Shown: positions 1 to 64,000 of the stretch, in pieces
Numbering within the stretch: the first letter of the stretch is position 1
How the letters are laid out: every line of letters starts with the position of its first letter
NCBI GenBank assembly: GCA_003278095.1
Contig: QCHB01000004.1
Span: 1 to 64,000 of the forward strand
DNA length: 64,000 nt
Direction: 5' to 3'
Source: SAR116 cluster bacterium AG-390-L20
GTDB taxonomy: Bacteria; Pseudomonadota; Alphaproteobacteria; Puniceispirillales; Marisalimonadaceae
Position numbers and translations under genes: made by a program
The notes under the pieces: generated by a model
Database searches by the model: none
What the model was told of the DNA's origin: nothing
What the model saw: the letters and a program-made list of their open reading frames with translations, nothing else

Positions 1-111
1 TTATTAATCTCAATTCAAAATTGTTGATAATTGTAATTATTGCCTTTACTTAGATTTATTAAATATCTAAAGAATAGTCAATTATATGTAATTTCAACTT
101 TGAGTAAAAAT

Positions 112-1365
112 ATGCAAGAATTATCACACCAAATTTTGAAAGATATTCGCAATAAATTTGAACAAATAGATGAGTGTCCAGTTCAGGGAAAAAGAGTTTT
201 TTTTGAAAATGCTGGTGGAGCATTAACTCTTAAATCAGTAGTAAAATGTTCTATGAAATATGCCGCAATTCCTGATAACCAAGGAAGAGATAACGATGGA
301 TCACACGAACTTGTAAAGACAATTAATAAAGCTAAAGAAGATATACGAATTTTCATGAATGCTTCTTCTGGTCAATTTTTTGTCGGAGAAAGTGGAACCG
401 AATTATTATTTAGAATAATTATGAATGCGTGTTTAGGAACAAATAATCAAGGCATTGTATTAGGATCCACAGTAGAACATCCTGCTACAAGAAGTGCTTG
501 TTCAAGATGGTCTAAGATTTCTGGTAAAAAACATGTTTTAATTCCGCATAATGATGAAAAAGGTCTAGTTTGCAGTAAACAATATTCAAAGTATATTACT
601 AAGGATACAAAGGTGGCAACAATTTTACACACATCGCCGGTCACCGGCATGGGTATGGATATAAAAGAAATTGCAAAAGAAATTAGATCTGTTTCCCCTG
701 ATTGCTTTATCATTGTAGATGGTATTCAACATGCAGCTCATGGTCAAATTGACATAGACAATTACGATATAGACGCTTACGTAATCTCTCCATACAAAAT
801 GTTTTCAAGACATGGGTATGGATTGGCTTGGATTTCTGATAAATTAACAAATTTACCTCATGACATGTTAGTTGACGGCCCTAAAGAAACTTGGGAATTA
901 GGTACAAGAGACACTGGCGCTTACGCAACATTATCAGAGGTGGTTTCATATTTTGAATGGTTAGGCGAATGTTTTACTAATAGTAATAATAAAAGAGATA
1001 AATTTGTTGCAGCTGGTAAGGCTATTCATAAACATGAAAAAAATTTAACTCAAACAATGATATTTGGTTATGGTAACATAGCTGGTTTGTCACAGATTAA
1101 TAAAGTCAACATAATTGGTGGATTAGATAATCCTGCTAGAGAAGGACTTGTATCAATGTATGTTGACGATATACCGTCTGCTGAAGTAGTAAAAAGACTT
1201 AATAAACATGGGATAAGAACACATCTCAGAAAAGCTGACCATTATTCTGGAAATATATTAAACCCACTAAAACAGGATAGTTGTGTTAGAATATCTTTAT
1301 GTCATTACAACTCAATTGAAGAGGTTTCTCAGCTTCTAATTGCAATAAAAAAAATTTGTGAATGA
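112..1365 (+). CDS. Class V aminotransferase-fold PLP enzyme (cysteine desulfurase-like)
   Basis: This is a fold-type I PLP enzyme of the class V aminotransferase / cysteine desulfurase-like family, 417 aa from the ATG at 112. An in-frame TTG at 40 would add 24 residues with no homologous look and no ribosome site. Seen in the sequence: an N-terminal FFENAGGA segment, the VDGIQHAAHG cofactor-binding segment, and ISPYKMF, whose Lys (codon 229 from this start) should form the Schiff base. The C-terminal half has the small-domain pattern of the family. I see no group-I active-site cysteine loop, so cysteine desulfurase activity is not assured; a selenocysteine-lyase-like or kynureninase-like role is possible. 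It stands alone on the plus strand, with 280 bp of AT-rich DNA behind it. Confidence 0.8.
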   Translation: MQELSHQILKDIRNKFEQIDECPVQGKRVFFENAGGALTLKSVVKCSMKYAAIPDNQGRDNDGSHELVKTINKAKEDIRIFMNASSGQFFVGESGTELLFRIIMNACLGTNNQGIVLGSTVEHPATRSACSRWSKISGKKHVLIPHNDEKGLVCSKQYSKYITKDTKVATILHTSPVTGMGMDIKEIAKEIRSVSPDCFIIVDGIQHAAHGQIDIDNYDIDAYVISPYKMFSRHGYGLAWISDKLTNLPHDMLVDGPKETWELGTRDTGAYATLSEVVSYFEWLGECFTNSNNKRDKFVAAGKAIHKHEKNLTQTMIFGYGNIAGLSQINKVNIIGGLDNPAREGLVSMYVDDIPSAEVVKRLNKHGIRTHLRKADHYSGNILNPLKQDSCVRISLCHYNSIEEVSQLLIAIKKICE

Positions 1366-1645
1366 ATTATCAAGATTTGTGGTTTTAAAATTAGGATAAG
1401 TTCAAGATTTAATAAAATATTTTAAAATATATATACCGTAATTAAATCGCTGTTTATTATTTTCGTAACTATTTAAGTCATTTTCTTTTACTATAAATTA
1501 AAGTAATAAGCTCATTATTTTAGGAATTTCTCTTAATTTATTATAACAATTTTGAAAATTGTATTTTCTATTTTTATGAAAAAAGTTAGTTGTCTACTAT
1601 TTGGAATAACTGCTATTTGCTCCCATTCAAGGATTATTATTAGAT
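1366..1645. other. AT-rich intergenic region, no clear gene
   Basis: This is non-coding DNA between two convergent genes. The only notable content is a tiny plus-strand reading frame at 1576-1656 whose first residues (MKKVSCLLFGITAICS) look like a signal peptide. It stops after 26 codons, inside the 3' end of the neighbouring SDR gene. I see no strong terminator hairpin. Confidence 0.4.
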
Positions 1646-2353
1646 CTAATTTTTGAATTTAATTACTTTTTTTGCTGGTGACAAATTAATTTCATCCACA
1701 ACTGTATTCCTATTAAGTGTTAAAATATTAGCGACCGAATTTGAAATATCATCAACACTAATAGCGTTTTCTGGATCATCTCCTGGTAAGAAATTTAAGT
1801 TATCAAAGAAGTTTGTTCTAACCATTCCAGCATTTATTATGCATACACGTATATTATTACTCGCTACATCTTTACTTAGTGATTGTGCAAAACCTCTTAA
1901 TCCAAACTTTGAGCTACAATAAAGACTTCCATTTTTGGCACCAGACAATCCAGCCTCAGATCCTATAAATATTATATCACCTTTTTTTAATTTTTTGAAA
2001 TGAGGGAGTAAGCCTTTAGTTATAATTAAGTGAGAAGTTAAGTTCATCGAAATGAAATTATTAATTTGATCAACAGAAAAATTTTCAAGAGGACCAAACT
2101 CACCATTACCCGCATTGCTAACTAATCCATTAATTTTAGGATGATCTTTTAAAATTAGCTTAATATTTTTTTCTAAATTATGTATGTCACTTATATCAAG
2201 CGTGTATGTAATATAATTATCATGTTGTATTATTGCCTTTTTATGATCTCGAGAAATTCCAACTACTTTAGCTCCCAAATCAAGTAGTTTAGCAGTTATT
2301 GCTTTGCCTATGCCACTAGAACTTCCTGTAACTAAAACACATTTATCTTTCAT
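1646..2353 (-). CDS. SDR-family NAD(P)-dependent oxidoreductase
   Basis: This is a classical short-chain dehydrogenase/reductase of 235 aa. It has the Rossmann glycine motif TGSSSGIG (residues 9-16), the NAG motif (80-82), a catalytic Ser near 132 and the YxxxK pair Tyr145/Lys149. All active-site elements are intact, so it should be an active NAD(P)H oxidoreductase; the substrate cannot be read from sequence. It begins 18 nt after the radical-SAM gene on the same strand and is probably the last gene of the glycosyltransferase / nucleosidase / radical-SAM operon. Confidence 0.88.
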   Translation of the reverse strand: MKDKCVLVTGSSSGIGKAITAKLLDLGAKVVGISRDHKKAIIQHDNYITYTLDISDIHNLEKNIKLILKDHPKINGLVSNAGNGEFGPLENFSVDQINNFISMNLTSHLIITKGLLPHFKKLKKGDIIFIGSEAGLSGAKNGSLYCSSKFGLRGFAQSLSKDVASNNIRVCIINAGMVRTNFFDNLNFLPGDDPENAISVDDISNSVANILTLNRNTVVDEINLSPAKKVIKFKN

Positions 2354-2371
2354 AAATTTATACCAATATAA

Positions 2372-3364
2372 TCAAGCATAACATCTAAATATTTGACTAT
2401 TATCCAAATATTTTAATGTTAGGTTTTTACAAAAAACTGACATTTCTTCTTCAATATTTGTATCATAAGAAATAATACCATCATTACTATATAAAGGACT
2501 TGTGAATAAAGGCTCGTTGGGATAAAGGTTAAAAATATCCTTAAACATTTTTTTTGGAAAACGTAATGGCCCGACACTAACGGAGTGAATGGCCTCTAGT
2601 GGAATAGAATTATAGACCTTTTCTAACAAATCTTCATATAAAAATTTCCAATCTTTTCCATGAATTAATGGATCAAATCTTAGTCCAATCTTCCAACCTC
2701 TTAATGCTAAATCAGAAATAACTTGGATACGTTTTGAAATTGAAGGAACTTTATTGTCTAAGGAAGATGACATTAGGTCAGGAATTAGACTATATGCCAT
2801 AATTACATTTTCCATTGGTTCTATTGACATAAATGGCTCTCTTTGAATACTTTTTGTTCTAAATTCAATTTCAACTTCTGGGTATTGTTGAAATATTGGT
2901 AATATGTGTTTTGCAAAGCCTGTTACGTTTTCAAGGGCAAGAGAATCACAGTCGTAACCAGAAAAAAAAGTTATTTTAGAATTAATATTCTGATCAATAA
3001 CATTTTTTATACTAGCATCAAAATCTTCAAAATTAACAAAAATAACGTAATTTGCAGAGGAAAACATCCCTTGAAGAAAACAATACCTACAATCATAAAT
3101 ACAATTGTACATGTGTGAAAAGTAAAAATTTTTTGAAGATCCTATTCCAAAACCTTCTGGGGTACGCAGCACAAAACCGTCATTTTTATGAGCAAGAATT
3201 AAATTAGGGTTAGCTTTTTGTATTCTGAAGTTTTGATTTCGCTTATTAAAAATTTCAGCATATTTATCTATTTCAATGAAGCGAGACTTTTTGAACTTTT
3301 TCAGTATAGATTTAGTTCTCGGATGATCTTTTATTTTTTTTTCAATATAAATTGTTTCTATCAA
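2372..3364 (-). CDS. Radical SAM protein, spore photoproduct lyase (SplB) family
   Basis: This is a radical SAM enzyme with the cluster motif CIYDCRYC (Cys88, Cys92, Cys95 from the chosen start), the CX3CX2C spacing used by spore photoproduct lyase. It is followed by FLQG, as in SPL (YLQG). Length is about 330 aa, close to SPL. I place the start at the TTG at 3364: it has GGAG six bases upstream and forms a TTGA overlap with the stop of the nucleosidase gene, implying coupled translation. A TTG at 3376 is the alternative. Nothing else in the window suggests spores. Alphaproteobacterial members of this family are known but have no settled function; DNA photolesion repair or another nucleotide-modifying reaction are both possible. 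Confidence 0.82.
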   Translation of the reverse strand: MIETIYIEKKIKDHPRTKSILKKFKKSRFIEIDKYAEIFNKRNQNFRIQKANPNLILAHKNDGFVLRTPEGFGIGSSKNFYFSHMYNCIYDCRYCFLQGMFSSANYVIFVNFEDFDASIKNVIDQNINSKITFFSGYDCDSLALENVTGFAKHILPIFQQYPEVEIEFRTKSIQREPFMSIEPMENVIMAYSLIPDLMSSSLDNKVPSISKRIQVISDLALRGWKIGLRFDPLIHGKDWKFLYEDLLEKVYNSIPLEAIHSVSVGPLRFPKKMFKDIFNLYPNEPLFTSPLYSNDGIISYDTNIEEEMSVFCKNLTLKYLDNSQIFRCYA

Positions 3365-4212
3365 ACGTCGCTCCAATTAACCTTATTGGTTTCAATTTTA
3401 TTATTTAAAGAATTAACTACAGAACTTGAACTTTTACATTGTTTGATTAAATCCATTATTTCATTATTATCACAAAAAACTTTTAAGCGTCTCAATAAAT
3501 TCTCTAATTGGGATGATTGAGTTACTGAAAAATGCCAATTAGATGAAATTTTGAAAAAAATATCAGGCTTTGCTTTTATTTGATTTTCGTTTTCAGAGAG
3601 ATTTTCATAATATAAAACAACTTGAGCAATCTTAGTAAGATTTAACTTTAATAATTCAATTATCCTTAGTTTAGTTAATTGTTTGATGTTATTTTCAGGA
3701 CCATCAGAAATAATTTTCATAATACAAATAAATTCTTTTGAAGTTAATTTACTGGCAATATCAAAAAACGCACTTCCTTCCATATCTATTAATTCTTTTG
3801 AAGAATAATCCGTTATTGGTATATCTGTTGTTAATAGACTCATCTTAGGTAAATTCGATTTAGGCATAGTTGCTGGATATGTAATATAAGAGTTTTGATT
3901 AAAAATTTTATCCACTAGATATATATTCCCGTAATCACCTTTGCCAGATCCCGCAATACCTATATTGATCCATGAGGTCCATTTAGAAGCCTTACTAATT
4001 GTATAAAGATATGACGTGGCGGCTGCAGAATTATGCCTTCCTACTCCAGATAGGATAAGCCAATGTGTCTCTTCAATATTCTTGTAAATAGGATATAAAG
4101 TTTTTTTATTTATAAGTGCCATTTCGTAATAATCTAAAATTACTTTGGCTTCTTCTTTGAGAGCAATAACCCATCTAACTGACATTTTATTCAACAATTC
4201 ACTTTTATTCAT
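3361..4212 (-). CDS. Nucleosidase/nucleoside phosphorylase-like protein (MTAN fold)
   Basis: This 283-aa protein resembles the PNP/MTAN superfamily. Seen: an N-terminal VIALKEEAKVI strand with Glu20/Glu21 in the position of the MTAN catalytic Glu, an SGVGRHNSAAA phosphate/ribose loop (55-65), NIGIAGSG (83-90), the DMEGSAFF signature (143-150, Glu145) and an SD pair (Asp170) like the adenine-protonating Asp. So the three expected catalytic residues seem present. The C-terminal 80 or so residues have no recognisable match. The start overlaps the end of the glycosyltransferase by 8 nt and the stop overlaps the radical-SAM start. A link to radical SAM chemistry is attractive because MTANs remove 5'-deoxyadenosine, but this is inference. 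Confidence 0.72.
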   Translation of the reverse strand: MNKSELLNKMSVRWVIALKEEAKVILDYYEMALINKKTLYPIYKNIEETHWLILSGVGRHNSAAATSYLYTISKASKWTSWINIGIAGSGKGDYGNIYLVDKIFNQNSYITYPATMPKSNLPKMSLLTTDIPITDYSSKELIDMEGSAFFDIASKLTSKEFICIMKIISDGPENNIKQLTKLRIIELLKLNLTKIAQVVLYYENLSENENQIKAKPDIFFKISSNWHFSVTQSSQLENLLRRLKVFCDNNEIMDLIKQCKSSSSVVNSLNNKIETNKVNWSDV

Positions 4213-5074
4213 TTTTAAGTTTATCTAATTCAATTGACCAGTCTTGAAGTTTACCATTATATTTTTTAAAAATTTCTTTATTTCCTCTTTTAAGGGCGCC
4301 ATCTGAAACAATAGTTAATTTTTCAATTAAAGTGTCTAAAACATTTATTTTTTGTGATTTTGAAAAATGTTCATTTTTTAAATTTTTTTCTAATGATTTT
4401 ATCCTAAATCTGTCCATTCCCCAAAATTTTTTAGATAATTGGTCACTATGCCCCCCATATTTTAAAACTAATGGACTATCTAAAAATCCAACTTCTTCTT
4501 TTGCGGTTATTCTTATCCACATATCATAATCTTCGCAAACCTCAAGATTCTCGTCGAAAAGGCCATAATCGTTAAAGATTTGCTTTTTAAGAACTACACT
4601 ACTTGGAGAAATACAACATAACTGAAGGGAGTTTTTGAATATATTTCCACCTGATTTTTTATGTTTTTTTAATTGATTTAAAAATTTTTTATTTCTATAC
4701 CAAGTTTCATCTGTATGAATAATTCTGTATTTATCCTGATTAAATACAGAGTATTCGATCTGTTTTTCTAATTTTGTTGGTTTCCAAGCATCATCAGAAT
4801 CTAAAAAGGCAATCCATTTTGATTTACTTTCTAAGATTCCTTTATTTCTAGCAGCACTTACACCTCTTTTTTTTTCAATGAAATAATTTATTTCTGGAAA
4901 TAGTGATGATACCATATGATAAGTTTGATCAGTTGAACCGTTATCAACAATAATAATTTCTTTCGGCGTAATTGTTTGTTTTATAACAGAATTAATAGCT
5001 CTTTTTAATAAATCACATCTGTTATACGTTGGAATTATAACCGAAATTTCGTCAATGGCTTTATTATAAGACAT
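4205..5074 (-). CDS. Family 2 glycosyltransferase
   Basis: This is a GT-A fold inverting glycosyltransferase of 289 aa. It opens with EISVIIPTYNR and IIVDNGSTDQT, has a GVSAARNKG turn, the DSDD metal/nucleotide-sugar motif at 92-95 and an EDYDMWIR segment (181-188) that supplies the catalytic base. There are no membrane segments, so it is probably cytoplasmic or peripheral. The sugar donor and acceptor are unknown. It is the first gene of a tightly packed set with the nucleosidase-like and SPL-like genes, an unusual place for an isolated glycosyltransferase because no other polysaccharide genes are nearby. Confidence 0.88.
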   Translation of the reverse strand: MSYNKAIDEISVIIPTYNRCDLLKRAINSVIKQTITPKEIIIVDNGSTDQTYHMVSSLFPEINYFIEKKRGVSAARNKGILESKSKWIAFLDSDDAWKPTKLEKQIEYSVFNQDKYRIIHTDETWYRNKKFLNQLKKHKKSGGNIFKNSLQLCCISPSSVVLKKQIFNDYGLFDENLEVCEDYDMWIRITAKEEVGFLDSPLVLKYGGHSDQLSKKFWGMDRFRIKSLEKNLKNEHFSKSQKINVLDTLIEKLTIVSDGALKRGNKEIFKKYNGKLQDWSIELDKLKNE

Positions 5075-5093
5075 TAGATTTTATTAATTAACG

Positions 5094-5495
5094 TTAAGGC
5101 TTTTTATCAAAAGATTTTACGTTATCATCAATATAGTGAAATTTTTGTTTATCAGACGTAAAAATAGCTATTTCAGGTTCAAAAATAGCTGGATCATCAA
5201 AAGTACCTACTTTCAAAATAATTGAATTTGGTCTCATTGGGTTTCTTGTTCCAATAGCAGTACCGCATTTACTACAAAATAAGCGAGTCATTGAATTTTC
5301 TAAATCCTTTCTTTTAAATTCTTTAGGCTTACCAGATAGAAATTTAAATCCATCTAAAGGCATGATCATTAAAACGTTGGGATGTCCTCCAGTGATATAT
5401 TGACATTCCCTACAATGGCACTGAACTGAAGCTTGGGCGTCTCCATTAGAGACGTACCTAATTTCACCACAGTAACATCCACCTTCAATTTTCAT
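5094..5495 (-). CDS. GFA/CENP-V domain protein (Mss4-like zinc fold)
   Basis: This 133-aa protein belongs to the glutathione-dependent formaldehyde-activating (GFA) fold. It has the paired cysteine motifs CYCGEIRY and CHCREC in the N-terminal half and CSKCG in the second half, which bind two zincs in the family. The start is the ATG at 5495, six bases after a GGAG box; an upstream TTG would consume that box. Most GFA proteins outside Paracoccus have no proven formaldehyde role, so no reaction is assigned. It precedes the glycosyltransferase by 19 nt. Confidence 0.85.
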   Translation of the reverse strand: MKIEGGCYCGEIRYVSNGDAQASVQCHCRECQYITGGHPNVLMIMPLDGFKFLSGKPKEFKRKDLENSMTRLFCSKCGTAIGTRNPMRPNSIILKVGTFDDPAIFEPEIAIFTSDKQKFHYIDDNVKSFDKKP

Positions 5496-5525
5496 TAGAA
5501 ACTCCAAAATACTTTGTTTATATTA

Positions 5526-5825
5526 TTATAACTTTGTAACCTCTATAACTTCAATTGATTCTTGGTCATACCTTACATTAGGATTGTTATAATCATGGGG
5601 AACTTTAGTAAGTTTTTCAATTGGTAATTTATCTACCCAAAGTAAAAAATTAATTTCGACATTCTCTGCATTATCAAAATTTACTTTATTATTTATTTGA
5701 AATTCTTCATTAATTACTATTGTGTCCTCTTTAATTTCTCTGAAAGAGCCTCTTGTTGGATCATTTCCATAAAATGTTACCTCAAATCTAACTTTCCATT
5801 CATTTTTTTTAATAATTTTTTCCAA
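5526..5825 (-). CDS. Hypothetical protein, 99 aa
   Basis: I do not recognise this protein. It is hydrophilic, rich in beta-prone stretches (KVRFEVTFYG, VEINFLLWV), and has no signal peptide or cysteines. The only usable start is a TTG at 5825, since a TAA lies two codons upstream in frame. It lies 15 nt after the 74-aa gene and 18 nt before the GFA gene on the same strand, and that tight spacing is the main support that it is real. Confidence 0.55.
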   Translation of the reverse strand: MEKIIKKNEWKVRFEVTFYGNDPTRGSFREIKEDTIVINEEFQINNKVNFDNAENVEINFLLWVDKLPIEKLTKVPHDYNNPNVRYDQESIEVIEVTKL

Positions 5826-5840
5826 TTTTTAATTAATGAA

Positions 5841-6065
5841 TTATTCTTGTACTTTTAGTTTTTGTTTTTTTTCTGTTGACCTTGCAAGAGCTGGAGGGGG
5901 AATATCTTCGGTGATTTCTGCTTTAGTACATTCTAGTAAGTTCATAACTTCCTCTGCCTTCTCTTTCCTACTCCATGTATGAACTACATGATCCTCTAAA
6001 TCTTTATACAAAAACCAGTCTTTCTCGCTTTTTGAAAGCCATACTTTTATTGCATAAACAGACAT
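5841..6065 (-). CDS. Hypothetical protein, 74 aa
   Basis: This small soluble protein has an N-terminal strand-like part (MSVYAIKVWLSKSEKDWFLYKD) and a charged, proline-containing tail. I do not recognise the family. The start at 6065 is supported by a GGAG box six bases upstream. It looks like the first gene of the minus-strand run that ends with the SDR gene at 1646; the opposite-strand ppnP gene lies 140 bp away. Confidence 0.6.
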   Translation of the reverse strand: MSVYAIKVWLSKSEKDWFLYKDLEDHVVHTWSRKEKAEEVMNLLECTKAEITEDIPPPALARSTEKKQKLKVQE

Positions 6066-6204
6066 TACAAGCTCCATAATAAATTATTTTTTTCTATTAT
6101 ATAAATAATACGTCAAAAAAAAAATTAATGTAGTACTATTATGATTTAATTTCTAATGTCGTGTCTTTTAAAATAATTTCTAAAAAACAAAAGAAAGTAA
6201 GTAT

Positions 6205-6522
6205 ATGAATAATTATGAAAATGTTACTGTCGATAAGCTAGCAAATATATATTTTGATGGAAATGTAATTAGTCGTAATATCACATTTCAAGACGGATCA
6301 AAAAAAACACTTGGAGTAATGCTTCCTGGTGATTATGAGTTTAGTACACAATCAAAAGAACTAATGGAAATATTTACAGGAGAACTAGATTTAAAATTAC
6401 CTGATAATCCAGGATGGAAAATAATTAAAGGAGGCATGAGTTTCAATGTTCCTAAGAATTCTTCATTCAAGGTCAAAGTGTCAAAATTAATTAACTACAC
6501 TTGTACATACTTTGATGAATAA
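6205..6522 (+). CDS. ppnP: Pyrimidine/purine nucleoside phosphorylase PpnP (DUF1255)
   Basis: This is a small cupin-fold phosphorylase that splits nucleosides to base and ribose-1-phosphate. The 105-aa length is near the family norm of about 94-105. Recognisable parts are YFDGNVISR, the LGVMLPGDYEF segment, MEIFTGELDLKLP and the C-terminal FKVKVSKLINYTCTY, which match the DUF1255 pattern. It sits 29 bp upstream of the flavoprotein gene and may be co-transcribed with it. Confidence 0.88.
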   Translation: MNNYENVTVDKLANIYFDGNVISRNITFQDGSKKTLGVMLPGDYEFSTQSKELMEIFTGELDLKLPDNPGWKIIKGGMSFNVPKNSSFKVKVSKLINYTCTYFDE

Positions 6523-6551
6523 AATATAAATTTAAAACTTGGTTAATAGTT

Positions 6552-7769
6552 TTGAAAAGTAAAGTTATTATAATCGGCGGTGGACCAACTGGTCTTATGG
6601 CTGCATATTTATTATCTCAAAAAAAATTTGATGTGACACTCTATGACAGAAAACCAACTTTTGGTCGCAAATTTTTGCTTGCTGGTAGGGGTGGTTTAAA
6701 TATTACTCATTCAGAATGTAGAGAAAAATTTTTAGAAAAATATGGTAATTCTGCAAAAATTTTTGAACCAATTTTAAATAATTTTTCTCAAAATAAGCTT
6801 ATGAGCTTTTGTGAAATGTTAGGAGAAAAAACATTTATAGGTTCAAGTGGAAGAGTTTTTCCTAAAAGTTTTAAATCTTCTCCCCTCTTAAGATCGTGGT
6901 TATCTAAATTAAAAAATCAAGATGTTAAAATGATAACTAATCATGATTGGGTTGGATGGGAAGATAATAAACTAATTTTTAAAACTGGAATAAAAAGAAT
7001 TACAGTAGATGCTGAGATTACCTTATTAGCATTAGGTGGATTGTCATGGCCTAAATTAGGTTCTGATGGGTCTTGGATGAAAATCTTAGAAAAGTATAAT
7101 ATTGAAGTATCAAAGATACAACCTGCAAATTGCGGTTTTTTTGTAAAATGGTCTAACATTTTTAAAAATCGTTTTGCAGGATTTCCTCTCAAAGCTGTAG
7201 AACTAAGCTTTAAAAATAAAAAAATAAAAGGAGAATTTATTATCACTACAGAAGGGATAGAAGGTGGGATTATTTACTCTTTTTCTTCTATATTACGAGA
7301 TAATATAAATGAAATGGGATCAACAGAAATCACAATAGATTTAAAACCTGATTTTACTATTGAAAAAATAAAGGAACTCCTATTGAAGCCAAGGTTAAAA
7401 TTAACAATTACAAATTATTTGCGTAAAACTTTAAAATTATCAGAGGTCGCAATCGGTTTACTTATGGAGCTTAAAAATAAAGGAGGAACTAATAATCATG
7501 AAATGAGTAATCTAGCTTATGTTATAAAAAATTATAAAATAACTCTAGACAAGCCTTTTTCAATTGAACGGTGTATTTCAACTTCAGGTGGCATAAGTTT
7601 TAATTCAATAAATGAAGATTTTATGCTTGTAAATAAACCAAACACCTATGTTGCAGGAGAAATGTTAGATTGGGAAGCTCCAACAGGAGGGTATTTGTTA
7701 CAAGCTTGTATATCTAATGGGGCATTTGTAGCGAATAATATAATTAATAAAAAGAGACAAAATAAATGA
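6552..7769 (+). CDS. HI0933/BaiN-family NAD(P)/FAD-dependent flavoprotein
   Basis: This 405-aa flavoprotein starts with the FAD-binding motif VIIIGGGPTGLMAA (GxGxxG), followed by the family segment GRKFLLAGRGGLNITHSE and a C-terminal FAD-closing segment near AGEMLDWEAPTGGYLLQ. These are typical of the HI0933 / YhiN / BaiN group, including the aminoacetone oxidase-like PP_4765 subfamily. The exact substrate is not predictable. Translation begins at a TTG. Its stop codon lies inside a hairpin shared with the convergent downstream gene. Confidence 0.85.
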   Translation: MKSKVIIIGGGPTGLMAAYLLSQKKFDVTLYDRKPTFGRKFLLAGRGGLNITHSECREKFLEKYGNSAKIFEPILNNFSQNKLMSFCEMLGEKTFIGSSGRVFPKSFKSSPLLRSWLSKLKNQDVKMITNHDWVGWEDNKLIFKTGIKRITVDAEITLLALGGLSWPKLGSDGSWMKILEKYNIEVSKIQPANCGFFVKWSNIFKNRFAGFPLKAVELSFKNKKIKGEFIITTEGIEGGIIYSFSSILRDNINEMGSTEITIDLKPDFTIEKIKELLLKPRLKLTITNYLRKTLKLSEVAIGLLMELKNKGGTNNHEMSNLAYVIKNYKITLDKPFSIERCISTSGGISFNSINEDFMLVNKPNTYVAGEMLDWEAPTGGYLLQACISNGAFVANNIINKKRQNK

Positions 7770-7788
7770 AGATTTATTTTCTCTTTTT
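7749..7788. terminator. Bidirectional hairpin terminator between convergent genes
   Basis: AAAAAGAG (7749-7756), a two-base AC bulge, and AAAATAAA (7759-7766) pair with TTTATTTT (7773-7780) and CTCTTTTT (7781-7788) around a six-base loop. That gives a 16-bp stem with A and T runs on both sides, so it can work in either direction. It contains the stop codons of both flanking genes, an economical arrangement. Confidence 0.7.
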
Positions 7789-7995
7789 CCTTAACTTATT
7801 ACAAGTTTTACAACCATTGCTTCCTCTTAAATGAAGTCTTGGCTGTTGTTTAAATATACCATGCTCAGGACATATTATTATTACTTTTGATGTAAGACTT
7901 TCAAATGTAACTTTTGAGTAATCAAAAAAATCACCATGTACTTTTTTAAATTTTAAAATTAACTTTTCTGTATTTAAATTTTCTTTTTTTGACAT
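7774..7995 (-). CDS. DUF723-like zinc-ribbon mini-protein
   Basis: This 73-aa protein has the pattern K-VHG-FDYS-V, VIIICPEHGIFKQQP and HLRGSNGCKTC, which I recognise from DUF723-like modules found in phage and mobile-element proteins next to nuclease domains. CPEH plus CKTC may form a treble-clef or zinc-ribbon site. Here only the module exists, with no nuclease domain attached. The start has a strong site (GGAGAG, three bases before the ATG). Function is unknown; it may be a remnant of, or domesticated from, a mobile element. Confidence 0.7.
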   Translation of the reverse strand: MSKKENLNTEKLILKFKKVHGDFFDYSKVTFESLTSKVIIICPEHGIFKQQPRLHLRGSNGCKTCNKLRKKRK

Positions 7996-8310
7996 AAGCT
8001 CTCCAAGAAAAAAATATATAATACAAATAATCGTAATTATTTATGTAATGCCTTTGTTTATTCGGTTAATATTCAAAGTGTATAACTTTATGTGTCTACA
8101 TTTCTCTCTTGTAACTTTCAAGTTTTTATAAATAACTTTTTGATACTCAGTTTGGTAATGTAATTAAAAGAATTTTTTTAAAAAATTTTTAAAAAAATAA
8201 AATATAAAAGTTAAATATTGATTTAAGAAAAATTATAGAGTATCAAATTTATACTAAACATATATTTTGTTATGCAAGTCTATTTACACCAATTAATTAC
8301 AGAGGTTTTT
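7996..8310. other. Very AT-rich intergenic region
   Basis: About 315 bp lie between two divergent genes. It contains long A and T runs near 8165-8210 that can fold on themselves. I see no gene, tRNA or clear regulatory box; promoters for both flanking genes should be here. Confidence 0.4.
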
Positions 8311-8799
8311 ATGAAAATAATTTTAGTTTTTTTTAGTTTTTTATTTGTCAATTTTAACACATATGCAGATGGTCATTCAGGTAAAATACACCTTGAAGGA
8401 TTCGGTGCATGGTCCTTAAATGTTATGAATGCTGGCAATGGCAATCTATCTATAACATATGATGGTCTTTACAGCGGTGTTGCTATGAATGGAACTAAAT
8501 TTGGAAATAACTCATCTGTTCAATGTGTGGGTGGACTTACTACATCAAAAGGTAAATTTAATGACGAAACTGGTATATGTAAATTTCTATTTGCTAATGG
8601 GGATACTGCTTTCACAAAATACACAGGTACAGGAGAAGTAGGTAAGAATGGTACATCAACTTATGAGTTTATTGGAGGAACTGGTAAGTATAAATCTATA
8701 TCTGGTTCAGGAACTGTAACACGAATTCAAATTCAAGCGGCAAAAAAAGGTTTTACACAAAGTAAGAATATATTTAAGGGAAATTATAAACTGAATTAG
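8311..8799 (+). CDS. Secreted barrel-like protein with signal peptide
   Basis: This 162-aa exported protein has a signal peptide of about 20 residues ending near NTYA-DG, then a mature domain rich in Gly, Thr and short strands. Two features recall the allene-oxide-cyclase / dirigent-like barrel folds: paired cysteines (VQCVGG and GICKF) and the FIGGTGKYKSISGSGTV segment. I would not name a function. The start is the ATG at 8311, preceded by AGAGG five bases upstream; an in-frame ATG at 8272 would bury the signal peptide. Confidence 0.7.
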   Translation: MKIILVFFSFLFVNFNTYADGHSGKIHLEGFGAWSLNVMNAGNGNLSITYDGLYSGVAMNGTKFGNNSSVQCVGGLTTSKGKFNDETGICKFLFANGDTAFTKYTGTGEVGKNGTSTYEFIGGTGKYKSISGSGTVTRIQIQAAKKGFTQSKNIFKGNYKLN

Positions 8800-8844
8800 A
8801 ATTAAGTAATTTAGATTTAGTTTTCTAATTAACTGGAGAAAAAT

Positions 8845-9168
8845 ATGAAATTTATAGTTTTAGCAAAATATACAAAACAAGGTACTGACGGTTGGTTGGA
8901 TAATCCTGACGAAGATCGTCGCGCTATGGTTAGTAGTATATCAGAAAAAATTGGAGGAAAATTACTTGATATATCTTATACGCGCGGAATTTATGACGTA
9001 GTTGTGAATGTTGAAGCACCAAGTTCAGATACAATGACAGCATTGAAATTGTCAATGATTAAAACTGGAGCATTTGATGAATTAACTATCTTGGAAGATA
9101 TAGATCTCAATGCAATTGCAAGAAAAGGTGCTGAAATGATTGGATTATACAAGGCACCTGGAAAGTAA
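8845..9168 (+). CDS. GYD domain-containing protein
   Basis: This 107-aa protein of the GYD family has the defining motif TRGIYDVVV (RG-YD-V), a ferredoxin-like alpha/beta pattern and the segment SMIKTGAFDELTI. Members are small cytoplasmic proteins of unknown role. A GGAG box lies seven bases before the ATG. It follows the secreted protein by 45 bp and is closed by a clear terminator. Confidence 0.85.
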   Translation: MKFIVLAKYTKQGTDGWLDNPDEDRRAMVSSISEKIGGKLLDISYTRGIYDVVVNVEAPSSDTMTALKLSMIKTGAFDELTILEDIDLNAIARKGAEMIGLYKAPGK

Positions 9169-9196
9169 TAAAAACTTATATTTATTTTTCGTAATA

Positions 9197-9226
9197 AAAA
9201 GAGAGTCTTTTGGGCTCTCTTTTATT
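9197..9226 (+). terminator. Rho-independent terminator after the GYD gene
   Basis: AAAAGAGAG (9197-9205) pairs with CTCTCTTTT (9215-9223) around a nine-base loop, ending in a T run. It lies 28 bp after the stop codon of the GYD gene. Confidence 0.8.
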
Positions 9227-9336
9227 ATCAGGGAGGAAGAAAATTACTTTGTTTAAATGTGCAAATTTTATATCTTTTATCTCATTTATTTAAATTATAT
9301 ATTTATGAATTGATACAAATAAGCTATATAAAAATA

Positions 9337-9528
9337 ATGTATAATCAAAAATACAAATTAGAAAAATTAAAAAAAGCACAAAAAGCAAAGTCTAGTAGAG
9401 ATGAGTTATTTAATTCCTATTTAGATAAGACAACTAAAGTTGAAGATAAAATTGCTGTGGTTAAATTTAAACAAAAAGACAATAATTCTGTATTTCTTTC
9501 AAGCCTTAATACTTTGATGAAACAATAG
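9337..9528 (+). CDS. Small lysine-rich protein, 63 aa (uncertain)
   Basis: This possible gene encodes a highly charged, probably helical protein (MYNQKYKLEKLKKAQKAK). No family is recognised and the ribosome site is weak. An upstream in-frame start near 9259 would add a hydrophobic leader that looks like translated AT-rich spacer. It sits between a terminator and a convergent tRNA, so it may be real but support is thin. Confidence 0.35.
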   Translation: MYNQKYKLEKLKKAQKAKSSRDELFNSYLDKTTKVEDKIAVVKFKQKDNNSVFLSSLNTLMKQ

Positions 9529-9583
9529 AAAGTATAGTTCGATCTAGTAAATTCCATTGAAATAAAAACTTTATTAAGATTAT

Positions 9584-9660
9584 TGGTAGCGGAGGAGGGA
9601 CTTGAACCCCCGACACCCGGATTATGATTCCGGTGCTCTAACCAGCTGAGCTACTCCGCC
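9584..9660 (-). tRNA. tRNA with CAU anticodon (probably elongator Met)
   Basis: Read on the minus strand this is a 77-nt cloverleaf with encoded CCA. The acceptor strand GGCGGAG pairs with CTCCGCT, leaving a G1-U72 wobble. The anticodon arm is CCGGA-ATCATAA-TCCGG, placing CAT at the anticodon, and the T arm has loop TTCAAGT. A paired first position argues against the initiator tRNA. Elongator Met is most likely; an Ile tRNA with lysidine-modified CAU cannot be fully excluded without comparison. Confidence 0.92.
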
Positions 9661-9674
9661 TTACGGTAAGATAG

Positions 9675-9703
9675 TTACTAAATATAAATTATTTTGCAGT
9701 CAA
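9675..9703 (-). promoter_or_regulatory. Candidate sigma-70 promoter of the tRNA
   Basis: On the minus strand TTGACT (9698-9703) and TAGTAA (9675-9680) are separated by exactly 17 bp. The -35 box matches consensus at five of six positions. The first tRNA base lies 14 bp after the -10 box, as expected for a short leader. Confidence 0.5.
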
Positions 9704-9723
9704 GTTATTACGAAGAAAAAAAC

Positions 9724-10392
9724 TTATAACGTAATAATTGTATTTCTAATTTTGTCTTTTATATTTATTTTTAATTTAGGGTAATGAACAGTTGACGAAT
9801 TATTTTTTTGTTTGGTTATTGAAAATGTAAGTTTTTCAATAGCTCCTAAAGACTTTATAAAATTCTTATAGGTTGACTGGCTTTCTGATAATAGAACCTG
9901 TATTTTTTCTAAATTTAAGTGGTTATCTTGCATTTTATTAATAGGCTTTTCACTTTCCCAGTTAATTAGACTTGGAATAATGCCATTTAGATGAGATTGA
10001 TCTGCTAACATGCTAGCGTTAGTGCCTGGCATAGCAAATTTCCATTTATACTCTCCTCGTGATGCTTTAAAAAAAGGTTCATAATATTTTAGGATTTTTA
10101 TATCTACATTTTCAATAACATAACCAATTACTTGAGGTGATTTTCTCAATTGGGATTGTAATTTCAGACTATCTAAATTAAACCATCTTTTGGAATTTAA
10201 ATGTCCACAGTTAGGATCTATTGAAATAACTTCTAAGTAAACACTCTTACTTATCTTAACTACCCTATTATGTGTACCCATATCTCTATGGTAACCAATA
10301 TTACTTAGTTTAACATTTAACTTATTTTCTACGTAAGAAGTTCCCTCATCCAAATTATTAGCCGCTATAACAACATGATCTAATTTATGCAT
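9724..10392 (-). CDS. Glyoxalase-like (VOC superfamily) protein
   Basis: This 222-aa protein begins KLDHVVIAANNLDEGTSYVENKLNV, the opening strand and helix of the glyoxalase-like domain, and has THNRVVKISKSVYLEVISID, the first repeat's closing strand with the metal-side Glu. The second half is less typical. Substrate unknown. It overlaps the end of mnmA by 8 nt, so it is the last gene of the cysE-desulfurase-fdx-mnmA operon. Confidence 0.75.
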   Translation of the reverse strand: MHKLDHVVIAANNLDEGTSYVENKLNVKLSNIGYHRDMGTHNRVVKISKSVYLEVISIDPNCGHLNSKRWFNLDSLKLQSQLRKSPQVIGYVIENVDIKILKYYEPFFKASRGEYKWKFAMPGTNASMLADQSHLNGIIPSLINWESEKPINKMQDNHLNLEKIQVLLSESQSTYKNFIKSLGAIEKLTFSITKQKNNSSTVHYPKLKINIKDKIRNTIITL

Positions 10393-11575
10393 TAATAAAA
10401 TTATTCAAGTCTAGCATATTTGGGGCATCTGTTATCCATCCACCACCTAAAACGTGGGAATGATCTTTAATATTATAAAATACGGCCGCCTGCCCTTTTG
10501 AAACTCCAAATTGGGGTTCATCAAAATCTAATTCAGAAGTACCAGTTTTAAAATCAACTTTAATTTTTCCTAAAACTGGATTTGAAGTATTTCTTAATTT
10601 TACTAAAATTTTAAATTCATTATTATGAGGTTTATCTATTATCCAATTACATTCTGTAATTTTAATTTTTTTACAAGCCAAATAATCTTTAGAGCCTACT
10701 ATCACCTGTTTTTTTTTTGCATCCAGGGCAATAACATATAAGAGTGAATTATTGTCAGCCACTCCTTTTCTGCCACCAATTCCTATTCCCTTTCTTTGTC
10801 CTATAGTAAAATCAATGATACCATTATGTTGACCCAATTTTTTTCCCTCAATATCAACAATATCTCCAATATCAATACTTCCTGGTCTTAATTTACGAAC
10901 AACATCTGCATACTTCCCATCTGGAACAAAGCATATATCTTGACTATCTGGTTTTTCTGCAACATCGAGATTATATTTTCTTGCTACAGACCTAGTTTCC
11001 TTTTTTGTTAATGAACCTAACGGAAATCTTAAAAATTCAAGTTGACTTTTTGTTGTTGCAAACAAAAAATATGACTGGTCTTTTGAAGTATCTATTCCCT
11101 TATACAAGCTTGGCATACCAGTATTTTTTCTTCTTCTAATATAATGTCCAGTTGCCATAGCACTTGCACCTAATTTTTTGGCCCTGTCAAACATATCTAT
11201 AAACTTAACTGTTTGATTACATCTTACACAAGGAATAGGTGTTTCTCCTCGAAGGTATGAATCAGCAAAGTTTTCCATTACTTGATCTTGAAAAAGATTT
11301 TCATAGTTTAATACATAATGTGGAATTTGAAGTTTGCTTGAGACCAATCTTGCATCATTTATATCTGATCCTGCACAACATGCTCCCTTTTTTTGAAGTG
11401 CTTGACCATGATCATACAACTGCATAGTTAAGCCTACTACATCAAAACCCGCTTCAACAAGTAAAGCAGCTGTGACAGATGAATCAACACCTCCAGACAT
11501 AGCTACAACTATTCTGTGTTCGGAAGGATTACCCTTTAAATCCATATCTTCAATTACTTGATTAATGTTAATCAT
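10385..11575 (-). CDS. mnmA: tRNA-specific 2-thiouridylase MnmA
   Basis: MnmA adds sulfur at C2 of U34 in tRNAs for Lys, Glu and Gln. Length is 396 aa. Seen: the PP-loop SGGVDSS (27-33), the catalytic cysteine in CVRCNQTVKF (Cys119) and the second cysteine in SQDICFVPDG (Cys215), which shuttle the persulfide. An FTIGQRKGIGIGG segment follows. I take the ATG at 11575; a TTG lies one codon earlier. The gene follows a cysteine desulfurase and a ferredoxin, suggesting that the sulfur donor is encoded in the same transcript. Confidence 0.97.
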   Translation of the reverse strand: MININQVIEDMDLKGNPSEHRIVVAMSGGVDSSVTAALLVEAGFDVVGLTMQLYDHGQALQKKGACCAGSDINDARLVSSKLQIPHYVLNYENLFQDQVMENFADSYLRGETPIPCVRCNQTVKFIDMFDRAKKLGASAMATGHYIRRRKNTGMPSLYKGIDTSKDQSYFLFATTKSQLEFLRFPLGSLTKKETRSVARKYNLDVAEKPDSQDICFVPDGKYADVVRKLRPGSIDIGDIVDIEGKKLGQHNGIIDFTIGQRKGIGIGGRKGVADNNSLLYVIALDAKKKQVIVGSKDYLACKKIKITECNWIIDKPHNNEFKILVKLRNTSNPVLGKIKVDFKTGTSELDFDEPQFGVSKGQAAVFYNIKDHSHVLGGGWITDAPNMLDLNNFINA

Positions 11576-11580
11576 CAACC

Positions 11581-11892
11581 TTACTCTTCTGGTATCAAAA
11601 GCCTAAGACCATCAAGCTTGTCACTAACTTCTATCTGACATCCCAATCTGGATGTAGGTTGAAGCCCAACTGCTAAATCTAACATATCTTCTTCATCAGG
11701 ATTAGGACCACCTACAATTGAAAACCAATCTTTATCAATAATCACATGACATGTACAACAAGAGATTGAGCCACCACATGTACCCTCAATTTCTAAATCA
11801 TTATCTCTAGCAACTTCCATTACAGACAATCCATTTTCTGCTTCAATAGATTTTTCAGTTCCTTCTGAATCAACAAATATAAGTTTAGGCAC
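11581..11892 (-). CDS. fdx: 2Fe-2S ferredoxin, adrenodoxin/Isc type
   Basis: This 103-aa ferredoxin has cysteines at 39, 45, 48 and 85, the CX5CX2CX36C spacing of adrenodoxin-type proteins. A further Cys46 lies within the motif. Such ferredoxins give electrons to Fe-S assembly and to oxygenases. The start is a GTG with GGAG six bases upstream. It lies between the desulfurase and mnmA, which fits a role in cysteine-derived sulfur handling. Confidence 0.95.
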   Translation of the reverse strand: MPKLIFVDSEGTEKSIEAENGLSVMEVARDNDLEIEGTCGGSISCCTCHVIIDKDWFSIVGGPNPDEEDMLDLAVGLQPTSRLGCQIEVSDKLDGLRLLIPEE

Positions 11893-11917
11893 TTTTTACT
11901 CCAAAATTTATTAGTAC

Positions 11918-13039
11918 TCATTTTAAATCAAGCCAACATTCGGCCAAGTTATCTAATTCTTCAGTAGTTATCAAGCCCTCTGATTCTAAAATTGTATCGT
12001 TTGGTGGAAATGACAACCTAATTGAATTTGACGCAAGATCTTCATAACCCATTGCATTTACTACATGACTTTTACTTATTTTACCAGAACTACAAGCTGA
12101 ACCTGAGCTTACTGAAAATGATGCAAGATCTAATTTCATTAATGCTAAATCACCAGGTATATTTGGTAAAGCCATAAGTAAGGTATTGCTTACCCTATTA
12201 CTATTCTGCCCAAAAAAAATTGTTTCTGGTCTTATTTTTTTAATTTTATTACTTAGATAATCTCTGAGGTATTTCACTTGATTATCATTTTTTTTAGGCA
12301 TTTCTGACATAATAAGAGCAGCTTCGCCAAAACCAAATATTCCAAATATATTTTCAGTCCCTGCTCTTATACCCTTTTCTTGTCCCCCTCCTAATATTTG
12401 AGGAGTCAAATTAAATTGATTGTTATTTATCAGCGCTCCTATACCACTTGGAGCTCCTATTTTGTGCCCTGAGAGAGTTAAAAAATCTATTTCTAATTCA
12501 TTTAAATTTATTTCAATTTTACCTAGGGCTTGTGCGGCATCACAATGAACCAAACATCCATATTTTTTTGCAATACTTATAACCTCTTTGATAGGCTGTA
12601 TTACACCAGTTTCATTATTAACCCACATGACTGAAACCAAAATTTCTTTTCTATTTTTGTTGATGCTTTTAAGTAATGTTTCCATAGCATTTAAGTCAAC
12701 TACTCCATTTTTATTTACAGGAATAATTAAGTTACTTTTTGAAGAAGACAAGACTGCCAAATGTTCTATAGAACTTACAACAATAGTATTAAAGTTACTG
12801 AAAACTAAATTTATAGCCTCAGTTGCAGAACTTGTAAAAATTATGTTATCACTCTTTGTCTTTACTAATCTAGCTATATTTAGTTTAGCTTTTTCTACTA
12901 AATTTTTACCTTTTCTTCCATAATAATGAATTGAGGACGCGTTTAACGGCCCAAAATTCATACAGTTAATTAAAGAATTTTTTACTTTCTCTAAAACTGG
13001 TACAGTTGCATTGTAGTCTAGGTAAATTTGTCTATTCAT
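11918..13039 (-). CDS. Cysteine desulfurase, NifS/IscS type
   Basis: This PLP enzyme takes sulfur from cysteine as an enzyme persulfide. It is 373 aa. Seen: YLDYNATVPV at the N-terminus, WVNNETGVIQP, DAAQALGK, the Schiff-base Lys193 in SGHKIGAPSG and the catalytic Cys316 in SSGSACSSG on the flexible loop, marking a group-I enzyme. It probably feeds MnmA and the Fe-S machinery. No iscU, iscR or suf genes lie in the window, so its scaffold partner must be encoded elsewhere. Confidence 0.93.
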   Translation of the reverse strand: MNRQIYLDYNATVPVLEKVKNSLINCMNFGPLNASSIHYYGRKGKNLVEKAKLNIARLVKTKSDNIIFTSSATEAINLVFSNFNTIVVSSIEHLAVLSSSKSNLIIPVNKNGVVDLNAMETLLKSINKNRKEILVSVMWVNNETGVIQPIKEVISIAKKYGCLVHCDAAQALGKIEINLNELEIDFLTLSGHKIGAPSGIGALINNNQFNLTPQILGGGQEKGIRAGTENIFGIFGFGEAALIMSEMPKKNDNQVKYLRDYLSNKIKKIRPETIFFGQNSNRVSNTLLMALPNIPGDLALMKLDLASFSVSSGSACSSGKISKSHVVNAMGYEDLASNSIRLSFPPNDTILESEGLITTEELDNLAECWLDLK

Positions 13040-13072
13040 TTCACTTATTTTGTTTTTAAAAAAATATTGTAA

Positions 13073-13765
13073 TTATTTTTTTGAATATTTATTCTTATCA
13101 TCACTTTCAAATTTTTTAATTTTTTTCTCTAAATTTTCAACTTTTTTTAATAATGATACCAATGCCTTTTCTCTTGGATCTGCATCACTGTTTGAAACAG
13201 CATAAGGTTTAAAGGTTTCTTTTTTTGCTGATCTTGCAAATTCTCTAGCGGGAACCCCTGCAACTGTTACGTTTGAAGGAACATCTCTTGAAACAACTGA
13301 GTTTGCTCCAATTCTTGCGTCATCACCAATATTAATCGCCCCTAAAATTTGGGCTCCTGAACCAATTATAACGTTGTTTCCGACTGTAGGATGTCTTTTT
13401 TGATTTCTTTGTAAATCACTTCCTACTGACGGCATTATACCACCAAGAGTTACTCCTTGATAAATTGTAACATTTTCTCCTATTTCAGTAGTTTCACCTA
13501 TGACTATACCTAGACCATGATCCATAAAAAAATTTGATCCTATTTTGGCTGCAGGATGAATTTCAATACCTGTAAATATTCTGGCAAAATGCATTATTAG
13601 TCTTGCTAAAAATTTTAAATTATATCTCCACAGAATATTTCCAATTTTGTAAAAAAACATTACGTGAAATGATGGATATAAAAAAATTACTCCAAGCCTA
13701 CTTCCAGCGGCAGGGTCTCTTTCGATAATAGAGTCTATTTCTTTAAAAAAATTTTTAATATTCAT
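13073..13765 (-). CDS. cysE: Serine O-acetyltransferase
   Basis: CysE makes O-acetylserine for cysteine synthesis. The 230-aa protein has an N-terminal helical domain ending near FARIFTGIEIHPAAKIG, then left-handed beta-helix hexapeptide repeats (GVTLGG, VGNNVIIGSGAQILGAINIGDDARIGANSVV) and the GVPAREF C-terminal turn. The active-site DHG segment is present. The start is the ATG at 13765; an upstream TTG adds four residues. The C-terminal tail is lysine-rich. It heads an operon linking cysteine synthesis to sulfur use. Confidence 0.95.
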   Translation of the reverse strand: MNIKNFFKEIDSIIERDPAAGSRLGVIFLYPSFHVMFFYKIGNILWRYNLKFLARLIMHFARIFTGIEIHPAAKIGSNFFMDHGLGIVIGETTEIGENVTIYQGVTLGGIMPSVGSDLQRNQKRHPTVGNNVIIGSGAQILGAINIGDDARIGANSVVSRDVPSNVTVAGVPAREFARSAKKETFKPYAVSNSDADPREKALVSLLKKVENLEKKIKKFESDDKNKYSKK

Positions 13766-13984
13766 TAAGATACCCAATGAGTTTTGAGTTATTATATACT
13801 ATACTTTGTTAAATATTATTAAAAAATATTAATTATAAGATATATTTTTATTTAATTCATTAATATTGACAGATTAACGATAAATTATTATTCGATAATT
13901 ATGTGACTCAACAGTTGTGATCTTTTAATTTAATAGCCATATAAAATGTGCTATTAATATACTTAAATTCACCGGAGAAATTAA

Positions 13985-14644
13985 ATGCCTGAAGTAATTC
14001 TAAATGGTCCACACGGAAGAATTGAATGTAGATACCATTCTGGAGTTTCAACAGATTCTCCTATAGCTCTTATTCTACACCCTGAGCCTAATCAAGGCGG
14101 CAGTATGAATAATAAGGTTTCGTACGGAATGTATCATGAATTTAGAAATAGAGGTTTTTCAGTTTTACGTTTTAATTTTAGAGGTGTTGGAAGAAGTGAA
14201 GGCATATACGAGGGTGGTGAGGGTGAATTAGCTGATGCTGCCGCAGTTTTAGACTGGGTACAATCTCAAAATATACATTCAAGATATACGTTTATTGCTG
14301 GATTTTCTTTTGGTTCTTGGGTAGGAATGCAGTTAATGATGAGAAGACCTGAGATTTTTGGTTTTATCTCAGTCTCACCACCAGCAGACAAATTTGATTT
14401 TTCTTTTCTTGCACCTTGCCCAGCATCTGGCTTAATAATTCACGGAGAAAATAATAATAGAGTACCAAGCGAAGTAATTCAAAAAATTGTTGATAAAATT
14501 TCTATCCAAAAGGGTATCAAAATAGATGTTGAATTCATAAAAGAAGCTAATCATATGTTTTCTAATCATGATGAAGAATTAATGGAAGCTATAAGAAAAT
14601 ATTTAAACAATGCTCTAGATTCTTCAGAATATAGAGAGATATAA
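13985..14644 (+). CDS. Alpha/beta hydrolase, COG2945 type
   Basis: This 219-aa hydrolase-fold protein has LILHPEPNQGGSM, FNFRGVGRSEG and the nucleophile elbow GFSFGS with Ser108. A His (190) in EANHMF is in place. Where the catalytic acid normally follows IIHG (often GTADRV or GDxDxV), this protein has ENNNRVP, so an Asn replaces the usual Asp. The role of the family is not established. A CGGAG box precedes the ATG by eight bases. It is followed after 20 bp by tyrS. Confidence 0.85.
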   Translation: MPEVILNGPHGRIECRYHSGVSTDSPIALILHPEPNQGGSMNNKVSYGMYHEFRNRGFSVLRFNFRGVGRSEGIYEGGEGELADAAAVLDWVQSQNIHSRYTFIAGFSFGSWVGMQLMMRRPEIFGFISVSPPADKFDFSFLAPCPASGLIIHGENNNRVPSEVIQKIVDKISIQKGIKIDVEFIKEANHMFSNHDEELMEAIRKYLNNALDSSEYREI

Positions 14645-14664
14645 AATAAAAAAGGTAATTACTA

Positions 14665-15906
14665 ATGAATAAATCTATAAATTCAGATTTTCTGAATGTT
14701 ATGAATGAAAGAGGTTTTATTCATCAAATTACTGATAAAAATAATCTAGACCAAGAATTATCTACAAATATAATGACTGGTTACATAGGTTTCGATTGCA
14801 CAGCACCCTCTCTTCACGTGGGATCATTAATTCAAATAATGATGCTTCGATGGTTTCAAAAAACAGGGCATAAACCAATCGTTCTTATGGGTGGAGGTAC
14901 GACTAAAATTGGTGATCCATCTGGTAAAGATAGTGCTCGACCTGTTCTTTCCTCAGAAAACATAGAAATAAATCAAAATAATATTAGAACTATTTTTGAA
15001 AAATTTTTAAAATTTGGATTTAGTAAAAACGATGCAATTATGGTTAATAATTCTGAATGGTTAGAAAGGCTTAATTATGTATCATTTTTAAGAGATTTTG
15101 GATCCTCTTTTTCTGTTAATAAACTTATAAATTTAGAAAGCGTTAAACAAAGATTAGATAGAGAACAAAATTTATCATTTCTAGAATTTAATTACTCTTT
15201 GCTCCAGGCATATGATTTTTTACATTTGTATAAAAACTATGGTTGTAAAATACAAATGGGTGGGTCTGATCAATGGGGAAATATAGTTACTGGCTTAGAC
15301 TTGATTAGAAAGAAAACTTCAAAACAAACGTTTGGTTTTACATCTCCATTATTGACCACAAGTAGTGGTGCAAAAATGGGCAAAACAGCTAATGGGGCAG
15401 TCTGGCTAAATGTAGAGCAATTGTCTGATTGGGATTTTTGGCAATATTGGAGAAATACTGAAGATTTGGATGTTATAAAGTTTTTAAAACTGTTTACAGA
15501 GATACCAATTACAGAGATTAATAAATTAGAGCAATTAAAAGGTGTAGAATTAAATGATGCCAAAATAATCTTAGCAAATGAAGTTACAAAATTGTGTAGA
15601 AGTGCAGAAGCTGCTGAAAAAATCTCAACTTCTGCTTCTAATTTATTTAATAAAATCATAGATGATGAAGGATTACCCACTGTAAATATACCAAAACCTG
15701 AAATATCCTTTATCAATGCTTTAAAAGATTTAAATTTTCTTAAAACAAATGGAGAAGCAAGAAGGTTGATAAGAGGAAACGGTGCTAAAATTAACGATAT
15801 TGTGGTAAGTGATGAAAATTATATTTTAAAAATAGATGATTTTAGAAATGGTAAGGTAAAAATTTCATCAGGAAAAAAAAGACATGGACTATTAATTTGT
15901 TCCTAG
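14665..15906 (+). CDS. tyrS: Tyrosyl-tRNA synthetase
   Basis: This is a class I synthetase charging tRNA-Tyr, 413 aa, of the TyrS1 type. Seen: FDCTAPSLHVGS (HIGH-like, residues 51-54 HVGS), QMGGSDQWGNI for tyrosine and tRNA handling, KMGKT (237-241) replacing KMSKS, and a C-terminal S4 RNA-binding domain (from about 345, EARRLIRGNGAKIND). It converges on the AsmA-like gene with 10 bp between them. Confidence 0.97.
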   Translation: MNKSINSDFLNVMNERGFIHQITDKNNLDQELSTNIMTGYIGFDCTAPSLHVGSLIQIMMLRWFQKTGHKPIVLMGGGTTKIGDPSGKDSARPVLSSENIEINQNNIRTIFEKFLKFGFSKNDAIMVNNSEWLERLNYVSFLRDFGSSFSVNKLINLESVKQRLDREQNLSFLEFNYSLLQAYDFLHLYKNYGCKIQMGGSDQWGNIVTGLDLIRKKTSKQTFGFTSPLLTTSSGAKMGKTANGAVWLNVEQLSDWDFWQYWRNTEDLDVIKFLKLFTEIPITEINKLEQLKGVELNDAKIILANEVTKLCRSAEAAEKISTSASNLFNKIIDDEGLPTVNIPKPEISFINALKDLNFLKTNGEARRLIRGNGAKINDIVVSDENYILKIDDFRNGKVKISSGKKRHGLLICS

Positions 15907-15916
15907 TTTAAATTAA

Positions 15917-18900
15917 TTAATTTGACTTATCATTAATAAAAAAATTATTGTCATTTAACCAATCATCTGCAAACAAATCTCTTAAAATACCTGGTGCAAA
16001 TGATAAAGTATTTAATTCAACTTTGGGACTTTCAATTGGTCCAACCATTTTAAATTGTCCTGCAAATAGTCCTTCTTTTTTTAATCCTGTTATTAATTTA
16101 CCAACAGCAGGTACAACACTTATAATTTGTGATATTAATTTAATTGGCGCGACTGATCCTCTCATATCTAAAACTTTTCTTTTTAAATTTATTTTTCCTT
16201 TAGCAGCAATTCCTAATGATTCACTAGAAAGATATACCTTATCAAACGTAAAGTTATGTTTCTTGACATTTATATTTGCTCTACCTTTATCAAAATAAAC
16301 TCCTTCCCCGGAAATGACAGACTGAATACCAGAAAAGCTTAAAACAGATAAGGAGTTAATTATTCCTGGAGTGTTAATTAGACTAAAATTTTTCGATTTA
16401 ATGACACCTTTATAATGATCGTATGTATCATTTAAAAAATTTATATTTATTTTCATTTTACCACTTTTTATATTTTTTGTGAAACCAAGAGCATTAAGAA
16501 GTTTACCTCCATCAGAAGTGTCAAAAATAATACTAGGTAATTTATCTTTGTTTTTTTCCATAATAATTTTAGTTTCTGCACCACCAACTAAACCAAAGCC
16601 ATTAAGCTTCGATATTTTATCGTCTATGTAAATTTCAAATTTTCCACTATCTAATAAAGATGATTTGCCAAGCCATATTTGTCCAAATGCATTTGCTTCA
16701 AAGATAGATTTATTTATTTTTCCCCTTAAGCTACCTGCCAAAGAAATTTTAGGGTCTAAGATAATCTTATCAGCTGTGATTTCAAAACTTATGTTAATAT
16801 TATTGTCGGATTGTTTTTTAAGATTGTCTTTTAAATAAGAAAAATCTATTTTTTTTCCTGAAAAATTTAAGTCAAATATTTTATTTTTTCTAGCAATAGA
16901 TACTTGTTTTAAATCTAATTTTGGAGTCTTAATATTTCTTAATAAAATTTGGGTTGGAGCTATACCATCTAATTTGACAATACCAATTTTATGATTATTT
17001 TTTTCTATTTTTAAATTTATATCCCTTATAAAAGCAAGTTTACCCTTTTGAAAAATAATTTCAGTTTTAATTGAGGATTTTATATTTTTTTTCTTTATGA
17101 GGTTTAAATAATTTATTTTTAAATCTGAATCAGTTAAGTCTGAATTTAACTTTAAATTTAGATCTAGATTGCTAATGTCTCCAGTTAATCTAATATTAAA
17201 CTCAGTATCACCAATGATATCTACATTAAAATTTTTCTTTAGGTAATCAGAAAATTCCTTATTATTTTTTACGTTCAGGAGACCGTTTTTAATAAATTGA
17301 TTTTTAATTACTGTATCTTTTAAAGCATATTGAAGTTTATTATATCTAAATAACATTGCTTTTTTAATTATATAATTACTTCCATTAATTTCAACGTCCT
17401 CAAATGAATACTGTAAATCATCTTTTTCAAATTTAGCTTTATTAATAATAAAATTATTTTTATGAATTTTCAGTTTTATTTTGGCGTTATCGAATTTATA
17501 ATCTAGATTATTTCCCCTTAATAATATAAAGCCTTTTGAAGCATTTAAATCAATATTTGCCCAAGTTTGGTCAATTATTATTTTGTTATTATTTTTATTC
17601 ACTTCAAATTTAAAGTCGCCAGATATAGTACAAAATACTTTTTTAAAGATTTTATCATTGTGTTCAAACCTAATATTACTGAATTTTGAACGCCCACTTA
17701 TTCTGAAAATATTAATTTTTTTAAAAAATGAAAAATTTAAATCTAAATTTATGTTATTTAAATTACCACCTTTGAAATTATCATTATATTGTTTTAAAAT
17801 ATTTAAATTAACGAATGAATTATAAAATTTTTTATTATAACTTAGATGATTTTTTAATATTTTTGTTGACAATCTTTTTATTACAAGATTAGAAAAACCA
17901 GTTTTAGAATTAAAATTTATCTCAGAATACGCTATTATTACATCGCCTATTGATAAATTATTAATCTTCAATAAACCATCTTTTTTGTTCCATAATAATT
18001 TACCGCTTAATTCTGAATTTAAAATAATATCATCATTATTTCTTATAATTAAGTTTGATTTATTTGATAAAAAATTAAAACTTTCTACATTAAAATTTTT
18101 ATCCGTAACAATCTTAAATCTACCCTTTAAGAAACCAGAAATAGTCTCTTTCTCAAATTTTAAACTTTCTTGTAACAAATTACTTAAAAATAATTTAGAG
18201 TCGATATTTTCTATGTTAAAGTTAAAGTTGTTAAAACTTTCTAAAAAGTTAGCTTTTACTGAAAAGTTTAATCTTTTATTTTTACTACAATTCATGTTGA
18301 GTGAACGGGCATTGTTTAAATATTTTGAAATAAAAACGTTTTTACAATTAATTTTTAAAGTACTTTGTTTAAGTGCTTCTCTACGATCTGAAATTAAAAG
18401 GTTAATATTTCCGATTACAATTTTATTTTGCAATATTTTTTTTAATGAGTGCTGTTCATCAAAACCTATTTGATTTATTGATAAAAAAGTTTTAAATAAT
18501 GGTCCTGGTATAAATTTATATTTCTCTAATTTTCCATACAAAGATAAATCTTTAAAATTTAGGTAACTAAATTCAAGATTATCTCTATTAAAAAAAATAT
18601 TTCTAAAAAAGAAATCGTATGAAAATCCTAATTCAATTAGCTTAATATTTGATTTTTCTTTTTGATTAATTGTATGAACTTTTGTGTCATTCAATTCGAT
18701 TTTTACAATATTAGGCCAGTTAGGTTTTAATATCTTTATAGAACTAATTTCAATTATTATATTTTCGTCATTAATTTTTCTTGAAATAAAACTTTTTACT
18801 TTTTTGTTAAGAACACCTTTTAAATTAAATGATTTAATTATAAAGTTTTGTGTTTGTTCTGAATAAACAAACATTGTTGTGACTACCCCGAATATAAAAA

Positions 18901-18940
18901 AAGGTAACATCAAAAGAAGAACTATAACTTTTTTCATCAT
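15917..18940 (-). CDS. AsmA/YhdP-like large envelope protein
   Basis: This 1007-aa protein has one N-terminal membrane anchor (residues 4-26) and a long, Asn/Lys/Ile-rich periplasmic part made of repeating beta strands. The last 190 residues or so, with TPGIINSLSVLSF and IAAKGKINLKRKVLDMRG, match the conserved AsmA-like C-terminal domain. Relatives (YhdP, TamB, AsmA) form beta-groove bridges carrying phospholipids between inner and outer membranes. The middle is poorly conserved and strongly AT-biased. The start is at MMKK after AAAGATG; a second Met follows at once. Confidence 0.82.
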   Translation of the reverse strand: MMKKVIVLLLMLPFFIFGVVTTMFVYSEQTQNFIIKSFNLKGVLNKKVKSFISRKINDENIIIEISSIKILKPNWPNIVKIELNDTKVHTINQKEKSNIKLIELGFSYDFFFRNIFFNRDNLEFSYLNFKDLSLYGKLEKYKFIPGPLFKTFLSINQIGFDEQHSLKKILQNKIVIGNINLLISDRREALKQSTLKINCKNVFISKYLNNARSLNMNCSKNKRLNFSVKANFLESFNNFNFNIENIDSKLFLSNLLQESLKFEKETISGFLKGRFKIVTDKNFNVESFNFLSNKSNLIIRNNDDIILNSELSGKLLWNKKDGLLKINNLSIGDVIIAYSEINFNSKTGFSNLVIKRLSTKILKNHLSYNKKFYNSFVNLNILKQYNDNFKGGNLNNINLDLNFSFFKKINIFRISGRSKFSNIRFEHNDKIFKKVFCTISGDFKFEVNKNNNKIIIDQTWANIDLNASKGFILLRGNNLDYKFDNAKIKLKIHKNNFIINKAKFEKDDLQYSFEDVEINGSNYIIKKAMLFRYNKLQYALKDTVIKNQFIKNGLLNVKNNKEFSDYLKKNFNVDIIGDTEFNIRLTGDISNLDLNLKLNSDLTDSDLKINYLNLIKKKNIKSSIKTEIIFQKGKLAFIRDINLKIEKNNHKIGIVKLDGIAPTQILLRNIKTPKLDLKQVSIARKNKIFDLNFSGKKIDFSYLKDNLKKQSDNNINISFEITADKIILDPKISLAGSLRGKINKSIFEANAFGQIWLGKSSLLDSGKFEIYIDDKISKLNGFGLVGGAETKIIMEKNKDKLPSIIFDTSDGGKLLNALGFTKNIKSGKMKININFLNDTYDHYKGVIKSKNFSLINTPGIINSLSVLSFSGIQSVISGEGVYFDKGRANINVKKHNFTFDKVYLSSESLGIAAKGKINLKRKVLDMRGSVAPIKLISQIISVVPAVGKLITGLKKEGLFAGQFKMVGPIESPKVELNTLSFAPGILRDLFADDWLNDNNFFINDKSN

Positions 18941-19043
18941 CTTTCCTATTTTGTATAAAATTAGATAAATCTTAGTTGATATATTCTTTTGATATAATAT
19001 AACTTAATAAAACTTTTAATACTAATTATATGAGATCTTATTA

Positions 19044-19508
19044 ATGATAAAAATAAATGATGAAATACCTAAGTTTGAAATTTTAACTGATACAGGCGAT
19101 TTTAAAATTTCAAATTATAAAGGAAAAAAAATTGTTGTTTTCTTTTTTCCTAGAGCTGACACTTCTGGATGTACAGCTGAGTCGATTGCTTTTACAAATC
19201 TACAACATGAGTTTGATAAATTAGATTGTATTGTTATTGGTATTTCAAAAGATAATCAAAAAAAGCAAGGTAAATTTAGAGAAAAATATAATCTTACTTG
19301 TGAACTTGGTGCTGACTTTGAAAATGACGTATGCGAACAATTTGGTGTTTGGGTAGAAAAATCTATGTATGGAAAAAAATATATGGGTATTCAAAGATCT
19401 ACGTTTTTATCAAACGAACAGGGTATAATAACAAATATTTGGGAAAAAGTGAAAGTTCCTGGTCATGCAGAAGAGGTTTTAGAAACTGTAAAAAATCTTA
19501 ATAATTGA
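19044..19508 (+). CDS. bcp: Thioredoxin-dependent peroxiredoxin Bcp
   Basis: This 154-aa peroxiredoxin reduces hydroperoxides. The peroxidatic Cys43 lies in FFPRADTSGCTAES. The resolving Cys found five residues later in E. coli Bcp is Ile here, so resolution must use another cysteine or an outside thiol. The family C-terminal pattern STFLSNEQGIITNIW is present. It converges on prfB with one base between the genes. Confidence 0.93.
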   Translation: MIKINDEIPKFEILTDTGDFKISNYKGKKIVVFFFPRADTSGCTAESIAFTNLQHEFDKLDCIVIGISKDNQKKQGKFREKYNLTCELGADFENDVCEQFGVWVEKSMYGKKYMGIQRSTFLSNEQGIITNIWEKVKVPGHAEEVLETVKNLNN

Positions 19509-19509
19509 T

Positions 19510-20616
19510 TTATCTTTTCATTCCAACTTTTAGTGCTAAAGCAGATTCAATAAAAATATCTATGTCGCCATCTAGTACAGATTGAGTGTTTCCTACTTCT
19601 ATATTTGTACGTAGATCTTTGACCATTTGATAAGGATGGAGAACGTAGGATCTTATTTGACTTCCCCAACCTATTTCTCCTTTATCACTTGTACTTTTGT
19701 TATTAATTTCCTCTCTTCGTTTCAATTCAATTTCATATAATTTTGCCCTTAACATGGACATTGCTTGAGCTTTATTTCTGTGCTGAGATCTATCATTCTG
19801 ACATTGTACTACTGTGTTTGTTGGTAAATGTGTAATTCTTATTGCAGAGTCCGTTTTATTAACATGTTGTCCACCTGCACCAGAAGCCCTATATGTATCA
19901 ATTCTTAAATCTTTGTCTTCAATTTCAATATCTATTTCATCATTAATTTGGGGATAAACCCATATTGAAGCAAAACTAGTATGTCTTCTTGATGAAGAAT
20001 CAAAAGGAGATATCCTTACTAATCTATGAACACCTGACTCTGTTTTTCCCCAACCATAGGCGTTAAATCCTTCTATTAATAAAGTACAAGATTTAATACC
20101 TGCCTCATCTCCTGAGCTTTCTTCAATAGTTGAAATTTCATATCCTTTTTTATCTGACCATCTTGAATACATTCTTTGTAACATTAAAGCCCAATCTTGA
20201 GCTTCTGTGCCACCTGCCCCAGCATGTATTTCGATAAAACAATTATTTGTATCAGCTTCACCAGATAACAAACTCTCCAACTGAAGTTTATCACATTTTT
20301 TTACTAAACTATCTATTTGAGAAATTGTTTCGTCAATTAGTTCTTTATCATTTTCTTCCTCCGCCAGATCTATAAGTTCATATAAATTACTTTTCTCAAT
20401 TTCGATAAATTTTATAAGATCTAAATTTTTTTCAATTTGCTTTTTTTCTCTCATAATTGCTTGAGCGTTAGATGTGTTTCTCCAAAAATTTTCAGTTTCA
20501 ATTAATTCATCCAATTCTTTAGTTCGATTTAAAGACTGTTCCCAATTAAAATGTTTTTTTAAAATATTTAAACCATTGTCAATATCTTTAAATTTTACTT
20601 GAATTTCGGTTTGCAT
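19510..20616 (-). CDS. prfB: Peptide chain release factor 2
   Basis: RF2 (368 aa) reads UGA and UAA stop codons. The SPF anticodon-like tripeptide is at 203-205 and the hydrolysis motif GGQ at 248-250. The N-terminal helical domain is in one continuous frame, so the programmed +1 frameshift seen in E. coli prfB is absent. It follows mrcA by 18 bp at the end of an amiC-mrcA-prfB run. Confidence 0.97.
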   Translation of the reverse strand: MQTEIQVKFKDIDNGLNILKKHFNWEQSLNRTKELDELIETENFWRNTSNAQAIMREKKQIEKNLDLIKFIEIEKSNLYELIDLAEEENDKELIDETISQIDSLVKKCDKLQLESLLSGEADTNNCFIEIHAGAGGTEAQDWALMLQRMYSRWSDKKGYEISTIEESSGDEAGIKSCTLLIEGFNAYGWGKTESGVHRLVRISPFDSSSRRHTSFASIWVYPQINDEIDIEIEDKDLRIDTYRASGAGGQHVNKTDSAIRITHLPTNTVVQCQNDRSQHRNKAQAMSMLRAKLYEIELKRREEINNKSTSDKGEIGWGSQIRSYVLHPYQMVKDLRTNIEVGNTQSVLDGDIDIFIESALALKVGMKR

Positions 20617-20634
20617 AACTTGTTCCCTACAAAA

Positions 20635-23367
20635 TTAATATAGAGGCGAAAGATTTTTTATAATTGTATTTGAGTTTTTTAAGTCTATAAAATTTTTATC
20701 AAAGCTTAAATTTGGTAATTGCCCTGGTTTAAAGGCTTCCAAAATAGATTTTTTATCTTTAGCACTTACTTGAAGACCACTATTGGGATTTACAGATATA
20801 AGTTTTATTCCTGGTGGTCTCCTAAATGGAATATCTGGAATATTCAAAAGTGCTTCTTTCATAAAATCTTTAAATATAGGGGCAGCAACTGAACTGCCTG
20901 TTTCTTTGAAACCTAGTGGCCTTGGATCATCAAACCCTACAAACACCCCAACAACTAGGTCACTTGAAAAACCTATAAACCATGCATCAGTATTTGAATT
21001 CGTTGTTCCAGTTTTGCCAGCCAGGTTTTTCCCCAGTGAGTTTATAACAATGCCTGTGCCTCTATCTATTGCTCCTTTTAACATTGATACCATTTGATAA
21101 GCAGAGGATGATGAGATAATTTTCTTCCTTGTATCTTTGATTGCTACTAAAGGAATATTTTTAGAATTGGTGCGTTGACCTTTACAATTTTCACAATTTC
21201 TCTTGTCATGTTTAAAAATAGTAACACCTCTTCTATCTTGAATACGATCAATTAAAGTCGGAGTAATTTTTTTCCCTCCATTAATTATCATCCCATAAGC
21301 ATTAGTTAAACTTAGTAAATCAGTTTCACCCGCTCCTAATGACATTGATAAAAATGGAGGCAAATCTTTACTTATTCCAAATTTATGTGCGTAATCTTGA
21401 ATGATATTTTTAATAGATAAAGAGTTTAGTAAATTCTTTATTAATTCCTTATTTATAAAGATTTTATTATATATTTGATCAATATTTAAATTTTGATTTA
21501 TATATCTAAACAATTGTTTTTTATTAAGGTTATGCTTTATAGAAAAATCTTCTATAATCTTTTTATTAACTTTTTCTGTGTTTTTCTTTTTTTCAGTGAT
21601 ATAATCAACCATAAAATTAACAAATCGAATATCTTTTTTTAATTTTTCTCCAATTAATTTATTTGTATAGCCCTTTTCAATATAATTTTTAATTAACTCT
21701 TCTTCTTTAATAAGTTTAATAGCAAGTCTAGCAGTCATGAGATTTCTAGATTTTTCAATACCAAGTCTCATTGGGCTAGGACCATAGAATTTTTTTGTGT
21801 AATTAGCAGGTTTCCATTTTTTACAACCTGAACATTGATCATAAGCTAACGCTGCATCTAAAATCAAATCTGTAGGTTTGTAAAATCTCTCTAAACCTGC
21901 CAAATATACAAATGGTTTGAATGCAGAACCTGGTTGACGTTTTGCTTGGGTAGATCTATTAAACTCACTTTTTTCAAAGTTATATCCTCCACTCATTGCT
22001 AATACTCTTCCAGTGTGAGGATCTAGAGCGACAATTGCTCCATTCACAATAGGAATCTGAGAAAGAGAGTAAAAGGAGTTTCCCTTATAATTATTTTTTT
22101 TAGCTATAATTACATCCCCAACTTTAATAAATTTCTTAAAGTTTTTGAACTTAGCTCCTAAATAAATATTTAATTTATTTTTGTTATCTTTTTTAATCGT
22201 CTGTGGTCTAGCCCAATTTGCATTTAAGAATTTTATTTTAGCTGACATTCCTTTAAGTAGTAAAATTTTTATAAAATCTTCATTTACCTGAGTAACAATA
22301 GCTGCATACCTGTTTTTTGGAAGGGTTAGTTGAATATTTTGTAAATATTTTGTTATTGCATCATCTTTAAAGTCTAATAAATCAATATTATCTATAGGTC
22401 CTCTCCAACCTTGTCTTTTATCCAAATTCTCTAATCCATTTATGAGTGAATTATCAGCATAAAGTTGCATTAAAGGGTCTAAAGTAGTTCTAACTGAATA
22501 CCCATTTGTATACAATCGCGATCCTATTTTTTTATCTTCTGACAAAATCTTTCTTACTTCTTCAGTAAAATAAGGTGCATAACCTTTGTCAATACCACTT
22601 GATTTACGGATATTTATTAGTTTATTACTCTCTACTTCTTTTGTTTGCTTATCAATATAACCATTCTTATTCATTTGATTTAAAACCCAATTTCTTCTAT
22701 AAAGTGCCTGTTTTGTTTTATGAATTGGATTATAATTATTTGGAGCTTTTGGCAAAGCAGCTAAAAAAGCTGATTCAGCCAAATCAAGATTATCTAAACT
22801 CTTATCAAAATAATTTAAAGCTGCAGCCGCAACCCCATAAGATTTAAACCCTAAATAAATTTCATTTAAATATAGTTCTAGAATTTGATTTTTGGAAAAT
22901 GCCCTTTCAATCCGAATTGCCAATATGGCTTCCTTTATTTTTCTTTCAAAAGACACCTCGGAAGATAATAAAAAGTTTTTAGCAACCTGCTGAGTAATTG
23001 TTGACGCTCCAATTAGTCTTTTTCCCGAACCTATATTTTTTAGATTGGTTAATAAAGCTCTTAATGTAGCTTTTATATCCAAGCCAAAATGATTATAAAA
23101 TTCTTTGTCCTCAGCTGATAAAAATGCATTAATTACACTTTTTGGAATTACGTTAATTGGAACAAAAACTCTTTTCTCGATAGCATATTCTGCAAGAAGT
23201 GCTCCATTGCCTGCATGAATTCTAGTAACTACATCTGGATTATATTTTGATAATTCTTTATAATCTGGAAGTTGTTTTCCAAAATACCATAAGCCATAAA
23301 AGAAAACTATTATTCCTGATAATAACAATAAAAATAAACTAGTTAAAAGATAAGCAAAGAATTTCAT
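20635..23367 (-). CDS. mrcA: Penicillin-binding protein 1A with extra insert
   Basis: This bifunctional class A PBP (910 aa) polymerises and crosslinks peptidoglycan. Seen: membrane anchor at 5-28, GT51 domain with EDKEFYNHFG (Glu86) and GASTITQQVAKN, an OB-like linker (about 325-440), then transpeptidase SAFK (Ser481, Lys484), SRN (540-542) and KTG (785-787). Between the SRN helix and the LSMSLGAGE segment lies an extra stretch, about residues 551-655, very rich in Lys, Ile and Asn and mostly helical. PBP1A proteins usually have only about 15-20 residues there. It lies between amiC and prfB on one strand. Confidence 0.95.
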   Translation of the reverse strand: MKFFAYLLTSLFLLLLSGIIVFFYGLWYFGKQLPDYKELSKYNPDVVTRIHAGNGALLAEYAIEKRVFVPINVIPKSVINAFLSAEDKEFYNHFGLDIKATLRALLTNLKNIGSGKRLIGASTITQQVAKNFLLSSEVSFERKIKEAILAIRIERAFSKNQILELYLNEIYLGFKSYGVAAAALNYFDKSLDNLDLAESAFLAALPKAPNNYNPIHKTKQALYRRNWVLNQMNKNGYIDKQTKEVESNKLINIRKSSGIDKGYAPYFTEEVRKILSEDKKIGSRLYTNGYSVRTTLDPLMQLYADNSLINGLENLDKRQGWRGPIDNIDLLDFKDDAITKYLQNIQLTLPKNRYAAIVTQVNEDFIKILLLKGMSAKIKFLNANWARPQTIKKDNKNKLNIYLGAKFKNFKKFIKVGDVIIAKKNNYKGNSFYSLSQIPIVNGAIVALDPHTGRVLAMSGGYNFEKSEFNRSTQAKRQPGSAFKPFVYLAGLERFYKPTDLILDAALAYDQCSGCKKWKPANYTKKFYGPSPMRLGIEKSRNLMTARLAIKLIKEEELIKNYIEKGYTNKLIGEKLKKDIRFVNFMVDYITEKKKNTEKVNKKIIEDFSIKHNLNKKQLFRYINQNLNIDQIYNKIFINKELIKNLLNSLSIKNIIQDYAHKFGISKDLPPFLSMSLGAGETDLLSLTNAYGMIINGGKKITPTLIDRIQDRRGVTIFKHDKRNCENCKGQRTNSKNIPLVAIKDTRKKIISSSSAYQMVSMLKGAIDRGTGIVINSLGKNLAGKTGTTNSNTDAWFIGFSSDLVVGVFVGFDDPRPLGFKETGSSVAAPIFKDFMKEALLNIPDIPFRRPPGIKLISVNPNSGLQVSAKDKKSILEAFKPGQLPNLSFDKNFIDLKNSNTIIKNLSPLY

Positions 23368-23408
23368 AATTGTTTATATAAATTAAATTAGACATTTTTA
23401 GGACAAGT

Positions 23409-24683
23409 TTATTCTTTATGAGTATCAAAATAGTTTTTTACGGCTACTGCTAAACCATTACTTAGTTCTTTTAAATATTTATTACTTAACATTTTTTTTT
23501 CTTCATGTTTGTTTGATAAAAACCCAACTTCTATGAGCACAGAAGGAATATCGTAAGATTTTAAAACTGAAAATCCTGCAAATCTATGCCCTCTATTTAC
23601 AGCTAATTTTGTTTTTTCAAGATTTGAAAGAATTTTTTTTGCTAAATATGAACTATCATTCATTGCTTTTCTTTGAAACATTTTAATCAAAGTGTCAAAT
23701 ATAATAGGGTCTCTAATTTCATTCTTATTAGCTAAAAAACTATCAACTGCATTTTCTCTTTTAGCTAACATTTTAGCTTCTTTATCTGATGCTTTATCAG
23801 AAAGGCTGAATACGGAAATTCCTTCAGCTTTTTTATTTTTGCTAGAATCTGCATGTATAGAAATAAAAATATCTGCATTATTTATTTTTGCTAAGTTTGT
23901 TCTATCTTTTAAAGATAAATATATATCTTTATCTCGAGATAATATAGTTTCTATATTTTTATACTTTTTCAGAGCCTCTTTTAGCATAATAGAAGTTTTT
24001 AACGTTATATTTTTCTCTAACGTGCCTAAATGACCTACAGCTCCGGGGTCTCTGCCCCCATGGCCTGGATCGATAAATACAAAATATTTACTTTTTGAAA
24101 TAATTTTTTTAAGACTTTTTGGTTTTATCTTTGGGAATTCAATTGATTTAGATTTGAAAGTTTTTTTACTTTTCAAATTATTAATTTGTTTTTCAAGATG
24201 TAAAATATTTCCGTTATTTTTTTTTAAAACATGCTTGGCAATAGCAAAGTTAGTAACACTTGACTTTGAAAACTGGATTTTTAATTTATAAAAGTCTCGA
24301 GTATTTACGTTATCATATATTATATCGGAAATAATTGCGGGTTGCTTCAATTCTAAAACTAGTCTAGAACCTGATACAATTTCATTGTTAAACTTTACAT
24401 TCTTTATTAAATTATTTTTTATATTTTTTTTATTATTAAAAATAATTTTTTTTTCATAATTTAATATTATCCTATACGGATCATCTAAGAAATTGACTTT
24501 AAAATTATCATTTTTTTTAATGTTAAAACATATGATTTTATTTTCTTGAATTTCACAACTTGTATAAATTTTATTAAATTTACTTTTTTGATCCGCAAAT
24601 CCAATCGAATTAATTACATTTAATGAGATAAGAAAAATAAAAAATGAAAGAGAACTATTAATGTTATTTTTGAATTTTATCAC
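23409..24683 (-). CDS. amiC: N-acetylmuramoyl-L-alanine amidase, AmiC type
   Basis: This 424-aa zinc amidase trims peptidoglycan side chains during cell separation. It has an N-terminal signal sequence (to about 30), an AMIN-like beta domain (about 40-140), a Lys-rich linker, and the Amidase_3 domain. The ligands are visible: His208 in DPGHGG, Glu223, His277 in ISIHAD, and catalytic Glu385 in LIEVGF. The start is a GTG. It lies divergently from rne across a 421-bp gap and upstream of mrcA. Confidence 0.95.
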   Translation of the reverse strand: MIKFKNNINSSLSFFIFLISLNVINSIGFADQKSKFNKIYTSCEIQENKIICFNIKKNDNFKVNFLDDPYRIILNYEKKIIFNNKKNIKNNLIKNVKFNNEIVSGSRLVLELKQPAIISDIIYDNVNTRDFYKLKIQFSKSSVTNFAIAKHVLKKNNGNILHLEKQINNLKSKKTFKSKSIEFPKIKPKSLKKIISKSKYFVFIDPGHGGRDPGAVGHLGTLEKNITLKTSIMLKEALKKYKNIETILSRDKDIYLSLKDRTNLAKINNADIFISIHADSSKNKKAEGISVFSLSDKASDKEAKMLAKRENAVDSFLANKNEIRDPIIFDTLIKMFQRKAMNDSSYLAKKILSNLEKTKLAVNRGHRFAGFSVLKSYDIPSVLIEVGFLSNKHEEKKMLSNKYLKELSNGLAVAVKNYFDTHKE

Positions 24684-24742
24684 AATACTACTTGATGGTT
24701 AAAATAATTTTGTTGATAATTTAATACTACAAAAAATAAAGT

Positions 24743-24771
24743 TTGTCTTGATTAGGTTAAAGTTATATAAG
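24743..24771 (+). promoter_or_regulatory. Candidate sigma-70 promoter for rne
   Basis: TTGTCT (24743-24748) and TATAAG (24766-24771) are 17 bp apart. Transcription starting about seven bases downstream would give a leader of about 325 nt before the rne start codon. Confidence 0.4.
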
Positions 24772-24810
24772 TCTGTATGGAATTTATTTGATTTAGTGTT
24801 TATGAAGTTT

Positions 24811-24830
24811 ATAGAAGGTTATAGAAGGTT
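24811..24830 (+). repeat. Tandem decamer repeat in the rne leader
   Basis: ATAGAAGGTT occurs twice back to back and a third partial copy (ATAGAA) follows. It contains AAGG, which resembles a ribosome-binding sequence but has no start codon at a usable distance. Confidence 0.6.
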
Positions 24831-25104
24831 ATAGAATTATTGTTAAATTTACTGAGACACACAACATGTGTTTAAATAGAATGAGTTTAAATCAAGTCTA
24901 ACTTTATCATTTATAAGAAAGTTGTTATTATATTATTTATTTAAAAGGTTTCTTTATTTTTAAAATATCACAGATATAATTCTTACATTTAAATATTTAT
25001 TATTCATGCTTAAATGTATTTACTTTTAACTTCATAAATACTCATTCATGTAGATAATGTGCTATTCAACTATATTTGATCGCACATAGATTTGGAGAGG
25101 AATT

Positions 25105-27168
25105 ATGAGTAAACGTTTACTAATCGATGCGAGACAAATAGAAGAAACTAGAGTTATTACAACTACAAATGATATAATAGATGATTTTGAATATGAAGTT
25201 CACTCAAGACGACAACTGAAAGGAAATATTTATCTTGCAAGAGTAACTAGAGTTGAACCCAGTCTTCAAGCAGCTTTCATAGAGTATGGAGGAAACAGAC
25301 AAGGCTTTTTAGCTTTTAGCGAAATCCATCCAGATTATTACAGAATTCCTGTCGAAGATAAGAATAAATTAATAGCTGAAGCATCAGCCCAGACAGACGA
25401 GGAATTAAAATTAATAGAAAATATTAATGAAGACGCTGCATTAGATTATAATGAAGAAGACCTTAAAAAAGTCAAAAAGAACCTTTACAGAAATTATAAA
25501 ATTCAAGAAGTAATAGCGCGTCGACAAATTTTGTTAGTCCAAGTAGTAAAGGAAGAACGTGGGACAAAAGGCGCTGCTTTAACTACCTATATTTCAATAG
25601 CCGGTAGGTATTGTGTGCTAATGCCAAATACTCCAAGGGGTGGAGGAGTAAGTAGAAAAATTGCCAATGTTACTGATAGAAAAAGATTAAAAAAAATCGT
25701 TGACGAACTTGATGTTCCTACTGGAATGGCCGTTATAGTTAGAACTGCAGGAAGTAAACGTACAAAAACTGAAATTAAAAGAGATTACTCTAATTTAACA
25801 AGTATATGGGAAAATGTTAAAAATTTAACACTTGAATCTAACGCACCTTTTCTTATTCATGAAGAGGGATCGTTAGTTAAAAGAGCTATTAGAGATTTAT
25901 ATCATAGCGATATAGATGAAGTTTTAGTTGATGGAAATGAAGCTTATAAAACATGTAAAAACTATATGAAATCATTAATGCCAAGTCATGCAAAAAAAGT
26001 TCAACAATATAACGATGATAAAAATCCATTATTTCAAAAATATAAACTAGATTCTCAATTACATGATATTTTTAATCCTAAAGTAACGCTTAAATCTGGT
26101 GGTTATTTAATTATCGATCAAACAGAAGCATTAGTTGCGATAGATGTTAATTCAGGAAAAGCAACAAGAGAAAGATCTATTGAAGATACTGCTTTAAAAA
26201 CAAACCTTGAGGCTGCTGAAGAATTTGCTCGCCAAGCAAGATTAAGAGATTTGTCGGGTTTGATAGTTATTGATTTTATTGATATGGAAGAAAATAAAAA
26301 TCGCATTAATATAGAAAAAAAATTAAAAGAGACCATGCGAAAAGATAGAGCACGTATCCAAATAGGTGAAATAAGTAATTTTGGCCTCCTTGAATTATCA
26401 AGGCAACGCCTTAGACCCTCTGTAGTTGAAAATTCTTCAGAATTATGTTCACATTGTGGAGGATCAGGTAGAATCCAATCAGTAGAAGTAAGTACAATTC
26501 AAATTTTGAGATCTATCGAAGAAGAATGTAGCTCTGAAGAAAATATGGCAATAAGTGTTTCGGCACACTCAGATATTATAATTCACATTTTAAATAATAA
26601 AAGATCTCACCTTAATGAAATTGAAATTCGATATGATATATCAATTGATTTTATAAATGATAATACAATTATTCCACCCTTAAGAAAATTGGAAGTAATC
26701 AAAAAAAATAATTTTAAACAAAACAATTCTACTCAAGATAAGCAAGATACCTCATCATCTAATAATGATGAAACACAAATTAAAAAGAAAAGAGGAAAAA
26801 GACCAGTTAAAAAGAGAAGAAAAGAGGAAAATATAACTAAAATTAATATTTCTCCTAATTCAACGGACGAAGCTAAGAATGATAAAGTCAAAGAAACAGC
26901 CTCAGATGAAAATAATGAGCTAAAAACAAAAAAAGGTAATACTAAAAAAATTGATACAAAACAAAAAAATGTTAAAAAGAAAATAATTCGAAAATCAAAA
27001 ACGAAAAAAGATACAAAAATTAAAAACGATCAAGATAAACTTGATGAAACTGCTAAAAATAAGATTGATTTGAGAAAAACACAATCATCTTCACCAATAG
27101 AAATTGTGAAAGTAGATGAAAAATTAAATTCTGACAAAGCAAAGAAAAAAGGTTGGTGGTCAACATAA
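25105..27168 (+). CDS. rne: Ribonuclease E/G
   Basis: This endoribonuclease drives mRNA decay and rRNA/tRNA processing (687 aa). The catalytic core spans about 1-480: S1 domain (RQLKGNIYLARVTRVEPSLQAAFIEYG), 5'-sensor/RNase H-like part, metal-binding Asp347 (IDVNSG) and Asp390 (IDFIDM), and the zinc-link CSHCGG (Cys448, Cys451). The tail from about 540 is Lys/Asn-rich and disordered, probably for RNA and degradosome contacts, and much shorter than in E. coli. GGAGAGG lies six bases before the ATG. Its end overlaps the M48 protease gene. Confidence 0.96.
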   Translation: MSKRLLIDARQIEETRVITTTNDIIDDFEYEVHSRRQLKGNIYLARVTRVEPSLQAAFIEYGGNRQGFLAFSEIHPDYYRIPVEDKNKLIAEASAQTDEELKLIENINEDAALDYNEEDLKKVKKNLYRNYKIQEVIARRQILLVQVVKEERGTKGAALTTYISIAGRYCVLMPNTPRGGGVSRKIANVTDRKRLKKIVDELDVPTGMAVIVRTAGSKRTKTEIKRDYSNLTSIWENVKNLTLESNAPFLIHEEGSLVKRAIRDLYHSDIDEVLVDGNEAYKTCKNYMKSLMPSHAKKVQQYNDDKNPLFQKYKLDSQLHDIFNPKVTLKSGGYLIIDQTEALVAIDVNSGKATRERSIEDTALKTNLEAAEEFARQARLRDLSGLIVIDFIDMEENKNRINIEKKLKETMRKDRARIQIGEISNFGLLELSRQRLRPSVVENSSELCSHCGGSGRIQSVEVSTIQILRSIEEECSSEENMAISVSAHSDIIIHILNNKRSHLNEIEIRYDISIDFINDNTIIPPLRKLEVIKKNNFKQNNSTQDKQDTSSSNNDETQIKKKRGKRPVKKRRKEENITKINISPNSTDEAKNDKVKETASDENNELKTKKGNTKKIDTKQKNVKKKIIRKSKTKKDTKIKNDQDKLDETAKNKIDLRKTQSSSPIEIVKVDEKLNSDKAKKKGWWST

Positions 27169-28511
27169 AAATATTATTAATTATAATTTTAATTTTTGTT
27201 TCAAGACAAGCATATACAGCTCAAAGTATTTCGATTATTAGAGATGCAGAAATTGAATATTTTTTGCACAAAGTTATACAAACTACAATTGATAAAAAAG
27301 TTAAAAATAAAATTTATTACCCAAGGTTAATCTCGAATGATCAATATAATGCTTTTGTGACGGGCTCCAATAAAATTTATATAAATACAGGTTTAATAAA
27401 AAAATCTAAATCATTAAGCGAAATACAAGGTGTTCTTGCTCACGAAATTGGCCACCTAGTTTTAAACCATCATAGTTCAAGATCTATCAACAATAAAAAT
27501 TTATCTAATTATGGAAAATTTGCTTCAATAGTTGGTATTGCACTATCTGCAAGTGGAAAATTAAATGCGAATTCAGCAATTGGCTTAATTGTAGGATCAC
27601 AAGACCTGGCTGCAAAATCTTCAAACCAATTTTCTAGAATCCAAGAACAAGAAGCCGATAAGTTTGCGTTTGATATAATGCTAAAAAAGAAAATTCCTTT
27701 TGATGGCTTAGAACGCCTATTACTTAATTTAAGTGATAATGAAGCATTAAATGAAAATTCATTGACAAAGTATTATAGATCACATCCATTTTCTAAGCAA
27801 AGACTAGATCAATTAAAAGAATATAAATCTAGAATGAAATATACTAAGAAAGAAACTCAGAATGTATTAATAAACAACAATAAAATTTCATTGGAATACA
27901 TTAAAAATAAAATTAATTCATATAATAGTGAACCAGATAAAATTTTAAAAAATAAAGAAAGTAACAATAAAATTTTATTGAACTATTCTCGAGTAATAGC
28001 GTCTTACAAAGCTGGAAAATATGATTTAGCCCGTAAATATCTAAATACTTTAGAAAATATGTATAAAAATTATCCATACTTTTTTGAATTATCTGGAGAT
28101 ATTTATTTTAAAAATGGAAGTTTTGAAAAAGCAATAACTGAATATAAAAAAGCTATTGAAGCTGTTAACGAACAATTTACCCCATCTATTGATCTTATTA
28201 AATTCTCTTTAGTGAAATCATATAATCAAACAAATAACATAGCACATTTTAATGAATCTATTGTTATTTTAGAACAATTACTCCAAAACAACCCTAAATG
28301 GAGCTATTTATGGAGATTATTAGCAAAATCAGCTAATAAAGTTAACAAACAAGGTATTTCATATATTGCTTTAGCTGAAGAAGCACTAATTAAAAAAAAC
28401 TTTATTAAAGCAAAGAAATATGTAGATTTAGCATATAGTGACCCATCTATACCTAACTCTTACAAACTAAGAGGTGCAGACATTATAGCAAGAATAAAAA
28501 TAAAAAAATAA
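27153..28511 (+). CDS. M48 metalloprotease with TPR tail (BepA-like)
   Basis: This periplasmic zinc protease of 452 aa has a signal peptide (to about residue 23), HEIGH zinc motif (His97, Glu98, His101), third ligand in EQEAD (Glu165), then TPR-like helices from about 280 to 440. BepA-type proteins control assembly and quality of outer-membrane proteins. The start is a TTG (27153) or GTG (27156) overlapping the last codons of rne, indicating coupled translation. It is followed by a DsbA-like gene. Confidence 0.9.
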   Translation: MVVNIKILLIIILIFVSRQAYTAQSISIIRDAEIEYFLHKVIQTTIDKKVKNKIYYPRLISNDQYNAFVTGSNKIYINTGLIKKSKSLSEIQGVLAHEIGHLVLNHHSSRSINNKNLSNYGKFASIVGIALSASGKLNANSAIGLIVGSQDLAAKSSNQFSRIQEQEADKFAFDIMLKKKIPFDGLERLLLNLSDNEALNENSLTKYYRSHPFSKQRLDQLKEYKSRMKYTKKETQNVLINNNKISLEYIKNKINSYNSEPDKILKNKESNNKILLNYSRVIASYKAGKYDLARKYLNTLENMYKNYPYFFELSGDIYFKNGSFEKAITEYKKAIEAVNEQFTPSIDLIKFSLVKSYNQTNNIAHFNESIVILEQLLQNNPKWSYLWRLLAKSANKVNKQGISYIALAEEALIKKNFIKAKKYVDLAYSDPSIPNSYKLRGADIIARIKIKK

Positions 28512-28538
28512 TCTGTTTATTATTTGAAAGATCCTAAT

Positions 28539-29246
28539 ATGAAACAAAAAGTTCGAGTATTCCTTCTAATTTTGACCTCAGTTTTTTTAATTATTTTTCC
28601 ATCTTATTCTCATGAAATTAAAACAGAAGAAATTGAAAAAATTATAAAAAATTATCTAATTAAAAATCCAAAGTTGATTAAATCTACTCTTGAAGATTAT
28701 AAAAAAATAGTTGAAATAAACAAAAAAAATAACGCTATTACTGTACTTCAAAACATCCAAAATCCTGGTATTTTTAATAAAAATTCTGATATAACAGTAT
28801 ATGAATTTTTTGACTATAATTGTGGTTACTGTAAATCAGTTGTGAACACAATTATGGATGTTATTTCTGAAGATAAAAAAGTTGACTTTGTTTTTGTCGA
28901 ACTTCCTATATTATCACAAAGTTCATATATAGCAGCTACTGCTGCTCTTGCCGCAGAAAAACAAGGTTTATATAATGATTTTCATCTATCACTTATGAAA
29001 AAAAAGGGTAGAATAACAGAAGATGTAATTTTTAATATTGCAGAAAAAACTGGTCTAAATATCAATCAACTAAAAATTGATATGAGAAGTAGAGAAATTG
29101 AAAACAAACTTAAGAAAAATAGAGACGTGGCTAAATTACTAAATTTAAATGGTACTCCAGCTTTTATTATTGGGGATATAATATATCCTGGCGCTTTGCA
29201 AAAAAGTAATTTGAAGCAAATGATAAAAAATTTCCGGGAGAAATAA
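28539..29246 (+). CDS. DsbA-family thiol-disulfide oxidoreductase
   Basis: This 235-aa secreted protein has an N-terminal signal sequence (to about 24), a helical spacer of about 60 residues, and a thioredoxin fold with CGYC (Cys95, Cys98) in EFFDYNCGYC. The cis-Pro loop GTPAF is present. It resembles COG1651 (DsbA/BdbD/DsbG-like) proteins, which form or isomerise disulfides in the periplasm. The chosen ATG at 28539 has GAAAG upstream. It lies 27 bp after the protease gene, so the two may work together on exported proteins. Confidence 0.88.
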   Translation: MKQKVRVFLLILTSVFLIIFPSYSHEIKTEEIEKIIKNYLIKNPKLIKSTLEDYKKIVEINKKNNAITVLQNIQNPGIFNKNSDITVYEFFDYNCGYCKSVVNTIMDVISEDKKVDFVFVELPILSQSSYIAATAALAAEKQGLYNDFHLSLMKKKGRITEDVIFNIAEKTGLNINQLKIDMRSREIENKLKKNRDVAKLLNLNGTPAFIIGDIIYPGALQKSNLKQMIKNFREK

Positions 29247-29310
29247 TCTATTTTACTTGATGTCTTAAAATCGACAATTTTAAATTTTATTTAAATTTTG
29301 GAGAACTATT

Positions 29311-29751
29311 TTGAAAAAAAAACTATACATTATTAATGGACCAAATTTAAATCTTCTTGGTAGACGAGAACCCAAAAAGTATGGAAAAGCTTCATTAGAA
29401 ACTGTTAAATCTACATGCCTAGAAAAATGTAAAGATTATAGCCTAGACTTACATTTTTTTCAGTCAAATGTAGAAGGTGAATTGATTAGTGAAATTCATA
29501 AAGCAATTGATGATGGATGTGGAGTTATTATTAATGCTGGTGCATTAACACATACATCTATCGGTATTTTTGATGCCTTGAGTATGTTTAATGGTCCTAA
29601 AATAGAAATACATATAACTAATGTTTACGCTAGAGAAAATTTTCGACATAAATCTTATATTTCTCCAGTTGTGACAGGTATAATCGCTGGTCTAGGAGTG
29701 AACTCATATTTGCTTGCTGTAGATGCAGTTCATGACCTTATAAAAGACTGA
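29311..29751 (+). CDS. aroQ: Type II 3-dehydroquinate dehydratase
   Basis: AroQ dehydrates 3-dehydroquinate in the shikimate pathway. The 146-aa protein has GPNLNLLGRREPKKYG at the N-terminus, FFQSNVEGELI, INAGALTHTSI and the HITNVYARENFRHKS segment that carries the catalytic groups. It starts with TTG, with GGAG seven bases upstream. It precedes accB by 20 bp. Confidence 0.97.
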   Translation: MKKKLYIINGPNLNLLGRREPKKYGKASLETVKSTCLEKCKDYSLDLHFFQSNVEGELISEIHKAIDDGCGVIINAGALTHTSIGIFDALSMFNGPKIEIHITNVYARENFRHKSYISPVVTGIIAGLGVNSYLLAVDAVHDLIKD

Positions 29752-29771
29752 ACAAAAAAATAGGTGAAATA

Positions 29772-30245
29772 ATGAATAAAAAGAATTCGCATAAAGAAAA
29801 CCTTAATATAGTTCAAGACTTTGTCGATATTGTTAATAAGAATGATTTATCAGAATTAGAATATGAAGCTGAGCATTTTAAAATAAAAGTTAAAAATAAT
29901 CTGAATAATTCACCAAGTCCTCAAAAAACTATTGTTAAAACTCCGAAAGCTAATATTTCTGAAAATAATGTCAAAATAGAAGAAAAAACTGAAAAGTTTA
30001 CCAACAAACACCCAGGTGCAGTCAATTCGCCAATGGTCGGCACGGCTTATTCATCCCCAGAGCCAGGTAAGGAAACATTTATTAAATTAAATTCTTCAGT
30101 GTCAATCGGCGATACATTACTCATTATTGAGGCCATGAAAGTCATGAATTCAATTACCGCACATAAATCTGGAAAAATAGTTCACATAGGTTTTGAAGAT
30201 GGTCAACCAATAGAATTCAATCAATTACTGGTAGTGATTGAGTAA
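29772..30245 (+). CDS. accB: Biotin carboxyl carrier protein of acetyl-CoA carboxylase
   Basis: AccB carries biotin for malonyl-CoA formation. The 157-aa protein has a charged N-terminal part, a linker, and the biotinyl domain with EAMKVMNSI (biotinylated Lys123) and the family thumb [19 protein letters not shown] lies six bases before the start. accC follows immediately. Confidence 0.97.
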
Positions 30246-30255
30246 TAGGTTCATC

Positions 30256-31599
30256 ATGTTTACAAAGATTTTAATAGCAAACCGGGGTGATGTGGCTCTG
30301 AGAGTTTTGAGGGCCTGTAAAGAACTAAATATCAAAACCGTTGCTATTCACTCCACAGCAGATAATGAGGCAATACATGTCCGATTAGCCGATGAAAGTG
30401 TATGTATCGGCCCTGCTCCATCTTCAAAATCATATTTGAATATCCCAGCAATAATAACGGCCGCTCAATTAGTAGGAGCTGACGCTATTCATCCGGGCGT
30501 TGGCTTTTTGTCTGAAAATCCAGATTTTGCTGAAATTGTTGAAGCCCATAACATTGTTTTTATAGGACCAAAACCGGAACATATAAGATGCATGGGAGAT
30601 AAAATAGAAGCAAAGATAACAGCGCAAAAACTAGGAATACCTCTTGTTCCTGGTTCTAAAAATGATATTTATGATTTCGAAAATGCATATGAAGAAGCCA
30701 AAAAAATTGGCTATCCTGTCTTAATAAAAGCGGCTTCTGGAGGTGGCGGCAGAGGAATGAAAGTTGCATTAAATGAAGAAGAACTTGAATCAGCTTTTAC
30801 AGCGGCTAAAAGTGAAGCAAAAGCGGCATTTGGTGATGACCGTGTATATATTGAAAAATATCTTCAAAATCCTAGACACATAGAAGTACAAGTAGCTGCT
30901 GATAAATTTGGTAATACTGTTCATCTTGGTGAAAGAGAATGTTCTATTCAAAGACGACATCAAAAGGTTATTGAAGAAGCCCCTTCACCTGCGATAGATG
31001 ATAAAATAAGAAATACTATAGGTGAAATAGCCTCAAATGCTGTATCTAAAATGGGATATCTAGGTTTAGGTACTATTGAATTTTTATATGAAAATAATGA
31101 GTTCTTTTTTATAGAAATGAACACTAGGCTTCAGGTAGAACATCCTATTACTGAGGCAATTACAGGAATAGATTTAGTAAGAGAACAAATAATGATTGCA
31201 GCTGGCCTACCATTATCCTTTAAACAAAATGATGTGAAAATTAATGGTCATGCAATTGAATGTAGAATTAATGCTGAAGATCCCAAAACATTTATACCTT
31301 CTCCAGGTAAAATTTTACAATTTCACGCTCCATGTGGGCTTGGTGTTAGAATTGAGTCTTGTATATACTCAGGATACGAAGTTCCCCCCTATTACGATAG
31401 TTTAATTGCTAAACTAATTGTGCACGGAAATAATAGAGATCAATGCATTCTAAGACTTAAGCAAGCTTTGAGAGAAATTGTGATAGAACCAATTTCTACA
31501 ACCATAGATTTACATAGGGATATTCTAAATACCGAAGTAATGGAAAAAGGTTCATACGACATTAGATGGTTAGAAAATAAATTATTAAGTTCCTATTAA
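30256..31599 (+). CDS. accC: Biotin carboxylase
   Basis: AccC carboxylates biotin on AccB with ATP and bicarbonate. It is 447 aa from the ATG at 30256, which fits the family start ([10 protein letters not shown]) and has AGG six bases before it. Seen: [10 protein letters not shown] glycine loop, [32 protein letters not shown] and ECRINAED. Small deviations are GDVALRV for GEIALRV and HPGVGFL for HPGYGFL. Confidence 0.97.
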
Positions 31600-31627
31600 T
31601 ATTCATTAGTAATGTAAGAAAATATAT

Positions 31628-32302
31628 TTGAGTACTAGACACCCTTTATCAATCTCACCTGAACAATTAGTTCGAGCTTATACTCTTGGTATTTTCCCTA
31701 TGGCTGAGAGCAGAAAAGATGAAAAAATTGTTTTTATTGATCCTGAATATAGGGCTCTTATACCTATCTACAATTTTAAAGCTTCAAAAAGTCTTATTCG
31801 TTTAGCAAAAAAAAGACCTTTTGAAATAACTATGAATAAAGCTTTTGCTGATGTGATAAGATCATGTGCAACTATAAACAGAACAGAAACTTGGATAAAC
31901 AATGAAATAGAAAATTTATTTATTTCCCTAAATAAATTAAAATATGCACATTCTATTGAATGTTGGCAAAACAATCAACTAATCGGAGGTATATACGGAG
32001 TTGCTTTAGGAGGAGTTTTTTTTGCAGAATCAATGTTTAGTTGTATTGCAAATGGAAGTAAAATTGCTTTAATTAACCTAGTTGCAAGATTATGGATAAG
32101 TGGTTTTAAAATATTAGACGTACAATTTCTAAACGATCATTTGATACAGTTTGGTGCATATGAAATTAATAAAACTAAATTCAAACAAGATCTTGACAAA
32201 GCCATTAAATTAAAAACAGACTTTTATTGTTTGCCTTCAACTGATGATGATTTTTTTAATTGTTTATCAACTTTTTTACAGGCAAGGATCGAAACATCAT
32301 AA
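31628..32302 (+). CDS. aat: Leucyl/phenylalanyl-tRNA--protein transferase
   Basis: Aat adds Leu or Phe to N-terminal Arg/Lys of proteins and so makes N-degrons for ClpS-ClpAP; clpS and clpA are in this window too. The 224-aa protein shows AYTLGIFPMAE, the ECWQNNQLIGGIYGVALGGVFFAESMFS core and DVQFLNDHLIQFGA. Translation begins at a TTG. Its last 79 nt overlap the convergent DUF2155 gene. Confidence 0.95.
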   Translation: MSTRHPLSISPEQLVRAYTLGIFPMAESRKDEKIVFIDPEYRALIPIYNFKASKSLIRLAKKRPFEITMNKAFADVIRSCATINRTETWINNEIENLFISLNKLKYAHSIECWQNNQLIGGIYGVALGGVFFAESMFSCIANGSKIALINLVARLWISGFKILDVQFLNDHLIQFGAYEINKTKFKQDLDKAIKLKTDFYCLPSTDDDFFNCLSTFLQARIETS

Positions 32303-32637
32303 ACAGGATTCTCTAAAGCATTGAGAGCTGGACTAGATGCAAACATCCATCCACTAAATTTTACTTCTGAAAGTCTATCGGAGTTATCCTTTATTTTTAT
32401 AAATGCTAATGACTCAGGTTTGAATATGGGTTTTGAAAAAACACATCTTTCTACAAAAATATCTAATACTCCGAACTTATGCGTCTCACCTACATCTACT
32501 TCAAAAGTTTGTATCCTTGCTGTGATTTTATCCAGACCTTGAATAACTAATTTATTTCCTTCAATCCATTGAGATGATAATGCAATTTTAGGAAAAAGAA
32601 CAAATATGATAACAAAAATTAAGTATGTGAATTTCAT
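32224..32637 (-). CDS. DUF2155 exported protein
   Basis: This 137-aa secreted protein has a signal peptide ending near ALSS and the DUF2155 core GLDKITARIQTFEVDVGE and VERCVFSKP, FSGWMFASSPALNALENPVYDV. The family is typical of alphaproteobacteria and has no known function. Here it lies just downstream of mlaD on the same strand, and its end overlaps the opposite-strand aat gene. Confidence 0.88.
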   Translation of the reverse strand: MKFTYLIFVIIFVLFPKIALSSQWIEGNKLVIQGLDKITARIQTFEVDVGETHKFGVLDIFVERCVFSKPIFKPESLAFIKIKDNSDRLSEVKFSGWMFASSPALNALENPVYDVSILACKKVDKQLKKSSSVEGKQ

Positions 32638-32658
32638 CAAAAAATCTAAACTATCTTG

Positions 32659-33102
32659 TTACTTATTTTTGCCTGAAAATATAAATTTTCCAAGCATATC
32701 TGTAAAACTTAATGTATCAGTAGTGTCATATATAATATCATTTGGCCCTAGATTTTGTTCAGATGAGCCGGGTATTATATCTAAAAAGTTCCCCCCTAAA
32801 AGACTAGAAGAGGCAATTTTGGCTGATGAATCATCTGGGATTTTTATATCGTTATTAACAATAATATTCACTTTTGCATTATAATCTTCTTGATTAAGCT
32901 CTAATTTAGTAATTTTACCTACATTAATTCCAGATATTTTTACATCATCACCATTTTTCAAACCTGCAGTTGAACCAAATATTAACGAAATATTATACCC
33001 ATCTTTTTGACTATTTATTGACTGCATACCTAAAATTAAAAAGCCTATTGCAGTAAGTAAAACGATAGCTCCCAATAATATTTCGACTAAACTATATCTC
33101 AT
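32659..33102 (-). CDS. mlaD: Phospholipid transport substrate-binding protein MlaD
   Basis: This 147-aa MCE-domain protein has an N-terminal membrane anchor (about 8-28) and the MCE core FGSTAGLKNGDDVKISGINVGKI followed by SSLLGGNFLDIIPGS. MlaD binds lipids for the MlaFEDB importer that keeps the outer membrane asymmetric. The permease and ATPase genes are not adjacent here. It is divergent from nrdJ across 423 bp. Confidence 0.93.
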   Translation of the reverse strand: MRYSLVEILLGAIVLLTAIGFLILGMQSINSQKDGYNISLIFGSTAGLKNGDDVKISGINVGKITKLELNQEDYNAKVNIIVNNDIKIPDDSSAKIASSSLLGGNFLDIIPGSSEQNLGPNDIIYDTTDTLSFTDMLGKFIFSGKNK

Positions 33103-33250
33103 TAAATGACTTTCTAATTAATTCATATTTATAGATATTATAACTTATTTATAAAAATAATAAATATTCATTGTAATATTATTTTTAAAATCCTTATTAA
33201 ATAGTGAAAAATTAAGTAAAATTAGATAGTTAAAAAAAAAATTAAAAAAA

Positions 33251-33279
33251 TTGAATTATACTCTTTACGAATGCATACT
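33251..33279 (+). promoter_or_regulatory. Candidate nrdJ promoter
   Basis: TTGAAT (33251-33256) and CATACT (33274-33279) lie 17 bp apart; each matches sigma-70 consensus at four of six positions. The -10 box overlaps the first NrdR-like site, as expected for a repressed promoter. Confidence 0.35.
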
Positions 33280-33290
33280 AAATCATGTAG
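33275..33290 (+). promoter_or_regulatory. NrdR box-like site 1
   Basis: ATACTAAATCATGTAG matches the NrdR consensus (ACACWATATATWGTGT) at ten of sixteen positions. It is weak alone, but its spacing to site 2 (31 bp start to start, about three helical turns) is the known arrangement of NrdR box pairs. Confidence 0.5.
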
Positions 33291-33305
33291 TTTAAATATT
33301 CGTTG

Positions 33306-33321
33306 TTACTATATATTGTGT
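33306..33321 (+). promoter_or_regulatory. NrdR box-like site 2
   Basis: TTACTATATATTGTGT matches the NrdR consensus at fourteen of sixteen positions. NrdR represses ribonucleotide reductase genes when dATP is high. Its position upstream of nrdJ makes the call convincing. Confidence 0.7.
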
Positions 33322-33330
33322 TTATCCACA
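33322..33330 (+). promoter_or_regulatory. DnaA box 1 (perfect match)
   Basis: TTATCCACA is the high-affinity DnaA box. It directly abuts NrdR-like site 2 with no gap, so binding of both proteins could interfere. Confidence 0.55.
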
Positions 33331-33421
33331 GACCATATTAATTAACGAAAATCAAATAAATAAAATTAAATTAAGGAAAAACAAGGGTTTATTTATAGGA
33401 AATTGTAGACATTATAACATT

Positions 33422-33439
33422 TTGTTTAAATTTAAACAA
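33422..33439. repeat. 18-bp perfect palindrome
   Basis: TTGTTTAAATTTAAACAA is a perfect inverted repeat ending one base before DnaA box 2. It could be a protein-binding site or, given its composition, a melting-prone element. Confidence 0.7.
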
Positions 33440-33440
33440 T

Positions 33441-33449
33441 TTATCCACA
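33441..33449 (+). promoter_or_regulatory. DnaA box 2 (perfect match)
   Basis: This is a second TTATCCACA in the same orientation, 119 bp after box 1 and 77 bp before the nrdJ start codon. Confidence 0.55.
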
Positions 33450-33525
33450 AGAGTTTATGGAATTTTACCAACAAAACCTGACAAATATACAATTATTGTT
33501 TTCTTTATTGTAAAAAGGAAAAAAA

Positions 33526-36500
33526 ATGAAATTTAAAAGACAATTTACAAAAAAAGGAAATGATGCTTATGCAGGTCTGGAGTTCAAAACTACTTCGAGC
33601 GAAATTAAAAATCCAGATGGAACTATAGTTTTTAGTGCTCCAAACATTGAAGTTCCTGGCAACTATTCTCAAGTTGCAGCAGATATAATTGCACAAAAAT
33701 ATTTTCGTAAGGCAGGTGTTCCCGCTTTTGTTAAAAAAGTAGAAGAAAAAAATATTCCTAATTGGTTATGGCGATCTGAGCCTGATACGGAAAAGTTAAA
33801 TAAAATACCAAAAGATAAAAGATATAAAGGCGAAGAGTCGGCTAAACAAGTTTTTGATAGATTAGCAGGAACATGGACCTATTGGGGATGGAAAGGTAAA
33901 TATTTCACCACAGAACAAGATGCAAAAATATATTTTGACGAAATGAGGTTTATGCTTGCGGCTCAAATGTGTGCACCAAACTCACCACAATGGTTTAATA
34001 CAGGGTTACATTGGGCATACGGAATAGATGGTCCAAGTCAGGGACATTATTATGTTGATTTTGAAACAAAAAAATTAGTGAAATCACAATCATCCTACGA
34101 ACATCCTCAACCTCATGCATGTTTTATTCAATCTGTTCAAGATGACCTCGTAAACGAAGGCGGAATTATGGATCTTTGGGTAAGAGAAGCTAGACTTTTT
34201 AAGTATGGATCTGGAACTGGATCAAATTTTTCAAAATTAAGAGGTAGTACCGAAGGTTTATCTGGTGGTGGAAGATCGTCAGGGATGATGAGTTTTTTAA
34301 GAATCGGTGACAGAGCAGCCGGAGCCATTAAATCTGGTGGAACGACGAGAAGAGCCGCAAAGATGGTAACTGTTGATATAGATCATCCTGACATTGAAGA
34401 ATATATCAATTGGAAAGTTGTTGAGGAACAAAAAGTTGCTGCATTAGTTGCGGGATCAAAATTAACAGCTAAAAATTTAAAGTCTGTAATGGATGCTTGT
34501 AATTTAGATAGTTATGGTGACAAAGAAAGATTAAACCCTAAAATCAATACTGAACTTAAAAAAGCAATCTTAAATTGCCGTGCGGTTATGATACCAGAAA
34601 ACTATATCCAAAGAGTTATGCAATTTGCTGGTCAAGGGTTTAAGGAAATTGAGTTTCAAACCTATGATACAGATTGGGATAGTGAGGCATATTTAACAGT
34701 TTCTGGGCAGAATTCTAATAATTCGGTAAGAGTGAGCAATGAATTTTTAGAAAAAGTTCAGCAAAAAGGTGAATGGGACCTCATAAGAAGAACAGATGGA
34801 GGTGTTCACAAAACAATTAATGCACCCGACTTGTGGTCTAAAATCTCTGAGGCGGCGTGGGCCTGTGCAGACCCTGGGCTTCAATATGATACTACTATCA
34901 ATGAGTGGCATACTTGTCCAGAAGCTGGAAGAATAAATGCTTCTAATCCGTGTTCAGAGTATATGTTTATTGATGACACAGCATGTAACTTAGCATCTAT
35001 AAATTTATTGCAATTCAAAAAAGATGACTCATCTTTTGATATAGAGGCGTATGAATATACTACCAGGCTGTGGACATTAACTCTCGAAATTTCTGTAATG
35101 ATGGCACAATTTCCTTCAAAAGAAATTGCGCAAAAATCTTATGAATACAGAACGCTTGGATTAGGATATGCAAATATAGGTGGTTTACTAATGTCTTGGG
35201 GTATTCCTTACGATAGTGATCAAGGAAGATCCATATGTGCGGCACTTACATCTATAATGACTGGTATTTCATATGCAACATCAGCAGAAATTGCTGGAGA
35301 ACTTGGTCCATTTCCAAAATATAACGAAAACGCAAATAGTATGTTGAAAGTTATTCGTAATCACAAACGAGCTTCAGAAGGTAAAACTAGAGGCTACGAA
35401 GATTTATCTATTAATCCAGTTCCTCTTATGTCTCAAGATTGCCCAGATCCAAATTTAATTTCTGCTGCTAAAGAGGCGTGGACAAAAGCTTTAGCTCTGG
35501 GTGAAAAGAATGGATATAGAAATGCTCAAGCTACTGTAATAGCACCAACTGGAACAATTGGCCTAGTTATGGATTGTGATACTACTGGTATAGAACCAGA
35601 CTTTGCTATGGTTAAATTTAAAAAATTAGCTGGTGGTGGATATTTTAAAATTATAAACCGAGTGGTTCCTGAAGCTTTAGCACATTTAGGATATGACGCA
35701 GATCAAATTGACGATATGCAAAGATACGCAGTTGGAGCTGGTAGCCTAAAAGATTGTCAAGCAATTAGCCATAATGCATTGATTTCAAAAGGATTTACCA
35801 ACAAAGAAATTAAGTTAATTGAAGACTCTTTAGAGTCTGCATTTGATATTAAATTTGTATTTAATCAATTTACTCTAGGTGAAGAATTTTGTAAAAATAC
35901 ATTAGGCATATCTACAGAACAAATGAATGATTTCACATTTAATATGTTAGAGTTCTTAGGCTTCACTGCTGAAGAAATTGACGTTGCAAATATTCATGTT
36001 TGTGGTGCAATGACACTTGAAGGCGCACCCCACTTAAATAAAGATCATCTTGATGTATTTGATTGTGCTAATGTTTGTGGTCGAATAGGCAAAAGATTTT
36101 TATCTGTAGACAGTCACATTAAAATGATGGCAGCCGCACAGTCTTTTATATCTGGTGCCATTTCTAAAACAATCAATATGCCAAATGATGCTTCTATAGA
36201 TGACTGTAGCGATGCATATATGCTTTCTTGGCAACTGGGTATTAAAGCTAATGCACTATACAGAGATGGTTCAAAATTAAGTCAACCACTTAACTCCGCC
36301 TTACTAGATGAAGACGATATCAGTGAAGATCAAGACAACATCACAAATGAACAGGATATAACGAAACGTACAAGTGAAGTTGTTGAAAAAATTGTAGAAC
36401 GATTTGTAAGAGCTGAAAGAGATAAATTACCTCATAGAAGAAAAGGCTATACGCAAAAAGCAACAGTAGGAGGTCATAAAGTTTATCTAAGAACTGGTGA

Positions 36501-37137
36501 ATACGAAAATGGAAAATTAGGTGAAATATTTGTTGATATGCACAAAGAAGGAGCTGCATTTAGATCATTGATGAATAACTTCGCTATTGCCGTATCTATT
36601 GGATTACAGTATGGAGTGCCTTTAGAAGAATTTGTAGAAGCTTTTACTTTTACTCGTTTCGAGCCGCAAGGAATGGTTACTGGTAACGATACAATAAAAA
36701 TGTCAACATCGATTTTAGACTATATTTTTAGAGAATTAGCCATATCCTACCTAGATAGAAATGACTTAGGCCACGTTGGACCAGAGGATTTAGATTCAAG
36801 TACAACAGGTTCAGGAAATAGCAAGTCCTTAATTTCAGAAAAAGTAGCAAGTAGAGGTTTTGTCAGAAGGGAGCTCAAAGTTGTCTCAGGTGGCACAAAT
36901 AACGTAACAGTAATGCCGCAAACAACCTCACTTAAAGAAGATAAAATTGAAATAAATACTGATGATACTACTGTCGTTATTAATGAGGCAAAGGCTCCAA
37001 ACCTAGCTCAAGAAATTGAGGCTAAAATAAAAGGCTATGAAGGAGAAGCATGTGGTGAGTGTGGTAACTTTACACTTGTGAGAAACGGAACATGTATGAA
37101 ATGTAATACATGTGGTGCCACTTCTGGCTGTTCATAA
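33526..37137 (+). CDS. nrdJ: Vitamin B12-dependent (class II) ribonucleotide reductase
   Basis: This 1203-aa enzyme makes deoxynucleotides using adenosylcobalamin. It has an N-terminal extension typical of the long NrdJ form, the active-site NPCSEYMF (Asn474, Cys476, Glu478), glycine-rich substrate loops ([13 protein letters not shown]) and a C-terminal Cys-rich tail [22 protein letters not shown] with zinc-like spacing plus final Cys that re-reduces the site. AAGG lies eight bases upstream. No class I genes are in the window. Upstream NrdR-like and DnaA boxes suggest control by dATP level and replication state. Confidence 0.97.
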
Positions 37138-37152
37138 ACTAAAGGATTTTTA

Positions 37153-37623
37153 ATGAATAATGACGTCAATTCTAAATTAGAAGAATTAAACATTCAACTT
37201 GATGAGCCAAGTTCTCCGGCCGGTAGCTATGTCCCATTCGTCATTTCGAATAATCTAGTTTTTATCTCAGGACAATTGCCTTTTATAAATGGTGAACTGA
37301 CCATAAAAGGAAAAGTTGGAGATTTAGTATCTCTAGATGATGGTATAAAAATGGCAGAAGCTTGTGCCAAAGCTTTATTAAGTCAGCTTAAGTCAGCTTG
37401 TGGTGGAAATCTCAATAAAGTCAAGAGGGTTGTAAAATTGGGGGGATTTGTAGCATCAACTCCTGACTTTATAGATCAACCGAAAGTAATTAATGGTGCA
37501 TCAGACTTGTTTGTAAAAATATTTGGCGAAAAAGGGAAACATTCACGCTTTGCCGTTGGGACGGCTTCACTTCCTCTAAATGTTCCTGTTGAAATTGAAG
37601 GTGTTTTTGAGATTGAAAATTAG
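37153..37623 (+). CDS. RidA/YjgF-family protein
   Basis: This 156-aa trimeric-barrel protein has the RidA pattern VFISGQLP, KRVVKLGGFVASTPDF and HSRFAVGTASLPLNVPVEIEG, including the conserved Arg in HSRFA. The length matches the longer subgroup next to alphaproteobacterial metabolic genes. RidA proteins hydrolyse reactive enamines and imines from PLP enzymes; whether this one does is not shown. It lies 15 bp after nrdJ with AGGA in place and may be co-transcribed. Confidence 0.88.
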   Translation: MNNDVNSKLEELNIQLDEPSSPAGSYVPFVISNNLVFISGQLPFINGELTIKGKVGDLVSLDDGIKMAEACAKALLSQLKSACGGNLNKVKRVVKLGGFVASTPDFIDQPKVINGASDLFVKIFGEKGKHSRFAVGTASLPLNVPVEIEGVFEIEN

Positions 37624-37656
37624 ACTATATTTTCTTAGTTCTCAAAAGACAAACTA

Positions 37657-38799
37657 ATGAAATGTGAACTAGTATCTAGCTTATCCGACATTGATAAAAG
37701 TGATTGGGATTCATTAAATAGAAGTGACCACCCTTTTACTTCATATGATTTTTTAAATTCATTGGAGATTTCAGAGTCTGTATCACCTAAAACTGGCTGG
37801 AATCCTAGGCACATAATTGTAAAAGATGATAAAGGAAACATAGTAGGTGCTTCTCCTAATTATTTGAAAATGCATTCGTATGGGGAATATATATTTGATC
37901 ACGCTTGGGCAAATGCCTTTGAGAATGCTGGTGGCCAATATTATCCAAAATCACTCTCAGCCATACCTTTTACCCCCGCAACAGGGCCTAGAGTTCTAAT
38001 TGATCCAAAAAATCCTGATAGTGATAAAATATTTGAATTAATAATAAATATGTTTGAAATAATAGTTGAAAATAATAATTTAAGCTCTGCACATCTTAAT
38101 TTTATTACAGATAAATTAAATAAGAAGTTAAAAAATGAAAAATGGATCAAGCGAAAAGGTCTTCAATTTCATTGGCATAATAGAGACTATAATTCATTTG
38201 ATGATTTTTTGAGTAAGTTGAAAAGTTCAAAAAGGAAAGCTATTAGAAAAGAGCGAAGAACTATTATGAATAATAATTTAGTTATTCAAAAGGTAACTGG
38301 TAATGAGTTGAACAACGAAATTTGGGATTCATTTTATAATTTTTATCTCAATACTATAGATAAAAAATGGGGTGGGGCATATTTAACAAAAAATTTTTTT
38401 TACTTAATCAATAAAACTATGAAAAATAAAATTTTGTTAATAATAGCAAAGCAAAATAGCAAAATCGTAGCTGGTGCATTAAATTTTATTGGTAGCAATA
38501 CTCTTTATGGAAGAAATTGGGGCTCTATAGTTGACATCCCATTTTTACATTTTGAACTCTGCTATTATCAGGCTATAGAATATGCAATAGATAACAACAT
38601 CAAAAAAGTAGAAGCAGGTGCACAAGGTCATCATAAAATACAAAGAGGCTATGTTGCTGAGTCAACATATAGCAGACACTTAATTCAAAATGAGTCTTTT
38701 GCAAAAGCAGTAAGAAATTTTGTACAATTGGAAGCAAAAGAAATTGACAAACAGATACAACTCATTAATGAACAAGGTTCGCCATATTCAAATATTTAA
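37657..38799 (+). CDS. FemAB-like GNAT protein (DUF482, peptidogalycan-type)
   Basis: This 380-aa protein matches the DUF482/COG3146 FemAB-like family: GASPNYLKMHSYGEYIFDHAWANAF, FTPATGPR, a NRDYNSFDDFLSKLKSSKRKAIRKERR helix and VEAGAQGHHKIQRGY near the C-terminus. Two tandem GNAT folds are expected. The family is annotated as putative peptidoglycan-related acyltransferases, but the activity is unknown. It follows the RidA gene by 33 bp and converges on clpA. Confidence 0.85.
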   Translation: MKCELVSSLSDIDKSDWDSLNRSDHPFTSYDFLNSLEISESVSPKTGWNPRHIIVKDDKGNIVGASPNYLKMHSYGEYIFDHAWANAFENAGGQYYPKSLSAIPFTPATGPRVLIDPKNPDSDKIFELIINMFEIIVENNNLSSAHLNFITDKLNKKLKNEKWIKRKGLQFHWHNRDYNSFDDFLSKLKSSKRKAIRKERRTIMNNNLVIQKVTGNELNNEIWDSFYNFYLNTIDKKWGGAYLTKNFFYLINKTMKNKILLIIAKQNSKIVAGALNFIGSNTLYGRNWGSIVDIPFLHFELCYYQAIEYAIDNNIKKVEAGAQGHHKIQRGYVAESTYSRHLIQNESFAKAVRNFVQLEAKEIDKQIQLINEQGSPYSNI

Positions 38800-38800
38800 A

Positions 38801-41125
38801 TTAAGTTAACTCGGGTGTATCTTTACTTTTAAATTTAGACCCAATAATTTTCTTTTTTTTATCTTTATTACCTGAACCTTCTGTCTTAAGAATTAACTTA
38901 TCTTTTGATAAATCTACATTAACAATACCACCATCAACTAATCTTCCAAACAATAGCTCTTCAGCCAACGGCTTTTTTATATGTTCTTGAATAACTCTAC
39001 CTAAAGGTCTGGCACCAAATGTTTTATCATAACCTTTTGTTGCTAACCAATCTCGAGCTTTGTCCGTTAATACTACTGAAACACCTTTTTCAGATAATTG
39101 TACTTCTAATTGCATAATAAATTTATCAACAACCATTCTAACAACTTCTAAAGGTAAATATCCAAACGGGATTATTGCATCTAGTCTGTTTCTAAATTCG
39201 GGTGCAAAGAGTTTGTCAATAGCCTCACCATCAGCACCTTCACGACTTTCTTGTTTGAAACCAATTGCTGCTTTTGATAACTCTTGTGCTCCCGCATTAG
39301 TAGTCATTATTAGTATTGTATTTCTAAAATCTATGGACTTACCATTATTATCCGTTAGTTTACCATGATCCATAACCTGCAAAAGTAAGTTAAATAGATC
39401 AGGATGAGCTTTCTCAATTTCGTCTAATAATAGTACCGAATGAGGATTCTGATCAATAGCGTCGGTTAAAAGACCACCTTGATCGAATCCTACATAACCT
39501 GGGGGAGCACCTATTAATCTAGAAACAGTGTGTCTTTCCATATATTCTGACATGTCAAATCTGATGAGTTTTACACCTGTAGCCTCAGCTAATTGCTTTG
39601 CAACTTCAGTTTTACCAACACCTGTTGGCCCAGAGAACAAGTAACAACCAACAGGCTTCTCACCTTCTCTTAAACCTGCCCTAGACAATTTAATGCTTGA
39701 AACCAATTCCGTAACTGCTTTGTCTTGTCCATAAACCATTCTTTTTAAATCATCTTGTAACTTAGAAAGTGCTTTTCTGTCGTCTGTTGAGACATTTCTA
39801 GGAGGAATTCTTGCAATTAATGCAATAGTCTCTTCTATTTCAGCCTTGCCTATAATACGCTTGCGCTTAGACTTATTTTTCAGCATTTGTGCAGCTGCTG
39901 TTTCATCTATAACATCTATGGCTTTATCAGGTAATTTTCTATCATTTATGTACCTAGCAGATAATTCAACTGCCGTTTTGATAGCTATATTTGTGAATTT
40001 TAACTTATGATGTTCTTCATAACGCGATTTAAGTCCCATTAAAATTTTTACTGTGTCATCAACATTTGGTTCTGCAACATCTATTTTTTGAAAACGCCTA
40101 ACTAATGCCCTATCTTTATCAAAATAACCTCTATATTCTTTATATGTAGTTGATCCTATACATTTTAATCCACCATTTTGAAGTGCTGGCTTTAGTAAGT
40201 TAGAGGCATCCATTGCACCACCGCTGGTAGCTCCAGCTCCAATTATGGTATGTATTTCGTCAATAAACAATATGGCATTTTGATTAGATTCGATTTCCTT
40301 CATAACAGCTTTTAGCCGCTCCTCAAAATCGCCTCTGTATCTAGTTCCTGCAAGCAACGCACCCATATCTAAAGCATATATTTCAGAATTTAGTAAAACT
40401 TCTGGTACATTTCCTTTTACAACTCTATCAGCCAAACCCTCAGCAATAGCAGTTTTACCAACTCCAGGGTCACCAACCAACAAAGGATTATTTTTGGTTC
40501 TTCTACACAAAACTTGAATAGTTCTGTCTAGTTCCCGTTGTCTACCTATTAAGGGATCAATTTTTCCTTCAGCTGCCTTTTCATTTAAGTTTACAGCATA
40601 TTTATCTAAAGCTTTTTCAGATTTTTTGTTTTCTGTATCTTCTACATCACTTTCAGCACCAGAAGGTGAAGTGGATTTTGAGTAATTTGGATCTTTTGCT
40701 AGACCGTGACTAATAAAACTAACTGCGTCAAGACGTTTCATATCTTGTTTTTGTAGCAAGTAAACTGCATAACAATCTCTTTCAGAGAACATTGCTACTA
40801 AGATATTGGCACCAGTTGCTTCGGTTCTGCCAGAAGATTGAGTATGTATTACAGCTCTTTGTACAACTCTTTGAAATCCAGCTGTAGGTTGCGTATCAGC
40901 TTCAGAATCTGACGTAATAATTGCCTTTAAATCTTCTTTTAAATATTTATTTATATCCTCTCCTAAAGTTTTTACATTGACTGAACAGGCTTTTAAAACC
41001 TCAATAGCGTCTTGATCCTCTAATAAAGCAAAAAGTAAATGTTCTAATGTAGCAAACTCGTGCTTTAACGAAGATGCATTTGTCATTGCTCGTCTTAAAG
41101 TTTCTTCTAAAGGTTTAGATAGCAT
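38801..41125 (-). CDS. clpA: ATP-dependent Clp protease ATPase ClpA
   Basis: ClpA (774 aa) unfolds substrates for ClpP. It has the N-terminal Clp_N repeats (to about 145), two AAA+ modules with Walker A GDPGVGKT (218-225) and GPTGVGKT (499-506), Walker B FIDE, and a C-terminal D2-small domain. An IGF loop (AAIGFKQ) for ClpP docking is visible. AGGA precedes the start. It is immediately downstream of clpS, the standard pair. Confidence 0.97.
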   Translation of the reverse strand: MLSKPLEETLRRAMTNASSLKHEFATLEHLLFALLEDQDAIEVLKACSVNVKTLGEDINKYLKEDLKAIITSDSEADTQPTAGFQRVVQRAVIHTQSSGRTEATGANILVAMFSERDCYAVYLLQKQDMKRLDAVSFISHGLAKDPNYSKSTSPSGAESDVEDTENKKSEKALDKYAVNLNEKAAEGKIDPLIGRQRELDRTIQVLCRRTKNNPLLVGDPGVGKTAIAEGLADRVVKGNVPEVLLNSEIYALDMGALLAGTRYRGDFEERLKAVMKEIESNQNAILFIDEIHTIIGAGATSGGAMDASNLLKPALQNGGLKCIGSTTYKEYRGYFDKDRALVRRFQKIDVAEPNVDDTVKILMGLKSRYEEHHKLKFTNIAIKTAVELSARYINDRKLPDKAIDVIDETAAAQMLKNKSKRKRIIGKAEIEETIALIARIPPRNVSTDDRKALSKLQDDLKRMVYGQDKAVTELVSSIKLSRAGLREGEKPVGCYLFSGPTGVGKTEVAKQLAEATGVKLIRFDMSEYMERHTVSRLIGAPPGYVGFDQGGLLTDAIDQNPHSVLLLDEIEKAHPDLFNLLLQVMDHGKLTDNNGKSIDFRNTILIMTTNAGAQELSKAAIGFKQESREGADGEAIDKLFAPEFRNRLDAIIPFGYLPLEVVRMVVDKFIMQLEVQLSEKGVSVVLTDKARDWLATKGYDKTFGARPLGRVIQEHIKKPLAEELLFGRLVDGGIVNVDLSKDKLILKTEGSGNKDKKKKIIGSKFKSKDTPELT

Positions 41126-41127
41126 TA

Positions 41128-41475
41128 TTATTCCTTCTCTAACTGTACTTGTAAAGGATGCTCATATTTACGGGCATAATTCATTACTTGCATTGCTTTT
41201 GTTTCTGCTAAATCATATGTATAAATCCCACAAACACCAACCCCACGTTGGTGAACATGAAGCATAATTTGAGTTGCTTCTTCTCTATTTTTTTGAAAAA
41301 ATTTTTCTAAAACTTCAATCACAAATTCCATTGGCGTATAATCGTCATTCATCATCAATACCCTGTAAAGAGATGGAATTTTTGTTTTTGGCTTTGTAGC
41401 CAATTTTGTATTTCCATCAATCTCATCATTCTCATCATTATCTTTACTCATAACTGATGATGGGATAGTTTTCAT
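41128..41475 (-). CDS. clpS: ATP-dependent Clp protease adaptor ClpS
   Basis: ClpS delivers N-degron proteins to ClpA. The core shows [24 protein letters not shown], the [28 protein letters not shown] segment and a C-terminal [10 protein letters not shown]. The start at 41475 (115 aa) has GAG six bases upstream; an ATG at 41451 and a TTG at 41517 are alternatives. The N-terminal tail is long and acidic. The aat gene at 31.6 kb makes its substrates. Confidence 0.95.
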
Positions 41476-41827
41476 GTTATGCTCTATATAAAATTTTAAC
41501 GTTTTACTGCTATTCAATGTCTTTGGACTTTCAGATTGATATAGATATTATATTATTAATATAATAACGATATTAACGTTCAACAAGTTTAAGTTTATAA
41601 TTTTTTTAATATACTCTTCCATAATTATTGCTTGTATTTTATACTAAATATAGTGTTTTGTTAAAAAAGTAATCTAAATGATGTGTATTTTATTTAGTTT
41701 AGATTATATTTTTTTAATATTTATGCTAAAGAACATTATTAAATTTTATCTTTAGATTTAAAGTTTGCTTAGAAATTATATTAATATGGTTAATATCCAT
41801 AAAATCTTATCATACAAAAAAGAGAAT

Positions 41828-43039
41828 ATGTCTTATTTGAAAAAGCTAAAGTTAATTTCTATTTTTATTTTAACTTCTCTAATTTTTGTATCTACTGCTA
41901 ACGCTAAATATGCTTCTTTTGTTATAAATGAAAACACCAAACGTATTTACCATAATACCAATGCTGATACGCGAAATTATCCAGCTTCTTTAACAAAAAT
42001 CATGACTTTATATATGATATTTGATGCACTAAAATCTAAAAAAGTCTCTATGAACACTAAATTTAAAGTTTCTAAACGTGCAACAAGACAACCACCTTCT
42101 AAATTAAATCTTGCTGCAGGCTCTAAAATTACCGTTAAAAATGCGATTTTGGCTTTGATCACTAAATCAGCAAATGATGTGGCTACAGTTGTAGCAGAAA
42201 ACCTAGGAAAATCTGAAAGAAATTTTGCTAAACTAATGACTAAAAAAGCCAAAAAACTAGGTATGAATCGTACAATATTTAAAAATGCGTCAGGCTTGCC
42301 TAATAGGAGTCAATTATCTACTGCAAGAGATATGGCAACTCTCGGTATGGCCATTAGGAAAAATCATCCTAATTTATTTAAATTATTTAAAACTAAATCT
42401 TTTGTTTATAAAGGCATTAAATACACTAACCATAATAATTTATTGGGTAGTTACTCTGGTACTGACGGTATCAAGACAGGTTATACTAATGCTTCTGGCT
42501 TTAATCTTGTAGCTTCAGTTGAAAGAAACGGTCAAAGAATTATCGGTGTTGTTTTTGGTGGTAAAAAAGCAAGGTCACGCGACAAACATATGATTAAATT
42601 ACTTAATAAATACTTTAAAACGGTTCCTTCTAAACCCCTTGTTAGAATGGCAAAACCATCAGAACTTCCTAAAAATCGTCCTAAACTTGCTGTTGTAGAT
42701 AAAAATGTAAAAAGTTTTAATATACCTTCTAAAATTGTCAATCTTTCATCGTCCAATAGTTTACAAGATGAATGGTTTATTCAAATAGGTGCTTTTAAGA
42801 ATAGGTTAAATGCCCATAAAGCCGCCCGTAATGCTAGAAACATTGTTCCAGAGCAGCTTGGTAATTTGCCAGCTTCTCTGAGTAAAATAACTAAAACTAA
42901 CGACGAAAATAAAAGTTTAGAATATCTATGGAGAGTTAGATTTATTGAATTGGCCGAATACCAGGCGCGTTCAGTTTGTGCAGAGTTATGGACTTCAGGT
43001 CTAAGTTGTATTCCCCTTCCTTCAAATAACAAATCTTAG
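41828..43039 (+). CDS. D-alanyl-D-alanine carboxypeptidase with SPOR domain
   Basis: This low-molecular-weight PBP (403 aa) trims the terminal D-Ala of peptidoglycan stems. It has a signal peptide ending at ANA-K, SLTK (Ser54, Lys57), SAN (114-116) and KTG (216-218). A C-terminal SPOR domain starts near WFIQIGAFKNRLNAHKAAR and would bind denuded glycan at the septum. The start is the ATG at 41828; longer reading exists but adds residues unlike a signal sequence. Upstream 300 bp is AT-rich without a recognised gene. Confidence 0.92.
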   Translation: MSYLKKLKLISIFILTSLIFVSTANAKYASFVINENTKRIYHNTNADTRNYPASLTKIMTLYMIFDALKSKKVSMNTKFKVSKRATRQPPSKLNLAAGSKITVKNAILALITKSANDVATVVAENLGKSERNFAKLMTKKAKKLGMNRTIFKNASGLPNRSQLSTARDMATLGMAIRKNHPNLFKLFKTKSFVYKGIKYTNHNNLLGSYSGTDGIKTGYTNASGFNLVASVERNGQRIIGVVFGGKKARSRDKHMIKLLNKYFKTVPSKPLVRMAKPSELPKNRPKLAVVDKNVKSFNIPSKIVNLSSSNSLQDEWFIQIGAFKNRLNAHKAARNARNIVPEQLGNLPASLSKITKTNDENKSLEYLWRVRFIELAEYQARSVCAELWTSGLSCIPLPSNNKS

Positions 43040-43052
43040 TATTAACATTATT

Positions 43053-44375
43053 CTATGATACTTTTAATATATCGTTCCAATTTGTAGTATAGAAAGGGGA
43101 TTTGTAACCAGACCGCATTCTCCATTTGTCTTCTTCTTTTTTTTCTCTTCTTCGTTGCTTTATAATTCCTTGAGAACCATAAAATATTGTCATTTTTCCC
43201 ATTTTAGCATTTATGCCATCTAAAATTTTCATATGAATATCAGATTGACTAGTATTTATCTTTTCATTTTTATTATATGTGAATAAGTTACTCTGGATGA
43301 TATAATCTTTATTTGTAAAATCTTTTTTTCTTTGTTTTAGATGAAGTAATATAACTCCAATTTTTTTGTAATTATAATTTGGACGATAAAGACTTTCTAA
43401 TAACTTGAATGCTTGTTGAATTATGACAGCTGTATTATTAGTCAAATCATTAAAAATTAATGTTGCGCTATTATTATATTGTAAATCTTTTTTTCTAAAA
43501 CGATTAGTATTAATAAAAACACAAATTTCTCCACATAAACAGTCTTGATGCCTAAGTTTCTCTGCTGCTCTTGCTACATGATTTGCCAATGCTTCTTTTA
43601 GATTATATTTATCATTAATCATTTTGCCAAAAGATCTAGAAACTGTAATAGACTTTTTATTCACTACCTCTTCTAAAGCAAGACAAGAATTTCCTCTTAA
43701 CTCATAAACAATACGTTCACCAACAACTGAAATTAACTTTCTTATCTTACAAGGATCTGATTGTTGTAATTGAAGAGGATTATTAATTCCTATAGACTTC
43801 AAACGGTTAGCCCAACCTTTTGATATTCCCCAAATATCTTCTAACTGAAGATCATTTAATATATTAGTCAATTGATTTGATATCGTTAAAATATAAATAC
43901 CGTTAGACGAATGTTTCTTAGCCATCTTATTTGCTAATTTTGCTAACGTTTTGGTAGGACCTACTCCAATTGAAACAGGTATACCTGTCCATTGATAAAT
44001 AGATTGTCTAATTGTAAACATTTCATCTAATAAAGTTTTATTATTAAATTTTTTTAAACTAAGAAAGGCTTCGTCAATAGAATATATTTCCATATCAGGC
44101 ACAAAATAATTTAGTGAATTCATTACTCGAGAAGACATATCTCCATACAAAGTATAATTTGAAGAATATACCAAAATCTTATTTTGCTTTATCAGTGTCT
44201 TATATAAGTGTAATGGAGCACCCATAGGTATACCTAGAGTTTTTGCTTCATTAGATCTGGCAATAATACAGCCATCATTATTGGATAATACTACGACAGG
44301 CTTATCCCTCAAGGATGGATTGAATACTCGCTCACAGGAAACATAAAAATTATTACAATCAACTAATCCATACAT
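43053..44375 (-). CDS. umuC: Translesion DNA polymerase V subunit UmuC
   Basis: This Y-family polymerase (440 aa) copies past lesions. It has GLVDCNNFYVSCERVF (metal Asp6), SIDEAF (Asp101, Glu102), VSIGVGPTKTLAKLANKMAKK, and the C-terminal UmuC-specific extension. It follows umuD with one base between the stop and start. Transcription should depend on the LexA box in front of umuD. Confidence 0.95.
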   Translation of the reverse strand: MYGLVDCNNFYVSCERVFNPSLRDKPVVVLSNNDGCIIARSNEAKTLGIPMGAPLHLYKTLIKQNKILVYSSNYTLYGDMSSRVMNSLNYFVPDMEIYSIDEAFLSLKKFNNKTLLDEMFTIRQSIYQWTGIPVSIGVGPTKTLAKLANKMAKKHSSNGIYILTISNQLTNILNDLQLEDIWGISKGWANRLKSIGINNPLQLQQSDPCKIRKLISVVGERIVYELRGNSCLALEEVVNKKSITVSRSFGKMINDKYNLKEALANHVARAAEKLRHQDCLCGEICVFINTNRFRKKDLQYNNSATLIFNDLTNNTAVIIQQAFKLLESLYRPNYNYKKIGVILLHLKQRKKDFTNKDYIIQSNLFTYNKNEKINTSQSDIHMKILDGINAKMGKMTIFYGSQGIIKQRRREKKEEDKWRMRSGYKSPFYTTNWNDILKVS

Positions 44376-44376
44376 A

Positions 44377-44886
44377 TCATAAAAAATGAACCGAGCTTGT
44401 AACTACTCCCCAAATTTCCATGTTCATATGATCTTGGATTTCAATTGGTTTGTATAAGTCATTTTCTGGCATCAATATTATTTTACCAGAACGCTTATAT
44501 AATCTTTTAACAGTCATTTGCCCGTCTAAAACAGCAATAATTACTTTCCCATGTGCTGGTTTAATACTTCTATCCACAACCAGAATATCATTATCATTGA
44601 TACCAGCATTAATCATTGAGTCACCGTTAACACGAACAAAAAAGGTTGCCGCTGGACGTTTAATTAAATAACTGTTTAAATCTAAACTTTTTTCTAAGTT
44701 ATCATCTGCAGGAGAAGGAAAACCCGCTGAAACTTTAGAGCTATAAAGAGGAAAAGCTTGAGAACGATTTAAGCACGGCTTAAATACTTCTAGTTTATTA
44801 GGAGTTTTATAGTGTCCATTTTGGGCTAGGATTTTTTTAGTTACTTCTAAATTCATCATTTTTAATTCCAGACATATTTTGTTCAT
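44377..44886 (-). CDS. umuD: UmuD, LexA-type self-cleaving subunit of Pol V
   Basis: UmuD (169 aa) has the S24 peptidase dyad Ser90 (in NGDSM) and Lys127 (VKRL) and a cleavage site Ala54-Gly55 in KVSAGFPSP. Counting from the ATG at 44886, the pre-cleavage arm is 54 residues, longer than the 24 of E. coli; internal Met10/Met11 would shorten it. The first ATG has AGGAG eight bases upstream. Self-cleavage activates UmuC. Confidence 0.92.
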   Translation of the reverse strand: MNKICLELKMMNLEVTKKILAQNGHYKTPNKLEVFKPCLNRSQAFPLYSSKVSAGFPSPADDNLEKSLDLNSYLIKRPAATFFVRVNGDSMINAGINDNDILVVDRSIKPAHGKVIIAVLDGQMTVKRLYKRSGKIILMPENDLYKPIEIQDHMNMEIWGVVTSSVHFL

Positions 44887-44895
44887 GTTTTGTTC
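44881..44895. promoter_or_regulatory. LexA box (GTTC-N7-GTTC) at umuD start
   Basis: GTTCATGTTTTGTTC is the alphaproteobacterial LexA operator with exact seven-base spacing. It overlaps the first ATG of umuD (44884-44886) and lies against the ribosome site (44896-44900). Confidence 0.75.
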
Positions 44896-44973
44896 TCCTA
44901 TAAAATTAACTAAGAGTCAAGTCTTAAAAAAATGTTGAAGTGTTGAAATATGACTGCAACAGAATTGAACAAA

Positions 44974-46584
44974 TTAATGAGTTTTTCCAAAAACTCCTGG
45001 TTTCACACCATAGTCAACAGCCAAACCGTAACTAGGATCATCATCAGCATCTACGACTAACTGACCAGCCTTCCTTAGTAAGGAATGACAGTCCGTTGAT
45101 AGATGTCTCAATTGTAACTGTTTCTTTCTTTTTTTATATTTAACAGCAAGATCCTCTATTGCTTGTAACGCTGACTGATCTACGACACGACTATTGATAA
45201 AATCAACAACTACGATATCAGTATCACTTTCTATATTGAATATTTCTGAAAAGCCTTGGACAGATCCAAAAAACAAAGGACCCTCTATATAATAAATTGT
45301 GTTACCATTATCATCTATTGCAACATTGCCTGTTATCCGAATTGCATTATTCCAAGCATAGGCAAGAGCCGAAACAATAACTCCAGATATAACAGCAATT
45401 GCCAAATCGTAGATAACAGTAATGGCAGTTACAATTATCATAACGACCACATCTGTTCTTGGAATACGTTTAATAACCAAAATACTCTGCCAAGCAAAAG
45501 TACCAATGACTACCATAAACATAACACCAACTAACGCTGCTAAGGGAATTTGCTCGATAAGAGAAGATCCAATTACAATGAATAAGAGTAAAAACAAAGA
45601 TGCCGTAATACCAGATATTCTTGTACGGCCACCAGATTTTACATTAATCATTGATTGACCAATCATTGCACAACCACCCATACCACTAAAAAAACCAGTT
45701 ACCATATTAGCAATACCTTGAGCGACACACTCCTGAGATGCTCCTCCAATTTTTCCAGTAATATCACCTACTAAATTGAGCGTTAATAAACTCTCAATCA
45801 AACCAATTGTTGCTAAAATCAAGGCATATGGAAGTATTATTAAAAGAGTGTCGGTATTAAGAGGAACTGACGGAATATGAAATGTTGGTAACCCTCCTTT
45901 TATGGAAGCAAGATCACCTACGCGAGGAACATTTATATCTAGTGATATAACAAGCACAGCTACGAAGATTATGCCTGCTAAAGGGGCTGGAATAATAGTA
46001 GTTATCTTAGGCATCACCCATATTACAATCATGGTAATAATCACAAGCAAAAGCATAATTAGCAAAGTTTGTTCTTCCATCCATTGTTTGTTTCCAGATA
46101 AATCTGTTATTTGAAATTGGGACATTTGAGCTAAAAAAATAACAATGGCTAAACCGTTCACAAAACCAAGCATAACAGGATAAGGAACTAGTCTAATAAA
46201 TTTCCCTAATCTTAAAAAAGCAGCGGTAATTTGAAAGATTCCCATTAATACAACCGTGGCAAATAAATACTCAACACCGTGTAAAGAAACTAAAGCAACC
46301 ATAACAACTGCTAATGCACCTGTTGCACCGGAAATCATACCAGGCCTCCCTCCAATTAAAGCCGTAATTAATCCAACTATAAAAGCCGCGTATAGACCTA
46401 CTAAAGGATGAACTCCAGCGACAAATGAAAAAGACACAGCCTCAGGTACTAATGCTAGAGCAACTGTTAAGCCTGCTAAAATTTCTGTTTTAAACTTTAA
46501 TATTGATGAAAATTTTAGATTCGAAAATTGTAATTCATTATCTGATATTTTTTGGGATAATTCTTTAAAGATTTTTTGTATAAT
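44974..46584 (-). CDS. SulP-family anion transporter with STAS domain, non-canonical start
   Basis: This transporter (536 aa if started at 46584) moves sulfate, bicarbonate or similar anions. The membrane part has the SulP pattern LAGLTVALALVPEAVSFSFVAGVHPLVGLY; the C-terminal STAS domain begins near IVVVDFINSRVVDQSALQAIEDL. A GTG at 46437 would cut off the first, conserved helix. The in-frame codons upstream contain no ATG, GTG or TTG back to ATT (46584) and ATA (46581), which follow an AGGAG box by four and seven bases. So translation probably begins at ATT or ATA. Confidence 0.88.
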   Translation of the reverse strand: MIQKIFKELSQKISDNELQFSNLKFSSILKFKTEILAGLTVALALVPEAVSFSFVAGVHPLVGLYAAFIVGLITALIGGRPGMISGATGALAVVMVALVSLHGVEYLFATVVLMGIFQITAAFLRLGKFIRLVPYPVMLGFVNGLAIVIFLAQMSQFQITDLSGNKQWMEEQTLLIMLLLVIITMIVIWVMPKITTIIPAPLAGIIFVAVLVISLDINVPRVGDLASIKGGLPTFHIPSVPLNTDTLLIILPYALILATIGLIESLLTLNLVGDITGKIGGASQECVAQGIANMVTGFFSGMGGCAMIGQSMINVKSGGRTRISGITASLFLLLFIVIGSSLIEQIPLAALVGVMFMVVIGTFAWQSILVIKRIPRTDVVVMIIVTAITVIYDLAIAVISGVIVSALAYAWNNAIRITGNVAIDDNGNTIYYIEGPLFFGSVQGFSEIFNIESDTDIVVVDFINSRVVDQSALQAIEDLAVKYKKRKKQLQLRHLSTDCHSLLRKAGQLVVDADDDPSYGLAVDYGVKPGVFGKTH

Positions 46585-46634
46585 GCAACTCCTAATTTAT
46601 CGGCAAAAAACAAAAAATAATATTTGTGTAAATA

Positions 46635-46895
46635 TTAACGATCTTTGAATTTTTTGAATAAATCTTCTAAATCATGATCTACTTGCTCATCAAATCCATG
46701 TCGAGAAGAAAAGAAAGCCAAGGACATTAGACCAGAACCTAACAATATAGTAAAAAAAGCGCCCAAAAAGATCGCAATCTTACCATTATAGCTAATTGCA
46801 ACGTCTGACATTTGTAACCACAGATTAATCGCAAAAATTGTGATTATTAAAAGAACAGATGATGCCACAATTATTAGTAATAAAATGTTTTTCAT
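46635..46895 (-). CDS. Small two-helix membrane protein
   Basis: This 86-aa protein has two predicted membrane helices (about 4-27 and 40-62) and a charged cytoplasmic tail DEQVDHDLEDLFKKFKDR. No family is recognised with certainty. It is upstream of the SulP gene on the same strand with 50 bp between, so it may be co-expressed with it. Confidence 0.6.
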   Translation of the reverse strand: MKNILLLIIVASSVLLIITIFAINLWLQMSDVAISYNGKIAIFLGAFFTILLGSGLMSLAFFSSRHGFDEQVDHDLEDLFKKFKDR

Positions 46896-46937
46896 ATATG
46901 GATATATATTAGTAAACTATAAACAAGTCTATCAATA

Positions 46938-48125
46938 TTATCTAAGAGGTAATTCTGATTTAACTAATTGCTCCCAGTATGAAATACCCAAAGGTATAAT
47001 ATTATCATTAAAATCGTATTTAGTATTATGAAGCATACAACCTGACTTTCCTTCGCCCGCACCCAACCAAATATATGATCCTGGAATTCTTTCTAACATG
47101 TAAGCGAAATCTTCTGCTCCCATGGAAGGAGCCATGTTAGTTTTTACTGAGCCTTTACCAAATAAATTGGACGAAACTTCAATTGCTTTTTCACTAGATT
47201 GAACATCATTTACCGTTACTGGATAACCTTTAATAACAGACACCTCTGCTACACATCCATAAGCTAGTGCCGTTGCATTACATATTTCTGTAAACTGTTT
47301 ATGAACATTTATTCTTGTATCAGGATTAACAGTCCTAATAGTACCAATAAAATCTGCTTTTTGAGGTATAATATTAAATCCAGATCCTGCATTAATTTGA
47401 GTGACAGAAACAACAACTGCATCAAGTGGATTTTGTTTACGTGAAACTATTTGCTGCAAGGCTTGAACAATAGCAGTGACTGCTAAAACAGGATCATTTG
47501 TTGCTTGAGGCATTGCTGCATGACCACCATTTCCAATTATGGTAACTTCAAATTTATCGGCAGCAGCCATCACAGAACCTTTATGTATAGCAACAGTACC
47601 TTCATTCATACCTGGCCAATTGTGCATCCCCCACACACTATCCATAGGAAATTGTTCAAACAAACCATCATCTATCATTGCAAGGCCACCACCACCACCT
47701 TCTTCTGCTGGCTGAAATATGAAATATACTGTTCCATTAAAATCATTTTTTAAGGATAATAATTTAGCTGCTCCAAGTAGCATAGCTGTGTGACCATCGT
47801 GACCACATGCATGCATGCGGCCTTCAAATTTTGATTTATAAGAAAAGTTATTTTCTTCAGTCATAGGTAAAGCATCCATGTCTGCCCTTAAACCAATTGC
47901 CTTATTCCCTCCACCACCAAGGCTAGGCTCAAGGCCCTTTAAAACCCCAACAATTCCAGTTTTTCCTACCCCCCTATGAATCTCTAAGCCAAAAGATTCT
48001 AGTTTTTCTGCAACAAAATTAGATGTCCATTCCTCTTCATATCCAAGCTCTGGATGTGCATGCAATTGTTGCCTCCATTTTTTAATTTCAGGAACAATAT
48101 TTATAATTTCATTAGATATTCTCAT
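46938..48125 (-). CDS. M20-family amidohydrolase (hippurate hydrolase-like)
   Basis: This 395-aa di-metal peptidase/amidohydrolase has the pattern WRQQLHAHPELGYEE, LRADMDALP, HACGHDGHTAMLLGAA, FQPAEEGGGG and the C-terminal MGAEDFAYMLERIPGSY. It is typical of the hippurate hydrolase / N-acyl amino acid hydrolase group (HipO/AbgA-like). The start at 48125 is supported by AAGGAGAG four bases upstream. The physiological substrate is unknown. Confidence 0.9.
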   Translation of the reverse strand: MRISNEIINIVPEIKKWRQQLHAHPELGYEEEWTSNFVAEKLESFGLEIHRGVGKTGIVGVLKGLEPSLGGGGNKAIGLRADMDALPMTEENNFSYKSKFEGRMHACGHDGHTAMLLGAAKLLSLKNDFNGTVYFIFQPAEEGGGGGLAMIDDGLFEQFPMDSVWGMHNWPGMNEGTVAIHKGSVMAAADKFEVTIIGNGGHAAMPQATNDPVLAVTAIVQALQQIVSRKQNPLDAVVVSVTQINAGSGFNIIPQKADFIGTIRTVNPDTRINVHKQFTEICNATALAYGCVAEVSVIKGYPVTVNDVQSSEKAIEVSSNLFGKGSVKTNMAPSMGAEDFAYMLERIPGSYIWLGAGEGKSGCMLHNTKYDFNDNIIPLGISYWEQLVKSELPLR

Positions 48126-48285
48126 ATAACTCTCCTTGCCAATCATTATAAATACTCTTAAAAGAAAACGTCAACTTTCTAATCATTATGCTACAATTGC
48201 AAGAGTTGATATACTAATTTGATCGAATCTAATTTCAAAGTCTATAAATCATTTATTCAACAATATTTTTTGGAGTTTTACATAT

Positions 48286-49548
48286 ATGAGACGAATGAAT
48301 ATTCTTCCTGAAACAAACTTTCAAAAATTTACTTTTATTTTTTTACCTTTCGCTTGCGGATATTTTTTATCTTACCTTTACCGATCTACTAATGCGGTTC
48401 TTGCTCCCTACTTAAGTAATGATTTAAGTCTGAATGCAGAACAACTTGGCTTAATTACATCTGCATATTTTTTAACATTTGGACTGTTTCAACTACCCTT
48501 AGGAGTTCTACTTGATAAATATGGTGCTAGAAGGGTTCAAAGTATTCTATTTTTAGTAGCTGCTACTGGAGCTATATTATTTAGTCTGGGAAATGACGTT
48601 TGGTCACTTGTTATAGCTCGTGGTTTAATAGGGTTAGGAGTTTCCGGCGCTTTAATGGGTGCATTTAAAGCTTTTGCCGTTTGGTTCCCCAAAGAAAGAC
48701 TTCCACTTCTAATAGGTCTATTCATGTCAGCAGGTGGCATGGGCGCTATTGTAGCTTCGACACCTTTGGAAATGGCATTACAAATAACTGATTGGAGAGG
48801 AGTTTATTTATTCCTTGGAGTAACTACAATCTTTATTGGACTATTGATTTTTTTAGTAGTTCCAGAAAAAAAAGAAACTCTTAACAATGAAGAAACATTA
48901 CCAATTTTGGAAGTATTAAAAGATATTTATACTAGCTATGCGTTTTGGAGAATTGGTCCATTATCTGGAATCGCCGGAGGAACTGGACTTGCAATATTAG
49001 GGTTATGGGCAGGACCCTGGCTTTCTGATATAGGTAATTTTAATAAAAAAGAAATTGCTAACATCCTTTTTATTTCTACAATCATGATGACCATTGGGAC
49101 AACATCTTTAGGTGTAATTACAGATTATTTAAGAAAATTCAATATTTCTCCCGTTGGCGTCATGGGTGGGGCGTTACTAGTTTTTATAATACCATTCACT
49201 ATAATAACATTTGGGTTAATACCAAAAGCTATATGGCCATGGGTTGTTTTAAGCATAACGTCATTGGCTGCAACATTAGCTTACGCTGGTCTAAGTCAAC
49301 ACTTTCCAACAAGTTATGCAGCTCGCGCATCTACAGCTATAAATTTAATATGTTTTTTAATGGCTTTTATCGTTCAGTATGCAATTGGATTTATCATGCA
49401 AATAATTGAACCAGGAAAACAAAGCGGGTATTCAATAGAAGCGTACAAAGCAGGCTTTGGTTTATTTTTGGGATTACTTATAATTTTCTATATCATTTTT
49501 ATAATAATGAGCTTAATAGAATTAAGAAAAAATAGATATAAATCCTAA
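48286..49548 (+). CDS. Major facilitator superfamily transporter
   Basis: This 420-aa protein has about twelve membrane helices. The loop after helix 2 carries the MFS motif (LPLGVLLDKYGARRVQ), and helix 4 the GLGVSGALMGAFKAF pattern seen in GlpT/NarK-like and CynX-like carriers. Substrate is unknown. GGAG lies before the ATG. Its end overlaps the convergent pdxH gene by four bases. Confidence 0.88.
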   Translation: MRRMNILPETNFQKFTFIFLPFACGYFLSYLYRSTNAVLAPYLSNDLSLNAEQLGLITSAYFLTFGLFQLPLGVLLDKYGARRVQSILFLVAATGAILFSLGNDVWSLVIARGLIGLGVSGALMGAFKAFAVWFPKERLPLLIGLFMSAGGMGAIVASTPLEMALQITDWRGVYLFLGVTTIFIGLLIFLVVPEKKETLNNEETLPILEVLKDIYTSYAFWRIGPLSGIAGGTGLAILGLWAGPWLSDIGNFNKKEIANILFISTIMMTIGTTSLGVITDYLRKFNISPVGVMGGALLVFIIPFTIITFGLIPKAIWPWVVLSITSLAATLAYAGLSQHFPTSYAARASTAINLICFLMAFIVQYAIGFIMQIIEPGKQSGYSIEAYKAGFGLFLGLLIIFYIIFIIMSLIELRKNRYKS

Positions 49549-50138
49549 GGATAATGACGTTTAGCAATCCATTCATTTTTTATCTTTGTAGGCCTTAAAA
49601 TAAATCTGTCGTGTAATCTAAAATTACCATCTTCCCAAAATTCAAACTCAACAGGCTTTAGAGCAAAACCACCCCAAAAACTTGGGCGAGGTATATCATC
49701 ATTATACTTAGCTTCAAATAATTTTACTTCTTCCATCAAAGCTTCTCGTGATTCTAATTCTTTTGATTGTTTTGACGCCCAAGCGCCAATTCGGCTACCC
49801 TTTGACCGAGATTTATAATATTTGTCAGAAATATCACCAGAAACCTTTTTTATACTTCCAACTAATCTCACTTGACGGTTTAAACTTTTCCAATAAAAGC
49901 AAATAGCACCTTTTGCTGTTTCATTTATTTCTTCGGATTTACGGCTTTCATAATTTGTATAAAAAACAAAATCTCCATTAATAATATCTTTTAATAAAAC
50001 AGTCCTCACTGAAGGCATACCATTTTTTGATACAGTTGCTAACTGCATAGCATTAGGGTCTGTAATTTCTTTTTTTTCAGCTTCAGACAACCATTCTTTA
50101 AATAATAGTATTGGATCTACTATCTTTTCTAATTCCAA
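49545..50138 (-). CDS. pdxH: Pyridoxamine 5'-phosphate oxidase
   Basis: PdxH makes pyridoxal phosphate with FMN (197 aa). Seen: MQLATVSKNGMPSVRTVLLKDI, FYTNYESRKSEEI, FYWKSLNRQVRLVGSIKKV and the C-terminal EFWEDGNFRLHDRF motif. The start is TTG at 50138 with GGAG seven bases before. It serves several PLP enzymes in the window. Confidence 0.96.
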   Translation of the reverse strand: MELEKIVDPILLFKEWLSEAEKKEITDPNAMQLATVSKNGMPSVRTVLLKDIINGDFVFYTNYESRKSEEINETAKGAICFYWKSLNRQVRLVGSIKKVSGDISDKYYKSRSKGSRIGAWASKQSKELESREALMEEVKLFEAKYNDDIPRPSFWGGFALKPVEFEFWEDGNFRLHDRFILRPTKIKNEWIAKRHYP

Positions 50139-50253
50139 CCATTAGCTCCATTTTAATTATTTTATTTTTATATTTTAGTACTAATTTTGCCATATTTCAT
50201 AATTATACATATAATTATTAAATTTGAATTTAAAAGAATAATATGAGGTTTGA

Positions 50254-50784
50254 ATGTTTAAAAAATTTATTTTATTCGTTGGATGTGTAATATTAATTTC
50301 TAGCAACAGTTACTCTAAAACAAATTTTTATCAGGTAACTGGATCTATATCATCTGTTGAAGTGCTTAAGACATATTCTACACAGAAAGTACCAAGAGAT
50401 GAGAAAAGATGCTCAATTCAAAGAGTCCCAGTAAATCAAGAAGCTAATAAATTTGGAGCAGATAATTTTATAGGAGCGCTAATTGGAGGCGCCATTGGAA
50501 ATAGGCTTGGCGAAGGTGGAGGTAAGTCAGGAGCTACAGCTTTAGGAGCTCTAATTGGATCAGAAGTTGTTAGAAGTGACAAGGCAACTGCAAACCAAAA
50601 TTTTGTTGAGAAAGAAGTTTGTCGCATCCAAAAAGTTATACATACTGAAACAACAGAACGAATAAGTGGATATAAATTAACTGTAGATGTAGATGGTGAA
50701 ACTATATCTTTCAATAGTAATAGATCGTATAACCCTGGTGATTTAATAACATTAACAAAAAAAGTAAGTTACTCTCTTAATTAA
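50254..50784 (+). CDS. Glycine-zipper surface-type protein
   Basis: This 176-aa exported protein has a signal peptide (to about 21) and a glycine-zipper segment FIGALIGGAIGNRLGEGGGKSGATALGALIG, as in Rickettsia 17-kDa antigen-like and YmgG/SlyB proteins. There is a Cys before the cleavage region (VGCVIL) but it is inside the hydrophobic core, so lipoprotein status is unclear. GAGG precedes the ATG. Likely outer membrane or periplasmic. Confidence 0.78.
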   Translation: MFKKFILFVGCVILISSNSYSKTNFYQVTGSISSVEVLKTYSTQKVPRDEKRCSIQRVPVNQEANKFGADNFIGALIGGAIGNRLGEGGGKSGATALGALIGSEVVRSDKATANQNFVEKEVCRIQKVIHTETTERISGYKLTVDVDGETISFNSNRSYNPGDLITLTKKVSYSLN

Positions 50785-50893
50785 ATTTCAAATTTTAATA
50801 TTAGATATATTAAATTAGAATAATTAACTATATGATAGTACTATATAATATTATCTTAATTTAGTTACTTTACTAAAAATCAGGAAGTTAATT

Positions 50894-51727
50894 ATGGAAC
50901 AAGAAAAACTCAATAACGGAATCATGAATGGTAAACGTGGTATAGTTATGGGGGTGGCTAATGACAGGTCTATAGCTTGGGGTATAGCTGAAGCCGTTGC
51001 CAAACAAGGAGCAGAAATAGCATTCACTTATCAAGGTGATGCACTTGAGAAAAGGGTTAGACCTCTTGCTGAAAAAGTTGGTTCTAATATTATAATACCA
51101 TGCGATGTTTCTAGCGATGAAGCAATTGAGGAAACCTTTAAATTATTAAAAGAAAAATGGGACACTATTGACTTTATAGTTCATGCAATAGCCTATTCAG
51201 ACAAAGAAGAATTAAAAGGTGAGTACGTTGATACTACAAGGGAAAATTTTTATAAAACAATGGACATATCTGTGTATTCATTTACCGCGATAGCTCAAAG
51301 AGCTGCTAAGATGATGCCTAATGGTGGTTCAATGATTACATTAACATATTATGGCGCAGAGAAAGTGATGCCACATTATAATGTAATGGGAGTGGCAAAG
51401 GCAGCTTTGGAATCTTCAGTAAGATATTTAGCGGCTGATTTAGGAAGTGATAAAATTAGAGTTAATAGTTTATCTGCAGGTCCTATTAAGACACTTGCTG
51501 CCAGCGGCATAGGGGACTTCAGATATATATTAAAATGGAACCAGTATAATTCTCCATTGAGAAGAAATGTTACATTAAATGATGTTGGTGGATGCGGTGT
51601 TTATCTTTTGTCAGATTTATCAGTCGGAGTAACCGGTGAAACTCATCATGTTGATTGTGGCTATCATGTTGTCGGCATGAAAGCAATTGACGCACCAGAC
51701 ATGTCTCCCGAAAAAAAAGAACATTAA
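50894..51727 (+). CDS. fabI: Enoyl-ACP reductase (NADH)
   Basis: FabI (277 aa) reduces enoyl-ACP in fatty acid elongation. The divergent SDR pattern GVANDRSIAWGIA replaces TGxxxGIG, and the Tyr162-x6-Lys169 pair replaces YxxxK (HYNVMGVAK), both typical of FabI. GSMITLTYYGAEK is also seen. A GGAAG box lies upstream. aroC follows after 32 bp. Confidence 0.96.
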   Translation: MEQEKLNNGIMNGKRGIVMGVANDRSIAWGIAEAVAKQGAEIAFTYQGDALEKRVRPLAEKVGSNIIIPCDVSSDEAIEETFKLLKEKWDTIDFIVHAIAYSDKEELKGEYVDTTRENFYKTMDISVYSFTAIAQRAAKMMPNGGSMITLTYYGAEKVMPHYNVMGVAKAALESSVRYLAADLGSDKIRVNSLSAGPIKTLAASGIGDFRYILKWNQYNSPLRRNVTLNDVGGCGVYLLSDLSVGVTGETHHVDCGYHVVGMKAIDAPDMSPEKKEH

Positions 51728-51759
51728 TTTACCAAAACGAAACTATTTGAAAGAATAAA

Positions 51760-52854
51760 ATGGCAAGCAACTCTTTTGGACATATTTTCAAATTTACAAG
51801 CTTTGGTGAAAGCCATGGCAAAGCAATTGGATGCATAGTTGATGGAGTTCCGCCATTAATTTCAATAGAAGAAAAGGACATTCAGCATTACTTGGATAGA
51901 AGAAAACCAGGTCAATCTAAGTTTGTCACACAAAGGAAAGAAAGTGATACCGTTGAGATTCTTTCAGGAACTTTTGAGGGCAAAACCACAGGACATCCTA
52001 TTGCTCTTCAAATTAAGAATGAAGATCAGAGAAGTAAAGATTACTCTGAGATTGCTGAACAATTTAGACCTGGACATGCAGACATTACTTACCAAAACAA
52101 GTATGGAATTAGAGATTATAGGGGTGGTGGCAGATCGAGTGCTAGAGAAACTGCAGTAAGGGTTGCCGCTGGAGCAATAGCTTTTAAAGTCTTAGAGCAT
52201 AAGTTAAAAAAAACTATAAAAATTAGAGCAAGTGTTGTTCAAATGGGCCCCAATAAAATAAATAGAGAAAATTTCAATTGGCACGAAGTTAATGATAACC
52301 CTTTTTTCTGCGGAGATCGAGAAGCTGCAAAAGAATGGGAAATATATTTAGATGGCTTAAGAAAAAGTGGAAATAGTACAGGTGCTATAATTGAAGTTGT
52401 CGCCGAAAATGTTCCAAGAGGCTTAGGAAGTCCTGTATATAAAAAATTAGATAGTCAAATTGCTGAAGCTATGATGAGTATAAACGCAGTTAAAGGGGTC
52501 GAAATTGGTTCTGGTTTTGGTCTAGCTTCTTTAACAGGTGAAGAGTCAAATGATGAGATTTTTCCAGATAATAAAGGAGATTATTACTTTGGCTCCAATC
52601 ACTCTGGAGGAATACTTGGAGGGATTTCATCTGGACAGCCTATCGTTGCAAGATTTATAGTTAAACCCACGAGCTCTATTCTTAAAGAAAAAAGTTCTAT
52701 AAATCTTAATAATGAAGCAATTCAAATTAGAACAAAGGGCAGGCATGATCCTTGCGTTGGTATTCGAGCAGTTCCTGTCGCTGAATCTATGATGGCCATA
52801 ACTATACTTGATCAATTATTAGAGCATGAAGGCCAAATTGGAAAAGTTAAGTGA
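51760..52854 (+). CDS. aroC: Chorismate synthase
   Basis: AroC (364 aa) makes chorismate with reduced FMN. Seen: [56 protein letters not shown], and [19 protein letters not shown]. All three family signatures are present. It follows fabI and converges on tlyA. Confidence 0.97.
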
Positions 52855-52867
52855 ATTTCTTTTAATC

Positions 52868-53602
52868 TTATTTATTTGCTACAATCACAAACTCTTTGTT
52901 TCCACTTGGTCCTAATATAGGACTTTCTACAACACCTAATAAATACATTTTCATATCGTGTTGAAGCCAATTTTTAATATCAGCTATAACTTCTTGATGT
53001 AGTTGCGGATCTCTAACAACACCACCTTTACCAACTAGACCTTTCCCTACCTCAAACTGAGGTTTAATTAGGGCAGCTAGCCACCCTTTAGTTTTTAATA
53101 AACTGAGTCCTGGAGGTAGAATTTTTTTTAATGATATAAAAGAAGCATCACATACTATTGCATCCAATGGATCCTTTATAATTTGATCTGTTAGAAAACG
53201 TGCATTAGTTTTTTCTTTGACAATAACTCGTTCATTTTGTCTTAATCTCCAATCTAATTGACCATAACCAACATCAACTGCGTAAATTTTCTTTGCCCCT
53301 CTTGCTAATAAAACGTCTGTAAAACCACCAGTACTTGCTCCAATATCAAGTGCTATTATCAAATCACAATTAAGTTTAAACTCTAAGATAGCTTTTTCTA
53401 ACTTAATACCTCCTCTTGACACCCAGGGATAAATTTTACCTTTTATTTCAATTTTTGAATCTGTCTTGACTTGTTGTCCTGCCTTTTCAACACGTTTTTC
53501 ATTAATAAACACGTTACCTGACATAAGAAGAGAATTAGCTTGCTCCCTACTTTTGGCAAGACCATTTGAAACCATTAATTTATCTATTCGTTCTTTTGTT
53601 AT
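52868..53602 (-). CDS. tlyA: TlyA-family rRNA 2'-O-methyltransferase, probable ATA start
   Basis: This S4-plus-FtsJ-type methyltransferase has an S4 domain (KERIDKLMVSNGLAKSREQA), SAM site LDIGASTGGFTDVLL, VDVGYGQLDWRLR and LIKPQFEVG. The first ATG (53575) would lose half of the first S4 helix, including the conserved R-D pair of KERIDK. The frame is open upstream to the dxs stop with no ATG, GTG or TTG; an ATA at 53602 has AAAGG about eight bases before it. I place the start there (244 aa). It modifies ribosomal RNA cytidines in other species. Confidence 0.9.
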   Translation of the reverse strand: MTKERIDKLMVSNGLAKSREQANSLLMSGNVFINEKRVEKAGQQVKTDSKIEIKGKIYPWVSRGGIKLEKAILEFKLNCDLIIALDIGASTGGFTDVLLARGAKKIYAVDVGYGQLDWRLRQNERVIVKEKTNARFLTDQIIKDPLDAIVCDASFISLKKILPPGLSLLKTKGWLAALIKPQFEVGKGLVGKGGVVRDPQLHQEVIADIKNWLQHDMKMYLLGVVESPILGPSGNKEFVIVANK

Positions 53603-53632
53603 TTTAAAAACCTTTAAATATAACTTTATAAA

Positions 53633-55585
53633 TCACTTAACTAAAAATTCTTTGTTTAAAGGTAAAGTAGTAATCATATCTCTAATAATTTTCAACAATC
53701 CGTTTACGTCTAAACCTGCTCTAGCGAGTTGCTCATTTTGAGAGGCATGATCTTGGAAATGATCCGGCATAGTTAAACATCTAATTTCTTTATCATTTTG
53801 ATTAAGTATGCCTTTTGAGGATAAAAAGTGTAAACAATGTGAACTAAATCCACCAGCAGAACCCTCTTCAATTATTATTAACTTTCGATGATCGTTCCAT
53901 AATTTTTGAACTAAATCTGTATCAATGGGCTTAGCAAATCTAGCGTCTGCAACAGTTATTGAATAACTGTCAGTATTCAAAATATCTGCAACCTTTAACG
54001 CAGCTCCTACTCTTGTTCCTAAAGCAAGAATAGCTATATCTTCTCCTTCTCTAACAATTCGACCTTTACCAATCTCTAAATTTTTAAAAGATTCAGGAAG
54101 TTCCACCCCCTCACCTTCACCTCTAGGATATCTACAAAAAATGGGACCATTGCTATAGCCTGCTGAAGTAAAAACCATATTGGCTAACTCACTTTCGTCA
54201 CTTGGTGCCATAATAACTACATTCGGCAAACAACAAAGATATGCCAAATCAAAAGATCCAGAATGAGTGGCTCCATCTGCACCAACAAAACCTGCCCTAT
54301 CAAGCATAAATCTCACTGGTAATTTTTGAATTACTACGTCGTGAATGATTTGATCGTAAGCCCTTTGTAAAAAAGTTGAGTAAATAGCAACAAATGGTTT
54401 TAAACCCTCTGAAGCCATACCTGCAGCAAATGTTACAGCATGTTGTTCGGCAATACCTACATCATAAAATCTATCCTGGAACTTATCTGCAAATTTATTT
54501 AACCCTGTTCCTGAAGGCATGGCAGCAGTAATAGCTAAAACTTTTTTATCTTTTTCAGCAATTTTACATAAAGTTTCTGAGAAAATATTAGTATATGTTG
54601 GGGCATTTGAAGTTGATTTGACAGTATCACCAGTTACAACGTTAAACTGTGACACTGCATGATACTTTTCATGAGAACCTTTAGAAAAAGGATGGCCTCT
54701 ACCCTTTTCAGTTACAACATGCAGCAAGACTGGTTTATCTTGAGGACCATTTTTTAAATTTTCTAATATTTTAACCATAGACTTAACATCATGTCCATCT
54801 ATAGGACCTAAGTAACTCATACCCATTTGACTAAAAATAGTTCCTTCTGAGTTACCAAGAAAATTACGCGCTAGATTTTCTGCTCTTTTTGCAGTTTCTC
54901 CAATTTCTTTTGGAAAAAAATTAACCATCTGTTTAGCAATTTCACGTACATTATTGAATGGACGACTAGATACAACATTAGACAAATAATTACTTAAAGC
55001 ACCTACAGCAGGTGCAATAGACATATCATTATCGTTCAATATAACTAATAAATTAGTTTTAAGAGCACCTGCATTATTCATAGCCTCATATGCCATCCCA
55101 GCACTCATAGCTCCATCACCAATAACGGCTATTACATTATTGGCTTTACCTAGTTTATCCCTTGCAACTGCCATACCTAAAGCCGCAGAGATAGATGTTG
55201 AAGAATGTCCCGCGCCAAAAGGGTCGTAAACAGACTCCGTTCTTTTTGTAAATCCCGAAAGACCGTTCAGTTTTCTCAGTGTAGACATTTCATGTCTTCT
55301 ATTTGTTAAAATTTTATGAGGATAGGCTTGATGCCCAACATCCCATATCAATCGATCATTAGGAGTGTCAAAAACATAGTGAATAGCAATAGCAAGTTCG
55401 ACCACACCCAAGCCGGCTCCTAAATGGCCACCAGTTTTAGAGACAATGTCAATCATATCAGATCTTAATTCAGAAGATAAATTTGTAAGATCTTCTATTT
55501 TTAGAAACTTTAAATCATTAGGATTGTTTATCTGATCAAGCAGAGGCGTAGATATAGACTTTTCGTTTTTATCTTTATTTGACAT
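53633..55585 (-). CDS. dxs: 1-deoxy-D-xylulose-5-phosphate synthase
   Basis: Dxs (650 aa) condenses pyruvate and glyceraldehyde-3-phosphate for isoprenoids. The TPP site GDGAMSAGMAYEAMNNAG and metal-binding DNDMS segment, the DVGHQAYPHK His and the transketolase pyrimidine part (VTFAAGMASEGLKP) are seen. It is followed by tlyA and preceded by ispA, the standard alphaproteobacterial order. Confidence 0.97.
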   Translation of the reverse strand: MSNKDKNEKSISTPLLDQINNPNDLKFLKIEDLTNLSSELRSDMIDIVSKTGGHLGAGLGVVELAIAIHYVFDTPNDRLIWDVGHQAYPHKILTNRRHEMSTLRKLNGLSGFTKRTESVYDPFGAGHSSTSISAALGMAVARDKLGKANNVIAVIGDGAMSAGMAYEAMNNAGALKTNLLVILNDNDMSIAPAVGALSNYLSNVVSSRPFNNVREIAKQMVNFFPKEIGETAKRAENLARNFLGNSEGTIFSQMGMSYLGPIDGHDVKSMVKILENLKNGPQDKPVLLHVVTEKGRGHPFSKGSHEKYHAVSQFNVVTGDTVKSTSNAPTYTNIFSETLCKIAEKDKKVLAITAAMPSGTGLNKFADKFQDRFYDVGIAEQHAVTFAAGMASEGLKPFVAIYSTFLQRAYDQIIHDVVIQKLPVRFMLDRAGFVGADGATHSGSFDLAYLCCLPNVVIMAPSDESELANMVFTSAGYSNGPIFCRYPRGEGEGVELPESFKNLEIGKGRIVREGEDIAILALGTRVGAALKVADILNTDSYSITVADARFAKPIDTDLVQKLWNDHRKLIIIEEGSAGGFSSHCLHFLSSKGILNQNDKEIRCLTMPDHFQDHASQNEQLARAGLDVNGLLKIIRDMITTLPLNKEFLVK

Positions 55586-55617
55586 GAATTAGCTTGAACC
55601 TAAAAATATTCTTAAAA

Positions 55618-56535
55618 TTAATAATTTCTATTTACAGTATATTTAGCTAAAGATACAAGGTTTTCTGACCCATATTGAAAATTTTGAATTAAGTCAATTG
55701 CTTCATTAGATACTTGTAGTGCTTTTTTATAAGCTTTCTCTTTACCTAAAAGTGTAACAAAGTTTGGAGTTTCATTTTTTTTGTCTTGCATGACTGGCTT
55801 TCCAATAACATCTTCGCTACCGTCTAAATCTAGTAGATCATCAGCAATTTGGAATGCTAAGCCAATATGATTTGCATAATTAATAAGAATATTTTTTTGG
55901 TTCTCATTAGCGTCTAATAAAATAGAAGCTAGATGAGAACAGCAAGAAATTAATGCGCCTGTTTTATGATTCTGAATCCATTCAATTTCTTCTAAACTCA
56001 AATTATTCTGAGTGTTAAAATCCATATCAGCTTGTTGCCCTCCAACCATTCCATTTGGACCTATGGCTTTAGCCAAAATAAAACAAATATCAGCTCTCTT
56101 TTGTGAATTTTTAATAAAATTACTATTACTAATAGTTTCAAATGCCCAACTAAATAAAGCATCTCCAGCTAAAATAGCTGTATGATCATTATATTTTACA
56201 TGATTTGAGGGTTTGCCTCTTCTTGTAGGAGAGTTGTCCATTGCAGGTAAATCATCGTGAATGAGAGAGTAAGAGTGAATTGCCTCGATTACTGAAGCTA
56301 TTGTAATTAATTCTTTATATTTTGATTTTGTAATGTCTTTATTATTTATTACACTCAAAAATTTACCTGATTCAACAACTAAAAAAGCTCGTATTTTTTT
56401 TCCACTTCTAATTGAAGAGTACCTCATGGCTTCAAAAAGTTTTGCGTTTAAACCATTACCAAATGGAAGATTATGATCTAAAAATCTATCTATTTCGAGT
56501 GAGTTTTCCTCAAGTTTAACTTTAAAATCAATCAT
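55618..56535 (-). CDS. ispA: Farnesyl diphosphate synthase (polyprenyl synthetase)
   Basis: IspA (305 aa) elongates prenyl diphosphates. The first Asp-rich motif is DDLPAMDNSPTRRGKPSNH and the second DDLLDLDGSEDVIGK; GLAFQIADD is present. The first motif with two residues between the Asp pairs suits a farnesyl/geranylgeranyl type of bacterial class. Starts at ATG 56535 (a TTG lies one codon earlier). Confidence 0.94.
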   Translation of the reverse strand: MIDFKVKLEENSLEIDRFLDHNLPFGNGLNAKLFEAMRYSSIRSGKKIRAFLVVESGKFLSVINNKDITKSKYKELITIASVIEAIHSYSLIHDDLPAMDNSPTRRGKPSNHVKYNDHTAILAGDALFSWAFETISNSNFIKNSQKRADICFILAKAIGPNGMVGGQQADMDFNTQNNLSLEEIEWIQNHKTGALISCCSHLASILLDANENQKNILINYANHIGLAFQIADDLLDLDGSEDVIGKPVMQDKKNETPNFVTLLGKEKAYKKALQVSNEAIDLIQNFQYGSENLVSLAKYTVNRNY

Positions 56536-56563
56536 CAAAGTATCACTACTATTTTAAGAATAG

Positions 56564-56812
56564 TTAATTAGGGTCGAAAGACGTCAGTTTATTTGGAATA
56601 ACTTTACTAGTACCCGAGGATTGTATGGTTTCAACCTTCATTTTGGCTTCATTGAGTTTTTTTTGACAATGATCTTTTAGTTGTGAGCCTCTATCATAAG
56701 CTGCAATTGCCTCATCAAGGGATACATCGCCTTTGTCAAGAGAGTCTACTAGTCTCTCTAGTTCTTTCATAGCATCTTCGAAAGTCATATTTTCTAGCGC
56801 ATCGTTAACCAT
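56564..56812 (-). CDS. xseB: Exodeoxyribonuclease VII small subunit
   Basis: XseB (82 aa) is mostly coiled helix: FEDAMKELERLVDSLDKGDVSLDEAIAAYDRGSQLKDHCQKKLNEAKMKVE. It pairs with XseA (not in the window) to degrade single-stranded DNA. It sits at the head of the ispA-dxs-tlyA set, as in many proteobacteria. Confidence 0.95.
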   Translation of the reverse strand: MVNDALENMTFEDAMKELERLVDSLDKGDVSLDEAIAAYDRGSQLKDHCQKKLNEAKMKVETIQSSGTSKVIPNKLTSFDPN

Positions 56813-56892
56813 AATTAATCAGGGACCTAACATAAAAATTTAATTACAAAATATTAAATAAATTAACTGTTAAGAATAATTTAATCAATAAA

Positions 56893-57837
56893 TTACTTAA
56901 TCATATGAAGTGCGTTTATAAGCTTTCTACTTATATTAGCTTCAAAAGCAGAATGACCTGCATCCTCTACAATTTCAATTTCAGCAGCGTTCCAGGCATT
57001 TGAGAGCATTGATGCCTTAAAAGGCGGACATATCACATCATGTCTTCCTTGAACAATAATAGCAGGAATATTAGAAATGTTTTGAATATTATCTATAATA
57101 AAATTATTAGGTATAAAACAATCATTCATAAAATAGTGAGTTTCAATTTTAGAAATTGCTAAAGCATTATCACCTGATATTGGACGCGCAACGTAATCAA
57201 GTGAAGAGCAAGAATTTTCGTATTCAGCCCATATAGATGCGGCCTTTAAATTAACTGATCTATTATTTACCGTAAGTTGCTTATGAAACCATTCAAGGAT
57301 ATTATTTTTAAACCTTAGAGGAACGTCAGAAATAAATTTGTCATACGCTTCTGGGAAAAACTTTTTAATGTCATATAAAAACCAATTCACTTCCTCATTA
57401 GAACCTAAAAATATTCCTCTTAATACAAAACCTAAACATCTTTTTGGATATTTTATGCCATACAACAAAGCTAGAGTACTACCCCAAGAACCTCCAAAAA
57501 GATACCATTGATCAATATTCAGAAGCGATCTTAAACATTCAATATCTGACAAAAGCGCTTTTGTATTATTATTACCTATTTCAGCATAAGGAATACTTTT
57601 TCCAGAACCTCTTTGATCAAAAAAAATAACTCTAAATATCTTTGGATCAAAAAAACCTTTATGAGAATTTGAAAAACCAGCGCCAGGACCGCCATGCAAA
57701 AATAAAACTGGTTTACCATTCGGATTACCATACTGCTCATAGTATATTTTATGACCATCACCTACATCAAGATAATCATTATGGTAAGAGGGTATAGATT
57801 CAAAAAATAAATCAGATTTACGCTGTAAGTTTAACAT
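56893..57837 (-). CDS. pip: Proline iminopeptidase
   Basis: This 314-aa alpha/beta hydrolase matches PIP: HGGPGAGFSNSHKGFFDP, FFDQRGSGKS, nucleophile GGSWGS, and the C-terminal GRHDVICPP acid loop and AGHSAFE His. It releases N-terminal proline from peptides. It is on the same strand as carD, 12 bp after it. Confidence 0.92.
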   Translation of the reverse strand: MLNLQRKSDLFFESIPSYHNDYLDVGDGHKIYYEQYGNPNGKPVLFLHGGPGAGFSNSHKGFFDPKIFRVIFFDQRGSGKSIPYAEIGNNNTKALLSDIECLRSLLNIDQWYLFGGSWGSTLALLYGIKYPKRCLGFVLRGIFLGSNEEVNWFLYDIKKFFPEAYDKFISDVPLRFKNNILEWFHKQLTVNNRSVNLKAASIWAEYENSCSSLDYVARPISGDNALAISKIETHYFMNDCFIPNNFIIDNIQNISNIPAIIVQGRHDVICPPFKASMLSNAWNAAEIEIVEDAGHSAFEANISRKLINALHMIK

Positions 57838-57849
57838 TTAAAAAATTAA

Positions 57850-58374
57850 TTACGCAGCTTCCTCAGCATTGTCGTCAATTATTTTTTCTAATTTGACAAC
57901 TGCACTATCTTTGTCAGTATTATCCACAGCTGCAAACTCACTTGCCAATCGCTCTAAGGCAGCTTGATACATTTGTCTTTCTGAATAAGATTGTTCGCCT
58001 TGATCATCTTTACGGTACAAGTCTCTAACAACTTCAGCTATAGAGACTAAGCTTCCAGAATTAATTTTAGTTTCATATTCTTGGGCTCGTCTGGACCACA
58101 TTGTCTTTTTAACTTTTGCCTTGCTTTTAAGAGTTACAATAGCTTCATCCATTTGTACTTTACTGGATAAGGTTCTCAGTCCAGATTCATTTGCTTTTGA
58201 TAAAGGCACTCTAAGTGTCATTCTTTCATGTTCAAACCTAACCACAAGTAATTCTAAATCTATATCCTCAACCTTACGATTTTCTGTTCCGATTATTTTG
58301 CCTACCCCATGACTTGGATAAACAACATAATCGCCAGGTATAAAAGAATTAACTACATTTTGATCTTTTGACAA
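57850..58374 (-). CDS. carD: CarD-family transcription regulator
   Basis: CarD (174 aa) binds RNA polymerase and stabilises open complexes at promoters. The N-terminal RNAP-interaction domain shows GDYVVYPSHGVGKIIGTE and the C-terminal helical DNA-binding part TMWSRRAQEYETKINSG. The start is TTG at 58374 with a perfect AGGTGA five bases upstream; a GTG at 58383 overlaps that box. It is downstream of fdxA. Confidence 0.93.
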   Translation of the reverse strand: MSKDQNVVNSFIPGDYVVYPSHGVGKIIGTENRKVEDIDLELLVVRFEHERMTLRVPLSKANESGLRTLSSKVQMDEAIVTLKSKAKVKKTMWSRRAQEYETKINSGSLVSIAEVVRDLYRKDDQGEQSYSERQMYQAALERLASEFAAVDNTDKDSAVVKLEKIIDDNAEEAA

Positions 58375-58506
58375 TTTAATCACCTATATTTTATACTTTT
58401 ATTAAATGATTTTTTAATAATCTAAATTTATTAAAAATAAGAAAATGAAATTGTATCATACTATCAACTCTATGGCTAGAGATAACAGGAAGGAGTTGTT
58501 TTAACT

Positions 58507-58842
58507 TTATATTTCTCCAGGATTTTTTGAACCATATTTTTCAAATTTACCTTCTTCATCAGCGTACTTATTTGCATCTGGTAATGGATCAATTTTCATA
58601 GTAATATTAGGCCAAATTTCTGACATTTCTTTATTATATTCTAGCCATTGATCAGCACCTGGATCAGTGTCGGACTGGATTGCATCAACAGGACATTCAG
58701 GTTCACAAACTCCACAATCAATACATTCATCTGGATGTATTACAATTGTATTTTCACCAATATAAAAACAATCCACAGGACAAACTTCCACACAATCAGT
58801 ATGTCTACAATTAATACATTTATCATTTACTATGTAAGTCAT
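58507..58842 (-). CDS. fdxA: 7Fe-8S ferredoxin FdxA
   Basis: This 111-aa ferredoxin has [18 protein letters not shown] (Cys9, 12, 17, 21, 25) and [12 protein letters not shown] (Cys40, 43, 46, 50). The CX7C spacing in the first cluster indicates a 3Fe-4S plus 4Fe-4S protein. The C-terminal tail is about 50 residues, as in alphaproteobacterial FdxA. Its redox partner is unknown. Confidence 0.95.
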
Positions 58843-58910
58843 TCTAATTCCATTTTTTTTAGTGTTTAAACTACAAAAAACAGGATTACAAGCTTAGATT
58901 AAATATAAAT

Positions 58911-59306
58911 TTAGTCTCTACCCATTAACTTGTCGGTTTGACGCCTTTCTAACTTAGTTGGACGACCAACTCTATCAACAAATTTAAACTTAGGAGTTAC
59001 ATTAACTTTATTTTCTTGTATTTTTAAGGGAGTGATATCCTCATAATAATTCAACGCTTCTGAAAAAGGACCTCGTCTTTTTGGTATATCAACTACCTTT
59101 AAAATCTTTACATAATCTTGGATTGGTAATGATAACACATCACCAATTGAGATTAACTTGTGCGGTTTTTGAGTTACTTGTCCAGATATTCGCAATCTAT
59201 TAGAAATAATAAACTTTGTTGCTAAATTTCGACTTTTAAATATTCGAATATAAAATAAATAAAGGTCAATTCTGATATTTTTTTTTTCAAAAGCATTTGA
59301 TGTCAT
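58911..59306 (-). CDS. S4-domain RNA-binding protein (HslR-like)
   Basis: This 131-aa protein has an S4 RNA-binding domain, IRIDLYLFYIRIFKSRNLATKFI to GDVLSLPI, and a basic tail ending RPTKLERRQTDKLMGRD. HslR-like proteins bind stalled 50S subunits in E. coli. It lies just after the helicase gene with 4 bp between them, a conserved alphaproteobacterial pair. Confidence 0.92.
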   Translation of the reverse strand: MTSNAFEKKNIRIDLYLFYIRIFKSRNLATKFIISNRLRISGQVTQKPHKLISIGDVLSLPIQDYVKILKVVDIPKRRGPFSEALNYYEDITPLKIQENKVNVTPKFKFVDRVGRPTKLERRQTDKLMGRD

Positions 59307-59310
59307 ATAT

Positions 59311-62010
59311 TTATTTGATCTTCATAGATTTCAATACTGCAAATGGTGATAGAGGGTCTGGCATCTTTTCTTTGTTTTCCTTTTTAGGGCTCGATTTTAT
59401 ATTTTTTTGATTATTTCTAGATTTTTTAACCTTTTCATTAAAGATTTTACTCTTTGTTTTTAGCATTTTCTTTTTACGATCGAATATAATAATTGGAACC
59501 TGATCAACTAAAGTAGAAGGTTCTTCACCAGCTTTAATGTAGCCCATATCATACAAAACTTCTTCCATTTGAATTTTTGTAGATCCTGCAATAGATAACA
59601 TTGTATCATTTATTTTAAATTTACCTTTTCTTGCTTCTACTCTTATTAAAGCTGACAACCTTTCAGCAATGTCCGCCCTTAATGCTAATTTTCCTAAAGG
59701 GACAAAACCTATAGCTCTATAATATTCATTGTTAGCATCTGGATCAATTATTACACTAACCCGACCATCTGGAGGTAATGCATTTAAAGGAAAATTTTGC
59801 TTAAAAACTGACCACAATAAAGCTCTTAACTTGACTGATGAAGGTTTTAAGAGATTAGGTAAATATATAGTTTCAATGCCTAATCTTAATCCCAGTCTTG
59901 CTAAGTTTCTTTTGTCATTTTCTGATAGATTATTCACTGACATAGATAAATTACTTGTTTTGGCTGAACCTAATCCTTCATATACTTGATAAGCTATGCC
60001 CAAAGCTTTTCCAGATAAACTATTATTAACATCGATTTCATTATCTTGAGTATTTTCTATTACGATATCTTGTTTTTGTTTATCTAATATCTTTTGGTTA
60101 TCTAAAACAGGTTTCTCAAGATTAATGGCTTCTGACAAAATTTCTCTAATATTTTCTTGAACAGCTTCGCTTATTCTCAATTCAATTTGCTTGATTTGTT
60201 CGTCAGATAATAGTTCATAATTATTAATATTTATTTTAGGAGAATAAATATCTTCACTATTTAGCAAAGTCGCAACTTTATTGTTTTGCCATAAAATTGA
60301 AGCATCATTATTAAATTTAAATGCTGCATTATCAGACATCAAAAGTTCTCTAACACGTCTTTCAATTTCTCTTGGTAAAATTTTTCTTGCAGCTGTTAAA
60401 ATGGGACCAGCTTTCTCACCTTGAGATAAGGAAGGGATAAAATCAAAGCCATTCAGTGTTCCAACCTCTTCACCTTCTACAAAAACTGTCCCATCTAATC
60501 TTATAACTGCTTCCAAATTATTATGCTCTTTTAATGTTTTATTTAGGATTACAATTCGCTTGTCTACAAATCTCTGCGTTAATCTTCTGTGTAATTCATC
60601 AGACAATTTATCTTCAATATTTTTGGCTTTATTTTGCCAGTAGTCAGATTCGTCTAACCATTTTGTTCTATTGGTTATAAAAGTCCAAGTTCTAATATTT
60701 GATATTCTATTTAATAGGGTATCTATCTCCCCGTCAAAATTATCTAGCCTATTGATTTGGGATTTAATCCAGTCATTATCTAATTTACCTTTTGATAATA
60801 ATAATTCAAAAGTTTTTTCTAGCAAGTTAAAATGCATACCTGACAATGAATTACTAAAATCTGGGATTTGACAAACATTCCACAAGAGAGACAAAGTCTC
60901 TTTGCTGTTAATTTTGCTTTTAATTGGATCTATTTCTGACAAATAATTGAGACAGAGTGTATCTAAAGCTCCAACTTTTTTTCTCATAAAATTAAATGGG
61001 GGATTTGCCTCAAGAGAACTAAACAATTTTTTTAAAGAGTTAAAATCTAATTCAGTATTTCTCCACCATATAATTTTTAAAGGTGAAAAAGAATGACTTT
61101 CGATTTGATCAATCGTGTCTTCATCAAATTTAATATTATCTTCGACAACGCCAAAAGATCCATTTCGACTATGACGTCCTGCCCTACCTGCTATTTGAGC
61201 AATTTCTGGAGGAGTGAGATACCGTGGAGTGTTACCGTCAAATTTTGTATCAGAAGCAAAGGCCACGTGATCTATATCCATGTTCAATCCCATACCAATA
61301 GCGTCTGTAGCAATTAAATAGTCAACTTGACCACTTTGATAAAGTTCTACTTGCGCATTTCTTGTCCTTGGAGAGAGCGCGCCCATAACAATGGCTGCGC
61401 CACCTTTTTTAGTTCTGACAAGTTCTGCTATTTTATAGACTTCAGGCACAGAAAAAGCGACAACTGCCGACCTTGGTTTCAACCTTGTTATTTTTTTTAC
61501 TCCTATATAACTTAAAACTGACAATCTGGGTCGTATTTCTATAGAACATTTTGGTAAAATTTTCTGCAGTAAAGGTCTGATTGTTTCAGCTCCAAGAAAG
61601 ACAGTTTCTTCAGAGCCTCTTGCGTTTAGGATTCGATCAGTAAAAATATATCCTCTATCAGGATCAGCTGCTAATTGGATCTCATCTATTGCCACAAAAG
61701 CAAATGATCTTTCTAATGGCATTGACTCTACCGTACAACAAAAATATTTTGCGTTTGGAGGAATAATTTTTTCTTCACCAGTTACAAGGGCAACTTGAGA
61801 TTTTCCTAATTGTAGAACAGCTTTATCATAGTTTTCTCTGGCTAATAATCTGAGAGGAAAACCTATTATTCCCGAATGATGAGAAAGCATTCTATCCATT
61901 GCATAATAAGTTTTACCTGTATTAGTTGGTCCTAAGAGAGCTTTAACTTTAGAATCATTAGAAAATGAATTTGGTTTTATATTTGAAATATTTTTTAGAC
62001 TTAAATTCAT
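59311..62010 (-). CDS. SUV3-like DEAD/DEAH helicase
   Basis: This helicase of about 900 aa resembles mitochondrial SUV3, an RNA helicase of the degradosome. Seen: LGPTNTGKTYYAMD (Walker A), VAIDEIQLAADPDRG (DEIQ), GMGLNMDIDHVAF, QIAGRAGRH, a middle SUV3-like part and a Lys-rich tail. It probably works on RNA. I take the ATG at 62010; a GTG at 62025 is possible. The helicase, S4, fdxA and carD genes share one strand. Alphaproteobacterial versions lie in the same order. Confidence 0.9.
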   Translation of the reverse strand: MNLSLKNISNIKPNSFSNDSKVKALLGPTNTGKTYYAMDRMLSHHSGIIGFPLRLLARENYDKAVLQLGKSQVALVTGEEKIIPPNAKYFCCTVESMPLERSFAFVAIDEIQLAADPDRGYIFTDRILNARGSEETVFLGAETIRPLLQKILPKCSIEIRPRLSVLSYIGVKKITRLKPRSAVVAFSVPEVYKIAELVRTKKGGAAIVMGALSPRTRNAQVELYQSGQVDYLIATDAIGMGLNMDIDHVAFASDTKFDGNTPRYLTPPEIAQIAGRAGRHSRNGSFGVVEDNIKFDEDTIDQIESHSFSPLKIIWWRNTELDFNSLKKLFSSLEANPPFNFMRKKVGALDTLCLNYLSEIDPIKSKINSKETLSLLWNVCQIPDFSNSLSGMHFNLLEKTFELLLSKGKLDNDWIKSQINRLDNFDGEIDTLLNRISNIRTWTFITNRTKWLDESDYWQNKAKNIEDKLSDELHRRLTQRFVDKRIVILNKTLKEHNNLEAVIRLDGTVFVEGEEVGTLNGFDFIPSLSQGEKAGPILTAARKILPREIERRVRELLMSDNAAFKFNNDASILWQNNKVATLLNSEDIYSPKININNYELLSDEQIKQIELRISEAVQENIREILSEAINLEKPVLDNQKILDKQKQDIVIENTQDNEIDVNNSLSGKALGIAYQVYEGLGSAKTSNLSMSVNNLSENDKRNLARLGLRLGIETIYLPNLLKPSSVKLRALLWSVFKQNFPLNALPPDGRVSVIIDPDANNEYYRAIGFVPLGKLALRADIAERLSALIRVEARKGKFKINDTMLSIAGSTKIQMEEVLYDMGYIKAGEEPSTLVDQVPIIIFDRKKKMLKTKSKIFNEKVKKSRNNQKNIKSSPKKENKEKMPDPLSPFAVLKSMKIK

Positions 62011-62143
62011 TATTCTTACTCGCACATAAAATAGATTAATATAATTCCAAAATAATTCATTTCATATCAAACGTACGTCATCAAAAATTAATATACACTT
62101 TTTAAAATTTTCAATAAGGTAAAATTAATCTTAGGAGAAATAA

Positions 62144-62923
62144 ATGTCTAAAATAAGTCGCAAAGCAGTAATTACAGGAAGTAGCAAAGGTATTGGTAAA
62201 GCTATAGCTGAACGATTTGCTAAAGAAAATATAGATATTTATTTACTTGCATCAAATGAAAAAAATCTACAGAAAACAACATCCGAATTAAAAAGTAAAT
62301 TTAAAGTAAATATACATTATTACGCATCTGATTTAAAAACAAAGTCAGGTTGTGAGAGTGCCATTAAAGCAATTAAAAATGAATTTACTGATTTTGATAT
62401 TCTGATATTTAGCGCTGGAGCTACAAAAAGTGGTGACTTTTTGGAGCAGCCTATTGAAGATTTTGAAGATGGTTTTGCCCTAAAATTTTATAGCGCAGTT
62501 AGATTGTCAAAAGCGTTTTGGCCAACTCTTTCTAAAAATAAAGGATGGATTGTTTCAATTAATGGAGCAATGAGTCATTCACCTGATCCTTTTTTTATGG
62601 TTGGTGGAGCTGTTAATGCTGCCTTCTTAAATTTTTCAAAAGCTTTATCTAAAAAAGGTTTAAGTGATGGTGTAAACGTAAACTCTATTAATCCTGGAAT
62701 GACGTCAACTGATCGTTTAATAACAATCATTCAGAGTAATGCAGATAGAGAAGGTATAAGTTTTGCTGAAGCAGAAAAAAAAGCTCTCAATAATATTGGA
62801 TTAGAAAGGTTTGGCACACCAGAAGAGGTCGCTGAACTGACTTATTTTTTATGTGATCCAAAGATGCGTCATCTCACTGGTACTGAAATTAATTTAGATG
62901 GTGGAAAAAAAACAACTATATAA
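62144..62923 (+). CDS. SDR-family protein lacking YxxxK
   Basis: This 259-aa protein has a good Rossmann start (ITGSSKGIGKAIAERF) and FSAGATKSG, but the active-site region reads MVGGAVNAAFLNFSKAL where YxxxK is expected. The Lys position is Asn158 and the Tyr position near 154 is Gly. C-terminal LTGTEINLDGGKK is normal for SDRs. It may bind nucleotide without being a normal dehydrogenase, or use other residues. AGGAG lies before the start. A TPP enzyme follows after 19 bp. Confidence 0.85.
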   Translation: MSKISRKAVITGSSKGIGKAIAERFAKENIDIYLLASNEKNLQKTTSELKSKFKVNIHYYASDLKTKSGCESAIKAIKNEFTDFDILIFSAGATKSGDFLEQPIEDFEDGFALKFYSAVRLSKAFWPTLSKNKGWIVSINGAMSHSPDPFFMVGGAVNAAFLNFSKALSKKGLSDGVNVNSINPGMTSTDRLITIIQSNADREGISFAEAEKKALNNIGLERFGTPEEVAELTYFLCDPKMRHLTGTEINLDGGKKTTI

Positions 62924-62942
62924 AACGAAGGAAAATTAAATA

Positions 62943-64000
62943 ATGGCGAAAAAAGCAGCTTCAGTTTTTGTTCAAACTTTGAAAAATCATGGGGTTAATA
63001 GATTCTTTTGTGTACCTGGCGAATCATATTTGTCTGTAATGGATGAATTATTATATTCACCTGGAATAGACGTTATAACTTGCAGGCATGAGGGTGGAGC
63101 TGGGTTTATGGCTGTAGCTGACGCAAAATGTACGGGTAAAGCTGGTGTTGCATTTGTAAGCAGAGGACCTGGAGCAACAAATGCTTCGATTTCCGTTCAC
63201 TCAGCACATCAAGGTGGAGTGCCAATGGTTCTTTTTATTGGACAAGTTAATAGGATTAGTACCGGTAAAATGCATTTGCAAGAGATGGATTTTATAAAGA
63301 CATTTTCTGACATGGCCAAACATGTAGAGCAAATTAACACACCAAGTGAAATTGCGAATGTAACTGCTAGGGCTTTCCATATTGCTGAAAGTGGCATTCC
63401 AGGGCCCGTAGTAATTGCTATACCAACAGATGTATTAGAGGCAAAAGTTGAAATAGATGATGTAAAAAGAATTAAAATCAATCCGCCATTAGCTTTTCCA
63501 GAAAAAGTTGTGGAGGTATCAAATATCTTATCAACTGCAAAAAAGCCCATATTGGTAGTGGGAGGTCAAGTACACACATCTAGTAAGGCAAGAGAGCTTG
63601 TTAAAAACGTATCTGAAGTTCATAATTTACCAGTTTTATGTACTTATGAGCATCAAGATATCCTTTCTCATAATCACTTACACTATGCTGGTGAATTAGG
63701 TTTACGACCTCCAGAACCTATAAGGAAAAATGCGTTGGAAGCAGATGTTGTATTAATAGTTGGGCATCGATTTAATGGCGTACCTAATATGGCTTATAAG
63801 TTTCCATCATCAAATCAAACTTTTATACATGTCTTACCAGATCCCAATACCATTGGAAAAATATTTAGAACAGATATGAGTGTTGTCGCTGATTCAGAAA
63901 ATTTTTTGGAACAGTTATTAAATTTAAAAAGTAAGAATGTGAGTATTGAACGAAATGAGTGGGTGACCCTATGTCATCAACGTTATTTACATAACGATGC
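62943..64000 (+). CDS. TPP-dependent enzyme, acetolactate synthase-like (3' end outside window)
   Basis: This open frame starts at ATG 62943 and runs past the window end (352 codons seen). It matches the N-terminal and central domains of the acetolactate synthase / benzoylformate decarboxylase superfamily: FFCVPGESYLSVMDEL, CRHEGGAGFMAVADA with the catalytic Glu50, VSRGPGATNASISVHSAHQGGVPMVLFIGQV, and GPVVIAIPTDVL. An AGGA box precedes it. The TPP-binding C-terminal domain is not visible. Together with the SDR it may form a small catabolic operon. Confidence 0.9.
   Translation, partial: MAKKAASVFVQTLKNHGVNRFFCVPGESYLSVMDELLYSPGIDVITCRHEGGAGFMAVADAKCTGKAGVAFVSRGPGATNASISVHSAHQGGVPMVLFIGQVNRISTGKMHLQEMDFIKTFSDMAKHVEQINTPSEIANVTARAFHIAESGIPGPVVIAIPTDVLEAKVEIDDVKRIKINPPLAFPEKVVEVSNILSTAKKPILVVGGQVHTSSKARELVKNVSEVHNLPVLCTYEHQDILSHNHLHYAGELGLRPPEPIRKNALEADVVLIVGHRFNGVPNMAYKFPSSNQTFIHVLPDPNTIGKIFRTDMSVVADSENFLEQLLNLKSKNVSIERNEWVTLCHQRYLHND

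Follow-up and report, generated by a model that had tools for sequence, protein, structure and literature searches.

A gene cassette around a spore photoproduct lyase-like radical SAM protein and a nucleosidase-like partner: a candidate adenosylation–depurination pathway

What might a radical SAM enzyme resembling spore photoproduct lyase (SPL) be doing beside a nucleosidase-like protein in a SAR116 bacterium? The question is raised by the window, the whole 64,000-nucleotide stretch of SAR116 cluster bacterium AG-390-L20 analysed here, in which inspection of open reading frames places four minus-strand genes in the order GT2, NUC, rSAM and SDR, with neighbours overlapping or lying at most 18 nt apart. 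They encode a family 2 glycosyltransferase (GT2; 4205..5074, Pfam Glycos_transf_2 9e-34), an MTAN-fold nucleosidase-like protein (NUC; 3361..4212), an SPL-fold radical SAM enzyme (rSAM; 2372..3364 or 3376) and, as the final gene, a short-chain dehydrogenase/reductase (SDR; 1646..2353, Pfam adh_short 1.7e-44), all at the positions given in the earlier note. As described there, 8 nt (4205-4212) are shared by GT2 and NUC, and NUC ends in a TGA (3363-3361) that runs into an in-frame TTG (3364-3362) as TTGA. TTG 3364, giving 330 aa, is a likelier rSAM start than TTG 3376 (334 aa, the form to which rSAM residue numbers refer), because among relatives NUC and rSAM most often meet in a -4 overlap (47/69). 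A scan for promoters and terminators returned nothing above chance. Two further minus-strand genes form a local upstream extension of the four-gene unit: one for a GFA-family protein (5094..5507, Pfam GFA 6.1e-28), 19 nt upstream of GT2, and, 18 nt further upstream, one for a 99-aa protein (5526..5825) seen as a companion in neighbour maps, which belongs to no recognised family, with no NCBIfam match at E 1 and a sub-threshold Pfam match only.

The pathway idea of the earlier note hinged on whether these genes stay together in relatives, and they do so strikingly. A tblastn search of 84,980 species genomes returned at least 550 relatives of rSAM (E up to 1e-3; some may be true SPLs), of which the best 80, being 45-98% identical and clear members, were retained; the locus counts cover these 80 plus the window, with L041-L060 and L074-L153 sharing contigs. 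In every neighbouring pair scored, both genes share a strand and are spaced by -60 to +150 nt (GT2-NUC 63/63, NUC-rSAM 69/69, rSAM-SDR 74/74), so the four-gene unit is not a product of chance; the complete order was already present in 20/21 loci mapped first. Among the best 80 of at least 550 loci, all four genes occur in 58, rSAM+SDR in 10, NUC+rSAM+SDR in 5, GT2+NUC+rSAM in 4, rSAM alone in 2 and NUC+rSAM in 1, some absences being due to contig ends (L076, L094, L116, L127, L138); rSAM and NUC thus lack a neighbouring SDR in 5/80, one of these at a contig end. Carriers among the best 80 comprise SAR116, MAGs and single cells labelled Rhodobacteraceae and other Alphaproteobacteria; Methylococcales, Methylomonas strains included, and other Gammaproteobacteria; and Marinimicrobia, Omnitrophica and MAGs labelled Acidobacteriota, Myxococcales and Planctomycetota.

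The surroundings of the unit are far less constant. In 57 four-gene loci the upstream neighbours form 18 clusters, and in 49 the downstream neighbours form 21, so there is no constant extra partner; the GFA cluster is the upstream neighbour in 19/57 four-gene loci, belonging to SAR116 and close kin according to neighbour maps, and the neighbouring genes of methanotroph loci with a split unit showed no common theme. In the rSAM tree, used for scatter alone given its very long outgroup branch, SAR116 members are dispersed among other groups; the weak SPL-like loci L062-L065, in which a motif search gave nothing, are absent from it. This scatter and the diversity of flanks are as expected of a cassette moving between lineages. 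The window rSAM itself shares 98% identity with its counterpart in SAR116 cluster bacterium AG-337-N21, and the cassette is patchy within the window's genus.

More telling for function is the bond between rSAM and NUC. In 151 genomes (the window's own and 150 relatives), rSAM (P0002) was found in 47, in G059 as a short piece, and NUC (P0003) in 39, all within those 47, and every NUC match adjoins an rSAM match (in G013, one of two fragments does). In 397 further genomes sampled across the window's phylum there were 4 matches to the rSAM profile at 1e-10 (best 4e-16), taken as SPL relatives, and no GT2 match was better than 1e-49. The two genes also co-occur when unlinked. In 201 genomes sampled from the order of Methylomonas koyamae, which from that name we take to be Methylococcales, rSAM is present in 124, and NUC in 123 of these 124 and in 0 of the 77 rSAM-negative genomes, with the two lying within 5 kb in only 9. 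GT2 appears in 65/201, every one rSAM-positive and 64 NUC-positive, at a strict cut of 1e-70 that may undercount. Fisher's test gives p = 1e-55 for rSAM/NUC and 4e-18 for GT2, values uncorrected for shared descent among these phylogenetically non-independent genomes. Similarly, when 10 gammaproteobacterial genomes with seemingly NUC- or GT2-less loci were searched, 9 proved to contain NUC (E up to 1e-3; none at that threshold in G549) and 6 of the same 10 to contain GT2 (E up to 1e-40), and in L150/L178 all four genes lay together.

The closest form of this association is a fusion. Fusobacterium vincentii carries a single 623-aa ORF that joins NUC (E 3e-41, about residues 4-261) to rSAM (E 1e-82, about 301-623) and is followed by SDR, a natural fusion that points to an interacting pair. 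One human faecal contig has separate NUC-rSAM-SDR genes, with the NUC motifs present by eye, and a second contains SDR, a NUC remnant of 160 aa and rSAM. Since the GT2 profile found no match in the fusion locus or the two faecal-contig loci, NUC-rSAM-SDR is taken as the core and GT2 as an addition. The sugar transfer envisaged in the earlier note therefore stands insofar as GT2 is real, and fails as a central feature, GT2 being peripheral and absent from 59 of the 124 rSAM-bearing genomes of the Methylomonas koyamae order at 1e-70, a threshold that may undercount. What had been an odd single cluster is now a defined orphan pathway in which the radical SAM protein and its nucleosidase-like partner are nearly always together.

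The rSAM protein shares the overall predicted fold of SPL. It carries CIYDCRYCFLQG, the CX3CX2C motif, followed by LQG, as had been noticed earlier, and reaches 63.8 bits against Pfam SPL PF20903 (cut-off 27). However, it falls below the curated NCBIfam cut-offs for spore photoproduct lyase (TIGR04070, 78.4 vs 400 bits) and for SPL-family proteins (TIGR03886, 76.6 vs 437.55 bits, where an Aureimonas member scores 584). According to PMC3742179, Cys140 is the hydrogen-atom donor of SPL and Tyr98 a relay residue. In a sequence alignment of low identity, read without residue-level superposition, the donor Cys140/141 aligns with Tyr141 of rSAM, which is Tyr in 46/46 members, and the relay Tyr98/99 aligns, at the same low identity, with Phe100, which is Phe in 46/46. 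SPL also differs in its partners, which here are NUC and SDR, and a Pfam-style 'spore photoproduct lyase' label would mislead for this rSAM whichever of the leading readings holds.

The predicted structure of NUC is plainly MTAN-like over residues 7-209, with an additional helical domain of some 75 aa at the C-terminus, and futalosine hydrolase is among the structures nearest to the predicted fold; yet it scores under the cut-offs of Pfam PNP_UDP_1 (17.1 vs 25.1 bits), of curated MTA/SAH nucleosidase (MTAN; NF004079, 12.7 vs 169 bits) and of curated futalosine hydrolase (TIGR03664, 18.7 vs 124.7 bits). With this distance from the MTAN model, the extra domain and its co-inheritance with one rSAM family across genomes, NUC is not a plain MTAN. 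The three acids that the earlier note expected are all present in the window, as E21, E145 and D170; in MTAN the catalytic acids are E12, E174 and D197 (E. coli numbering). They are intact in 64/70 full sequences (deduplicated; of 72 rows, the fragments L076 and L116 were excluded), including all 12 listed gammaproteobacterial/Methylococcales rows. In the other 6/70, all from SAR116 relatives with GT2, rSAM and SDR seemingly intact, E145 and D170 are lost, and the 160-aa faecal remnant, which was invisible to the NUC profile and detected by pairwise BLAST only, still has the C-terminal domain together with a conserved segment. Many genomes of the window's order also encode a smaller MTAN-like protein, mostly in open frames of 180-200 aa; among the genomes whose NUC has lost E145 and D170, searches detected it in G040, G043 and G047 and not in G045 and G049, the assemblies being incomplete.

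Conserved residues also mark the two remaining proteins. After removal of near-identical rows, as for the NUC acids, and pooling of all mapped loci, SDR keeps S132, Y145, K149 and N104 in 64/64 relatives and its glycine-rich motif almost as strictly (G10 64/64, G14 63/64, G16 64/64), and GT2 keeps L91-D95 (LDSDD) in 59/59. GT2 is below the cut-off of the arsenosugar glycosyltransferase model TIGR04283 (67.8 vs 182 bits), and none of the curated NCBIfam cut-offs is passed by rSAM, NUC or GT2 among the matches listed (25 of 27 families for GT2).

From the genes, their order, co-occurrence and fusion, the predicted folds, the conserved sites and the absence of the SPL hydrogen donor in the alignment, we infer the reactions of a horizontally moving biosynthetic cassette that would follow the logic of the end of the hopanoid side chain on a different acceptor, a reading to which we assign a probability of roughly 0.38. 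First, the SPL-fold rSAM would cleave SAM and attach the 5'-deoxyadenosyl radical to some acceptor; second, NUC, as its dedicated partner, would strip adenine from the adduct and leave a ribosyl group; third, SDR would reduce a carbonyl, either the aldehyde of the open-chain ribosyl group or another one, to an alcohol; and fourth, in a subset of carriers, GT2 would glycosylate the product. The product is probably a sugar-bearing molecule. More tentatively, it may be a ribityl glycoside: an SPL-fold enzyme without repair chemistry might add the ribose of SAM to a cell molecule, with the MTAN-fold partner removing adenine and SDR and GT2 finishing the compound, in many methanotrophs and in scattered ocean, groundwater and gut bacteria. 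Should the adenosylation reading hold, an uncommon type of radical SAM chemistry would gain a new class of product.

The analogy rests on a pathway outlined in PMC12583986: HpnH attaches a 5'-deoxyadenosyl radical, adenine is taken off by HpnG, the alcohol arises through an enzyme still to be established, and HpnI glycosylates. The sequence of enzyme kinds is the same, from radical SAM through adenine removal and reduction to glycosyltransfer. The cassette differs in its SPL-fold rSAM, in whose NCBIfam matches at E 1 no HpnH model appears, and in the added C-terminal domain of NUC. Membership in hopanoid synthesis was rejected, and hopene is an unlikely acceptor here, because squalene-hopene cyclase was found in 0/61 genomes, including the window's own (93% complete), a search whose control matched 2/14 named genomes and 0/14 over the cut-off and so offers no strong positive control. 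The futalosine menaquinone pathway similarly pairs adenosylation by the radical SAM enzyme MqnE with the MTAN-fold hydrolase MqnB. Futalosine hydrolase is structurally near NUC, and MqnE resembles the cassette rSAM only in the general radical SAM fold. Arsenosugar synthesis combines the radical SAM enzyme ArsS (its role as given in PMC8552651) with a GT2 of the related model TIGR04283, whose cut-off the window GT2 does not reach, and no arsenic genes occur among the window proteins scanned, which cover part of the window. Titles and abstract openings of the open-licence literature yielded no publication on such a gene cluster, in agreement with the earlier note, to whose author no described system with this set of genes was known.

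The acid losses and the remnant NUC weigh against adenosylation–depurination, since obligatory depurination would leave dead-NUC lineages blocked unless another nucleosidase substitutes; the 5/80 loci in which no SDR was found beside rSAM and NUC count against it as well. Because dead NUC beside intact rSAM tells against this obligatory step, two other accounts stay close behind. In the first, a possible if still doubtful one that the earlier note had offered as its second reading, rSAM would abstract a hydrogen atom and free 5'-deoxyadenosine, which NUC would hydrolyse at the enzyme, relieving inhibition and salvaging adenine, with SDR and GT2 acting on the rSAM product. The predicted MTAN fold suits this role; M. 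tuberculosis MtnN prefers 5'-deoxyadenosine as its substrate (PMC6302742); the NUC-rSAM fusion fits removal on the spot; and the loss of NUC acids in SAR116 relatives would be easier to bear if the shorter MTAN-like protein can substitute. However, co-occurrence in 123/124 exceeds what a replaceable clean-up enzyme would need, and the extra C-terminal domain and the retention of dead NUC are left unexplained.

In the second account NUC would be mainly a non-catalytic partner of rSAM, serving assembly, substrate docking or gating through its helical C-terminal domain, with nucleosidase activity secondary, although we consider this unlikely. Consistent with it, NUC evolves fast against a rigid rSAM (mean column identity 41% over 42 rows vs 61% over 46 rows), dead or truncated copies still adjoin intact rSAM, the parts retained in the faecal remnant include the C-terminal domain, and the two proteins are fused in Fusobacterium; against it, the acids preserved in the great majority of full sequences (64/70, with all 12 gammaproteobacterial/Methylococcales rows) argue for catalysis in most. 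Very improbable, finally, is the lesion or base-modification pathway proposed as one reading in the earlier note, in which rSAM would repair or alter a thymine-type base like SPL and NUC would process the modified nucleoside. The SPL donor and relay residues appear replaced in each of the 46 members aligned; the carriers include methanotrophs, an Omnitrophica MAG and faecal contigs, for which a burden of UV lesions seems not obvious; SDR and GT2 have no evident repair role; and neighbour maps and flank clusters reveal no DNA-repair neighbour common to the loci seen.

Other genomic contexts were considered for the cassette. A role in anti-phage defence was rejected, with 0 PADLOC-DB 2.0.0 matches for the four proteins at E 0.001, as was carriage by viruses, 23 pattern matches in viral contigs comprising 0 relatives by tblastn. 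Two of 50,697 phage records do carry the cassette (MT835514, MT835770); both are unverified, unannotated faecal contigs in which the surrounding genes look bacterial, judging by their ORFs. Among 72,556 plasmid records there are 3 matches, of which one scores as TIGR03886, another bears an SPL-family annotation and the third lies in a Fusobacterium record of 2.1 Mb that is filed among the plasmids.

Two catalytic acids are gone from the MTAN-fold nucleosidase-like protein at several loci of SAR116 relatives (L050, L053, L124, L126, L051 and L052), and the glycosyltransferase, radical SAM and SDR genes beside it appear intact, an arrangement that amounts to a dead-enzyme experiment performed by nature. 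On a faecal contig, a 160-aa remnant of the nucleosidase-like protein (L181:5505-5987), flanked by the SDR gene on one side and the radical SAM gene on the other, retains the C-terminal domain and a middle segment.

The two proteins also occur as a natural fusion, a 623-aa nucleosidase–radical SAM ORF of Fusobacterium vincentii (L180:6098-7969, NZ_CP084075.1) that is followed by an SDR gene. This record is 2.1 Mb long, is filed as a plasmid, and carries a single annotated feature. Within the order of Methylomonas koyamae, only one of the 124 genomes bearing the radical SAM gene lacks a nucleosidase match (G708, entry C1:3166949-3167506), and its glycosyltransferase-like match falls inside an 1866-aa open frame.

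In eight SAR116 assemblies (loci L079, L080, L082-L086 and L089), the contig ends 673-701 nt beyond the radical SAM gene, at a point barely inside the SDR gene on its 3' side, through which other contigs continue. The 20 kb of locus L054 showed no repeat of the break stretch.

Elsewhere in the window, a minus-strand ORF of 1007 aa (15917-18940) lies in AT-rich DNA (23% GC at 16001-18000) and has no Pfam match at 1e-8.

A PpnP-type pyrimidine/purine nucleoside phosphorylase gene of the window (6205-6522, plus strand; Pfam 1.8e-35), located about 380 nt past the 99-aa gene and on the opposite strand, is probably unrelated to the unit; some SAR116 relatives likewise have members of its protein cluster close to the unit. 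Away from the unit, a 187-aa MTAN-like protein (contig C25 of the window's genome, G000:C25:4174-4635, minus strand), whose kin are present in many genomes of the window's order, is likely the housekeeping nucleosidase.
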